Shown: positions 1 to 64,000 of the stretch, piece by piece
How the letters are laid out: each line of letters opens with the position of its first letter
How positions within the stretch are numbered: the first letter of the stretch is position 1
NCBI GenBank assembly: GCA_963930775.1
Contig: OZ005705.1
Span: 2,542,001 to 2,606,000, forward strand
DNA from: Cliona cf. orientalis
Lineage: Eukaryota; Porifera; Demospongiae; Clionaida; Clionaidae
Reading direction: 5' to 3'
Length of the DNA stretch: 64,000 bases
Program-made: the position numbers and the translations under genes
Notes under the pieces: model-generated
Database searches by the model: none
Seen by the model: the letters and a program-made list of their open reading frames with translations, nothing else
What the model was told of the DNA's origin: nothing

Positions 1-1007
1 AGCTATTATCGTCTTTCAACTAATAAAAATGTCAAACTACCAGTGATGTGGATGGCACCAGAGAGTTTATCTACTCAGGTCTTTTCTGAAAAATCTGATA
101 TTGTAAGGGTTCATCCTACAAATTTTAGTTAGTAGTTCACTGCAAATGTAATGCACCAAAATACAAGGTCATACATAAGCTTCATAGGCTGCACCACAAT
201 TACCCATGTGGGTAAAGCAATCATTTTGTCCATCTGTTGTTGCCATTGGCATGGAATTGCCAGATCTCGAGTTCTAGGCATCTGTGTGTACTATCAGCAT
301 AACTAATTGGTAAATTTAGAAAACAGGTTTCTACACACTTTGAATTGCTGAAAATGGCTTACTAGCAGTATATTAATTTTATGAATCATGCATTATTCTG
401 TTCAGCATGCCTGTAGTTTATGATTATCCCCCCTCCCCCAAATATTTAACTATTAGGTTTTAGGTGCGCAATCACCAGTAGCTAGATAGGCATAATAATA
501 TTAGAAATTATCAGATTCTGTATATTGACCTTCTTACACTCAGTGGAGCTTTGGAGTGACTTGTTGGGAGATATTCACTGGAGGTCAAACTCCCTATGCT
601 GGAACTAAACCATCATCACTTCTTTCTGTACTATTGAATGGAGAGAGATTGAAGAACCCAGAGAATTTATCATGTAGCAGTGATGTGTAAGAGATACAGA
701 ATTTTGATAGCTATCCAGTAACTTATATCTATAAAAATTAACTCGATAGATACTGTACCCAGATAACACCATAATGAAGTTGGCCATTTTAATATCTGAC
801 TGTCCTTCAAACAATAATTATTATAGTAAATTACATTGTAGGTATTCAATGATGATGTGGTGTTGGGAGATGGAGCCAGCTAAGAGGCCATCATTTTCTC
901 TCTTGGTTCAGATGCTTTCCACGTCCCTTGAAGAGTTGGCTGACTACCTTCACGTCGGGGCCTTTACTGATCTTGACTCCACAGTTGCAACTGGACATGA
1001 AGAATAA
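1..1007 (+). CDS. Receptor-type tyrosine kinase, last three exons (kinase C-lobe)
   Basis: Three exons encode the end of a protein tyrosine kinase: 1-102, 544-686 and 842-1007 (stop TAA). Exon 1 carries the activation-loop end with SYYR (a likely autophosphorylation site) and the P+1 motif KLPVMWMAPESL, which is the tyrosine-kinase rather than serine/threonine form. Exon 2 continues with WSFGVTCWEIFTGGQTPYAG, the helix F segment. Exon 3 carries WCWEMEPAKRPSFSLLVQ with the conserved Arg of subdomain XI, then a tail of about 30 residues. Donors are GTAAGG and GTAAGAG, and acceptors are ACTCAG and TTGTAG. Phases agree across both introns. The N-lobe and any ectodomain lie upstream of the window. 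It is on the same strand as the ROS1-like gene, so a tandem receptor cluster is possible. The subfamily cannot be assigned from the C-lobe alone. Confidence 0.9.
190..325. repeat. Dispersed repeat inside the first kinase intron
   Basis: The stretch GGGTAAAGCAATC ... CCAGATCTCGAGTTCTAGGC recurs as a diverged inverted copy at about 61443-61545. A shorter related piece (GCGCAAGGGGGTAAAGTAATCG) lies at about 31855-31935. The three copies define an old dispersed repeat family. No coding capacity was seen. Confidence 0.55.
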
Positions 1008-1022
1008 CTAAAGTTAAATACC

Positions 1023-1028
1023 AATAAA
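1023..1028 (+). promoter_or_regulatory. Poly(A) signal of the kinase gene
   Basis: Canonical AATAAA lies 16 bases after the TAA stop of the kinase gene, which implies a very short 3' UTR. Confidence 0.6.
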
Positions 1029-1134
1029 CCATTCATACAACGTACCTTGTTAATAATTATTGTACATGCATATCAATTCATAGCTTTATGCTTTTTTTTT
1101 ATAAATTGAGCTCTGAATTATGACAGTAAGAAGG

Positions 1135-1753
1135 TATAATTATACACACTATAATAATATGAACCCCTGACCATCTCCCCAGTAGCTGCATAGTGTAATG
1201 GTGCATGTGGTAAAAGGTCGTCAATAGAATGCGTACACATCGATCGATGCTCGCCCCAGAAATCATGGAGTTGGCGTCTAAGATCGACTCTCAGCCTTGA
1301 CAGCGATAAGTTTCGATGCTTCAATCACAGAGACGAACTCGACAGTACAGTATTCCTTCCGAACTTCAGGTTGGTCACGCTGCTGCAGTCGCGTACGGGC
1401 CAGCCCCTTGTGCATGTGACAATGCGTGCTATATATAGCGCAAGGCTAGCTTTATTTATCCACGGCATTACGTAAGCCAAGAAAACACGTGAAGTTCAAC
1501 CAACAGTACTTCTCAGAGAAAGTAGCGCTCAGCTTGTAATGTATTCGCTGGATACACGCGTAAGATACTCTACATATTTACTGATTTTCAAGTCCCAGAA
1601 AGGCTCCAGCGAGGCCCTGAATTTTCTCATATTTACCTCATAGATTAATACCTAAGAGATTACACCATAGGTTTCATCATAATTACACCATAATTACCTT
1701 ATAACCACAGAAAAGTAAATTGCTACTGGAGAGATAATGAACAACTTAGAGAC
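1135..1753 (+). repeat. Leader copy 1 of a composite repeat (precedes tandem array 1)
   Basis: About 600 bases align by eye with 14727-15357. Both contain CCAGTAGCTG, ATGGTGCATGTGGTAAAAGG, ACACATCGATCGATGC, GTGCTATATATAGCG and ACACGTGAAGTTCAACCAAC, and both run straight into a tandem array of ~400 bp units. A third, more diverged and shorter copy is at 6483-6680. Leader and array therefore look like one composite element. The short frames inside are not conserved between copies and do not look coding. Confidence 0.75.
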
Positions 1754-3047
1754 TACGTCCAGAGTCCCTCATGAATACGCCGCCATAAATTCGAACTAGG
1801 ACACATCGACAAACTGCGCATGCTCCGTATACGTGTACAATATTGGGGCGCGCGGCTTGAGCCGGTTGACCTTCACCCGCCATGTGCTCGACTGAATAGG
1901 GATATCCCCCCGAGTGCGAGCTCGCCAAAGAAAGCGAACCGAGAAAATCGCCATATCTCATCGATAGTCCACGATGTCTTCTACGCTAGGTTCGAATTCT
2001 GGGTCCCAACAACCTTTCGTGCGCGCTAAACATTTTGAAACAGTTTCACAGGAATTACATCATAAGTTTCATCATATTTTTCATCATAGGTTTCATCATC
2101 ATTTCATCATAATTTCATCATAGCGAGAGCCGAATTCTTTGTTTCTAATTGGGACTCTGGACGTAACGTAATTATGAACAACTTAGAGACTACGTCCAGA
2201 GTCCCTCATGAATACGCCGCCATAAATTCGAACTAGGACACATCGACAAACTGCGCATGCTCCGTATACGTGTACAATATTGGGGCGCGCGGCTTGAGCC
2301 GGTTGACCTTCACCCGCCATGTGCTCGACTGAATAGGGATATCCCCCCGAGTGCGAGCTCGCCAAAGAAAGCGAACCGAGAAAATCGCCATATCTCATCG
2401 ATAGTCCACGATGTCTTCTACGCTAGGTTCGAATTCTGGGTCCCAACAACCTTTCGTGCGCGCTAAACATTTTGAAACAGTTTCACAGGAATTACATCAT
2501 AAGTTTCATCATATTTTTCATCATAGGTTTCATCATCATTTCATCATAATTTCATCATAGCGAGAGCCGAATTCTTTGTTTCTAATTGGGACTCTGGACG
2601 TAATAACGTAATGAACAACCTAGAGACTACGTCCAGAGTCCCTCACGAATACGCCGCCATAAATTCGAACTAGGACACATCGACAAACTGCGCATGCTCC
2701 GTATACGCGTACAATATTGGGGCGCGCGGCTTGAGCCGGTTGACCTTCACCTGCCATGTGCTCGACTGAATAAGGAAATCCCCCTGCCCTGAAAGCGAGC
2801 TCGCTAGAGAAAGCGAACTGAGAGAAACGCCATAAGGATATCATCGGATAGTCCACGATCTCTTCTACGCTAGGTTCGAATTCTGGGTCCCAACAACCTT
2901 TCATGCGCGCTAAACATTTTGAAACAGTTTCACAGCAATTACATCATAGGTTTTATCATAGGTTTCATCATCATTTCATCGTAATTTCATCATAATTACC
3001 TCATCGCGAGGCCGAATTCTTTTTTGCGAATTGGGACTCTGGACGTA
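1754..3047 (+). repeat. Tandem array 1: three ~412-420 bp units with 15 bp inverted ends
   Basis: Units at 1754-2165, 2191-2602 and 2628-3047. Each starts TACGTCCAGAGTCCC and ends with its inverse GGGACTCTGGACGTA. About 25 bp spacers (TGAACAACTTAGAGAC type) separate them, so each junction can fold into a hairpin. Units 1 and 2 appear identical over their length (period 437), a very recent duplication; unit 3 is diverged. Each unit contains a TTTCATCATA-type microsatellite near its end. The repeated 69-71 residue frames in the units are by-products of the duplication, not genes. Confidence 0.9.
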
Positions 3048-3049
3048 AT

Positions 3050-3263
3050 TACCGTATTTCTTCTAAAAATTCGGCCCTTCTAATTATTCGGCACCCTTTA
3101 CCGAATGATTGAATATAGTCTCTAATTTTTCGGCAAAGGTCGTCATGCGTATATGCTATAAGCGGGAATGGAATGTGCACGCAGATAGAATGATGAATAT
3201 TAACCTCTAAAAATTAAGGCAATATTATTATTTCCATGCCGAATTTTTAGAAGAAATACGGTA
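3050..3263. mobile_element. Tc1/mariner-like MITE at the end of array 1
   Basis: A terminal inverted repeat of about 26 bp, TACCGTATTTCTTCTAAAAA followed by TTCGGC, is mirrored exactly at the right end (GCCGAATTTTTAGAAGAAAT then ACGGTA). The ends are consistent with a TA target. It lies 2 bp after the last array unit. It is 214 bp long and too short to code. Confidence 0.8.
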
Positions 3264-3850
3264 TGTATTATGTAATTATGCCTAAGGAGCTAACTAATAT
3301 CTGTCTACAACAAGTACATGTTTCATATCACAATCATGGGATAATGACGAATACATATTATTATGCATGATCATGCTGACAAACTATCCTGCCTGTGTGC
3401 AAGATTGCCCATTACTGTTACTTAATCTAATACAATGCATGGAAAAAAATAATTTCAATTTTGAAAAACACGCGTTTTTCTGGTAAAGGTCGTCAATCGC
3501 TCACGTTACGAGAATTCGTAATAATTATGCTAATTTCTTGCATTAATATGTGTTGTATTCGATTAACTACGGTAGTACAGTGCGCATGCACAGATGGAAG
3601 TGGAATGAAGTATCATAATAATATTATTATTATTATACATGCATATTATATGTAGAAATTTTCGCCAGGAGCCTTGAAAACCAATTTCGCCACCTGTTCT
3701 CATTCAATTGCTAGCTTGTCAAATAGTATTTGGACCACCATATTACCATACAGACCCCGGAACTATAACCCTGCTAACCACCTGGAGCCCAGCTCCTGAC
3801 CCTTCTGAATCTTTACTGTAGTTGCAATTGATCATTGAATCACATGCATT

Positions 3851-3871
3851 GGGGGGGGGGGGGGGGGGGGG
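3851..3871 (+). repeat. Poly(G) tract, 21 G
   Basis: An uninterrupted run of 21 G. Similar runs occur at 5806-5832 (C) and 26797-26827 (G). These are possible quadruplex formers and places where length may be wrong in the assembly. Confidence 0.9.
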
Positions 3872-3890
3872 TCCAAATGTTTTATAATAA

Positions 3891-4319
3891 TGGGCTATTC
3901 CATTTAATAGCTGTACACCCCCTATGGATGAGCAAGAAGGAAGATTTGACCCCTAGACACAATTAAAAGGCAATCATCCCCCTGGACAGTCGTTAATTAG
4001 GTCACTGTTCCCCCAAGACGTAATTAGGAGCATCATTTATCCCCTTGAATACTTAATTAAATGAAGTTTTATTCCCCATGGACACAAATTGATGCATTAA
4101 TTTACAGAAGGGAAATCACCTAACAGGGATTAGACACCCCCTAGACGCCATGATTAGCGATACTTTTACCCCTAGACACAATCAAAATTACCTAAAATAC
4201 CCCCCCTTTTCTTCATTAAAATCAAAGTTTGACCCCCTGGACAAGGCTCAAAATATCCCCCTGGACAGTCGTTAACGGTCATCCATAGGGGATGTATGCT
4301 TATCAAATGGAATAGCCCA
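3891..4319. mobile_element. MITE with ~40 bp inverted ends
   Basis: The left end TGGGCTATTCCATTTAATA ... CCCCCTATGGATG is mirrored by CATCCATAGGGGATG ... TATCAAATGGAATAGCCCA. The interior repeats motifs of the form CCCCTAGACACAATTA and CCCCTGGACAGTCGTTAA several times. No coding capacity. The flanks are AT-rich (AATAA left, ATATTAATAAT right), so the target duplication is unclear. Confidence 0.8.
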
Positions 4320-4339
4320 ATATTAATAATATATGGACC

Positions 4340-5340
4340 AAAGGAATATAAAGGGGGGAATCCAAATTAGCTGTGGAATAGTAGAGCAGTTGGAAAAGAA
4401 ATGCATGTTGGATACAAAAATTAAGTCAATAAGTGAACAATGGCTGTCAGTAGTGAAATTAGTTGGTGAGTCAACCACCTGTATAAATGAAAAACTATTG
4501 ACAAAATTACAAATATGAGAAGATAAAAAAAACTAGAGTCGCATAAATAATTTACATTAAAATCCCCAACAAGAACAAGATTAGAAAAATGTGATTGGTC
4601 AATGGTAAGTAGTGCTTCACACAAATTATCTAAAACGTCACAGTGGAAGAGGGAGGTCTATAGAATACACCTAAACACAACTTAAAATTAGCCTTGCACA
4701 AAGAAACAATAAGTAATTCCAAAATTTCAGGGCCACGTCGTCGTGCAATATAGTTTTACACAAAACAGAATTACTTACATAAAAGGCCACTCCTCCGCCA
4801 TGTCTATTTCTATCATGCCTGACAATAGTATAATTTGATATGAATAACTCTGAGTCAAAAATATCGGTGCATGGAGAGCCATGTTTCTACAAGGCACACA
4901 ATGTCAGGCTTGTTAGCCTGACAGGTGGCACGGAGTTCATCAAGCTTGGGGATTAAACTTCTACAGTTAAAATACAAAACTAAAAAGTTCTTATTACTTA
5001 CAGGGGAGTGGAATACTTGTAAAGGGGTAAAATTTCTTGGACTAGTTAAGTTTGGGCTTGACTCACCACTCCTTGCACTAAAAAATGATCTTCAGAGTCG
5101 GCACCTTTCGAAGGGGAATTTGCATGTACCAATGGAGACTGCAGGATAGACTCAGAGGCTGTAGGATCGTTAATAGTGGCACTGTTTGAAGGCCGATGTT
5201 CTGAACCAGAATTTGTGGATGAGGATGTGGGCAAGGGTGGAGGTTGGGTATGGGAGTTTGCAACAGGAGTATTGACAGTAGATTTGTTTCTTACCTGCAT
5301 GAAATCCATATTTTCATGCATCTCTGAGTACTCCAGTGAT
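4340..5340 (-). pseudogene. Decayed non-LTR retrotransposon (LINE) 5' fragment with endonuclease
   Basis: Read on the minus strand, several frames give an apurinic-type endonuclease. The opening block (NCRSLIPKLDELRATC, then PDIVCLVETWLS) is near 4980-4860, HDRNRHGGGVAFYVSNS near 4820-4760, and LVLVGDFNV near 4590-4560. A short SNMHFFSNC-like block is near 4410. Stops and frame changes separate the blocks, so it is a pseudogene. A serine/proline-rich N-terminal segment covers 5321-5046. The same endonuclease type occurs in the LINE at the right end of the window. Reverse transcriptase is missing. Confidence 0.8.
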
Positions 5341-5767
5341 GGCTCACTACTGTCGCATCACAGTCCCATCATGCAGTCACTAGATCTACTGTTGCATCAG
5401 TTACCTGCAGTATCCACTGTCACATCAGTAGACTGAATTTATAGTATATCGTCACATCCGGGTACCTATAGCCTATAGGCTATACCTCCCCCAACATAGC
5501 TTTGAACTTTGCCATACGAAGTGAAGCGAAAATGACGTCATCGCAGTTGAATCCTGCAAGGTGTGTTACCGCAGAGCGAGAAAGCGAGCCTGGAAGTATC
5601 GTACTTGTACTTGAACTTTGCCTGCGCGGACAAAATGAGGTCAACGTTTGTAAGATCGTTGATTTCTATGGTGATACTTTTCTGTACCTTCTTGAACTGG
5701 GGCAATAGTGTGAGTTCTATGATATATCAGTATAGTGAGTGGTGGGGCTGGTACCCCGGACTACTTA

Positions 5768-6051
5768 CACTGGCGTAAGAAGCAGGGGGGCTGGGGGGGC
5801 TGTAGCCCCCCCCCCCCCCCCCCCCCCCCCCCAATCTTGTCAGCCAAGTATGCCTAAACCTAGGAAGATATTTATTCTACTAGGCCTTGACATCTTCAGA
5901 TTTGTGATGTAAAGTCTACTTTACAGCTAAATTAGCATAATAATGGGCATGGTTTGAAGGCATATCATGTGATCCAAAACATTTTTTGTGTGCTTTGCAC
6001 ACAACTTTTATTTACAGCCCCCCTGTTCAAAAATATCTTCTTACGCCACTG
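5768..6051. mobile_element. MITE with CASTGGCGTAAGAAG ends and 6 bp target duplication
   Basis: The left end CACTGGCGTAAGAAG is mirrored by CTTCTTACGCCACTG. It is flanked by TACTTA at 5762-5767 and 6052-6057, giving a 284 bp element. It contains a run of 27 C (5806-5832). The CAGTGGCG-type end recalls hAT elements, but the visible duplication is 6 bp rather than 8, so the superfamily is open. Confidence 0.75.
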
Positions 6052-6410
6052 TACTTAGAGATGTTACTAAATACTGTCTTTCTGGAATAAATTTGTACAA
6101 TTTGAGGCCCTCTTCACCATGTATCTGGACATATGGATTTGTTATTAGCTATATCCCCAGTAGCAATTTACTTTTCTGCAGTTATATTATTGGGTAATAA
6201 TAATGTTATTATTATGAGAGGTAGCTAATCTTTGTCGTAATGAAAAGAAAATCAGGGCCTCGACAGAGCTCCTTTGATACCTGAAAATTTGCTGAATACA
6301 GATATCCAGTGAGTAGCTATATAGCTACTTTGAAAGTTCCATATGCATGTTACAAGCATCCCGCTGTTGTAACTCGGCAAGTTTTCTGGGCTGACGTAAG
6401 GTAGCTATAT

Positions 6411-6457
6411 AATATAGCATACACAATCTCATACTATGAGATTGTGTATGCTATATT
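6411..6457. repeat. Perfect 47 bp palindrome
   Basis: A 23-base arm beginning AATATAGCATACACAATCTC is followed by one central C and the exact reverse complement. Sequence around it is AT-rich and non-coding. Confidence 0.9.
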
Positions 6458-6482
6458 ATCACAATGAGAAACACTTAATTGG

Positions 6483-6680
6483 CCATATCCCCAGTAGCTA
6501 CATGCATATTTTTAACAATGCATGTGATAAAAGGTCATCAATATAGTGTCTACATGCAATGCCTCGATTGTAGTGATAAAGTTGATGGAGTCTGAGACCG
6601 ATTTTCAACCTCGATAGTGACAAGCTAAGTCTGGATGCTTTAATCACAGAGACAAACTCAACAGCACAGTACGAATCGGT
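6483..6680 (+). repeat. Leader copy 3 (short, diverged)
   Basis: It matches the start of the leaders at 1135 and 14727 (CCATATCCCCAGTAGCT, ATAAAAGGTCATCAATA, TTTAATCACAGAGACAAACTC). Then it ends, and no array follows. Confidence 0.65.
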
Positions 6681-6976
6681 TGTGACGCAACTATACATAC
6701 TATGAGTCATAGTCATGGTGGGGATGGAATCGAATTACTTCTCTTCCTTGATAGCAGCATTACACGACATTTATTTGCATTGAACTCCAGTAGCTTGCAA
6801 GATATAAATGATATTCTATCCCATTGCGTGGGTGGAACAAAGGCTTTTATCAGAGTGTATACAACTTACTACGTGTGTAGAACTTATAAGTGGGGTATAA
6901 CTTCCCAACTTATTGCCCAGTTATCTTCAGCAATTCACAATCACACGAATACAATAGAATACAGTAGTAATACGTA

Positions 6977-7388
6977 GCGTAGCGACCAATCAGTATAGTC
7001 CGTTTGAACTAGTCATTTTCAAGAATCGTTGAAAAAATGGAGACGCCAGACTTTCCTCGCTGCCCTGGACACTCTCCTTGGCAGCTTCTTGCACTTCAGC
7101 ATCAGTAGTGGTGTTGAAGCGAGACACGGAGGAGAGCGCTAGCTTCTTAGACAGTTGAGGCAGACTGAGACTTTTTCGCTTGTGTTCAGCTGCTGCAGCC
7201 TTTTCTTCGTTCTCTATTTCTTTATCTAATCTCTCCGCGAGTCCTTGGGTACCACAACAGTCAAATTCGACCATGCCCAAACATGCTGGAGAGTGTCCAG
7301 GACAGCGAGGAAAGTCTGACGTCTCCATTTTTTCAAAGATTCTTGAAAATGACTAGTTCAAACGGACTATACTGATTGGTCGCTACGC
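6977..7388. mobile_element. Foldback element with 101 bp arms around a coding-like core
   Basis: The arms at 6977-7077 and 7288-7388 are near-perfect inverse copies (GCGTAGCGACCAATC ... GGACACTCTCC). The roughly 210 bp centre reads on the minus strand as an open, charged, coding-like segment (QGLAERLDKEIENEEKAAAA ... LPQLSKKLALSSVSRF). The open frame runs through both arms (7328-6990, 112 residues). The core may be a captured host exon. I do not recognise the protein. Confidence 0.8.
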
Positions 7389-7600
7389 CAAGCTGCTTAG
7401 CAACCTTTTGACGTCATCACGGTGCAGGATCGAGCATAGACATCGGATTGGTCGCTAGGTCAAGTTGCTTAGCAACATTTTGACGTCATCAGTGCACGGG
7501 ATAGAAGCCAGTTAAATCCTGTGCATGCTCGTACAATATCGCGGTTATTTCCGCGTCCTCGGCTGCGCCTCGGACTTGGGAAATAACTGCGATATTGTAC
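7378..7600. repeat. Two short direct repeats and a 70 bp hairpin
   Basis: GGTCGCTA ... TGCTTAGCAAC ... TTTTGACGTCATCA occurs twice (about 7378-7420 and 7449-7490). It is followed by an imperfect hairpin, 7531-7600, with arms GTACAATATCGCGGTTATTT and its near inverse, and a second inverted pair (CGAGGCG/CGCCTCG-type) in the loop. No gene seen. Confidence 0.7.
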
Positions 7601-7607
7601 TCGCTTA

Positions 7608-7735
7608 ACTATAACTTATGTAATCCACATCCTTTTGAACAATGTCATAGTCACCCTGAGACTGAATGAGTTGATAATAGGTTATATCATCGGCAAACAT
7701 ATTTATCAAACTAACTATAGGGAGATGGTAGTAGC
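7608..7735 (-). pseudogene. LINE reverse transcriptase scrap with ADD motif
   Basis: The minus strand reads INMFADDITYYQLIQSQGDY then a Val-Asp-rich tail, matching the catalytic (F/Y)ADD block of LINE reverse transcriptases. It is bounded on the left by the hairpin repeat and on the right by a gypsy scrap. Only this block remains. Confidence 0.7.
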
Positions 7736-7739
7736 TACA

Positions 7740-8328
7740 TCTATTACAAAATTCTTCTATAGGCTCCCGCAGAGCATAGGGAACACAGCGTGGCTTAAAA
7801 AACTTGGGTCTCACTTCTGGCTTATCATGTCCTTAAAGAGGTCTCCATACTCGTCCAGTGAGTACTCTAGACTCCCCATGTCATGCTTACTCACGGCTTT
7901 GATCTCCTTCCAGTTTAATTAGAGTCAGGTGTTGTAGCCAGTCCTGACCGAGCAAGCCTGAACCGACTCCATCAACTATTGTCAAAGGTAGCTCCCGTAT
8001 CTGTTGTTCATACTGAACTTCGGCATCCATTATGCCGATCACGGAAGTCGTTCTCCAGAGTATGTCTTGAGGAGGAGCTCAGACTTCTCCAAATGGGTGC
8101 CCACGAAGTGTTCTTGGTAGTGTTTTTTCCGAAACGATCGTAATAGTATGCAGCCCCTGTGTCCAGCTCCATGGTAATAGGTGTATCATTGATCACCAGG
8201 GCTACCTTGATAGGTGAAGTAGTGCCTCCTTCCACATTATGAAGTATTAGATACGCATATCCTTCGGATTCAAAGTCTGTTGCCGTCGCAACATATTGCT
8301 GGGCTGTAGGTCGCTTATTCAACTTCAC
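7740..8328 (-). pseudogene. Gypsy-type protease to RT-start scrap
   Basis: The minus strand encodes INDTPITMELDTGAA, a retropepsin active site (near 8205-8150). Further down, after frame changes, come LLGQDWL (protease C-terminal block) and VRPKFFKPRCVPYALREPIE, the segment just before gypsy reverse transcriptase. Stops and frameshifts interrupt it. It abuts a LINE scrap on one side and a BEL-type integrase scrap on the other. Confidence 0.75.
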
Positions 8329-8339
8329 TGCTGGTGACC

Positions 8340-8640
8340 GGGTTTTAGGGCCTCAATGCCATCATCACGGTGACTATCGTTAGACACGAGTGGTCTGCTG
8401 TTTAATCAAGGTTCAATTTGAGTAAATATGGTTAACTCCTCAAATGTGAGTTTTATGGTCCCAATAATTCTTCGTAGGTGCATTTTGCGCTCTTGACTGT
8501 GGACTCCCACAGTCCATTGAAATGTGGAGAGTGCTCTGGGATAAATTTCCACTCGATGTTTCTTGTGGAGCAAAATTCAGATATGGTACCTTGAGCAATT
8601 TGGCTTTGAAGGAACTGATTGAACTCACAATTGGCACCAA
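8340..8640 (-). pseudogene. BEL/Pao-type integrase scrap
   Basis: The minus strand reads EWKFIPEHSPHFNGLWESTV (end of the integrase core with its catalytic Glu region). Then, after a frame change, it reads TFEELTIFTQIE and LNSRPLVSNDSH ... ALKPGH, the conserved BEL/Pao stretch. One in-frame stop sits before LNSRPL. It is not part of the large BEL element at 50110-57246, whose equivalent region differs (EWSFNVEKAPWTGGIFERMV). Confidence 0.7.
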
Positions 8641-9082
8641 AAAAATTATACCATGATCACTTCATATCAAAGTTGGGTAGCTTCTTCGAGCTATAAAGCG
8701 GCGATAAATGTACACACACCAATTGCATGCAGGTATATACATTACAACAATAAGAGCTTATTTTCTGTTTAAGCCCCCATGCAATACTGCATTGCCAATG
8801 ATTGCATGTACATATTCTTCAATAATCTGATTTATAATATCCCTGATAAATGAAGAAGGGTCGAAGTTGTCTAACCAGAGCTGGGAGTGAGTTCTCAGTC
8901 TCCCCTGTACAGATACCCGACCCAGATTCAAATTCGGCATTAGGCTCTAATTCCCACGACATGAAGCTATCATTCTCCTCATAACCAGCAACACATTTAG
9001 AGATAATAATATTTTTATGTAACATAGCATGCGCAATGACATACACCATTATCACAATAGTATTATACAAGTACAAAAGACG
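8641..9082. other. Non-coding stretch
   Basis: AT-rich sequence between retroelement scraps and a MITE arm. Short frames here show no recognisable domain. Confidence 0.5.
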
Positions 9083-9175
9083 AGGGATGAAGTAGGGATG
9101 GGAGGGCGAAAAAGTACACAAACAAGATTTGTAGGGATAATCACGTCCACTATACATTTCTATGCTTGCTTTTCC
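9083..9175. repeat. Solo arm of the TAGGGATAATCAC MITE family
   Basis: It matches one arm of the complete elements at 34229-34645 and 45299-45612 (GATGAAGTAGGGATGG, AAAAGTACACAAACAAGATT, TGTAGGGATAATCAC, ACTATACAT). No opposite arm was found nearby, so it is a truncated copy. Confidence 0.75.
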
Positions 9176-9982
9176 CGACTATCATATGCCTATTGACCAT
9201 TGGTGCTATCCTTAATTTGAATCTTGTATGCATGCGATGTACTAGTGTGAAATTTGTCTGAAAGATAATGGCAGTGTGGTTCAACTAGACCTACATAATT
9301 ATTATGGGATCAAGCTGTGTAGTCTTCTTGTTATAAGTGTGCGGTTTGCAATTTTCATATTAATAGTAATTAGTGTACAGCAGTGGAACGTAACACTGGT
9401 GATATCATTCCCGCATGCATATGAGTGGATTTGCCCTCATGAGGATATGCGTACTGTAGATAGCAGGACCAGTAATATATCCTATTGATACCTATCTGCA
9501 TAATGTGAGGCTCCATTTACTCCTGTAGGGATTTTGTTTAGAGAGTGGTAATGTAATGGTGAGGTATGTACATTTTATAAAATCTTTGATGTGATTGTGT
9601 AATCATAAACTAAATATGAGTTTACAAGGTGAGAAGTCGCGTGCATGTGTATGGCTCTAACAATAATCAGTGGTGCTTTCAGAGGTAGCTACTAGTTATG
9701 CCATAAAACAGCTTGCCCAGATGCTTACCCCACTGAAATACTTGTGTATGTGTATGCATGTCAGTGAGAGGTTACACTGTTGTTGTGCATGACATTGTTA
9801 TTAATTATGTAACTAAAGGAGTGTCTGAGAGTTTGTCCTGGAGGGACTTCCTTGTTGCCCAGATTTAATTTCATTAGAGTAGTAATTCATACTTTTTTGG
9901 AGCCACAACTTAATGTAGAAGCAACAGAAGCCAAGTTTGGGACCAACTAGTACACTTTAGAAGTTTGCTTTGTACTATAATT
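9176..9982. other. Intergenic stretch, nothing recognised
   Basis: AT-rich DNA with short random frames. A hydrophobic 70-residue frame at 9276-9488 has no domain and no splice context that would support it. Confidence 0.5.
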
Positions 9983-11630
9983 TTAGTGGTCCCTCCTTTG
10001 AGAGACCCCTCTAGTGAGATCGAGATCACCTTGTACCGCTTAATAACAATCAAAAATTGCATGCACCAAAAACCACTCTACATATAAACAGCCCTCTGGT
10101 CAAAGACCACCTCTATAACCCAATCAACTACCGCCAATTATGTGGAAATTACCGACCATCGTGTGACCTCAGGTACTGCATAATTCAACTAAGCTTTGAA
10201 CCTTGACACTTACACTCCATCAGATACTGCATGTGCACATTTCCAGGGCTGCCAAGTGGCAATACTGAATAGCTCAGTACAAAGTGTAGTTACTTAGCCT
10301 ATAGTATATACGTATTAGCTAGCATATCACTGAGAAAGAGAAAGCACATTGGAAGAGAGAGTTTCTGTCCTAAACAAGCTTGAAAGACATTTGTGTCGCT
10401 CGGCTGCTGAAGAGTTAGGTATTGGCAAGACACAGATTCAGAACATAATTTGCGAAGAGGACATCCTAAAGCGGTGGGCTACGAAGCAAACTAAAATTAT
10501 ACTGACTACGTTGAGAAGTAAACACTTTCTTATTATTTTTGTGTATACCAAACAGCAGTTACTGAGTATACTATAATCATAGGCTCCAACTGTCCCTGAA
10601 TCTCCGGGACAGTCCCGGATTTTTAGCAATTGTCCCGCGTCCCGGAAGGCTCTTCTATAAGTGTATTATTGGTCCCGGAAGAGGTCCAGACACTAGCATA
10701 AACACTGTAGTAGTAGTACAACTAATCACTTATTGGTGGTAAAATGAACAAGCTGCTTGTGGTAGTGCCTTACAAACTTTGGTTTTTACAGTAGCAACAC
10801 TACAAGAGGTCTACTAGGCTTGCAAATTCATGCTCTAGAAAAATATTCTGGGCTTTGTGGTTATCAAATTCAATCAAATTGGGTGTGGTGTGGGTGGAGT
10901 TTAAATTAATGATGGACAGATCTAGTGGGTGTGGTCCATGTCCCTGGAGCTGTTCAGGAAATGTTGGAGCCTATGTATAATATAGCTACAACAAAAAATA
11001 TTTTTCTTACATAGTCCGTGTCCTAACCTGGAGGGCATAAAAATGCGCTCTGCTACAAGTTCAGACGGCCCACGATTGGTCAGAATTGAAGTGCCGTGTG
11101 CACAAACAAGGGTGGCCATAGGGATGCATCCCGGCTCGAACCGTGAACGGCATGAAGCACTGCGAGTTTCAAGAGGCCTGCTCAGCAGGCCATCGAGCCT
11201 TGAGCAAAGCGAGAGACAAGATCTGTTCTTTGTCAGTAGATTTGACATTTGAACAGAGCGAGAACATCGCCTTTGTAGTGGTGAATTTGAGCAGCTACTG
11301 TTAACCTGCATCGAGAGAAGTGGTCTACGAAGTAGTAGGTTCAAAGTTAGTGCTGCTCAGCAGCATGTACACCGTGACATACAGCTACTACTAGGAAGAT
11401 ATGTTTTCTGTGAGCTTACTGTGAATAACTCATGCATATAATTATATTAGCCACAATTGTCCTGATTGTAACATCAAACATACTTGTTTCAAAAAAAATT
11501 ATATACAGTACACAAAATATACTGCAAAGCTCCACCTACTGCCCCACCCTCCTCTGATGGAAGCTCTTTTGGAAGACCATTTTTATTTGGATTTAAGTGT
11601 AGTCTCTCAAAAGAGGGACCACTGTATGTG
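9983..11630 (+). mobile_element. Degenerate pogo/Tigger-like DNA transposon
   Basis: The ends are inverted: TAGTGGTCCCTCCTTTGAGA on the left and TCTCTCAAAAGAGGGACCAC followed by TGTA on the right, near a TA target. The interior contains a CENP-B/pogo-type helix-turn-helix fragment (10331-10500). About 1.65 kb long, it lacks a readable DDE core, so it cannot move itself. Confidence 0.7.
10331..10500 (+). pseudogene. pogo/Tigger transposase N-terminal HTH fragment
   Basis: The reading frame gives LEERVSVLNKLERHLCRSAA, then EELGIGKTQIQNIICEEDIL and KRW. This is the pattern of the first helix-turn-helix of CENP-B/pogo-type DNA-binding domains (residues after the start of the transposase; GIGKTQIQNI is the recognition-helix block). 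A frame without homology follows and then stops. No ATG precedes it in frame close by. Confidence 0.65.
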
Positions 11631-12995
11631 CTTATGCATATAATATAATTATGTGCAAGGCTGTAGTATCCAGATGGCTCAAGAAGTCGAAAAATAATCG
11701 GAAGCGCAATTCAGGTGTGCGTGTACACTCAGGACTTATAGTATGGGACAAGGTCATTCCTTTTTGGTACAGTTTAGAGAAGAAGATAATAATTATGACA
11801 ATGTCAATGATGCATCATGGAATTAAGAAGCAGAAAAGCTGCTTCAAGTTACATTTTATGAGGTTGTAGATATCTAAGATTAGCTAGCTGTTTATGTTAC
11901 GATCCATGTTTTGAAAAGTCTCAGGTAGTGAATGCCCCTGCCAGATTATCCTTCCATTCTCATGAATAGTGTCCAAACAACCCTACTGGCACTACATATT
12001 GTGAGAGTTGTTCTCAAAAATCTTTGTTTTCAATGAAAAGGTGGAAATGGACCTAAGTTTACATAGGATCAATGCATCTGGGACTAAAATGCACAGGTTT
12101 CAACACCTATTGTCAGCTATTAATAAATGAGTAATGGTAACAATATTGCCAATCATTTTTTGGATGCTATGTTACAGTACCAGTAATCATGTACAATACT
12201 GTGCTTTGCAGATCAATAGATTCAGATTTACCTAACTGGTTTGTTTGTCCATAATACACCTTTCCTATGGTATGGAGGTCATGCCAAGTCAGTTGCTAGG
12301 CACAGAGCTGCCTGCCTTGGGGCATTCGTATTGCATGCACATGTACTTTATGCTGTTGATGCAGTGCGTGCCCATGGCATATACCTGCAGCGGCAGCCAA
12401 GCTAGGGCCATTGCAGCCCCCCTTTTATATCCTCATCTTGCTTGGAGGGACCCAAACTGGGGGGATTCATCACCCCAATCCCATCCAATCTGACTCGGCA
12501 AATGGTCGCACCGAGAATCTCCTAATCAATGTCATCGGTACTTAAAAATTCTCAGTGGATAAGTAGGGAGGGTGGGCGGGAGATGCTCCTTTTTCTCACT
12601 TGCCATCCCTAAGTACCGTAGCAACCTGCTAAATTCCACCAATCACGTCGACCGATTATATCATACCACCTTCGCCAGTGGCACTGCACTAGGCTATGCA
12701 TGCCCCACCCCTTCATACAACTAGCTCGGCCTGCCTCCCAGTTAACTTTATTTAACTACGTTTAACCTCATTGTATGTAGTAACCTACGACAGTTAAATT
12801 GGTAGTCCAACAGTTGTCATACAATGTGCACAGCCTGGTTCTAATGATGTGCAAGTGCATGTATCACTTACATAACCCAGTCTCTGACCTTCAGGGATGG
12901 GCTAATTAACTCAATTGCATAGTTGTTTGGTAGTACAGTATATCTTTGTGTGATTTCATTTGGCAATTCATATACGCTGGTATATGTTGATGCAG
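11631..12995. other. Region upstream of the first ROS1-like exon; no exon recognised
   Basis: The N-terminus and signal peptide of the ROS1-like receptor should lie here or further left, but no exon could be defined with confidence. A Met- and Cys-rich hydrophobic frame near 12334-12400 superficially resembles a signal peptide but has no supporting splice context. Confidence 0.4.
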
Positions 12996-13356
12996 TGCAG
13001 CGATGTTTGTCCAGTGGGGGTTGGATGGGATTCTTCCATCACTACTAATATCCGCGATGCTCGATTTATACATATAACATGGATGGCTGATACTCAATCT
13101 TCTCTCTACGTTGTTCAGTACAGACTAAGAAATACACAAGTATACACCAGTTCTATTGAAGTAAGAGTACCTTATTACATGTGTGCATGATAGATCAGTG
13201 TATTTATTTACGTCTAGATATCATCCACCAACTACAATATCACACAACTAAGTCCAGAGACGGACTATGAAGTTCAAGTGTGTAGGGCCACATCAACTTC
13301 AGATACTGATAACTGTGGAAACTGCCTGTTTTGTATCAGCACAACTCAAGCTAGAG
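12996..13356 (+). CDS. ROS1-like: ROS1-like: FN3 domain 1 (two exons)
   Basis: Exon 12996-13160 (acceptor could also be used at 13001) carries the first half with HITWMADTQSSLYVVQYRLR, where the Trp and Tyr are FN3 landmarks. Exon 13218-13356 carries the second half with LSPETDYEVQVCRA (the TxYxV strand-F signature) and a Cys-rich end (DNCGNCLFC). Donors are GTAAGAG and GTACATG. It ends in phase 1, matching the next exon. Confidence 0.85.
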
Positions 13357-16300
13357 GTACATGAATGTCCCAGGTCAATCCTGCATTCCATTCTGTGAGG
13401 AAAAGTGTTGGGCACTAGCAAGTGTTTTCTTAGTAATGCATTATGTTCTGTGTCTTATTATAGGTAAACCAGGGAGATTCCAGCTTTAGTACCATCATAC
13501 ACAAGTTTAAATTGCCTATGTAGACTGTTGACCGATCAGATTTGAGGTTTAGTCTAGCATAACTGTGTTGGCATATGCACACAGAGCCAACCAATCAAAG
13601 CAAATGGCTCAAGGTCCCCACACCCTTTGCTTCATTAAGGGTAAGATCCAGGAATGAGACAAAATTATATCCAACCCTAGTTTTGTTACCCTTGTAAGCT
13701 ATAATTATTTTTGGAGTCATGGTGGGGATTACATTAGTCAATTTGTCTGTACATGTACATAATATAATATATACATGTATTATATGTGTATATAGAAGCA
13801 TAATATTGCTATTCTGTCACACTGAAAAGGGAAATAAGTGCACACACACTATTTTGCATCAAATTTGCAAGATGACCCTCCACATTTGGTATTCAGGTTC
13901 CCCAAGACCTTGAACTTAACTGATGGGGTACAAGTAATTGGCTGCATTAATCCATGGGAACTAGAATGAAAATGAAATTTCCTGAAATAAGATAGGGAAT
14001 TCCGCCCTGTCCTCCAAATAAATATTGATTTTAGAAAGTTGGTAAAGTGGTATATGTTGTCACACTGACCACGTAGCTAATGCGAAAGAGTACCCATACC
14101 AATATCTAAATCAACAAGGCCATTGCCAATGTGAATTGTGGTTGTTCATTATAGGGCTTATAATTGCATACAAGTAAATAATTTGCAGCCCTATTTCAGT
14201 TATCTGTGTGTTTCTTCCTCAGAGCCTTCAAGCCCCCCTCTTGGTGTGCAAGTGAGAGCAGATAGCTCTGAGTCAATTACAGTGCTTTGGGATGAACCTG
14301 AAAGTACCAATGGAGGAATTAGAAACTACTCAGTTTTGTGCTTACATAATCAATCTCAAGAGATCGTTGTAAATGAGACAGTGTTTGAACCACAACCTGT
14401 ATCTCGGTTTTTTCTTGAGCCCAATTCGACGTACTCTTGCCAGGTTGTTGCCTATAATGACTATGGAGCTAGTCTTGCTCAGCAAGCAGTGGGAACCACT
14501 CTTCCAGTATCAAGTGAGAGTGTTTGCAGCCAAAGCTTGCCTGATAACTATCGCTGACATTTTTCATTATAGCTGTTGCTAGCCTGTTATTGGTGGTGTA
14601 CACAGATGGTGTGGAATATGCAGAATTGACTGCCTCTGCGATACAGAGTCGTATATTGAGATATGAACGCCTTCTCAACACTACTGAAGACACAAAGATA
14701 AGAGGTGTGTTTGCCATAAATGCAGTAGTCATATATATGAACACTTGACCATATCCCAGTAGCTGTATAGTATAATGGTGCATGTGGTAAAAGGGTCATC
14801 AATAGAATGCGTACACATCGATCGATGCTGGCCCCAGAAATCATGGATATAGCGTCTAAGATCGACCCTCAACCTTGATAGAGACAATTTTCGATGCTTC
14901 AATCACAGAGATGAACTCAACAGCACCGTATTCCTTTCGAACTTCAGGTTGGTCGCGCTGCTGCGGTCTCGCGCGGGCCAGCCACTTGTGACGATGCGTG
15001 CTATATATAGCGGAAGGCTAGCTTTATTTATCCATGGCATTACGTAAGCCAAGAAAACACGTGAAGTTCAACCAACAGCTTGTAATCTATTCGCTGGATA
15101 CACGTGTAAGATACTCTACATATTTACTGATTTTCAAGTCCCAGAAAGGCTCCAGCGAGGCCCTTGGTTTTTTCATAATTATCTCATAGGTTACATCTAG
15201 CCTCGTCCCCAGGCCCCTCCCAACGCTGGGAGGGGCCTGGGGACGAGGCTAAGATTGCATGATAATTTCATCATAATTTCACCATAGATTACACCACAAT
15301 TACCTCATAACCACAGAAAAATAAATTGCTACTGGGGATATAATGAAAAACTTAGACTACATCCAGAGTCCCTCAAGAAAAGTACATGTATTCATATTCG
15401 CCGTGCCTATTACATCGACAAACTGCGCATGCTCCGTATACACGTATATTGGGGCGCGCGGCGCGGCTTGAGCTGGTTGACCCGGACGTGACCTTCACCT
15501 GTGCTCGACTGAACAGGGAAATCCCCCCTGACAGCGAGCTTGCTAAAGAAAGTGAACTGAGAGAATCACCATATCTCATCGATAGTCCACGATCTCGATT
15601 TTTCTTTTACGCTAGATTCGAATTCTGGGTCCCAACACCCTGTCATGCGAGCTAAACATTTTGAAGCAGTCATCACCTCAATTTCATCATAGATTTCATC
15701 ATAGGTTTCATCATCATTTCATCACAATTTCATGATAATTACCTCATCGGTCGGCCGAATATAGATTTATTGATTGGGACTCTGGACGTAATGAACAACT
15801 TAGACTACATCCAGAGTCCCTCATGAATACACCGCCATAATTCGAACTAGGACACATTGACAAACTGCGCACGCTCCGTATACGCGTATATTGGGGCGCG
15901 CGGCTTGAGCCAGTTGACCTTCACCTGCCACGTGCTCGACTGAATAGGGAAATCCCCCCTGAAAGCGAGCTTGCTAAAGAAAGCGAACTGAGAGAATCGC
16001 CATATATCATCGGATAGTCCACGATCTCTTCTCTACGCTAGGTTCGAATTCTGGGTTCCAACACCCTGTCATGGGAGCTAAACATTTTGAAGCAGTCTTC
16101 ACCCAATTTCATCATAGGTTTCATCATCATTTTCATCATCATTTTATCATAAATACCTCATCGATCGGCCGAATCGATTTGTGAATTGGGACTTTGGACG
16201 TAATGAACAACTTAGACTACGTCCAGAGTCCCTCATGAATACACCGCCATAATTCGAACTAGGACACATTGACAAACTGTGCATGCTCCGTATACGCGTA

Positions 16301-19300
16301 TATTGGGGCGCGCGGCTTGAGCTGGTTGACCTTCACCTGCCACGTGCTCGACTGAATAGGGAAATCCCCCCTGAAAGCGAGCTCGCTAAAGAAAGCAAAC
16401 TGACAGAATCGCCATATATCATCGGATAGTCCACGATCTCTTCTATACTAGGTTCGAATTCTGGGTACCAACACCCTGTCATGTGAGCTAAACATTTTGA
16501 AGCAGTCTTCACCCACTTTCATCATAGGTTTCATCATCATTTTCATCATCATTTCATCATAATTACCTCATCGATCGGCCGAATCGATTTGTGAATTGGG
16601 ACTCTGGACGTAATGAAAAACTTAGACTACATCCAGAGTCCCTCATGGATACGCTGCCATAATTCAAACTAGGACACATTGACAAACTGCGCATGCTCCG
16701 TATACGCGATATTGGGGCGCACGGCTTGAGCCAGTTGACTCGGACATGACCTCCACCTGCCATGTGCTAGACTGAATAGAGATATCCCCCCGCTCAGGTG
16801 CATTAAGGACTGGGACACCAATTTTACTGTACAATAATTTATGACATACAACTTGCTATATCTCCAAAAATAATTGTGATGCAGACATGAAACCTTTTAC
16901 AGATTATGAAGTAACTCTTCCTCTAACCACCAACAGGAAATGAGCTCCACCCACTAATTAATGACACGTGTATGGCTTCAGCGCTAACGCCGCTTTTGCA
17001 ACACAAATCGCAATAAGCGGTAGGGAAAACATCCTTCAATAACTTCTTTACTGCGTTTATTAGTATCATTGCAACCTGTTGCAATTTATATGCTTAGGCC
17101 AGGCTACATAAATAACCTACCTATAAGTAAATAACTAAAACAATTGTTTACCTGGGAGGAGTAGGTATGTACCACGGAAATATCTCCGTCGATATGAATC
17201 CTACCGCTCCTGCTCAAGCTGTACTCGATCTTTAACACTAAAACTGTCGAAAAAAACTAGGACTGCAAACATTCTAGGCAGGTTTTCACTACCGCCAGAG
17301 ACGACATAGCTCTATGGGCGATCCATGCGGCCTCTTTCCAGAGATGAATGGGCGTAACCGCCGAGTCACATGACATAATTCATTGCGTGTCGTTATCTTT
17401 TCAACTGTGCACGAATATTCATAAAGCAATTGACAACTACATGCAGTACAGCTGCAATACACTCATAATATAAACACTATACACATAATACAATTAACAT
17501 TGGCGGGCTACTGATTGACCAAAGCGTGTGCATGAGTAAACAGCTGTGAGGCTTCTGATCTTCACTTGAAAGTTGACACAACAGGTAAAATGCATGGTCT
17601 GTAAACTGTACTCAGAAATGAACTTGGCTTGGTTGTCTTTGTTGAAGATTTGGCTTGCCTAAGTGTGCGTATGTGTGTGCATACGTGTGTGTGCAAGTTT
17701 GTGCGCGAGTGGGAGAGCATGAGATAGTGGGAGAGAGGGCCGAATGTGTGTGTGTGTGTGTGTGTTGGGGGGGGGGGGAGAGAGAACAACATTGTAATAA
17801 TTTTAGTGTCAACAAAATTTTATTAATAATCCCATTTTAATATATAGCATGCCGATTCCTACAAATCAACTGTGGATATGCCAGGGTAGCAATAAGGGAG
17901 CTATCGTCACCTGAGAGAATGAAAAGTAGGTTGGAAGTAGCGTATGAACAGCGCAGACGGGACTTTCTACAGTTATTTTCGAGCGAAAAATTTACCATCC
18001 CAGAAGAATATCGGTCATCTACCAATCGCCAATTTAACAAGCATTGTGACAAAATCTTGGACTATTTTTCCAGCAAATGGCATCCACCAAGTAAGCGACT
18101 TGAGTATCTATCAGTCTTTTCACCAGAAAATTGGAAACATCTTACCACTAGTGAGATGGAAAAGCACACACTTTCTTCATGCACAGCATGCTATATTAAC
18201 CACCAATCCCTACAGGAGTGTTTCCCTGGCAAACCAGTTTTCATACCACCCTCTATAATATCCCTTCCAGAATGTGAGCGCACCATCCGTAGTGAAAAGT
18301 CCATGACAAGGAAGGTATTAGGGGAGCTTAATTCCCTCTGGGAAGAACAATATAGTCACAGTTTTACCTCACAACTACCAAGAAATGCCCCTGAAGAAAA
18401 CTCAACGAGAAAATTGTCCAGATCAGAAAAAAAGAAGCAAGACAGAAATAAAAAACGAGCTATAGTACAACAAATTAGCCAACACATGAAAGAGAACACG
18501 GCAATGTCAGTTTTAGCAGAGGCACAGTCCCTTTCTAGCTACAACAGGAAGCGGCTAGCCTTGGGTTTTGAAAAACCTAGTGAGCCCAGCAAAAAACACA
18601 AGTCTCATTCTCCGAGTGACTCTAGTTTAACCTGGGATGTTGACTCTGCTATTCTAGAACTACAAAGCTTTCCGGAGGATGAAACAATAAATTGGTCTCA
18701 AATGGCTAGAAAATATAGCATCCCTCAAAAAAATGGTGGCCAAGTGCTTAAGGAAGTTGCCAAACGAAGGGGCATTGATGTTAACAAATTAGATAGCAGA
18801 GGTGATTGCACACAGAGGATACGGAGAAAGAAAAAAAAATTGGTTGGAGGGGAAATTTCTACGCCATGTTTGCCTACAACACAACAAATCACAGAAGACA
18901 AGTATAAACTGATTGAATCAGGTGAACTATCAATAGGGGAACCCTGTACACCGTACACTATAACAAAATCCACAGTAACATCTACTGGAGATATAAAAGT
19001 CGAGTCTATGAGCATATATGGGCGAAAAATCCCCCTTCTAGACTTAAGAAAAAGTCTTTTGGCCAAGCATGAGAAGTATATGCGTATTAGCATGCCACAA
19101 GCACATGCAGGTACGGGTGCGAACGAAACGTGTACCAGACATTTAGCATTATGGCACGACCACTCAACCATACTTCACACCGGCTATATACTTTTTGCTA
19201 TGTGGATCCTGTATGATCCAAAGGTATTCATGACGGAGAGTGAATACTACACTCTATCTGGACAAAAATCTCTAATCTCCAAGAGGTCATAGAAGAACCG

Positions 19301-22300
19301 GTAATTTATATGATTGCCCCTAGTTCATCCTCGCCTGAACTTCAGATAGCACTAGTTCCAGATCGAGCAGAATGTCTCACTGACCTCTCACAGCCAATTC
19401 TTTCTAGCAGGGGGAATGAGATTTGTGACACCTTACGCTTTTTTTGTGGAGATACACCTGCTAGACAATTTGAGAGGGGAACCCAACTTGGCGGAACCTA
19501 TAAATGTGGCAGCTGCGGATGCAAGGATACAATGATGGCTGATTTACCACACGTACTTGAAAAAAAGTGGAGAAGTCTCGCTGACCTTCAAAGTTTGATT
19601 CTAGGTGGTAAATTTGGCAATATCCCCGGGAAATTAAAACCCCTTGATAATCTTGTTGTGTCCAACTTACGAGAGGAGTTACAGGCTAGGCACATCAGTA
19701 CTGAAGGCAAAAAAAAGCCCGAGTTACAGGCAAAACTTACAGAGATTCTACAAGGGGCACAAAGGGTACCTACTATACTAACTCAAAACCCATCTAGACC
19801 ACTTTCTAATCTAAACCTACAACGATATGAAGTGCTCGATTGTGAGCCACTTCATGACCTTAAAGGTCACCTTTACAATCTCTTGCCAGAATTCGTAGCT
19901 CTATTGCCAAGCCCACTACACGAAGAATGCAAGAGAATTCTGGACTCAACGTTGGTGAAAGATAAGACGAGTGGAGCATTATTTAGAGCAGCAGTAGTTA
20001 AATTAATGGAAAAATTACAATGTATTGATGATGTGCTACTATCTCTTTTGACCACAATAGTAAAAGTTTCCGAGATATTGTACCTTCGAGACTCAAAACG
20101 CACACCTAAGAGAGTCCTTCAACTATATAACTGTTCATGGGTACACCACGAACTATGTTATCAGTTATTATCCACCCCAAAATTTCAAACAGCAACCCAT
20201 TTTTTTGGCCAATATCTCCACAATCTAGTGGTACACGCACCACCTCAGTACGAGCTCGTATGCATGCGTTCAACTAACGCCGAAAGTCAAGAAAGGCTCT
20301 TCAGCCAAGCAAAGCACATCAGTCAACGTGCAACAAACCGAAAACCAGAAAATGTTGTACCTACAATACTCCTCAGTCTTCAAGCACGGCAAAAAGTGGC
20401 GAGGTCCAACAATCACTCAAAAAACAAGAAACAGTAGTTTCTTCAATTTCAAGAAGTTTATTACCATTTCAAGGTACCAAAATTTCAAAAAGTTTTCTAC
20501 ACACAAGGAAACAAAGCTGGCAAGCACACATGCGTCGCATCAGTCCCTTTCTAGTTTATGGAGAAAATATTTGGTGGACACAAACTGAAACAGACTACCA
20601 GTTTTTTGATTCCGATACTGACCCTGAGTATCAGTCTGAGGGACCAAACCTGATGCACTTTAGTGAGCATATGCTGCCAGATATTTTTTCCCGGCACAAT
20701 GAAACATGGAGTACCATTCTTTCTAATGAGAGCATAATTATGCCTGCGTCTTCCATCAAGCTCTATGACAGAGATGGTAACTTCACTGGAACCAGATACT
20801 ATCCACCTCAACCACAACGGTCAGAGCCGACTAACTCCCAACACTCGAACAATACATCGCCAACATGTGCACAAAATGGGCATGAAGATGACCTAATGCA
20901 AATCGATTATACTACCATTTCACCACAAGCTCCGAGTGCCAGCCTGCTAGCTACTGAGGGCAATCAGGAAACAACAGAGTCACCAAGCACTAGTGGAACC
21001 ACCCCACAAGATCAACCAGTTCAAACACCTAGTACCACCTTTAGTGGACTGTGCTATACAACACCACACACGAATGGTAAGAGCTTAGTACCAATAAGCT
21101 TATTCTCTTCAACTAACTTACACATACCTTCTTCTGATGCTAACGTCGAGCCTTCAAATCAATGTGAACCGGTCTCCACAGAACCAGAAGAGATTGTCTC
21201 TATTGACTTCACTGTAGACATCGATACACCTACGATAAAGACGACACATCAGACGAAAACAGCGAAGTTGCTCCATCACACACTTGGTGACAACAGTGAT
21301 ATCACACTATTAGATAATCTACGTGTAACCTTGAAAGAAAAGAAACAGAAAAAACTTAAACCGAGCCAACACATCGTTCAACAGTATAATACAGTCACAG
21401 CTAAACTCTATCTTCAAGTAGGTTCAGTGAAGCGTGAAACAAAAAGACAGGTTGTGGATTTCGAAAAAGCCTACAATACTCAACATGGGAGGTTTCCTGA
21501 TCGATCGAAAAATGAAGACTACAACAAGTTACTGAGGACCTATGATAATCTAAAGAGACTTCTTCAAAACTGGGACTCCCACGTCTGTCTTTAAACTCGC
21601 GTACCACTCTCCATGCCAACAAATGCCGTCTTTTACTGAACTACTGTCATATTTATAGCTTTTATTCATATATATGCTGAATTTTATTCTTCCTTTTTAC
21701 TCTCTTACCTGTCATTTTCTTCGTTGTAAGATTCTTTCTGTCCTTGTGTCTCTCGCCATACTACGCCCCCAGTCATAGCCAAGGATATCAAACAATTGCG
21801 CACAGAATCTTTTGCGTATACGTGTTCATGATCCGCACGTGACATTTTGCATAATAAATACTCATTACGCGCATTGCGCGTGGCGCAGCGCATCCCAGTC
21901 CTTAATGTACCCGAGCGAGTGCGAGCTTGCAAAAGAAAGCGAACTGAGAGAATCGCCATATCTCATCGATAGTCCACGATCTCTTCTATGCTAGGTTCAA
22001 ATTCTGGGTCCCAACACCCTGTCATGCGAGCTAAACATTTTGAAGCAGTTTTCACCCCAATTTCATCATAGGTTTCATCATCATTTCATCATAATTTCAT
22101 CATAATTACCTCATCGATCGGCCGAATATCGATTTGTTGATTGGGACTCTGGACGTAATGAAAAACTTAGACTACATCCAGAGTCCCTCATTAATTTGCC
22201 ACCATAATTCAAACTAGGACACATTGACAAACTGCGCATGCTCCGTATACGCAAATATTGGGGCGCACGGCTTGAGCCGGTTGACGTGGACGTGACCTCC

Positions 22301-25300
22301 ACCTGCCATGTGCTTGATTGAATAGGGAAATCCCCCCAGAGAGCAAGCTCGCTAAAGAAAGCAAACTGAGAGAATCGCCATATATCATCCAATAGTCTCC
22401 TCTACGCTAGGTTCGAATTCTGTGTCCCAATACTCTGTCATGCGAGCTAAACATTTTGAAGCAGTCTTCACCCCAATTTCTTCATAGGTTTCATCATCAT
22501 TTCATCATAGGTTTCATCATAATTACTTCATCGATCAGCCGAATCGTGAATGTAGAAACACTGTGTGCTGGCTTATATTTAGGCTAAGCAACAAGATGCT
22601 GGGTGACTTCAACTGTATATTTGATCGAAGCTTTTCATCACAAGTGATGTGACTCATCAGGATAAAAAAACAGAGAAATCACAAAAGCTTAAATAAAAGG
22701 CACAAGGGCTAAAAAAAATGAGGGCTCAAAAAAAATGAGACGAAAGTCTCAATGAAATGACAAACAACAGCAGAAAGCAGACTGGGCTACCTAGTCTCAT
22801 TTCGTCTCATTTTTTATCTCATTTCATTGAGACTTTCGTCTCATTTTTTTTGAGCCCTCATTTTTTTGAGCCCTTTTGCCTTTTATTTAAGCTTTTGTGA
22901 TTTCTCTATTTTTTTATCCTGATGAGTCACATCACTTCTGATGAAAACTTCGATCAAATATACAGTTGAAGTCACCCGGCATCTTGTTGCTTAGCCTAAA
23001 TATAAGCCAGCACACAGTGTTTCTACATTCATAGCCAAATCGGTTAGTTAATTGGGACGCTGGACGTAATGAAAAACTTAGACTACATCCAGAGTCCCTC
23101 AAGAAAAATATTCACCGCGCCTATTACATCGACAAACTGCGCATGCTCTGTATACGTGTATATTGGGGCACGTACACATGTAGCTTGAGCCAGTTGACCC
23201 CGACGTGACATCCACCTGCCATGTGCTGGACTGAACGGGGAAATCCCCCCGAGTGCGAGCTCGCCAAAGAAAGCGAACTGAGAAAATCGCCACATCTCAT
23301 CGATAGTCCACGATGTCTTCTACGCTAGGTTCGAATTCTGGGTCCCAACAACCTTTCATGCGCGCTAAACATTTTGAAACAGTTTCACAGCAATTTCATC
23401 ATCATTTCATCATTACTTTCGTCATCAATTACTCATCGGTCAGCCGAATTCTTTTTTTGGAATTGGGACTCTGGACGTAACTTAGAATTGATAATGCTAT
23501 TCATTTTTCTCTGATTCTATAGGTCTTGATTACCACTTTTATCACAAAGAACTTTACCTGACTCAAAACAATCACTGTATTACAAGAATTCCAGTAATCC
23601 TTGATGAAACTACTATGCTGAGCTCCTTAAGAAGAGCTGCTGGTATGAATATATAACTCTAGGCACATACACCATAGGGTTATTATAGTCTTTCTGTCTA
23701 TGTACACGAAGTCTTTATCAATTTTATGCATTGAAAACAAGGTGTCCTAGAATTCTCTATGGTGTTTTCTTGGTTTTGTTGTGTGGCTTTCACTGAATAC
23801 TATATAATGTCTCTAAAATTAACATGTTAACTACATCTTAATTTAGCGAATTTAGCCACTGGAGCAAATTTGCTAAATAATTAATTAATTAAAATGAGGC
23901 TAAAATTTCTTCTCAACAACATAAGCTGTTTATAAAATACTCTCACTCGAGTCTGAGCTGCAGTCCAGTTCTTTATGGCCTCTAGTATCTGTTGAGTAGC
24001 ATCTGGAATATATATACTCTGAGACATCAGAAGTCTGAACTGCTACATGTATGTGAATACTTTATTCAGTATTGTGGTAGCTATATACAAACAAAATCAC
24101 TAAATTAAGTTGTAGCTAAATTCTTTCTTTTGAAAATCGCTAAATTAAAACTAATGCATCAACACAAAGGTATATATTTGGTATCACTTGCTGGTTACTG
24201 CCACCTTTCTCTTTCCTCCATGCCTTCTTGATAGGTAAGTGACAGCAACAATTTCTTTTCAGTGTGCATATCTAGTGAATAGCTCCCAGCACATGATTGA
24301 CTCATCACTACCTGGAGCTATGTAACTAACTGCCAAGCTTCTTTCCATGGTACTGCTGCTTGCTGTGATTACTCGGTTGATTGTCTGGCTTCACATGGCT
24401 GTGTGCACTCGATATCACTACTTTATCTTGCTATCTTGGGCATATTATTCAGTGCACTTGTGCTGCTATTATAGTGCTTCATATTATCTTTGATTGTATA
24501 CTCTGTGTACCACATTTTGATTGGTGGTGTTTGATGATTGAGGCGTGCACCAACACAGTTGTGGCATTATGCTTTATTGCTTTTATTGTGACATTGTTCA
24601 TGCATGCATACACATAGTTGCCTGGGATGGCATGGAAAAACACATTGTGCATGTATAGGTGTAACTATTAGCCTTATTAATGTTAATTTTTGTGGCTATA
24701 AGAATTTTTTGTGGAGTGCATGAATGATATGTTGTCTTTCGTATTTACTGAATGCAGATCCTGAAGTTCTTTTCAACCGTTCTGCTGATCTTGGTTCCAT
24801 AGCTGTTGACTGGGTGAACAATGAGCTCTATTGGGTTGAAATACAACTCGGATACAGGGTATGCTGATAGTTACATAGTGTGCGTATTTTATTGAATATG
24901 GATGTATGTTCCCATAGATAATGCGTGCTATAATCAACAGTGATGGCTCTGTTGTGGGTCCATTCTGTGTTGTCAGTTTCACAATGGGTACAGTGACTCA
25001 CTTGGCCATTGATCCAAATCATGGGTGAGTTCATGCTAGGAGGCTTATTCATTATGTATAGCATGATTATGTGAATTGCAAAGATTCACACAAAGTGTTG
25101 CTTTATAGTATTCTAGGACGTATAATTAACGCTTGGGATGTGTGCATGAGGGTTGTGTACTACTCCGCCTGGTACCTACAAGGCGCTTAAAAAGTTTATG
25201 TCTGCACACTTTACACTAATATTCCAAGGTTTTCAACTTGCAGATTTCTATCTATCGTTTTCCTACAGTAGTTTTGCTCATTTTTGCCAAGTCATCCATT

Positions 25301-26795
25301 TTGTAGCACTGTGACCTCCGTATATATATATATATATATACTAACTAATACTATGCCTATAAAGATACCTTAGTGTTAACAGCACCTAAATTTAGCGATT
25401 TTGAAAAAAAGAGAGCATTTAGCTACAACTTAATTTAGCGATTTTGGTTTCAAGCTTAAGAATATTACTTGCATTTTTCAGTTAACCTTGTTTCTAATTA
25501 AACATATTATTATTATGTCGTCGCAAAAATTTTTTGCCTCATGTTAATTTAGTTCCAGTCACTAAATTCGCTAAATTAATTAAGATGCAGTTAACTTTAG
25601 CGACAATAAGGTAGATAGCTATAGCTACACTGCACTGTGACCTCCATGTTATGCTAACTACTTGAGAGTACTACTTGGATGGTGTAAAGATAGATAAGTT
25701 AGTTCGAGCTATAGCTGCATATATAGTGAGCATGACCAAACTAGGTGCTATAAGTGCTAGGTTAGCTTCCAGTGCTCCCCTGCTACATGTACGTGGCACG
25801 TAACAGCCCATTGCATGAACTGAGTAATATAATCGGCTTGTACTATATTATGCTACGTGGCCCAACAACGCATCTCTAGCCTTTTGAACTATAACATTGG
25901 TCATAAAAGGCTCAATTTTTAAAATAAGAAACCTCTTTTAGAATAAGACACCTCCTATGCAGAAATCTGATTAGTCATCGGATTGTTACAACAATGGTGC
26001 AAACGTAGGTATGTACTTGTAGGAGGTACATTGCATGTATGTTGGGCGGAAGAAATGTGATTGCTGAGATATCACAGTATAATACTGATAAGGCCATATA
26101 CACTTATAATCATGACTATATGTTACTATTTATGCTGTTCATAACATTGTTTTCAGGTATTTGTACTGGAGTGGCTCGACAGTAATATATCGTGCTCCAC
26201 TAAATAGTGTTCGTTTGAATTCAACACTGGAGTCCTGTGCAAGTGACGTTTCATCTAAAGCTCCCCTCATCAATAACACACAACTGGAGACATTCACCAT
26301 AGAGCCTAATAATGCTATTTATTACGTTGGTTTTGATCCTTGTTTTGAAACTAGTTCAGTAGCAGCACGAAGAACTAACCGCTCCATACTGGGTACTCCC
26401 CTGAATGCTGGAGCCATGAGAATTTACACTGGAGTTGCTGGCTCTGGACCAGTTGTCTCAACTGATTCCTTTGATAGAACCTTGTTTTCAGCAAGTGATA
26501 ATCTTATTTTAGTTGTAGACACCTCAACGGTTGCAACTTGCCCTGCGTTTCCTGATATTGGAGTACTTCAAGTTAGAGCTCCATTGTTGAGTTTGAGAAC
26601 ATTTCGATCAGTGAAACAACCTCTACCTGGTAAGCAGATTTACTCGGTGATTGGTAATCTTCCAGGAGCCCCGCATGGCTTATGTTACATATACGTGTAT
26701 AATAGTTTTCTAAAGTGTATACATGAGTGTTGTACTCCCAAGTGTGGTATAATGGTATTCCAAGGGTGAAGCCTGAGGAATGTTATTGTACAACA

Positions 26796-26830
<35 letters not shown>

Positions 26831-29800
26831 CCACCTACATGTATGCATGATATTCCTTAGAAAACTGTAGTACAGTTGACTTGTACTAGGAAGTAACAAC
26901 CCAAAGTTTGATTTTAGAGAGAGTGTTTTTCTTATCGCAAGCACCAAGCATTACTATGCAGCTATAGGTATGTTTTATATAATATTATCTTAGAGTACAT
27001 TTGTGTATGTGAGACTTCTAGAGTACATGGGTTTTTAAACAACAAGGCTATGTGATAATTGCTGGTAAGCAACTTGTATGCATGCTAATGCACTTCTTGT
27101 ATTGCAGTTCCACCTGGACCTCCAACAGATATCTTGGTGTCTACTAGTGCAACTGAAGCTTTCGTCACATGGAAAGCTCCACTATTTATTGGAGAATTAT
27201 TCAGTAAGGACTATTTTTTTTACTCTTTGTCTAGTTTACTATAATATTTTAGTGAAAGAATTTAGTGGGAGAACATTTTTGCCAAACCCAGCTACATTTA
27301 TTTTGCAGAAATATTTCATTTTTAGTTGCCATAATATTATTGATGTAATCATTATCTCAGGAAAGTAATTTGTGTACAAATTTTCATCAAAAATCTAGAG
27401 AGTAAGTGGTGAAATTGGCAAAAATTTCTCCTGGTATGAATTTCTAGTTCCATTTTATATTGAAGTACATCCTGAGTAATAACCCACTCCTACAAACGTT
27501 GGGCAATAATACACATGCAAGAGTGAGTGCATACAAAAGCAAACATATATGTAGTGTCTTATAGTAAAGTGCCCATGGATATTTACTCTAGAGACTACAG
27601 TAGTGCAGTCAAAATTTTCTCAATGTGATATCCACAGCTGTACTAAAGTAAATACTTGAAGTGTATACCGTATAGCCGGAAATATTGGCGGGCATTAAAT
27701 TTGGCGGTTGAGCCCAAAATCGCTATTGAAAGAATATTGGCGGATTTAAATTTGGCGGTTCGGTACGGGATCGCCATACGTATATATGCGAGTGGGAAAT
27801 TTTGGCGGATTTTAATTTGGCGGTTGTAATAATAGACCGCCAAACCGCCAAATTTAATTCCCCGCCAAATTTTCCGGCTATACGGTAGTTAGAATCGTCA
27901 CGATATTTCCAACTATAAATAGGAAATTAAATTTGGTGAACCATCTGCAACCTGTTTTTTTTGTTGTTGTTGTTGTTGTTGTTTCAAATTGGTGGATTAC
28001 GAAATTGCAAGGTGCAATTTTCCAACCCCACTCTAGTGAAGAATATGCAGGGTTACCCATTACCTGCAATACGGTATTTGCATTGCAACAGTTATCCTAG
28101 AAAGTCCATGGAGCTCAATAATGCATGTTGATACAATACAATAATATCAAGAGTATATAATAGGAAGAGAGAGGGAGAGTATCCTACTCTGTATACTGCT
28201 GTGCAAACGCATTGCATCTATATATCCTTGTAAACTATAGTGTATTACACATACTACCTTGTAGTTTAGTGAGTGTTGGCCAATAGTTGGTCTAGGATAG
28301 CCCACCTGGGTACTACCCAGCTACAGTACTGGTGGGTTTCACAGTTTGTTTGAGTCAACCACTCAAATTTAATTATCCACAACGTGTTTATGTAGAGTAG
28401 GATACTCTCCCTCTCTCTTCCTATTATATACTAGTGTCATGCAGGGCCTCTTTGGGGCGAGCCTGAGCTGAGCCTCTGTTGTACTCTGGGAGTAGCCAAA
28501 GACAAAGCCATAGCACGATAGATCCTGAAGACCATGCACTGACATATATGTAGATGAAGCAGACAATGACAGTCATAGTGCCGTATAGCTGCATGACAGT
28601 TCCCTCCACGTACGTATCTACCCATAGCCAATAGTCAAAATTATAGCGTAGCTGCTTCTATTATCACAGGCTTAGTGAGCAGCACGTCTATCTTTATCAC
28701 GTTCTTAGCTGCTCCTCGCGCTGTTGAGCTGACGATGAGTTTGTCTTTAAATTTCTCTCTCTCCTGCTTTGGAGCTTTACTGTACTTTTCGATCTCGTCC
28801 AGTGCGTGCGCGATGTAGAAAAAAAAACGAGGGTAAATTTGCAATTCGCTAAATTAGAACGGTACATATACGGCTCGTAGTGTCAGGCATGAGAATGCGC
28901 AATAGACTATTTCGCGTTTATGTCCATAGCTGGCTATTATAGGGTGACCGACGTACCATAATAATAATAATATATATATATACAATTCGCACATGGATGT
29001 ACCGTTTATGTGGGGCTCGCTCAGGCTCGCCCCAATTATACTCTTGATAATAAAATTAATTGTAGGTAATGGTGCATTTGCTAATTGGATCTATATACTG
29101 GAGATTCGATCTGTGAGGGATTCCTTTGTATTTGAAAACTCCGTGAATACATCTGCACTGACATTTCTGTTTGAGAACCTTCAACCGGAAACCCTGTATG
29201 AGATTGTGGTCTCTGCATCTGGTCCAGGTGGAAATCAAACTGCCCAAGACAGACTGGTTTTTTCTACAAAGTCTGCAGGTAGCTGTGTTATATATGCATG
29301 TGTCCTGAAGGTGAAAATTCAGTATATGTACATAATAATATTATATATGTTTCCTGTACAGATTCAGCTAACTTCACTTTGCTGGTTGCAAGTGAAAATG
29401 GTGTTTATAGTGCTGCAATAAATGGAAGTTCTGCTAGCCAGATTGGTGGGCAATCTTCAGTGGAATCTAATGGTAGGTTATACCACTAACTACTCTTTTA
29501 CCAATAGCTTTTGTAAGGATGTGAGTGAATTTTATCAGCACTTTGACATCTTCCTGCACTAGGTGTTGCATATGATAGCTACACTGGTGACTACTATTGG
29601 TCAGTGGAAGGTGGACAAGGAAGAATCTATGCGAACAAAGCTAGAGGAAGCCCAATGCCTGGTTTCAGACGTAACCCCTTTTCACTAAAGCTAGATTGGG
29701 TCGCAAGAAGATTGTTTTGGGTAGAAGATGGCCCTATGGTAAGTAAGGCTTGTGTATACTGGGACTATGCATGTGTATGGATTGAGCTATAATTCTTTCT

Positions 29801-32800
29801 ACTTGAAGGTTCGTGGTCCAAAGACTATTGTTTCTGTTAACTTAGAGGATTCTTTACCAATACCAAGAGGTTTTACTGAAGCTGTCAACATCCAAGCAAT
29901 GGTTTTAGATTCCCTTAATGGGTTCGTTATCATCATATAGAAAGGTTATAATAGTTAGTATCAGTTACCGTTGTTTGTAGGCTATTGTTTTGGGCAAACG
30001 AAAGCAGCATTCATGCAATCACCTTGAGTGGTCTGACGTTTGAGTCAGTCTGCTATACTGTGTCACCTGGTGCTTCTCCTTTTGGATTTGCTATGGATGC
30101 TAGACGTCGTCGTCTCTATTGGCTTAACGATCGTGATAGTGGTAACCTGGTTGTTAATCAGCTGGAATATACTTCAACAGCATGTGACCCTAATAGGTAA
30201 TATTATATTTTTAATTTTGTTTGGTTACATGCTATTCACTGAATTTATTACAGCATTGTATCTCAAGATGTTGGACTATCATTTAGGTGAGTGAGTGTGA
30301 TAATTTAACATTCCATTGCAAGTATATATTACATACATGCCATATTATTCAGTCTTGTGTGTAACATATTTTAGGAGCTAATGATTTGTAATTTTAGATC
30401 AGATTAATTATTAATTTGAAAGGGAGAGGGAATTAGAAATAGATAGTTTATTTACAGCTATCACTGGCTATCTATTCTCAACAGTTCAAGTTCAACAGTT
30501 ATGGCGTATGCTGCTGACAATCTATTTATTGGTAGTCTGACCGACATCAAAATCTACACTATTGCATCAGACTTGAGTAGCATTGGTGATGGGCAGATGC
30601 TGGCTCTGGGAGTGATTGACCTTGGTATCAGTATGACACTAGGCTATAGGGATCTGATAGTTGTATCTGAAAGCTTACAGATCCTACCAGGTAAACTGCA
30701 AAAAAGCTTCTGTACTATGGTTTGAACAGTTTGTATTGTGGGTATATGTGCAGATTCCTTACAAGCAATTGACCGGCGGCGAAACTCGCTAACTCCAAAT
30801 GCTGCCAGCTCTCCTCCTAGATTGAGTGATGCAGCTACTTTACTGGAAACGGTTATTGAATGGGCTCCGTCTAGTCTTCCTTCACCAATACAAAATACAC
30901 CAGTATTTTACATGTTACAGTACAGTCTATTGTCCTCAAATGAAGTAATAAATATTACTGTAAGTTGTACAAGATAGCTAAGTATTATACGTATTTTTCA
31001 GCAAAGCACTTCGTCGGGAGTGATCCAGTCGGATTTTGTTCACTCACCAACCTGTGTCAGATTGGTGAATGAAATCTAATCTATGCTTAATATCATAGAT
31101 TATCATCAATTCATAATTTCAGTTTCACATCAGCTTACTACTTATTTCTTACATATTTCAGTCCATCTCTACTTCGGCTACACTGGCAGGGATTCCACCT
31201 GAAACCACTCTAACTGCCATGGTCACTGCCTACTCACTATGGTATCGGTCAGAACCAACGCAAAGCAGAGATATAACTTCTAAGCCTGCATGTAAGCTCA
31301 AGTAGTTGCATGTGTTGTACAGATGTGTTATGAGTCTGTTGATCACAGTGCCAGGAACTGTCAGTAACATCAGAGCTTATGTTTACAAGCCAACTAGAGG
31401 CAGTGATGATCTAACTGCTCTTGTGCTTTGGGATGAACCTCAATTTGTGGTCTCAAACTATATTGTATCCATGTTTCTGGATGGCCAAAGGTTATATCCA
31501 CCAGTGAGTTACTGCAGCATGACCATTCTCTTCTCTTGTGTTAGCTGTACTCTCTGTGCATACTGATTTCACTGATATGACAAAAATATTTTTACATTGT
31601 CATACGTTGCAGCCTGTTGCTCCAAGTCTCTTTTCTCCCCCTTTCATCTTGTATCAGTCTCCTAGTGCTGATACTCACTATATAATCTCTGCTAGAGACT
31701 TTGAGAATAGAGTCAACTACTTCCTCACCCCAGGGAGAAGTTATCAGATCCAAGTAAGTTCCTTAATTATTTTAAATTACTTTTGATAGTAACAGTGGTA
31801 ATAATTATGATCAATTCTTGAATGCACCAATGGTAGTCTCTGCATTATTACCCCACATGCATGCGCAAGGGGGTAAAGTAATCGGTCGTATCGTCATCGT
31901 TGAAGCACAATGAATCAATCGAATTCGGCGAAAAACTCGCTTCAATGTGCATCAAATTGAGGGATATGGTCCACGAGCGTCAGAAATACCAGTAGTGCCT
32001 TTTATTGGCCACCGTAGCCACGCCTATCAACAGTGCCCATCAATGCAAGATGCATGCCCATTGTGCTTTCTGCTTATGCGCACAACTAAGTGGCCAAGCG
32101 CATGACTGGTAAAGATTGTCGATGTTCTAAATAATGCTCGTGATGTCTATAGTGACTCAAATCTGAAGCCCATGGAACCAATCACTATATGTAAGATAGC
32201 TATACAAAAAATATATAGGTAGAAGTTCATGTCTTCCTAGTCTGGATGCAGAGAGTGCTGTTTCAAGTGTCACCGGGACAACTAAGCAGCATTTCCATTA
32301 TTTCTCTCAAGTTCACAAAATTACACCCATGCACCGAAAGCAAATCTATAGATTGCGCGATGTGCGTGCGAGGTATGTGCTCTTCAGAGCTCTAGTTGAT
32401 TAAACAGCTACATGACTGACAATGATGCATTTTATGTACTGCACTATAATAGACTCAGCCTGTTACACTCATAATATTAACTCTCTGCAAATTTAATAAG
32501 GAAATATTATGCTCTGTGTTTTTTTGGAAAATTATATGCATCTGTTCATACTTGTAGATTGCTGCTAATAACCCCAATGGAACAGGTAGTCCATCACCTA
32601 GTTTCACATTGAATGTTACAGGTACATGTAGTTTTGTACTACACAACACTATGCATGTTTACTAAAAAGACTTGTTCATGATTATGTATTTTGAATACAG
32701 GATCTGATTATCCTCAGAACTTCATAGTTGTGAATGATACTGGAGTTCATTTGGCTGGGGTTGATGCAGACCTTAACCATGCTCTACCAGCAATGGTACG

Positions 32801-35800
32801 CCCTCCGCTTGCTGTGGACACCATCAGCAGATTCGTGTACTGTTATCTTGAATCATCTAAATCAATTGCAAGACAATCTCTGAATAGTGCCAGTACGGAT
32901 ATACAGGTATAAAATTACCTTGTTCATGTTGGCTTATAGACATCTTACAAAACTGAGTTCCTGTTGCTATGTTTGTTGTGTGCTCTATTGAGCAGTCTTA
33001 CTGTCATTTCCTTGTTACAACTGGTATGATATAATTATGTAGGATATAACATTATACAATAGTTAGCATTGTTGGGTTCCCTTGCCTAGACTAATACCAA
33101 GCCAATGTGGCTACTTGGTAGTATCACACAACACACTGTACAGTGCAGATGTCATGTAAGTGTGATCGCGATGGAGTAATTAATAGGCTAAAGTGTAGCT
33201 TATTTGGAACTTGGTGAGTAATCAAGCGTGCCTAAGAAAGCAACATTGATGGCGACTTTCTAGTCACAGGAGAGACTAAGCAATATTCAGTCAACAGTTT
33301 TAGCAGCCATCACAAGATTTCTCTGTTGCTGGGTAGCTATTCGTAACTATACTGCATGCGTTCACATAGTTCAGTTGCTATGATCTAAATTGGTAGCCAT
33401 GGTTTAGTCGGTTTCTATGTGGTTTAAAAGCCCTCAGCACCTGTGAAGCCCTTGCTTCTACATAGGGCCCTCTACATTACATGCATGTAGTAAATAGTGA
33501 GATACTGTATAACTAGTTGCGGCTACTATCAATTTCAGCCTTGCTGGAGTGTGGCTACTAATCGAGGGCAGCTTTCAAGTATTATTTGGCAACACAGAGA
33601 AGGAAAGATAGCACTATCACCAACAAAAGGAGCAGCACTAGATTGCAAAAAACAGACTCGAGTACAACCTACACTGCTACAGAAAGACCCCTTACCCATG
33701 TCTCCACCCACCTCAGTTAGTGCATGCGGGATGCAAATACCAAGCACATATATTATATTATAGCTGGTAGAGAGCTGAAAATGGCGCATGCCATCACTGG
33801 ACGAGGATGATAATTTTACATAAAAAATACATGACACATAAATGGCATCCAATGCATCATGGAAGGCATTCTCCTTGCATCCTGCTTTTAGATTTGAAGA
33901 TCAATCTAAAATTGTGTGTGAAACAGAATATGAATACGCAATATTTACATTGTCCATAACTACCTCTTTCCAAAAAAAAAACACTCTGGTTTATGCTTAA
34001 TTATGATAATCCTTAAAAAAATTGATGGCTTGGTGTGGTCTGCAAATTATTAGAAATCTTAGCCACCATCGGAAAACAGCTTTTAGACAACAAAATTTGC
34101 AATTGCTTAAGGCATCCATTAACTGCAGCTGCCTCTGTCTATCCTACCCTACTCAGTCTCTACATACATGAGTTAATGGGAAAACCGTGTTGATGCATGA
34201 ATTATCGAATAAAAAAAAGAACAGAAACAAGCATAAAAAACAATGTAATTGAAAGATGAAGTAGGGATGGCGGGGTCAAAAAGTACACAAACAAGATTTG
34301 TAGGGATAATCACATCAACTATACATCCCTACGCTTACTTTTTGAGTAGGTGCAGGAATTAAGCTAACAATCCAGTCACTAATGCGATGATCAAACCGAT
34401 TATCCCCCACCGCAGTAGCTACCCTCTTTTTGAGGATAGTGAATTTCCCCCACATACGTACAATATTTGAAATAGCATAAGGACAGCACCAATGGGTCAC
34501 CATCGACAGGTGCATATGCATGATAATCGAGAAAAGCAAAGCGTAGGGATGTATAGTGGATGTGATTATCCCTACAAATCTTGTTTGTGTACTTTGTGAC
34601 CCTGCCATCCCTACTTCATCTTTCGTTACATTATTTTTTATGCTTAAGGTTGTATAGCATGTTCAGAAATTTACCTCCATCATTCTCTGTGGTATTGATA
34701 ACATATTCTATGCTTCCCAAGACTTCTTTATATGATATTGACTGCCCTGACTTGACTTCAACAATTGAACAATCTTTAGCAAGTGTGTATCTAGCCGTAA
34801 TAATATTTAGTTCATTCTGGGCTTTAGGAATTACCCCCTGGCTTAGTAGCTTCAGCTTATCCTCCTGTATCAGTTGGTCAGGTCTTCTAGCCACAGCCTC
34901 AGGGTGGGGGAGGGACAGGTCAGGGGCTAGGATTAGGATACTTCTTCCACCTCCTGCATTGTATCTAATAATATTTGTTTTGTGCCACAGTCTCTCTGGT
35001 GTCTCAATTTTACCAGGAGCGGCCTACAACATGTAATGCGTGCATTTATATACTGAACTAACTTGACTATAATGTAATGTATAGGCCGATGTATTTTACT
35101 TGAGTTGTGCAATCACTTAAATTGGTTATGTTGTGTATCTGAGCATGCGTGTTGGTATATTATTCTTATGTCATCTTCCAGAACGTTCTGATCACGTGGG
35201 TCTGATCAGATCTTGAGTTTGAGTTGTGTGTCATTCTTTTTGATTGGAGATTTCGATCTGTTGTCTATCAATAAACATTGGATTACATATTACTAAGTAA
35301 AGAGGAGTGTGAACAGCTCTTTACACTGGCGTAGTCGGCAGGATCACGCCCGGGAGTGAACTGAGATAATTAAATTTCGTGACTGTGAGAGACTGCCACG
35401 CTCGAGTATGGCTACTGAGTCCGGCGACGGAGGCACCCCGGCTACCACTGCCCCGACCTCTCAACGACCGCTAATCACCCCCGAACCTTTCTCAGGAACC
35501 GGTATGTTCTCTGAGTGGATTGAGCACTTCGAGGCGGTAGCCGCCATTAATAAGTGGGACGAGGCCGCGAAGTTGTTGTGGTTGCGTGTACGGCTGGTGG
35601 GTGGAGCCCAGACGGCGTATGGTCGCCTGCCTACGGAAGCGAAGAAGAGCTACGTGGAGCTGAAGAAAGCGTTGAAAGGGCGCTTCGAACCCAAGGCTCT
35701 CAAAGAACGTCATCTGGCCCAATTCCAGGCTCGTAAAAAGACGAAAACAGAAGGCTGGGCCGAATTTGCTGATGCAGTGAAGCTGCTATGTGACAAAGCG

Positions 35801-38800
35801 TATCCAGACTTGGAAGAGAAGGCTAGGGAATGTCTAGCTCTTAATCACTATCTTGGACAAATTGACAATCCTCAAATTGCATTCAGCGTGAGACAGAGGC
35901 AGCCCAAGACCGTAATGGAAGCTGTAAGTGGCACAATTGAGATGGAGTCCTATCTGCAGCCAAAACCGAGCCGAATTGCTCAGGTGGAGCCAGAGCCAGC
36001 AGCAGAGTCCGTCATTGCGGCCATACAGAATCAGCAGACGGCCCTGCTGGGTGCCTTGGACAAGGTGATGGAACGCTTGGAAAAGCTGGAAGCCAAAGCA
36101 CAGGAGCCGCCCAAGGGACCCCCAGCTGCACCAAGGGGAAGCTCTGGCCAGAGGCCAGTAATTGTATGCCGAAAGTGCCATCGAGAAGGGCACTATGCTC
36201 GAGGATGTGCGTCGCAACCGTTACCCTCCGGAGCAGACAGAGAGCCTATGTCCTTACTCCCTGTGACTCACTCCTACCGCTTATCGGGGACAGTAAACGG
36301 GGTTCCCACTACCTTTGTCGTGGATACCGGTGCATCCATCACTGTACTGGACGAGACCCTCTGGGAGAAAACCCACCGTGGGGAGTGTTCCCTGGAGCCA
36401 TGGACGGGACGTCGTCTGGTTGGGGTTGAGGGTACCCCACTCCACATTTGTGGGGTCTCAAATGTCGAGTTAAAGTTTGCTGGTGAGACTTTTCACTGCC
36501 CCGTGTTGGTGGCCCGCTCCTTAACCTCAGAGGCTATACTCGGACTGGACTTTCTGGAGGCAAATAATTGCACCTTGGAGATGGCAGATCGCAAGCTTAC
36601 CTTTCTGGAGCGAGGAGTAGCTGTCTCCCTGTACGACTCTTCACCTGATCCGGAACTCCTCCAAGCACGAGTAACCATCGACGAAACATTGACTATCCCT
36701 CCGTTCAGTATGCTGGAAACCATGGCTAGAGTCAATGGGAAGGTACGGGGTCAGACGTGGCTATTGCAGGAATGCAGAACGAAGCAGTTGCCTGTAAAGA
36801 TCGCTAATGGACTGGTAAACTCTACCTGTGACCAGGTGCCAGTCAGAGTGCTCAACCCCAGTCCAGACAGCCGGGTGGTGTACAAAGGTACCAAGATAGC
36901 TACGGTGGAAGGGGTTAACGACGAACCCCGTCAACCCATTCTGGCTGTGCAACCTGAGGCAAGAGAAGTATCACGGACAAAGCGACAAGCACTCAGCAAG
37001 ATGATGGAGAAGTGTGCGAGCGATCTTGGGGCTGAGCAGAAGGAACAGCTTCTTCAACTACTGATCGAGTTTGCAGACATCTTTGCCGATGAGGGTGAAC
37101 TGGGTCGTACTGACCGAATCACGCACAACATTGATACAGGTAGTGCCCCACCCATCAGGCAGCCTGTCCGCAGAGTACCCGTGTGTCAGAAGGCAGAAGT
37201 CAAAGACCTACTTGCCGATATGGAGAAGAAGGATGTAATTCGACCATCCAATAGCCCCTGGGCTTCGCCTATCGTGCTGGTGCGAAAACGAGATGGCAGT
37301 CATCGATTTTGCGTAGACTACCGTAAGCTAAATGCCGTCACCCGGAAGGACGCATATCCCATCCCTCGGATCGATGACACCTTGGACACCCTGTCAGGTG
37401 CTTGCTGGTTCTCCACTCTGGATATGGTGAGTGGATATTGGCAGGTAGAAGTGGGGGAGAAAGATAGGGAAAAAACTGCCTTTTGCACGCCCTACGGGTT
37501 GTATGAGTTTAATGTTTTACCATTTGGATTATGTAATGGCCCTGCTACATTTCAGAGGTTGATGGACCTGGTGCTATCTGGTCTGCAGATGTCCCAGTGC
37601 CTGGTCTACATTGATGACGTGATTGTAGTGGGACGTACCTTTGACGAGCACCTTTGCAATCTGCGAGACGTCTTTGGACGAGTGAGGGGAGCGGGGCTGA
37701 AGCTCAAGCCGAGCAAGTGCGCTTTTCTCCAAGAGCGAGTGTACTACCTTGGACATGAAGTCTCTCGGAAGGGAGTAGCTACTGACCCTACGAAAATCAA
37801 CCAGGTTGCCCACTGGCCTGTGCCCCAATCAGTCAAGGATGTACAAAAATTCCTCGGTCTGGCAAGTTACTATCGCCGATTTGTTCGCAATTTTGCAAGT
37901 ATCGCAAAGCCATTACACCGACTAACTGAGAAGACTGCAACTTTTGAATGGACTGTAGAGTGCCAAGCAGCTTTTGCCGAGTTACGCCACAAACTGTGCA
38001 CGGCCCCAGTCCTGGCCTTTCCGGACTTCACAAAGCCTTTTATCCTGGACACCGACGCCAGCAACACCGGCATTGGTGGTGTGCTCTCCCAGCTTGATGA
38101 ACAGGGTCAGGAACACGTCATTGCGTTTGCCAGCCGCACGCTGAGCAAGTCGGAACGTCGGTACTGTGTAACCCGTCGGGAATTGCTGGCAGTCGTCGTG
38201 TTCACGCAACAGTTTCGGCCGTACCTACTGGGTCGCGAGTTTACTCTGAGAACCGACCACGGCTCTCTGTCGTGGCTGCAGTCATTCAAGGAGCCAGAGG
38301 GACAGTTGGCCAGGTGGTTGGAGAAACTGCAGGAATTCCACTTTCGGATTTTGCATCGCCCCGGGAAGAAACACACCAATGCCGATGCCATGTCACGGCG
38401 GCCATGTGATCAGTGTGGACGGATTGATGAGGACTTGTTTGTTCCGCAACCATCGGTTGACCCAGAGGAGAACAGTATGGCTACCGTTAGCCCCGTCGTC
38501 ATGGACGCCTCTCCGGTTGGGGATGGAACCCCTGCCAAGCTGCGACAGCTACAACTGGATGATTCTGATATCAAATTCGTTCTGGAAGCAAAGGAATCGG
38601 ACACCCGGCCTGCAGACGACGTCGTCAAAGCCAAGAGCACAGAGGTCCGAAAATTGGTACAGATCTGGGACCAACTGGTAGTGGCAAATGGTGTGCTTAA
38701 GCGCCGTTTTGAAGACGAGGAAGGACAGACTGAGGTGTGTCAGTGGGTCGTTCCAAAGAAACAGAGGAAAGAGATTTTGCACCACCTGCACGATGGACCA

Positions 38801-41800
38801 CTGGGAGCTCATTTGGGAGAGAAGAAAATCCTACAGAAGTTGAAGGAACGGTTCTACTGGCCAGGACATGCAACTGATGTCCGAAACTGGTGTCATTCTT
38901 GTGAACCCTGTGCACAGAGGAAGACACCTATTCCAAAGCCCCGAGCTCCATTGGTCGGTATCCAAGTGGGACATCCCATGCAACTGGTAGCTACAGATAT
39001 TGTGGGACCCTTTCCGGAATCCACATCAGGGAACTCCTATGTTCTAGTGGCAGCAGATTATTTCACTCGTTGGGTGGAAGCTTACCCGATTCCATGTCAA
39101 GAGGCGGCTGTGGTGGCGAAAAAGCTTGTGGATGAAATGTTCTGCCGGTTCTCCCCCCCAGAGCAACTTCTTTCTGATCAGGGTCGCCAGTTCGAATCCC
39201 AGTTGCTAGCCAAAGTCTGTAAAATAATGGGGATCCAGAAATCCCGAACAACGCCCTACCACCCGCAGTGCGATGGTCTGGTCGAACGCTGGAACCGAAC
39301 GTTGCTGCAGAGCTTGGCCACTTCAGTTTCTGATCATCCGGAGAACTGGGACGAATTTATCCAGAAGATTTGTATGGCATATAATACGAGTGTCCACCCC
39401 ACTACTGGTTTCACTCCATTTTTCCTTATGTTCGGACGACAGGCCAAATTGCCAGTGGACTTGCTGTATGGAACACCAGAGCCGGACCCACTGCCACCCT
39501 CACAGTATGCGGCAACACTAAAGACAGCCATGGGTGAGGCCTACGAAAAAGTAAGGACCAAGACAACTCGACAGTTGAAGCACCAGTCGGACCTGTACAA
39601 TCAGAAAGTACATGGCAACCCGTACAAGGTTGGAGATTTCGTGTGGGTTCTCTTTCCACAGACACCACGAGGGAAGTCAAAGAAGCTTTATCGACCTTGG
39701 AAGGGGCCTTTCGTGGTGGTGAAGAAGCTATCTGACGTCACCTACCGAGTGCAGGAAGTCACAAATCGGCGTCGCAGATTGGTCATTCATTTCAATCGGC
39801 TGAAGCCCTTCAGAGGCACGGTCAGTGACAGACAACCCCAGCAGCAGGAACCACGCCCATCCGACGGGCACATGCAAGGAGAAGAGCCGAAGCGTCACTA
39901 TTTTGGCTCACAGCTGGAATTGGCAGAGGAGGATAGCGACACACCAGCCCTGCCATCACCCCCAGAACTTAATGCAGATCCAGCACCTGAACCTCAGGGA
40001 GAAGTTCAAAACACTAGTCGACGCTACCCCCAGCGAGCTCGTCAACCTCCCAACCGATTCAGCCAAGAGTACAGCTGAATGTGGGACACATTCTCGCAAA
40101 AGGGGGAGTTGTGTAATGCGTGCATTTATATACTGAACTAACTTGACTATAATGTAATGTATAGGCCGATGTATTTTACTTGAGTTGTGCAATCACTTAA
40201 ATTGGTTATGTTGTGTATCTGAGCATGCGTGTTGGTATATTATTCTTATGTCATCTTCCAGAACGTTCTGATCACGTGGGTCTGATCAGATCTTGAGTTT
40301 GAGTTGTGTGTCATTTTTTTTGATTGGAGATTTCGATCTGTTGTCTATCAATAAACATTGGATTACATATTACTAAGTAAAGAGGAGTGTGAACAGCTCT
40401 TTACAAACATAAGAAAGGTTTTACAAGGATAAACACTGGTTTGATTTATAATTTACCTTGCTATACTGTTTGCGGTGGAAGGCATTTCCATCAACCTGGA
40501 CACTTATAACTTTGTTGTCTCAAATAGTTTTTCTGGGATAAGCTTTACTGACTCGATGAGAATGAATGTCACATTTATGCTTCCTGGATACACTCCCTTC
40601 CAGCCTAGTCTAATGTGTGGACTGCCACTGTATGCTTCTCGTCGCACAATGTTCACTGCTCTATCTTCTACCTCTTGAATTGTCTTATCTTGGTGACATT
40701 GACATGATAGAATCATTTTCAGGACTAATTTTCGAGATATACGATCGAGAAATAAGCAGCAGAACCAAGCCAGGGACATTTTCTGCCATGTTTTTGCCTC
40801 AAACTAATGATGATTCATGGCTGGCGATTGTGGCTATGCCCATGTAATTGTGTTTACGCATGCATGCGGCTAGTATTTCTTTCGCAGAGCTCCATATATA
40901 TGCGGCTTCTATTTGAATAAATACAGTAGTCAACTATTATTCATTGTATTCCAGCCATATCTTTTGCTGCCTGCTGATGCTGATCTCCTTGCCATGGCCT
41001 TTGAGTGGGTTGGAATGGACCTCTATTATATGCTGCGAGATCAACAGAACAACCTTCGCATCATGAGGGTTTCTACTGTTAATAGAGATGTGCTAGCACC
41101 AGTTGGACCAGTGTTACAAGAACAGGTGTCACCTGCAGACAAGATAAAAATGGTAGTTGATCCGTTTGGGGGGTAAGTTTTCGAGGATAAATGCATGAAT
41201 AGAACAGATTACTTAGTACATACATTTCTTGTGCAGTTACTTACATTGGTTGGTGGTGAGCTCAGCGGAGACTAGCCTTCATCGAATGGACTTAAGAAAT
41301 ACATCTGTGATGAGCAGGTTGACAGTTCAGCAATCAGGCAGTGGACTGACCGACTTGAGGTCACTACGTCTTTCTTCTGCATTGCTGCTGGATCCACAGA
41401 ATGGGAATCTCCTGTTGTCTGATGCTGATAGTGGTGACATTGTCAACTGCAGTGTCATCAGTGAAACATGTAGCACTCTCGTCAGTGCTAGCATGGTACA
41501 ACCTCAGCCAGCCTGTGGTGGGACAGGTACAGCTTTTACTATTCATGATAATAATATTACATGATTATACTATGACTACAATCTATTGTGTTTTAGGCTT
41601 GCCTGCACTTTCTATTGCTCTCAATGAACAACGTCTGTACTGGGTTGGTGATTCATCATCATGCACCTTTGCAATTGAGTTCAATGATCCAACCAATCCA
41701 TTTATGGTCTCGAATTATAGTGCTACTGATATATTGACCCTTAGTCCTGGTCAACAACCTTTGCCAAGTGGGTGTGGCATGCATTTCACAGGAAAGCTGT

Positions 41801-44800
41801 ATATAATTTTTCTCTAATGCATAGCTCAAGATTGTCTGTCTCCAGATGTGTTGAACATCCAAGGACGACCACCCCCAAATCTTCTTACAGAAACAAACAC
41901 CACAGTTACTATGGGGTTTGTGTCTCCTCCCCTAGGAGAGGTCTGCATGGATGTAATCATCAGTTATCCTCCTGTGACCTTTGGGATAGACGTGGAGAAT
42001 TCTGAGCAATCATTACCTGGCTTCCCAATTGTTAGTAATTCAAAATTCTATTGATATTTTTGAGTTTATCATGTGGTTTGTACTACTGTAGTTCACGGTT
42101 GAGATGGAATACATAGTTGATGGTTTACTACCTTTCACTGAATACCGAGCTGAACTGAGCATTTCAAACATGTATACACTGAGAAGGCACTACTTTGATA
42201 ATCTATTCTCCATCGGAGAACGATTTATGACAAGAGAAGGAGGTATTTATTCTGTATAGCATAAAATTAATACTTTTTTTGCAAGAGGGAAATTCCAACT
42301 ACCAAAATTAATATTTGTAGGAATCATTTTGCCATGGTATTCCAGTTTCCATCAACCATAGATATTATAGACTACATAACCGGGATAAGAAACACATGAC
42401 GTCATCAATACATATAACTGGGACAATCCGTGTCACCCCCAAAACCACAAAAATGCACAAAAGATCATAAAAAGGGGCCATCAGACAGAAATGTTAGGAA
42501 GCTTGAAACTCTAGGCTATTAGTATAAATAAGGCCTTCTGCCAACCATCTGTAGCGATGAAAAGCTCCTTCGTTTAGTACCTGAAGTGTTCTAGTCCCAA
42601 AAAGTAGGAGACTTTGAAATGGCGTCGTTGTTGATTTTTTTTTCAAAGTTTCTGGTACAACAGTAGTAGTAGTGTAGTCTCCAAAAACTGGCTACTAGTC
42701 TAGTACAGAGGAACCATACTTTGACTTTGAGCTTCAGTTATGGGTGTTGAGATAGAGTGGTTTTGTACAGCGTTCTATGGAGCAAGTATGGACAAAGACG
42801 ACTGAAACAGCAGTGAGTGACTTAAATTTGTCCCTCGAAAAGACCATTGTAGATAGTTGCACTCCACAAAATGTTACTATAGTAATATTCTTTCATCATA
42901 GAGTCTCAACTTAGCTATAACACTAATACAGGCTTGGGTAGAGCCTTGTTTAGCTGCCTAAGTCTAGGGTGACATGGAGTGCACGCCATGGCTTGCATTA
43001 AGTCTATTGCTCACGTGAGCTGTTTCCAATCCGGGTTACCTAGTCTGTATGATCTATGCATCAACAAGGGCAAAAAAGTTTCCCTGATAAAAAATTTCAG
43101 CTATGCAATATCTCTTGACTAACAATATACATTTGCAGTTCCCGATAGTGCAATTGGAGTGATGAGTGAAGTATTTGGTACAGCTGACATTCTAATCCGT
43201 TGGAGCATGCCCGATCCTCGTACTCTGAGAGGATCTGGTCAAACTTTTTATGTCCAGATATTTAATAATGGCACTTTGCAAGGTGAGGTGCAAGTGGATG
43301 GGCTATCTATCTTTCTGAATTCAAGTGTTGGGGTTGTGAATGGACGTGTCCAGAACATTGCGGTAAGCTACATGTATAGTGTTGGAATATAAATTTGTAG
43401 GAATCGCTATGAAAATCTCACATTCCATTTTGTTGTACTATATAATATCAGTCGCTCAGTACCTAATCTATCCAAGTCCATTCGGTTTGTCAAGAGTTGT
43501 ACTCCTTCTAAATGTGCACATCTAGAAATGCTTCATTCAGAAGAGGACATTTTTTGCTTGACATACCGTACCCGTTCTCTGAATAAGGCGCCTCTCTAAT
43601 GAATGCACCACCAACGTTAGAGTCCTAATTTTCGCGCTCTAAATATGCGCCCTGTGGCCATGCTAATTATTTTTTGCAGGCGCATTCTAATTAGAGCAGT
43701 ATCGGTATACTTCTAGTTGACAGTAGCTCAATAGTACTGAGTATCCCATACTGAGTACTGGAAGCCACGTTTTTTACATTTTTGCTCTAATTACAACGTG
43801 CCTCTCTAAAAGATGCACCACCTGGACCAGAACATTAACTTCCATGCTCTAATAGTGCGCCGCCTAAGGTCAGTAATTCTTTTTAGTGGCACATTAACTA
43901 GAACGGATACAGTAACTATCCTAGTGGCTTTGTGTCTAATACTTTGTGTACATGCAGGTGATTGTGTCGAATACTGCAGTGAACAGCACAGGAACACTCA
44001 CAGAAGTAAGGCCATGGCCACTGGTGCCACAACCAGTGCCAGTCAACATCAAAAACACAACAGCTGTTGTGAAAGTTGTGCTTAATAATAGCGAGCTGTA
44101 TGAGCCTATAACTGGTGTTAGTGTGAAGGTAATGAATGTTCAATAGTGTATATGTTGTAGGTATGATCAGCTTACCTTTTAGATATGTCTTAGTGCTCAG
44201 TGTGACTGTAGCCAGGCTACTGTTATTGATCAAGATGATTTCAAGTCTGTAGAGAATGCTACAGAGTGGACATTTACGTTCTCATACCTCCAAGCACGAG
44301 TTCAATACTGTGTGCAAAGTGTTGGTATTTATAGGGTGATCAAAGGCTTTAGAACAGAACCTGAAGTAACAAATGGTGAAAGTACACTGTTTATGACTAT
44401 GGGTAAGTGAGGATTTGTATGAGGTCTATGTATGTGTGGGTTTTACCGATTCTACATTGATGAATGGTATGCTTGATAGATGGTGTCCCAGATCCTCCAG
44501 TGATCAGTCTAAGACCAGATATGGAAGATATTTTGGAGTGGACCCCACCCTTATCACGAGGACCGGTGATCTTATTCTACACTATAGAAGCCGTGTAAGT
44601 ATAATTATTCAGTAGTACACTGGGCATGGGCTTTAAGAAATCTCTTTTGTCAGTTTTTACCACTTCCTTGGCCTATCTGGGTACCTAGTAGACTTGCTCC
44701 GTAGAAGGTGACACAGATTGTCCCAGTAAGCTGATGTTCCCCCAATACAAGAGGCTACCCTATAGCGGGAAACTTTGGCGAATTCAGTATAATATATATT

Positions 44801-47800
44801 GCCAAATTAACTAGAAGAACACCAAACCCTCAATGCATTGTATGGCACAAGCAGGCAACGACAACACAATGTTATAGTAGGCCTTGGGGACATTTACTAG
44901 CTGAGCCAGTAAGTCTATTATTAAACTGTGCTCCGATCAATGATGAGCCTATAGCCATACATGCATACAAAAACCCTCTGTCATCGGCTTCATCCGTCGA
45001 AAGCTCTACAGGTCCACTCACTAGGGAGCGAGGAAGGCGGAGACCAGTGCAGCATTGACAATTATTGTAACCCTATTGCACATGCACTGAGGATTGTGGA
45101 AACAATAATAAATACAACGATAGACTCAACAGATTACTCTATGCACATGTTTGTGGAATCAGCTTGTGCTCCATGGAGTATTTCCATTCTTTGCTATTGC
45201 TGAATATGCATATGAATATGCATAGTACCCCTGGAGTATTTGTGCCTATAGCATCATCACAACCTATAAGATTACAAGTGTAAAAACAATTGAATAAAAT
45301 TGAAGGATGAAGTAGGGATGGCAATGCCAAAAAGTATAAGATTTTTAGGGATAAGAGATAATTACAACCACTATACATCCCTACGCTTGTTTTTTTTTAT
45401 TTTTATTATAATTACAGACCTATTGATGTCGACTTATTCAAGGCATGCTGTCCTTGGAGTGTTCTTGACTTGCATGTGGGAGAAATTAATGTTCTCCCTA
45501 TCAGTAATTTTTATATTATTATTGATCCCCATGCTACTCAAAAAGCAAGCATAGGAATGTATAGTGGTTGTGATTATCTCTTATCCCTAAAAATCTTGTT
45601 TGTGTACTTTTGTTTTTATTGCGCGAGTGCAATATTATACAGTAAGTACAGATGGGAGGTGCCAAAATTCACACATGCTCGTAAAGTAGTAGCCACGCCC
45701 CTCGTTAACTCACCTAGGTGATAAAACTGTTTCAGGCGGCCAAGTAGCGATGATACTCTAGTACTAGTATAGCTATTATTAATTTTATCGACTATCTATG
45801 TCACTACTGAGCTGGCTGTTATACCGACTGCTGAGGGCTGCACCGCGCCCGTATGTTGAGGCCTCGAGTCTCCATGTCCCAGCGCAGTACTAGCGCTGCA
45901 CGCGCTAGCCTCTAGCTAGGTTCACTTTATTGCGCTCGCGCTCGCACTGGCCTAGCTCGCGCAGGAGAGCCTGGTGCTTAGCTATTGCTAGGCTAAGCTA
46001 GCTTGGTTCGAGACGCTAGCTAGCTGGCTTGCTATAGCGGCAGTGGTGCGCGCCGCTGACTACAGTCACATGACTTCACCATGGCAACACATTATGAGCA
46101 TGCACATTAAATGGCGTATCAGACACCCCCTATCCATATATCTTTAATACACCATACACACCCACCATTACGTGACTGTAGAGATAACGCAAAACTAGCA
46201 TGCCACTGCACTGCGCACTACAAAATAGAGTGGATTTGTATGAGAACTAAGGTGAGAGGTCCAGAGAGTCTTGAGTTAGCCCTGGAAATGAGAAAGAAAG
46301 AAAGATTGACAAATGGCTATTTTTTTAACATCAGATCTGGTTCTGGCATATACAATTGAGTTGATGGATGATCTTGGTCTTGTTAGATAGATACTTTGCT
46401 GTAGATTCTGATTTGATTCTGATTTTGACACTTAGAAATTTCACAAAGTTAACTGTTTTGGGAGATATTTGGATTTTTGTGATGTATTGCATGTATGGAG
46501 TATCCGTACCATTCCTACTTATAGAGTCTACCGACTCTATGATAGTTGTTCATCCGTTATGGATGGTCAGCAGAAGTGATTTGACCCAGTTTAGCTTCCA
46601 GTAGTCAACACAGAAGCAGACATCTGTCCTTTTTCTCAACAAACTGTGGGAGAAGCCCAGGGGCTCGTAGATAGTTGGATAATGCCCATATCCTAGCACT
46701 ATGCAGGCAACTGGTACTCGGTATGGCTGTTGGTGGATTGGCTCAGAGTCCATCACGTGGATCTCGTGCTGAATCACTGCTGTACGGCCCAGCTTCTCTC
46801 CTGCCACGTCTGGGAACTCATTGCTTCAGATCCTCCCGAATCCGGGACCAACACCAGGACTTTGTCTCCAGGGTAGAACGTCTGGGGTCTTGCCTTTTCA
46901 TCATAGTGCTGCTTCTGCTTTTTCTGAGCTTTGGTGAGGTCAGCTTGGACGAGATCTGTCATTTCCTGGAGCCGCTTCCTCATTGTGATCACATGGGATG
47001 CCACCGTGTTATCCTTTTCTTCCCCAGACCAGACTTCCTTGATAAAATCTAGAGGTCCTCCGATACGGTGTCCATAGAGCAGCTCAAAGGGGGAAAAACC
47101 AGTCCCAGTCCTTCTGATTCTTGGAAGTCAGCTTCAGCATCCCATTGAAGTACTCCACCAGACCGTCTGTCTGAGAGTGGTATGGGGTAGTCCGGATCCA
47201 TTTGATGTGCAGTATCTGATAGATTTCCTGCAAAAGAGTGGACATGAAATTAGTGCCCTGGTCACTTATGCCCACATGTTTACAAACCCAAACCCAAACA
47301 CCAGCTCCTTATCAATTTTCTCGGCTTCCGTACTGGGTAGCGGGTGGCATAGTCGCAGATAGCGAGAATGTATTTATTGCCAGCCCAGCTCCTCGGTAGA
47401 GGTCCCACTATATCCATTACTATTCGCTGGAAGGGGTTCTCAATGAGAGGCATCAGGATCATCTCAGTTCTGATCCCGTCGATCAGCACTCCTCTGATAG
47501 ATCTCACACTGGCTCCCCACATCCTTAAACACTCCAGGCCAGTAGAACCTGTGCAGGACCTGGTTCTGGTCTTGTTGACACCTAAATGTCCAGTGGCGGT
47601 ACATCATGGGCTAACTGCAAGGCTGCCGACCGGCACTGCTTTGGGAGGACCAACTGCTCACATGCTTCCACATTGTTGCTACTACCGTCAGGGGACCACT
47701 TCCTGTAGAGGAGACCATTTTGGTAGCAGAGCTGAGCTCTTCCTGGGGCTAAGTGCTCTTTGCCACTGGCCAGCTCCCGAATTTGCTCCATGTAGACTCA

Positions 47801-50800
47801 ATATGCTGCCAGTCTGCTAACTGCTGTGGAGAAGTTTGGAAGACATCACCTATGGGAGTGTGTGTGTGCACTTATGGGGAGGAATTTTCCTCACCATTTT
47901 TCTTCTGGTCATTTGCTCCGCTCATCTGGCTGTCTATCAGGGGCCTGTGCAGTTGGGTAGAAGATAGACTCTCCATGTACATGCTCCAGCTCTGCTGTCC
48001 CCTCTGTCCATTTACTTGGCTCAACAGCAGCTTGTAGGACTCCCCTATCCCCCGCTGAGAGCTTCTGAACCGCAGACGGTAGGTGTCAGCATTCACCAGG
48101 AACCTTGCCAAGATAGCTTCTTTCACTGGATCATAATTGCGAGCCAACTCCATGGGGACTGAAGTGAATGCATCTAGGGATCCAGGTAGCTCTCAATATC
48201 GTCCTCCTTTGAAAATTTCTGCAAAGTAGGCCTAGGGGTTTAACTCTCTCTCTGGGGTAGCAAGAGGTGTAGCTTCCTCACTCGTCCTGCTGGCAGTCAG
48301 GACTGCATCCAGCAGTTCCTTTTGAGCCCTCTTGATTCATTTCCATAATCTATTTTTTTGTCTATAATAATTCTTGCATAAGCAATGGACATACAGATAG
48401 CAAAACAGTGCTAATATACTATGTATGCCCTAACTAACTACAAATACAAGTATAAATCTAATAGCTATAACATTAATTTATGTATAATTCCATACATGAA
48501 ACTTAAAGAGGACACCGAAGGACAAGACAATAAGTCTAGTGGCAATGAGTTCCACGCTTTTATGGACCGTATGACGAAAGATTTTGGAAACTGGGTGGTA
48601 TGAAAGCTTGGACAATGAAAGTGGAGGTGTGATGGGTGTGATGGCCTGCCAAGAGTGGCTCTGGTGGTTCTGGTTGCATGATGCTCGCATAGTACATCGG
48701 ATGGAAAATAACACGGGTTATATGTACAATCTTGAACATAGTGCACAAGTCCAGGTAAATTCATCGGTCCTCAAGTATGGGAATCTGGAACAATTCTAAA
48801 AGTGATCGATAGCTTTGATCCCAGGTCTTTCTACAGATACGGAAGGCAAATTTTTGAACATCCTCAAGTGCCTTAATCTCTCCAGTTCTGTACGGGCTCC
48901 ATACTGAACTTGCATACTCCAAGTGGGACATACAAGTGACTGATAGAGATGAAAAAGTGCATCAGAGTTTGAGTGTGTGTAGAATCTCCTGTACAGCGTA
49001 CCCAATAACCAAGCTCTCTGATCTCGCTGCATCTGCATCACCATTTCCATTAGGTGAGTGGATATAGGCTGGGTGTGGGCAGCTTCTCTTCATCTGCCGC
49101 ACCATCTCCAGCCTTCTCTGGAACTTCAGCTACCAAAAGCTGTTCGATCAGAACGTCTTTGGTCTTTCCATAGATCTTAATGTGCTTGGCAACACAGAGC
49201 TCCTTGATGCAGTCAATGGTGAAACATTGCAGCTCCTTCCTCCTCTCATCCATCTTAGAGTAATTGGTGTGGGTAGACCATAGCTATACTTGCTATCTAG
49301 CATTCAGATCTGATGCATCCCACCGCTGCCACCAACTTATCACATATAGATTCGATATGATTATTAAAGATAGAGATCACGATCAGAATAGACTATAGAG
49401 TATCATACAAGCCAGCTTTATATTATAGATTCAGGAGGGTGTGGGAAAACAAAAACAATTAACACAAGTGCTGTTCTCATAACAGTCTATTCAGTCTCAT
49501 ACATTAATTTTCTGCAAGGGCCATCTCAAATAGGTGCATGGGGTGCAGGTGCTCAGCCCTGTGGCTCATGGAGTTTAATGTAGTTAAACGCAGTTAATCG
49601 ACGAGTACTAGTTCGCACTGCAGCTGCGCATGCGTAGAACAGAAAGACACGCATGCGCATGACATAATTATTGGGCGTGGATAGTTGATGGCTAAGCTGC
49701 TAGGTAGCTACGTCAGTTGCCAGTATTAAGTGCAATTTACGCGGCACCATCAAGTTGCAAGAAGAAGCTCTGCCAGCTAACGAAAAAGTTCCCACCCACA
49801 CTATACCCTCCCTCTCTCAATCAGTCAATCTCCGTCTTCACAGACGTGATCTGAGCCGGCCAGTCCCTGGAGGCTCCGCCCCCAGTGGTATACCCCCAAA
49901 AGCCTCCGATATGCTAATTATTATGGGGGTTGCTACTGTAATAAATGCTCATAATCATCATGCTCCTATCCTGGCGCAAATCAGAGCAATGCAGGCCGCT
50001 GCTGCTGCCCACCTCCAGGGCCGGCTCACCCCCAAAAGGAGAGGCGGGCGGTATACGTTGTTATGGCTACATTAATGGCATGAGGAGATTAATGCTTCGT
50101 CACACATATTATAGAATTATTCTTTCATTTTAGACTCTCGAGCGTCCACGATAGGTATAATAATGATTCATTTCGAACTGAACATTGCCAACACAACCAA
50201 TGACTTTTATACAAGAACTTTCTAAGGGCTAGATCGGCTAGATCAAAACATAACCATAACATAGACAGAATGTGAATGTTTGATCGTGAGATATGACTGA
50301 CCAAAATTATAAGCAATTAGCTACAGATAATGAAAGTTGTCTGCACAAATACATAACACTCCCCCCGTTGACCCTTGCAAGTGGTCAACCGAGATAATCG
50401 CTAAAATTTTAATGGTTCAGTCCAGATCAGAGTCCGATGCTTGTAGGCATGCTTTAATCCTCTCCCTGGCGGTGAGTGCGGCTGCTCTTATTGACCGTCT
50501 CACAGGCCTCGACGTCTCGACTGTACTTTCATCTGCTTCAGAATCTGCCTGATTAGCATCACTTCTAACTTCTAGTGGATACAAACATTTTAAAGGTCGT
50601 CGCAGTAGTTTTGATCGCATCCCACTTGAGTGTACTCGCACAAGTGCACTTCTCGCCTGACCATCACTTCCTCTAAATATTGTCTCTACTTTCGCCAATC
50701 TCCAAAGTCCTCTCGGTCGCTTCTCCTCGTGTACTGACACAATATCTCCAACCGAGATCGGTTCACCTTCCCCTTTATTCCCTGTCGTACTGTACCGATG

Positions 50801-53800
50801 ACACTCTCTTAGTTCCAGCAGATACTCAGTTTTCCATCTTTTCCAAAAGTGATCAAGTATTCGGTTGAGGTGTCTCATTCGCTTATTTGGGCACATGGGT
50901 GGTGTTTCGGTGTCACTATCTCCATCACAAGGCAGTGCATCAGGCAAACTGAGAACCCTCTTACCAATCAGCAAATGTGAAGGAGTAAGTGGCTCCTCTA
51001 CATCATCAGAGGATACGTATGAGAGTGGCCTTGAGTTGAGAATCATCTCGACCTCAGTAACGGCTGTCAATAGTTCATCATACGTCAGCACTGCTCTTCC
51101 AATTGTCTTCTTGAGGCATCTTTTTGCAGATTTCACCATCCTTTCGAATATTCCGCCTGTCCATGGAGCCTTCTCCACGTTGAAAGACCACTCCAGTCCA
51201 ATTTTGATGAAATGCTGCTGGACAGTAGGGTGGCTCAATACAGCCTTGATGGTTTTTGCTGCAGACTTGAAGGTCTTCCCATTGTCTGAGATAAGTTGCT
51301 GAGGAAATCCTCTTCTGGCTGTAAACCGTTTAAAGCTTCGGATGAATGCTTCAGCTGTCATATCTGTGACGAGGTCAAGATGTACAGCTCTAACTGCACA
51401 GCAGGTGTACAAGCATATCCACACTTTACCATTCTCTTGCACCCCAGCCGCCTTGACAAATAGTGGTCCAGCAAAGTCCACTCCGGTGTGTGTGAATGGA
51501 GAGCTTGGTTGAACTCTGAATTCTGGTAGAGGTGGTGGCTGCGGATAACTGTAAGGCATACCATCGACTCTGCGACAAACAGTACAAGTATGCAGCAAGT
51601 GTCGTACAAATTGTCTTCCACGAACAATCCAATACTCCGTTCGGAGTTCAGTAAGCGTTTCTTTGACACCATTATGCATCACTCTTTTATGAGAATGTTT
51701 CACCAATAGTACAGTCAGGTGATGTTTCTTCGGTAATAGAATAGGATGCTTGGCTGAAATGGTCAAGTCAGCGTTACTCAATCTCCCCTGGCACCTATAG
51801 AGGCCATCTTTGTCAATAAACAATCCAAATTGCCGTTTCCAGGCCTCAAACTGCTTCTCCTCTGGGAGTGTGCGCTGTGATTCCCTTAACCACAGACGTT
51901 TCACTTCTGCAACATCAGCGGCTGTTAGATTCTTGGTTAGTGGTGCTGTCAACCTCCCAATTTTATGCTGGAGCAGATTGATAAATTTCAGCACATAGGC
52001 AGTGACCCTCAACAGACGATGAAGATCACCAAACATCTCACAGTCTATTATTTCGCTCAGGCTAATCCTCGACTTCTCTGTGGTCAGCATACTGTGAACC
52101 AGTTTACGATCTTTGCTTTTCATTTCTTGTAAGCACAGCTCATCTGGCATGTTCAACTCCTCCTCCTTGATGCTCAAGTCTGGATATGCCAACCAGTCCG
52201 GTCCATGTAACCACAGAGTGCTTCCAGAGAGCTCCAAAGGGCTGACCCCACGAGACGGAATGTCGGCGGGATTTTCTTTTCCAGGGCAATGCCTCCAAGT
52301 ATTCACTGGCAGGAGTCTTCTAATTTCGTTGACCCTGTTTTGCACGAATGGTCTCCACTCTTTGTCCATACCTCTTATCCAATACAGGGATATCTTGGAA
52401 TCAGTGAAGCAGGTGAATTCGGACAGTGTAATCTCGGGCTCAAGGGCATCTGATATAGCAGTAATAAGCTTAGCTAGGAGCAATGCTGCCAGTAGCTCCA
52501 GTCTTGGTATAGTCTGCTTATTCACAGGAGAAACTCTTGTCTTGGAAGCCACAAATTTCACCGAGACTTCTGTCCCAGCTATGATCTTAAGGTACACCAC
52601 GGCTGCATAGGCTCCAGTTGATGCATCACAGAAACCTTGAAGGCTGCAAGTGCTCAATGACCTTTCAACAGAATTGAAATAACAAATTAGTAGTAGAGGC
52701 AGCTGGGTGGTTGTTTGGGGGCTTTCTTTGCCGTCTGCGGCGCCTTCGACGCTTACGTTGTAGCGAGGGCCAAAAGAACGAGACAGAGTAGCCGCCGTTT
52801 GAGGAGCGCGCTGTCTAGCCTCTGGAAACTCCAAGTTTGTGCCTCTTATTCCATCTAATGCTCACCTTGGTAAGAAAACTAGGGCACCCTCAAACCCAGT
52901 TGCTATGTCGGCGAAAGAACCTGATGTTTCTCATTCTCCTAAGCTGAACGAGTCTAGTACTGGAGACGAAAACTCCCACAGCTCTGTTGAATCAGATCCT
53001 CCTAACAGCCAGTCTACAGCCTTTGACAGTGACTCGGCAGAGCAACATATTGATCTCACGGCTTGCACTGATGTGAAGTATGAAAAGCGTGGAGGTGTGC
53101 ATGGAGTGGTAGTCCAGCAACATGACAACGATCAAACATGGACACCTGTTTGTGGTAAGAGAAGGAAGAGGATTCCACTTAGCGAGGCTCAGTTGAGGAG
53201 AATTCCACCCCACTGCCGTCGTCCACCACCGAGTGATGATGACTCCAGTTCTGAATCTGACATCCCACTTACCATCCCTGAAAATGCTACCGTGAACTAC
53301 AAAGTGGTTGATGGCACTCCTGGGCTCAGTATCGCCACCAGAAAGACACGCCATTGGACACCAATTGCTTCTAGAACTAGGGCTCGAACTAGGAACTCTG
53401 CTACTAAATCATAGTGTTTACTCTTAGACTAGGGTGCATGGTCAGGATTAGCCTATGGCTATTCATGTATCCTTTGTGTTATTCACAAGAATTATTATAG
53501 AGAAAAAAAAAAAAAAAAAAAAAAAATCTTGGGATTGATATTGAAATCCCTTGGAAGTTGGATGCAAGTGACTTCCACCTACTAAGCAGATTGCCGGACA
53601 GAGGCTCATCCCAGCCAACTTTATTCTCGCACAACTCCTGAAATAACATCTTGAATCTGATTGTGATTGGGGACACAAATCCCAGAGGGTCATAGAATCG
53701 AGTGGCAATGCCAACAATATTTCTCTTGGTGGGTTCTAGCTCCCTCACATGAGATGCTACGCTGCCGAGGTCGAAAACAAGGTGGTCTTCAACAGGTCTC

Positions 53801-56800
53801 CAAGTAACACCAAGCACCTTATGCTCTCCTTAGAGAAGGATGGACCCAAGAGTATCTTTAGCATACGTCATATCTTCTGCAGTGACTCTTGTATCCTTAA
53901 TATTCTTCATAGAATCTGTACAAGGCTCTCTTTGATTGATTCTTTCCTGCAGGCCTTCAGAGTTGGTGACAAACTTTCGGAGATTAAAACCCCCTCTTGC
54001 CAGCAAATTCTTAGATTTATCAAACAGCTCAAAGGCTCTGTCATCACTTTCGGCTCCAAAACTTATGTCATCAACATATATTGACCTGAGCAGCATCTGT
54101 ACAAACTCTAGATGAGTATCGCAAAATTGATTGAGATGGTGTCGGATGGTTGCATTGAGGAGAAATGGACTAGATGACACCCCAAAGGTGACTCGAGCAA
54201 ACCGCATGACAACAACCTCTGGTGATTCTTGATCGACATCATTAATCCAGAGGAATCTAAGAACATCTCGATCGGCCTCTGCCACTGAAATCATCAGAAA
54301 AGCCTTCTCAATGTCGGCAACCAAGGCAACTCGGTGTGTCCGAAAGCGAAGAATGATATCAAAAATATTTTGATTAAATTTTGGCCCAGCATAGAGGCAA
54401 TCATTCAGTGAAGGTCCACCAGACCTGGCTGATGCATCATACACTATTCGCAACTTGGTTGTAGTTTTATCCTCTCTGACAACAGCATGGTGAGGGAGGT
54501 AGTGTGCTCCTTTTCCACTTATGATTTCTGGCTGACTGACGATTTCCACAATGCCCCTGTTAACTTGATCCCTGATGACCTTGTCATATTCGTGTAATAC
54601 TGGTGGATTCTGTCTTAATCGTTTCAGTAGTCCATCCAGCCTCTTGCAACTCAATTTGTAATTGTCAGTCAACTCAGGGTGTGGTTCCTTCCAAGGAAGG
54701 CAAACTTCATATCTTCCATCTTTGAAGGATATGCTCTTTTCAAAATCCTCATAAACAGAACATTCGTCCTCTTTGATTCCAAGTGTCTCCAAATCCCAAA
54801 GTTTTTTTGAGACTATCATCAAGATCTCTAGGTGTGGGATGTGTGCCCACCTTCAGAGAGTGAGTTGAAATGAGATTGATGCTCACATTTCGCCGTGGTA
54901 TTCCTGTCAATGGACCTGACAAGACCCATCCAAGCTTGGTATGTACGGCTGTTGGTCCGCCATCTCCATGAATAATTTCACCAGTTACCAGCTTCCAATA
55001 ATATTCTGAGCCAATCAAGATATCTATATTCAATTCTTCATCTCCACTAGGAGGATCTGCAAGCTCCAAGTTCGATAGGTAGCTGTACTTTTCAACAGCA
55101 CAGGTTATTGATTGAGTGGACAATGGTTCACAAATGAATGGTACAGTGAATAGAGACATTTCAAATGTTGTTCCATTCTTTAGGCCCATTCCAAGCCGTA
55201 CAACTCCACATTCTTGCTTATTCTCTTTATTTGAGCCAAAGGTTTTGATCAACATTGTTTCAATATGCTCTGTATTGAGTGACAAGTGAGTTTTCACTCT
55301 ATTTGCAACATATGATCGTTGGCTTCCACTGTCAAACAAGACTCGGACCTCCACTGTCGCACATGGATCTTCAATCTTATGGACGTGGGTCTTAGCTGTT
55401 TGGAGTAGGACCGGTACTCGTGCATTGACATAGGTAACTGATGAGATTGGTGGTGAGCTGTGTGTTTGGGGCAGGCTCGGCTGTTGTGTTGAATTGGATG
55501 TTGTCAGATTCCTTGAGAGGCCTTGGGAAGCAGACTGGCCTCGTACACAGAGGCTGACATGATGTCGGCCATTGCATTTTGAGCACTTCATTGTAGACCG
55601 ACACTCACGGCTTCGGTGGAACTTCCTCAAACAAACAAAACATCTGCCAGCCTTCATTAGTATTCGTTTCCGTTCACTTGGATCCTCAATTACTTCACAA
55701 GCACTGGACAGATGAGGCTGGCTGCAAAAACAACATTGGGGGGTTGTAGCACCGGACACCATGGCAGCAGCGGTTGGAGTATCTTTGGTCTGATTTCTTG
55801 ATGATTGGCTCAAACGGCTCGACGTGCATGCTCTCTCTCTGGCGTCAATCTCTCTCTCTGTCACGCTCATTAGTGCATCAAGGTTGAGCTCTCTATCTGT
55901 AATTTCTCTGCTAACAATGAGGCGAAGTTCTTGAGGCAACTTGTTCATGAGTACCGACGACAACAAGCTTCCAAAAGACTCAGATGGTACTCCAAGAGCC
56001 CTCAAGCCACGTACTTGAGTCTCAACTGAGTCATACAAATGACGCAGACCCTTAAGGTTGTGTGGCGAGGCAACTGCATCAGTGTTGAGAAGAGCATCCA
56101 TATGGCGACTGATTATAAGTTGTTTGTTTCCAAATCTCTTTTTTAGGATCGCAATAGCTTCGCCATAATTTGCAGACGTAAGCTTCAACCCAGCTATAGC
56201 TTCAGAAGCACGTCCTTCTAACTGTGCATTGAGATAGTTAAATTTATCAACATCAGATAAACTGGAGTTGTTGTGGACAGAGGATTCAAATGAGTCCCAA
56301 AATGTAGCCCACTTGGTGAAATCTCCATTGAACTTCTTCATTACAAGCTTTGGAAGTTTCACTCTAGTCGTAGGAATATGGCTATGACTAGTCATAGATT
56401 CAGTGGGTGATGGCGAACGTGATCCAGTAGGAGCTGGAGAGCTTGCCACAGAGCGCTGCAATGAACCTATTGAATGAGTTGGAGAGTGCGGTTGGAGATG
56501 AGGAGGGTTATCATCATGCGTCGGACCTATCAGGGCCTCGGTGTCAGTGCGCGTAGGCAGCGTCATGGACTGAGAATTCATTACACGGTCAACATCAATC
56601 ATTACTACACGCACCCTTTCCTTAAATATATCAGCGTGCTCAATTTCATTTTCAATTTCTTCTTCTGTAACGAGATCAAGAATCTCTTCATCGAGACGAT
56701 TTAGTATGTCCAGTTTGTCCTGGAGTGATGACTTGCACTGGATCAATTTCGATAAAATTGCATTATCTGTAACGCCTGCCTCGCAGCTTGTCCTTATCGC

Positions 56801-58822: not shown

Positions 58823-58988
58823 ATTGGTTGCACAGAAGCGCCGCTAGTTTCATTTTTGTTTGTATTAAGTTTATATGGAGAAAGTGGTTGGATGGGTATG
58901 CCATATTGCCTTGCAATGGTTTTATTTACGATTGTGTTATAAATACTGTTGGATAGCACTTGCAAATAGCATGATAGTGGGACTTCAA

Positions 58989-59330
58989 TACTGCTTTAGG
59001 TTACTGCTGAACCTGGGGCCTCTGCCAGTATATTAACTATCTTTAGAGCCCAGCCTGAGAGTGAGTTTCTTTCCACAATACCAAGCTATAACTATTTCTA
59101 TATCACAAAATCTGAATGAAATTACCTAAAAAGTATATTCCACAAAAACGTAGGCCATCAATGACTTGCAATGATGCATATTATTGAAATCAGCACTAGA
59201 AAAAACTTATATGTCACAGTAAGGACCACTAAAAGTTTTGGAGGTAATGAATACTCAGAAACCGCAGAAATAAGTGCCAGAAAATTTATGTATTGATGTT
59301 GCTTACTTTCAAATCCAGAAAGTACAGCAA
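58989..59330 (+). pseudogene. FN3-like exon remnants downstream of the TM exon
   Basis: 58999-59058 after acceptor CTTTAG reads VTAEPGASASILTIFRAQPE and ends at a GTGAGT donor. 59190-59300 reads KNLYVTVRTTKSFGGNEYSE then TAEISARK. Both resemble the F and G strands of FN3 domains. They cannot follow a transmembrane segment in the same receptor, so they may be leftovers of a tandem duplicate or the start of another gene. Confidence 0.35.
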
Positions 59331-59480
59331 AAGAGCTGCCGATTGACGTGCGAAGCATGGAAAACGGTCGAGAATTGGCTTGTGGGCGTGAAAATTTGTA
59401 ATGTCACTCTATGGTGCCGCGTTTATATAGAGTATAACGCGTAAAAACAAGCGACGCATTTTTGCGGGTTATAGTTATCC

Positions 59481-60634
59481 CTATGGTGGCCGAGAGGGTC
59501 ACTCCGAGTCCGCGAGATACACCCCCGGACCCGGACTCCGCATTTAACGAGTCCGGACTCCGGATCCCGGGATCTATGGCTCCGGACTCCGCATTCAACG
59601 AGTTCGGACTCCGGAACCTGGGATCTATGGCCCCGATATGCACATTCACACATTAGTAAGGTAGTGTATGTACTCCGGACTCCGCGATCAGGATTACCGG
59701 AGTCCGGACTAAGTTAAAATCCCGGACTCCGGATCCCGCATTCTTTAAGTCCGGACTCCGGGTGCCAACAATGCGGCAACTCCGCACTCCGCGGTCATCA
59801 ATACCGGAGTCCGGAGGCCGCACTTATAAACACCGGATTCCGTATTATTGAACCCCGGACTCCGGGCCCTGACCGTGAGGTGAAAATTTAATACTTACTA
59901 CGTCATAATGGGTTATGATGGGACTAAACCACGCCCAATAGATTATATCATGTCGTACGCAGTAGGCACGGTACGCGGTGTTGCCTTGATCTTTGACCTT
60001 ACGAAGCACAGAAGAGAAAATGATCTCCCTATTTTTAACCAAAAAAATTGATAAAACTTGGAATTAATCATCTATGATATGTAACTTACAAGAGTGGGCG
60101 TGGTTAACCGTATTCGAGCTATGTTAGGAGTCTCGTCCCCAGGTTTGGGTTGGGGGGGGTGGGGCTGGGGACGAAACTAGCTAGGTTAGGATCATCAAAG
60201 CTATGATGGGCGTGGCTTAGTCCTCTCACGCGGTAGACGTTTTGTGCAAGGCCATAATATGTCTTGTCAAAATAATAATTATTATTAATCTGTAGTTTTC
60301 TGTATCCCAATGCAGTCTACCATTAATTTTTCTTTCAGATACCACAGTCGGAGGACTTACGCTTTGGCAAAGTCTCGGCCACGCCCATTATGTGATCCAT
60401 TATCCTATGATCCTAGCCCGGAGTCCCGAGTCCGGGATTTTAAGTTCGTCCGGACTCCGGTATTGCTGATCGCAGAGTCCGGAGCCATAGATCCCGGGAT
60501 CCGGAGTCCGGACTCGTTGAATGCGGAGTCCGGAGCCATAGATCCCGGGATCCGGAGTCCGGACTCGTTAAATGCGGAGTCCGGGTCCGGGGGTGTATCT
60601 CGCGGACTCGGAGTGACCCTCTCGGCCACCATAG
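59481..60634. mobile_element. Foldback element built of CCGGAGTCC-type repeats
   Basis: Left arm 59481-59645 starts CTATGGTGGCCGAGAGGGTC, and its inverse ends at 60634. Each arm carries two to three copies of a ~54 bp unit (GGAGTCCGGACTCG ... ATCCCGGGATC ... CATAGATCC). The interior 59660-59870 has more, irregular CCGGACTCCG words. The proline-rich frames on both strands arise from these repeats and are not genes. Confidence 0.8.
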
Positions 60635-61442
60635 ATCCCTAATTGTAGCGTACTACTGCAACACGTACACTGCGGCAGAGCTGTTTTATGATCTGACGTC
60701 CCTTTCCAACACTGAGCTTGAGCATGCGCAGTCGCATCAGCCGCTAAAAGAGTGGGTGTGGTCGATAAACCACAGGTATCTTGAACAGAAAATGCACGAT
60801 TTTAGCACTAGTAAGCCTTTTTGAGCAATTCGAAGCCCGTACAAACCAGTTTTTCACCTATAAGGTAGATGTTCCTATTATGAGTCAGCCTGTATTATGG
60901 GTCATCAAGACTAATTAATTTGCAAGTATCCAACTATTGGGCCAGCTTATTGTACCTTATGAGATATTATTATCCGATAAATTGTTTCCATTCCCAATTG
61001 AATTTTCATGTAAGTTTCTGCTTATTTTATATTTAGAGAAGGATTTTCAAACTTCGATGAATCATTTTAACAAAATAATTTCTTTTGGCATATTTAGCCT
61101 CTCCTATCTAGTATTCACAACTACGCCTCGCTTCTGGATGGCTGCTAAGTACATCCCATCTGTTAAAGAAGCTTTATCATGGTTGAATTTATAGCACTGA
61201 AAGTAGTGACTCATAATACCAGCAGGCAGTCTATAATACCTCCAGTAATAGTGCTGATAAGATAATTTTTTAAAAATCACATCTTTTAATAGGGGAGATC
61301 TCATTCATATCCGATGTAATAGACACATTGGGAAGTCCATAAAAAATTTAACCACGAAAAATAACCACCCAATTACATATGTGGCATATCACTTGCTTAA
61401 GTGACTCATAATAGGGACATTTACCTTATCTACCGATTGATT
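60635..61442. other. Non-coding stretch
   Basis: AT-rich DNA without recognisable domains. The 85-residue frame at 60937-61194 shows nothing. Confidence 0.5.
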
Positions 61443-61545
61443 GTGCTTACAGCACGCATAAGCGCCTAGAACTCGAGATCTGGCGATTTTCATGCCGACG
61501 GCGACAACGACAGACGATTGCTTTACCCCTTGCGCATGCGCGCGG
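61443..61545 (-). repeat. Dispersed repeat, inverted copy
   Basis: Inverse of 190-325 (CCTAGAACTCGAGATCTGG ... GATTGCTTTACCCCTTGCGC), with a local GCCGACG(A/G)CGACAACGACAGAC duplication. Confidence 0.6.
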
Positions 61546-62229
61546 TTTAATGCCGACGACGACAACGACAGACGGACAAACCGATTATTAGCTGCTGTCT
61601 GGACTGCATTAGTGCAATACTCGGACTGATAATGTGGATTTTTAGCCTACGCATGGATTTGAATTTTGCCAGGTGCCTGTTACATGCCCTCTCCCCTTTT
61701 GGGGTCTGTAAGCCCTTAGTACTAGCTATACTAGTTGCTAGCTACCTCCTCAAAATGTGGATCCACCCCAAATTTGATCCTCATAAAATGGGCATCACCG
61801 GTACCAATGCATGGGCAGACTACAGCTGTACAGCTATACGTATTCATTGTACACAGAAGAATTTTAATATATATTATGAAGGCAGACCACTTAGTAATAA
61901 TTAAGATATACAAAGTCCATCAGTGGATATGCATGCCATCCTGAGCTTCTGAATTAGTACCGTTTGTTGCTTGGCTACTTTCCACCTTGGGTAACATAGT
62001 CGAGGTAGCATTTAACCTTTAAAGTTGATACAAGTAAATTTGACAGGTTGTGGCATTTCTATATTGCTTCTCCTACGTACTTCACTGCTTGTATTCATTA
62101 TAATTGCTTAATTTTTGCTATAGCATTCTTTCGTTATCATTGGCTGAAGAAGAAAAGTCTATCACATACAAATGATCAAGAATATGATATACGCAATTTG
62201 AGGGATACGAACAGTCACTACTGGATATA
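61546..62229. other. Non-coding stretch
   Basis: No recognisable gene or inverted element. Confidence 0.5.
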
Positions 62230-62680
62230 GTTTATTGGAAAATTATAATAATAGTGTTGAAAAAGTGTTAACATTGATGACATTGTATCTGAAAATTGTA
62301 TTAAACACGGATGTTTTCCAACACACTCATGTAGGAATTTTTGGAGAGTATGAGAATTATATAGGAAATAATTAATATTCATATAGGAATATTTTGAGAG
62401 TGTGAGAATCTTATAGGAAATAATTGATATTGGATTCAGCTACATCTGATTTGTATCAGAAATGTTGTCAGTGTTGGAATTCGAAAGAGTGTGTGTTTTT
62501 CTTAATTTACCACAGTGTTGGAAAAGCAACCAAAATTCTGACAGTGTGAGTGTTGGAAAAATATCATTCCGAGTTCATGTAGGAATTTTCTAGAGTGTGA
62601 GAATCGTATAGGAAATAGTTATTAAGTGTTGGAAACATTTAAATTCAATAATAATGTGTGAATTGTATTGGAACCATAGT
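62230..62680 (+). repeat. Degenerate AT-rich repeats (TGTTGGAAA / GAATCTTATAGGAAATAATT)
   Basis: The phrases TATAGGAAATA, GTGTTGGAA and GAGTGTGAGAAT recur five or more times at irregular 60-110 bp spacing. Looks like a decayed satellite upstream of the LINE. Confidence 0.55.
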
Positions 62681-62989
62681 GTTGAAAAGTCATGCACTGT
62701 GTGCAAGGCATGTGATCCACGCTGAGTCAGCAATATTCAAAATCTATTGTGTCAAACACGCCGATCTACACATTGAAAATGAGTACCTGAGGAAAGGAGG
62801 ATCAATTCGGGTTTGTCTGCAAGGGAGAGCTCAGGCAGGAGGTAAGCCTGCTACAAATCACGTATGCATGCAGCAGTGCCGGGATGCTTTAATACAGGGA
62901 GACCGTTCGATGATTCTATTGTTAGATTTACATGGTCATGTTTGTCTTGAAGGATGTAGCCTCAAGGATAGCAAGGTGTTTTGTGTCTT

Positions 62990-64000
62990 ACATTAATGTG
63001 TCTTTATTAGCTCATTTTATTCTTATCAGTGACTTTAATGTCGATATTTTGAATACTTCTCACCCATTATTGCCAAAGTTGCAGGCTTTGTCATCTAGTC
63101 TTTGTTTAAGCCAGGTTGTGTCTGAACCCACGCATATCACTTCTGAAAAGGCTACCTCACTTATTGACTTAATTTATTTATCTGTGCCTTCTTCTGTTCT
63201 CAGTTGTGCAACCATTTCTCCTTTAGTGAATTCCGACCACCTTGGCTTGTATCTCTCTATTTCTGTAGGGCAAAGGAAGTCTGCTCCTAAAACCAGGAGT
63301 CGCAAGATTTGGCGATACACACATGGAGATTACAATCGCGCCTGTGAACTTCTAGATGCTGTGGATTGGGGATCAATTTTCAATCCAGAGGACATTAATG
63401 AAAGCTGGTCAAAGTGGAAAAAGAAATTTTTGGAAATCATGCAACTGTGTATTCCACAATCTACAGTCCGATCGTGCAAAAACTTGCCTTGGTTAAACAA
63501 GAAAGTAATGCAAGCAATCCGAAAACGTGATGCTCTATTCAAGAAGGCCAAGCGATGCAAAAATCCTATAAAGTATAGGGCTGCGAGAAACAGAGTCACT
63601 GCAATGATTCGCTTGAATAAGTTGAAATTTTTCCAGTCTTTGAAAGGTTCGGACTCCAAAGCATTCTGGAAGGCTATCATGAATAATCGCGAAACTACCA
63701 TTCCAACACTTGTTTACAATGATTCTTTGTACGAAACAAACTGTGATAAAGCCAACGTGCTTAACTGCTATTTCCACCAATGCTTCAACAAGGATGTCCC
63801 TGCACTAAATCCTCAGCCGACAACACTTGATCCACTTCTTTTCCCTCAAGAATATTCGTGTACAGAAGATGAAGTGTATGATTTAATTACTGAGCTTGAT
63901 GTCTCAAAATCCACTGGAACTGACGACATCTCGGTAAAATGCTCAAGGCTACCGTCACTTCTATTATAAGCAGTTTGACCACCTTATTTAACCTTTCTCT
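62990..64000 (+). mobile_element. 5'-truncated LINE (endonuclease end to RT start), runs off the window
   Basis: The frame 62932-63969 encodes from about 63003 the C-terminal half of an endonuclease (ILISDFNVDIL ... SLIDLIYLSVPSSVLSCATI, SDHLGLYLSI). Then comes a basic linker (NLPWLNKKVMQAIRKRDALF, FKKAKRCKNPIKYRAARNRV) and the start of reverse transcriptase (ELDVSKSTGTDDIS). A one-base loss near 63937 shifts the frame just before the block MLKATVTSIISS. The N-terminal half of the endonuclease is missing, so it is dead on arrival. Same family type as the fragments at 4340-5340 and 48347-49041 (CR1/Jockey-like, inference). Confidence 0.85.

Follow-up and report, generated by a model that had tools for sequence, protein, structure and literature searches.

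The CMCT clade brings together CACTA, Mirage, Chapaev, Transib and RAG1, for which the hallmark order of motifs is described as D - D - C(2)C - H(4)H - E, with C(2)C and H(3-4)H lying between the second D and the E, and for which duplications of 2-5 bp are given (PMC12730594). Among animal elements filed under CACTA, 2-bp duplications and CCC ends are described for SmTRC1, in which 7 of 14 copies show the 2-bp repeats, for the TRC elements of Tribolium and Aedes (PMC1636069) and for Spongebob of Hydra (PMC4298943). Chapaev has a 3- to 4-bp target-site duplication (TSD) and CAC..GTG ends (PMC4079192).

Here we describe a 5,123-bp DNA transposon (16793-21915) in a 64,000-nucleotide stretch of the genome of the sponge Cliona cf. 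orientalis (hereafter the window; Table 1). It is probably a cut-and-paste element of a divergent, SAP-bearing, CACTA-like lineage, whose enzyme appears to be laid out as in the CACTA/RAG1 group and to be too diverged for a firm match to a named family.

Table 1 Features of the transposon, in window coordinates
Feature	Position	Strand	Basis
TSD, left copy (CG)	16791-16792	.	Flank sequence; empty site in array units
Left terminal inverted repeat, 23 bp	16793-16815	+	End comparison; end core at 236 genome places
Transposase frame part 1 (ORF1, stop to stop): N-terminal region and first putative catalytic acid	17841-19292	+	ORF list; L040 comparison
First proposed catalytic D (WHDHS), codon	19158-19160	+	Kept in family alignment
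Transposase frame part 2 (ORF2, stop to stop), putative catalytic core	19244-20437	+	ORF list; L040 comparison; family alignment
ORF1/ORF2 junction	19268-19290	+	Frame change shared with copy L037, absent from relative L040
Second proposed catalytic D (GDTPARQ), codon	19451-19453	+	Family alignment, motif scoring
C(2)C motif (CGSC), 18 residues past second D	19505-19516	+	Motif scoring
SAP domain, between C(2)C and EPLHDLKGH	19646-19744	+	Pfam PF02037, E 1e-4
EPLHDLKGH motif (cf. DPMHN of CACTA transposases)	19844-19870	+	Degenerate pattern at 29 genome places
H(4)H motif (HNLVVH)	20219-20236	+	Family alignment, motif scoring
Transposase frame part 3 (ORF3, stop to stop), C-terminal extension of same protein	20278-21594	+	ORF list; L040 comparison
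NAESQE, proposed catalytic E	20282-20293	+	Most likely second E (20291-20293), 19 residues past H(4)H
Right terminal inverted repeat, 23 bp	21893-21915	-	End comparison
TSD, right copy (CG)	21916-21917	.	Flank sequence; empty site in array units

The element terminates in CTCAGG..CCTGAG, and its inverted ends (left, CTCAGGTGCATTAAGGACTGGGA; inverse of the right, CTCGGGTACATTAAGGACTGGGA) are identical at 21 of 23 positions. Joined over one CG, the flanks read CCCCCCGAGTGCGAGC, an empty site carried by three intact units of the surrounding array (at 1903, 2340 and 23241). The ends, the CG duplication and the empty site claimed by a first-pass annotation of this DNA are thus all present. The same annotation called the element an autonomous DNA transposon: a real DNA transposon, slightly damaged, is confirmed, and is presumably of cut-and-paste rather than copy-and-paste type, whereas two breaks in the frame keep the present window copy from being autonomous. 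No second region encoding a relative was found in the rest of the window.

Across the 217-Mb genome, the end core CATTAAGGACTGGGA (at most one mismatch) occurs at 236 places, against 7 for a reversed control pattern. All 17 facing pairs among the matches listed were examined, together with three other regions. The pair screen covered 24 sequences (L037-L039, L041-L060 and the window) and allowed up to four substitutions per end. The window element and 18 short ones, 770-816 bp long, made up the 19 pairs that it gave, and the direct repeat was exactly 2 bp at all 19 (a chance 2-bp match is expected at ~0.066 per site). Five of the 24 sequences (L037, L038, L039, L048 and L060) were without a qualifying pair. 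Two further pairs were read by eye: that of L037, with TA/TA and a deletion in one end, and a short element in L100, with GA/GA. The genome check proposed in the first-pass annotation, for copies with the same ends and a 2-bp duplication, therefore gives 2 bp at 21 of 21 complete end pairs (19 screened and 2 by eye) and a longer duplication at none. TA is the duplicated sequence in 10 pairs and other bases in 11; target choice is TA-preferred, not TA-only. At their ends the short copies match the window element over ~80 bp (3') and ~40 bp (5'), and 14 of the 16 that could be aligned diverge from their consensus by 1.1-2.5% (the other two by ~6%). Short derivatives of ~800 bp with these ends have moved recently. 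A DNA search with the relative L040 mostly returned an abundant 660-bp element nested inside L040, and two stretches beside the relative L092 held only GT repeats and no copy of these ends.

The interior holds the three adjacent coding frames previously described, of 483, 397 and 438 codons from stop to stop. Because the matches of L040 to ORF1 and ORF2 join in one frame, as do those to ORF2 and ORF3, the three frames belong to one predicted transposase gene broken by two frameshifts, the second near 20400-20440, before the ORF3 part. L040 itself carries stops and a frameshift. Two frameshifts and, apparently, a small deletion leave the window copy defective. Alternatively, the ORF1-ORF2 junction could be a short intron, since removal of a 62-bp GT..AG stretch, worked out by hand, would restore the frame too; we judge this less likely, given that the frame of L040 continues uninterrupted across the junction and that conserved residues are encoded by the stretch. 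Programmed frameshifting was set aside; a slippery site was not seen by eye. A part of ORF1 (~18620-18800) has the look of a helix-turn-helix by eye, without profile support. The whole 433-codon core stretch is open in 3 of 11 fetched relatives (L091, L092 and L094), and among these pS is 0.83 as against pN of 0.31-0.37, which indicates purifying selection on the transposase.

The conserved core runs from D (WHDH) to D (GDxPA), C(2)C at +18, SAP, EPLHDLKGH, H(4)H and an E 19 residues on. Motif scoring took in 15 family sequences and 9 CACTA elements from the same genome. In the family, D1-D2 spans 94-105 residues in 10 of 11 scored rows (81 in the broken L039), D2-C is 18 in all 13 scored rows, and nine of the ten rows long enough to show it have H(4)H with E at +19, the exception, L089, being broken there. 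The second D is replaced by N in L039 and by E in L100. The pattern EPLHD-x-KGH, with at most one mismatch, occurs at 29 genome places (24 of them exact) versus 1 for the control. The acidic triad first proposed was spread over WHDHS, LHD and NAESQE; its first and last acids stand, but for the middle catalytic acid the D of GDxPA (GDTPARQ in the window) is a likelier candidate than that of PLHD. The small Cys cluster proposed there contains the conserved CxxC, and the SAP domain has a match, albeit a weak one that falls below the Pfam cut-off (22.3 versus 23.9 bits) and is weaker still in L090 and L094. We infer an RNase H fold, catalysis, zinc binding and a role for SAP.

The core carries the CMCT motifs, as judged from the family alignment and motif scoring, and the 2-bp duplication of the element falls within the 2-5 bp given for the clade. 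Set against the CACTA/EnSpm elements of the same genome (PF02992; L070-L078), the family has near-identical D-D-E spacing, DxPA at the second D, C(2)C, a PMH/PLH motif and H(3-4)H ahead of the E; it differs in its SAP insert and in a D1-D2 distance longer by ~8 residues, and profile similarity is not significant. In the nine CACTA elements examined, D1-D2 is 86-91 and D2-C is 19 in seven, and H-E is 20 in six, one with K for E, the others being unscored by the pattern. Four of 15 family members and six of nine CACTA elements carry the full motif string, which was written after both families had been seen. None of 200,000 shuffles of L092 carries it, and 19 of those shuffles have its first half. 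The termini are CT..AG here, not CA..TG, the latter being described as usual rather than required (PMC12730594). According to the same source, Transib and RAG1 also have C(2)C and H(3-4)H between the second D and the E, and ESTA and Lanisha, compared here by description only, are CMCT lineages with these motifs; ESTA shares 2-bp (TA) duplications and differs in being reported from fungi (PMC12730594). A search of the genome with PF12940 (RAG1) gave no match, nor did the search's control. The duplications of Transib and RAG1 are 5 bp.

When all three frames were scanned with Pfam and NCBIfam, SAP alone rose above noise. Neither Transposase_21 (PF02992) nor another transposase model matched at E <=10, in scans with most matches >0.1 filtered and L091 left out. 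The same genome has 77 PF02992 matches; all 29 EPLHD places are more than 10 kb from any of these, the smallest distance being 10,189 bases. Against the same-genome CACTA set, hhalign gave E 0.39 with a shallow profile and E 0.078 (score 24.2) in a further comparison, a score that 3 of 200 column shuffles reach and for which the reversed alignment gives 21.1. Leaving out the SAP part gave E 0.022, a figure without a shuffle control, and adding the most distant relative while dropping two rows put the alignment out of register (E 0.22-0.4). In hmmsearch, run in both directions, the true sequences fell among shuffled decoys (best real rank 9 of 2,015, and 4 or 5 of 1,009). The profile statistics (hhalign E 0.022-0.4; hmmsearch at decoy level) do not prove a link to CACTA, and these negative tests are of low power because the family profile is shallow (Neff ~2.5). 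PDB sequence searches with ORF2 and with a three-row alignment returned only SAP-like chains and chance matches, and no relative was found in the viral contigs, prokaryote contigs and phages searched.

The first-pass annotation held that no named superfamily fits. No Pfam or NCBIfam transposase model does so in the proteins that were scanned, but its exclusion of CACTA on the 2-bp duplication and CTCAGG ends fails, because the TRC elements and Spongebob are described with both a 2-bp duplication and non-CACTA ends (PMC1636069, PMC4298943). The TRC likeness is in duplication length and extends to the ends, CCCAG in the Aedes and Hydra elements compared with CTCAG here; SmTRC1 and the Tribolium element are, like the window element, ~5 kb in size. 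SmTRC1 is described with a Transposase_21 domain, to which our family has no match, and our family has a SAP domain, a word absent from the SmTRC1 paper (PMC1636069). On strict features of CACTA/EnSpm, the family lacks both Transposase_21 (PF02992) and CACTA or CAC ends, and its 2-bp TSD and CTC..GAG ends differ from those of Chapaev. Tc1/mariner, a TA-only group, was rightly excluded, 11 of 21 duplications being other than TA. TSDs are 8 bp in hAT, 8-11 bp in MuDR and TTAA in piggyBac and Kolobok; across the hAT/MuDR/P/Kolobok group they are mostly 8-10 bp (4 for Kolobok). With 2 bp at 21 of 21 pairs and no Pfam match, the exclusion of hAT, Mutator and piggyBac also stands, and Kolobok is set apart in the same way.

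Possibly, although we lean against it, the family is already catalogued, for instance in Repbase under EnSpm, Mirage or TRC, or among unnamed animal proteins, which would be compatible with the other readings. The relative L100 appears to resemble proteins from coral genome annotations, and by 2015 Repbase is described as having moved Mirage and Chapaev into EnSpm (PMC4455052). Neither the EPLHDLKGH string nor EnSpm together with a SAP domain was found in the literature searched, which says little about databases.

That the family is instead a separate, unnamed DDE superfamily, its CMCT likeness being convergence or very remote shared ancestry, we regard as unlikely. Such a superfamily would be due its own name, as Repbase gives one to groups that do not converge in iterated profile searches, and would combine SAP inside an RNase H insertion, a RAG1-like C2-H2 zinc site and 2-bp staggered joins. 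The missing Pfam transposase match, the non-significant comparison with same-genome CACTA elements, the unusual ends, the SAP insert and an extra D(2)H all speak for it; an arrangement of D, D, C(2)C, PLH, H(4)H and E that comes close to CACTA in order and spacing, the similar duplications and ends described for animal TRC elements, and the little power of profile tests at this depth speak against it. A C/DxxH motif between the second D and the E is described for hAT/MuDR/P/Kolobok transposases (PMC10045372). Membership of that group is highly improbable: D(2)H (DLAH, DQAH and similar) follows C(2)C in 11 of 15 family rows, by eye, but the open relative L092 has Y instead of H there, the duplication is shorter than those of the group, no Pfam model matched, and C(2)C with H(4)H is described for CMCT and not for this group.

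We retain the CACTA-like placement, counting against it that D(2)H recalls the C/DxxH of hAT/MuDR/P/Kolobok/Dada and that L100 has E for the second D. On the CACTA-like reading, the transposase would bind the 23-bp ends and subterminal sequence and excise the element; the 3' ends would be joined to target strands 2 bp apart, with TA preferred, and gap repair would yield the 2-bp duplication. The window copy would need enzyme supplied from elsewhere.

If this placement holds, the CACTA/RAG1 clade would be widened by a lineage with SAP inside the catalytic insert, different ends and 2-bp duplications of mixed sequence. With an empty site, young short copies and open transposase relatives all available in one genome, the cutting residues and the setting of target spacing are readily testable, a matter linked to how RAG1 arose.

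The window element is bounded by 23-bp inverted ends (CTCAGG..CCTGAG) and flanked on either side by CG. It is inserted within one unit of a tandem repeat, which itself contains an inverted repeat (GGGACTCTGGACGTA..TACATCCAGAGTCCC). Three units of the array carry the empty site, CCCCCCGAGTGCGAGC, identical to the element flanks with a single CG, and the inverted ends, CG duplication and empty site described in the first-pass annotation are thus borne out. We searched the genome, probably an animal one (217 Mb, 149 contigs), and found the end core at 236 places, versus 7 for the reversed pattern. All 17 facing end pairs among the matches listed were fetched, together with 3 other regions. In a screen of 24 sequences (L037–L039, L041–L060 and the window; ≤4 substitutions per end), the direct repeat was exactly 2 bp in all 19 end pairs that passed; no such pair was found in L037, L038, L039, L048 or L060. 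L037, the right end of which has a deletion, is flanked by TA/TA, and a short copy in L100 by GA/GA. Further copies with the same ends, which the first-pass annotation had proposed looking for, are therefore present, with a 2-bp duplication in 21 of 21 pairs (TA 10, AA 3, CA 2, TG 2, GA 2, TC 1, CG 1). TA is enriched among them: judged by the window, a fraction of 0.073 would be expected, against 10/21 observed (P about 7e-7).

Coordinates of the features (window positions unless a locus is named)
Feature	Position	Remarks
Transposon	16793-21915	23-bp inverted ends, 21/23 identical
Tandem repeat blocks	1735-3049; 15412-16739; about 21918-22540; near 23241	unit ~412-437 bp
Empty sites	1903; 2340; 23241	in array units
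G+C-rich stretch	36001-40000	G+C 0.53 vs about 0.41 around; retroelement-like by eye
Element interrupting L040	L040: around 5545-6207 (G000:C1:29646544-29647207)	~660 bp; inverted ends ~38 bp
Far transposase relative	L100:2517-4389	E replaces second D (GEGPA)

One family of about 812 bp accounts for 16 of 18 short elements; 14 of its members lie 1.1–2.5% from the consensus and two about 6%, which makes recent use of the ends probable. At one end, this family and the window element have about 80 bp in common, and at the other about 40 bp (about 80–90% identical). L046 and L059 are also bounded by 23-bp ends of this kind and flanked by 2-bp duplications, and show no similarity to the 812-bp family except at the ends. 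The transposon family is real, and its derivatives probably moved recently.

A DNA search with the window element returned six matches: the window itself, L037 (a copy on C2, 88% identical), two pieces of another copy, L038, and the distant relatives L039 (69%) and L040 (64%). All four of these long copies are decayed. L040 carries stops and a frameshift of its own. Along it, the ORF1 match runs into the ORF2 match without a change of frame, and the ORF2 and ORF3 matches share a frame where they overlap. The three adjacent open frames of the window element therefore belong to a single gene of about 1,250 codons. In the window, this gene is broken by two frameshifts and seems to have lost a small segment before WHDHS. 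The first of these frame changes is also present in L037, which suggests that copies of this type moved with enzyme supplied in trans. The element that interrupts L040 has dozens of further genome copies (about 90% identical).

The pattern EPLHD-x-KGH occurs at 29 genome places (24 exact), versus 1 for the control, and synonymous codons differ among them. Among 11 places fetched for frame analysis, three (L091, L092 and L094) are open across the entire 433-codon stretch, L090 is open over 354 codons and L098 over 362, and the frame is broken in six. The transposase family is under selection (pS 0.83 versus pN 0.31–0.37 among the three open relatives). Its alignment contains WHDH(S/A/G)T, DPAVF, GDxPAxQFExGTxxGGxYKCGxC, a SAP-like stretch, EPLHDLKGH, FGxYLHALxxHAPxQxE and NTENQER. 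Pfam SAP matches are weak in the window, L090 and L094, and none was obtained in L092 or L098. In every one of the 13 rows scored, C(2)C lies at +18 from the second D. Ten rows extend as far as the region of H(4)H and E, and in 9 of these E lies at +19 from H(4)H; L089, broken in this region, is without the H pair. The far relative in L100 adjoins a short element with the same ends as the window transposon, and similar proteins are common in coral annotations. Among the papers searched, none mentions the EPLHDLKGH string, and none has EnSpm together with a SAP domain.

The most likely reading is that the family represents a diverged branch of the CACTA/CMCT group (CACTA, Mirage, Chapaev, Transib, RAG1) that carries a SAP domain, the statistical support for this placement not being strong. 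The genome has 77 Transposase_21 (PF02992) matches, several in open frames of 800–980 codons, and its CACTA population is rich and apparently partly intact. Nine such elements (open frames in L070–L078, found via these matches) served for comparison. They have a DPMHN-like motif at the position of EPLHD, and come close to the SAP-bearing family in D1–D2 spacing (86–91 in 7/9 versus 94–105), D2–C (+19 in 7/9 versus +18) and H–E (+20 in 6/9 versus +19). With hhalign, a shallow profile gave E 0.39 against this set. A 14-row profile gave E 0.078 and kept the second D and C(2)C aligned between the two sets, but its score of 24.2 was reached by 3 of 200 column shuffles, and the reversed alignment scored 21.1. 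Removing the SAP part gave E 0.022 (without shuffle control), and adding L100 while dropping L095 and L099 shifted the match elsewhere (E 0.22–0.4, no completed shuffle control). HMM searches in both directions between family and set did not rise above shuffled decoys. A motif string composed after viewing both families matched 4 of the 15 members of the SAP-bearing family and 6 of the 9 CACTA elements; none of 200,000 shuffles contained it.

The first-pass annotation took the 2-bp duplication and the non-CACTA ends as its main argument against the CACTA group. This argument falls away, because 2-bp duplications and CCC ends are described for SmTRC1, 7 of 14 copies of which have 2-bp repeats, for TRC elements in Tribolium and Aedes (PMC1636069) and for the 5,836-bp Spongebob of Hydra (PMC4298943), the comparison of duplications here being one of length. 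A superfamily of its own is a possible but less likely reading. D(2)H, seen by eye downstream of C(2)C in 11 of 15 rows, resembles the C/DxxH of hAT, MuDR, P, Kolobok and Dada (PMC10045372) and counts against a simple reading. We keep the family apart from CACTA/EnSpm proper, of which neither the Transposase_21 domain nor the CACTA ends were found in it. Returning to the CACTA/CMCT kind, because the profile statistics are weak and D(2)H is present, we go as far as saying that the transposase probably works like a CMCT transposase, judging from its motifs, with a putative fold, zinc binding and catalysis of that kind; the 2-bp duplication implies joins staggered by 2 bp.
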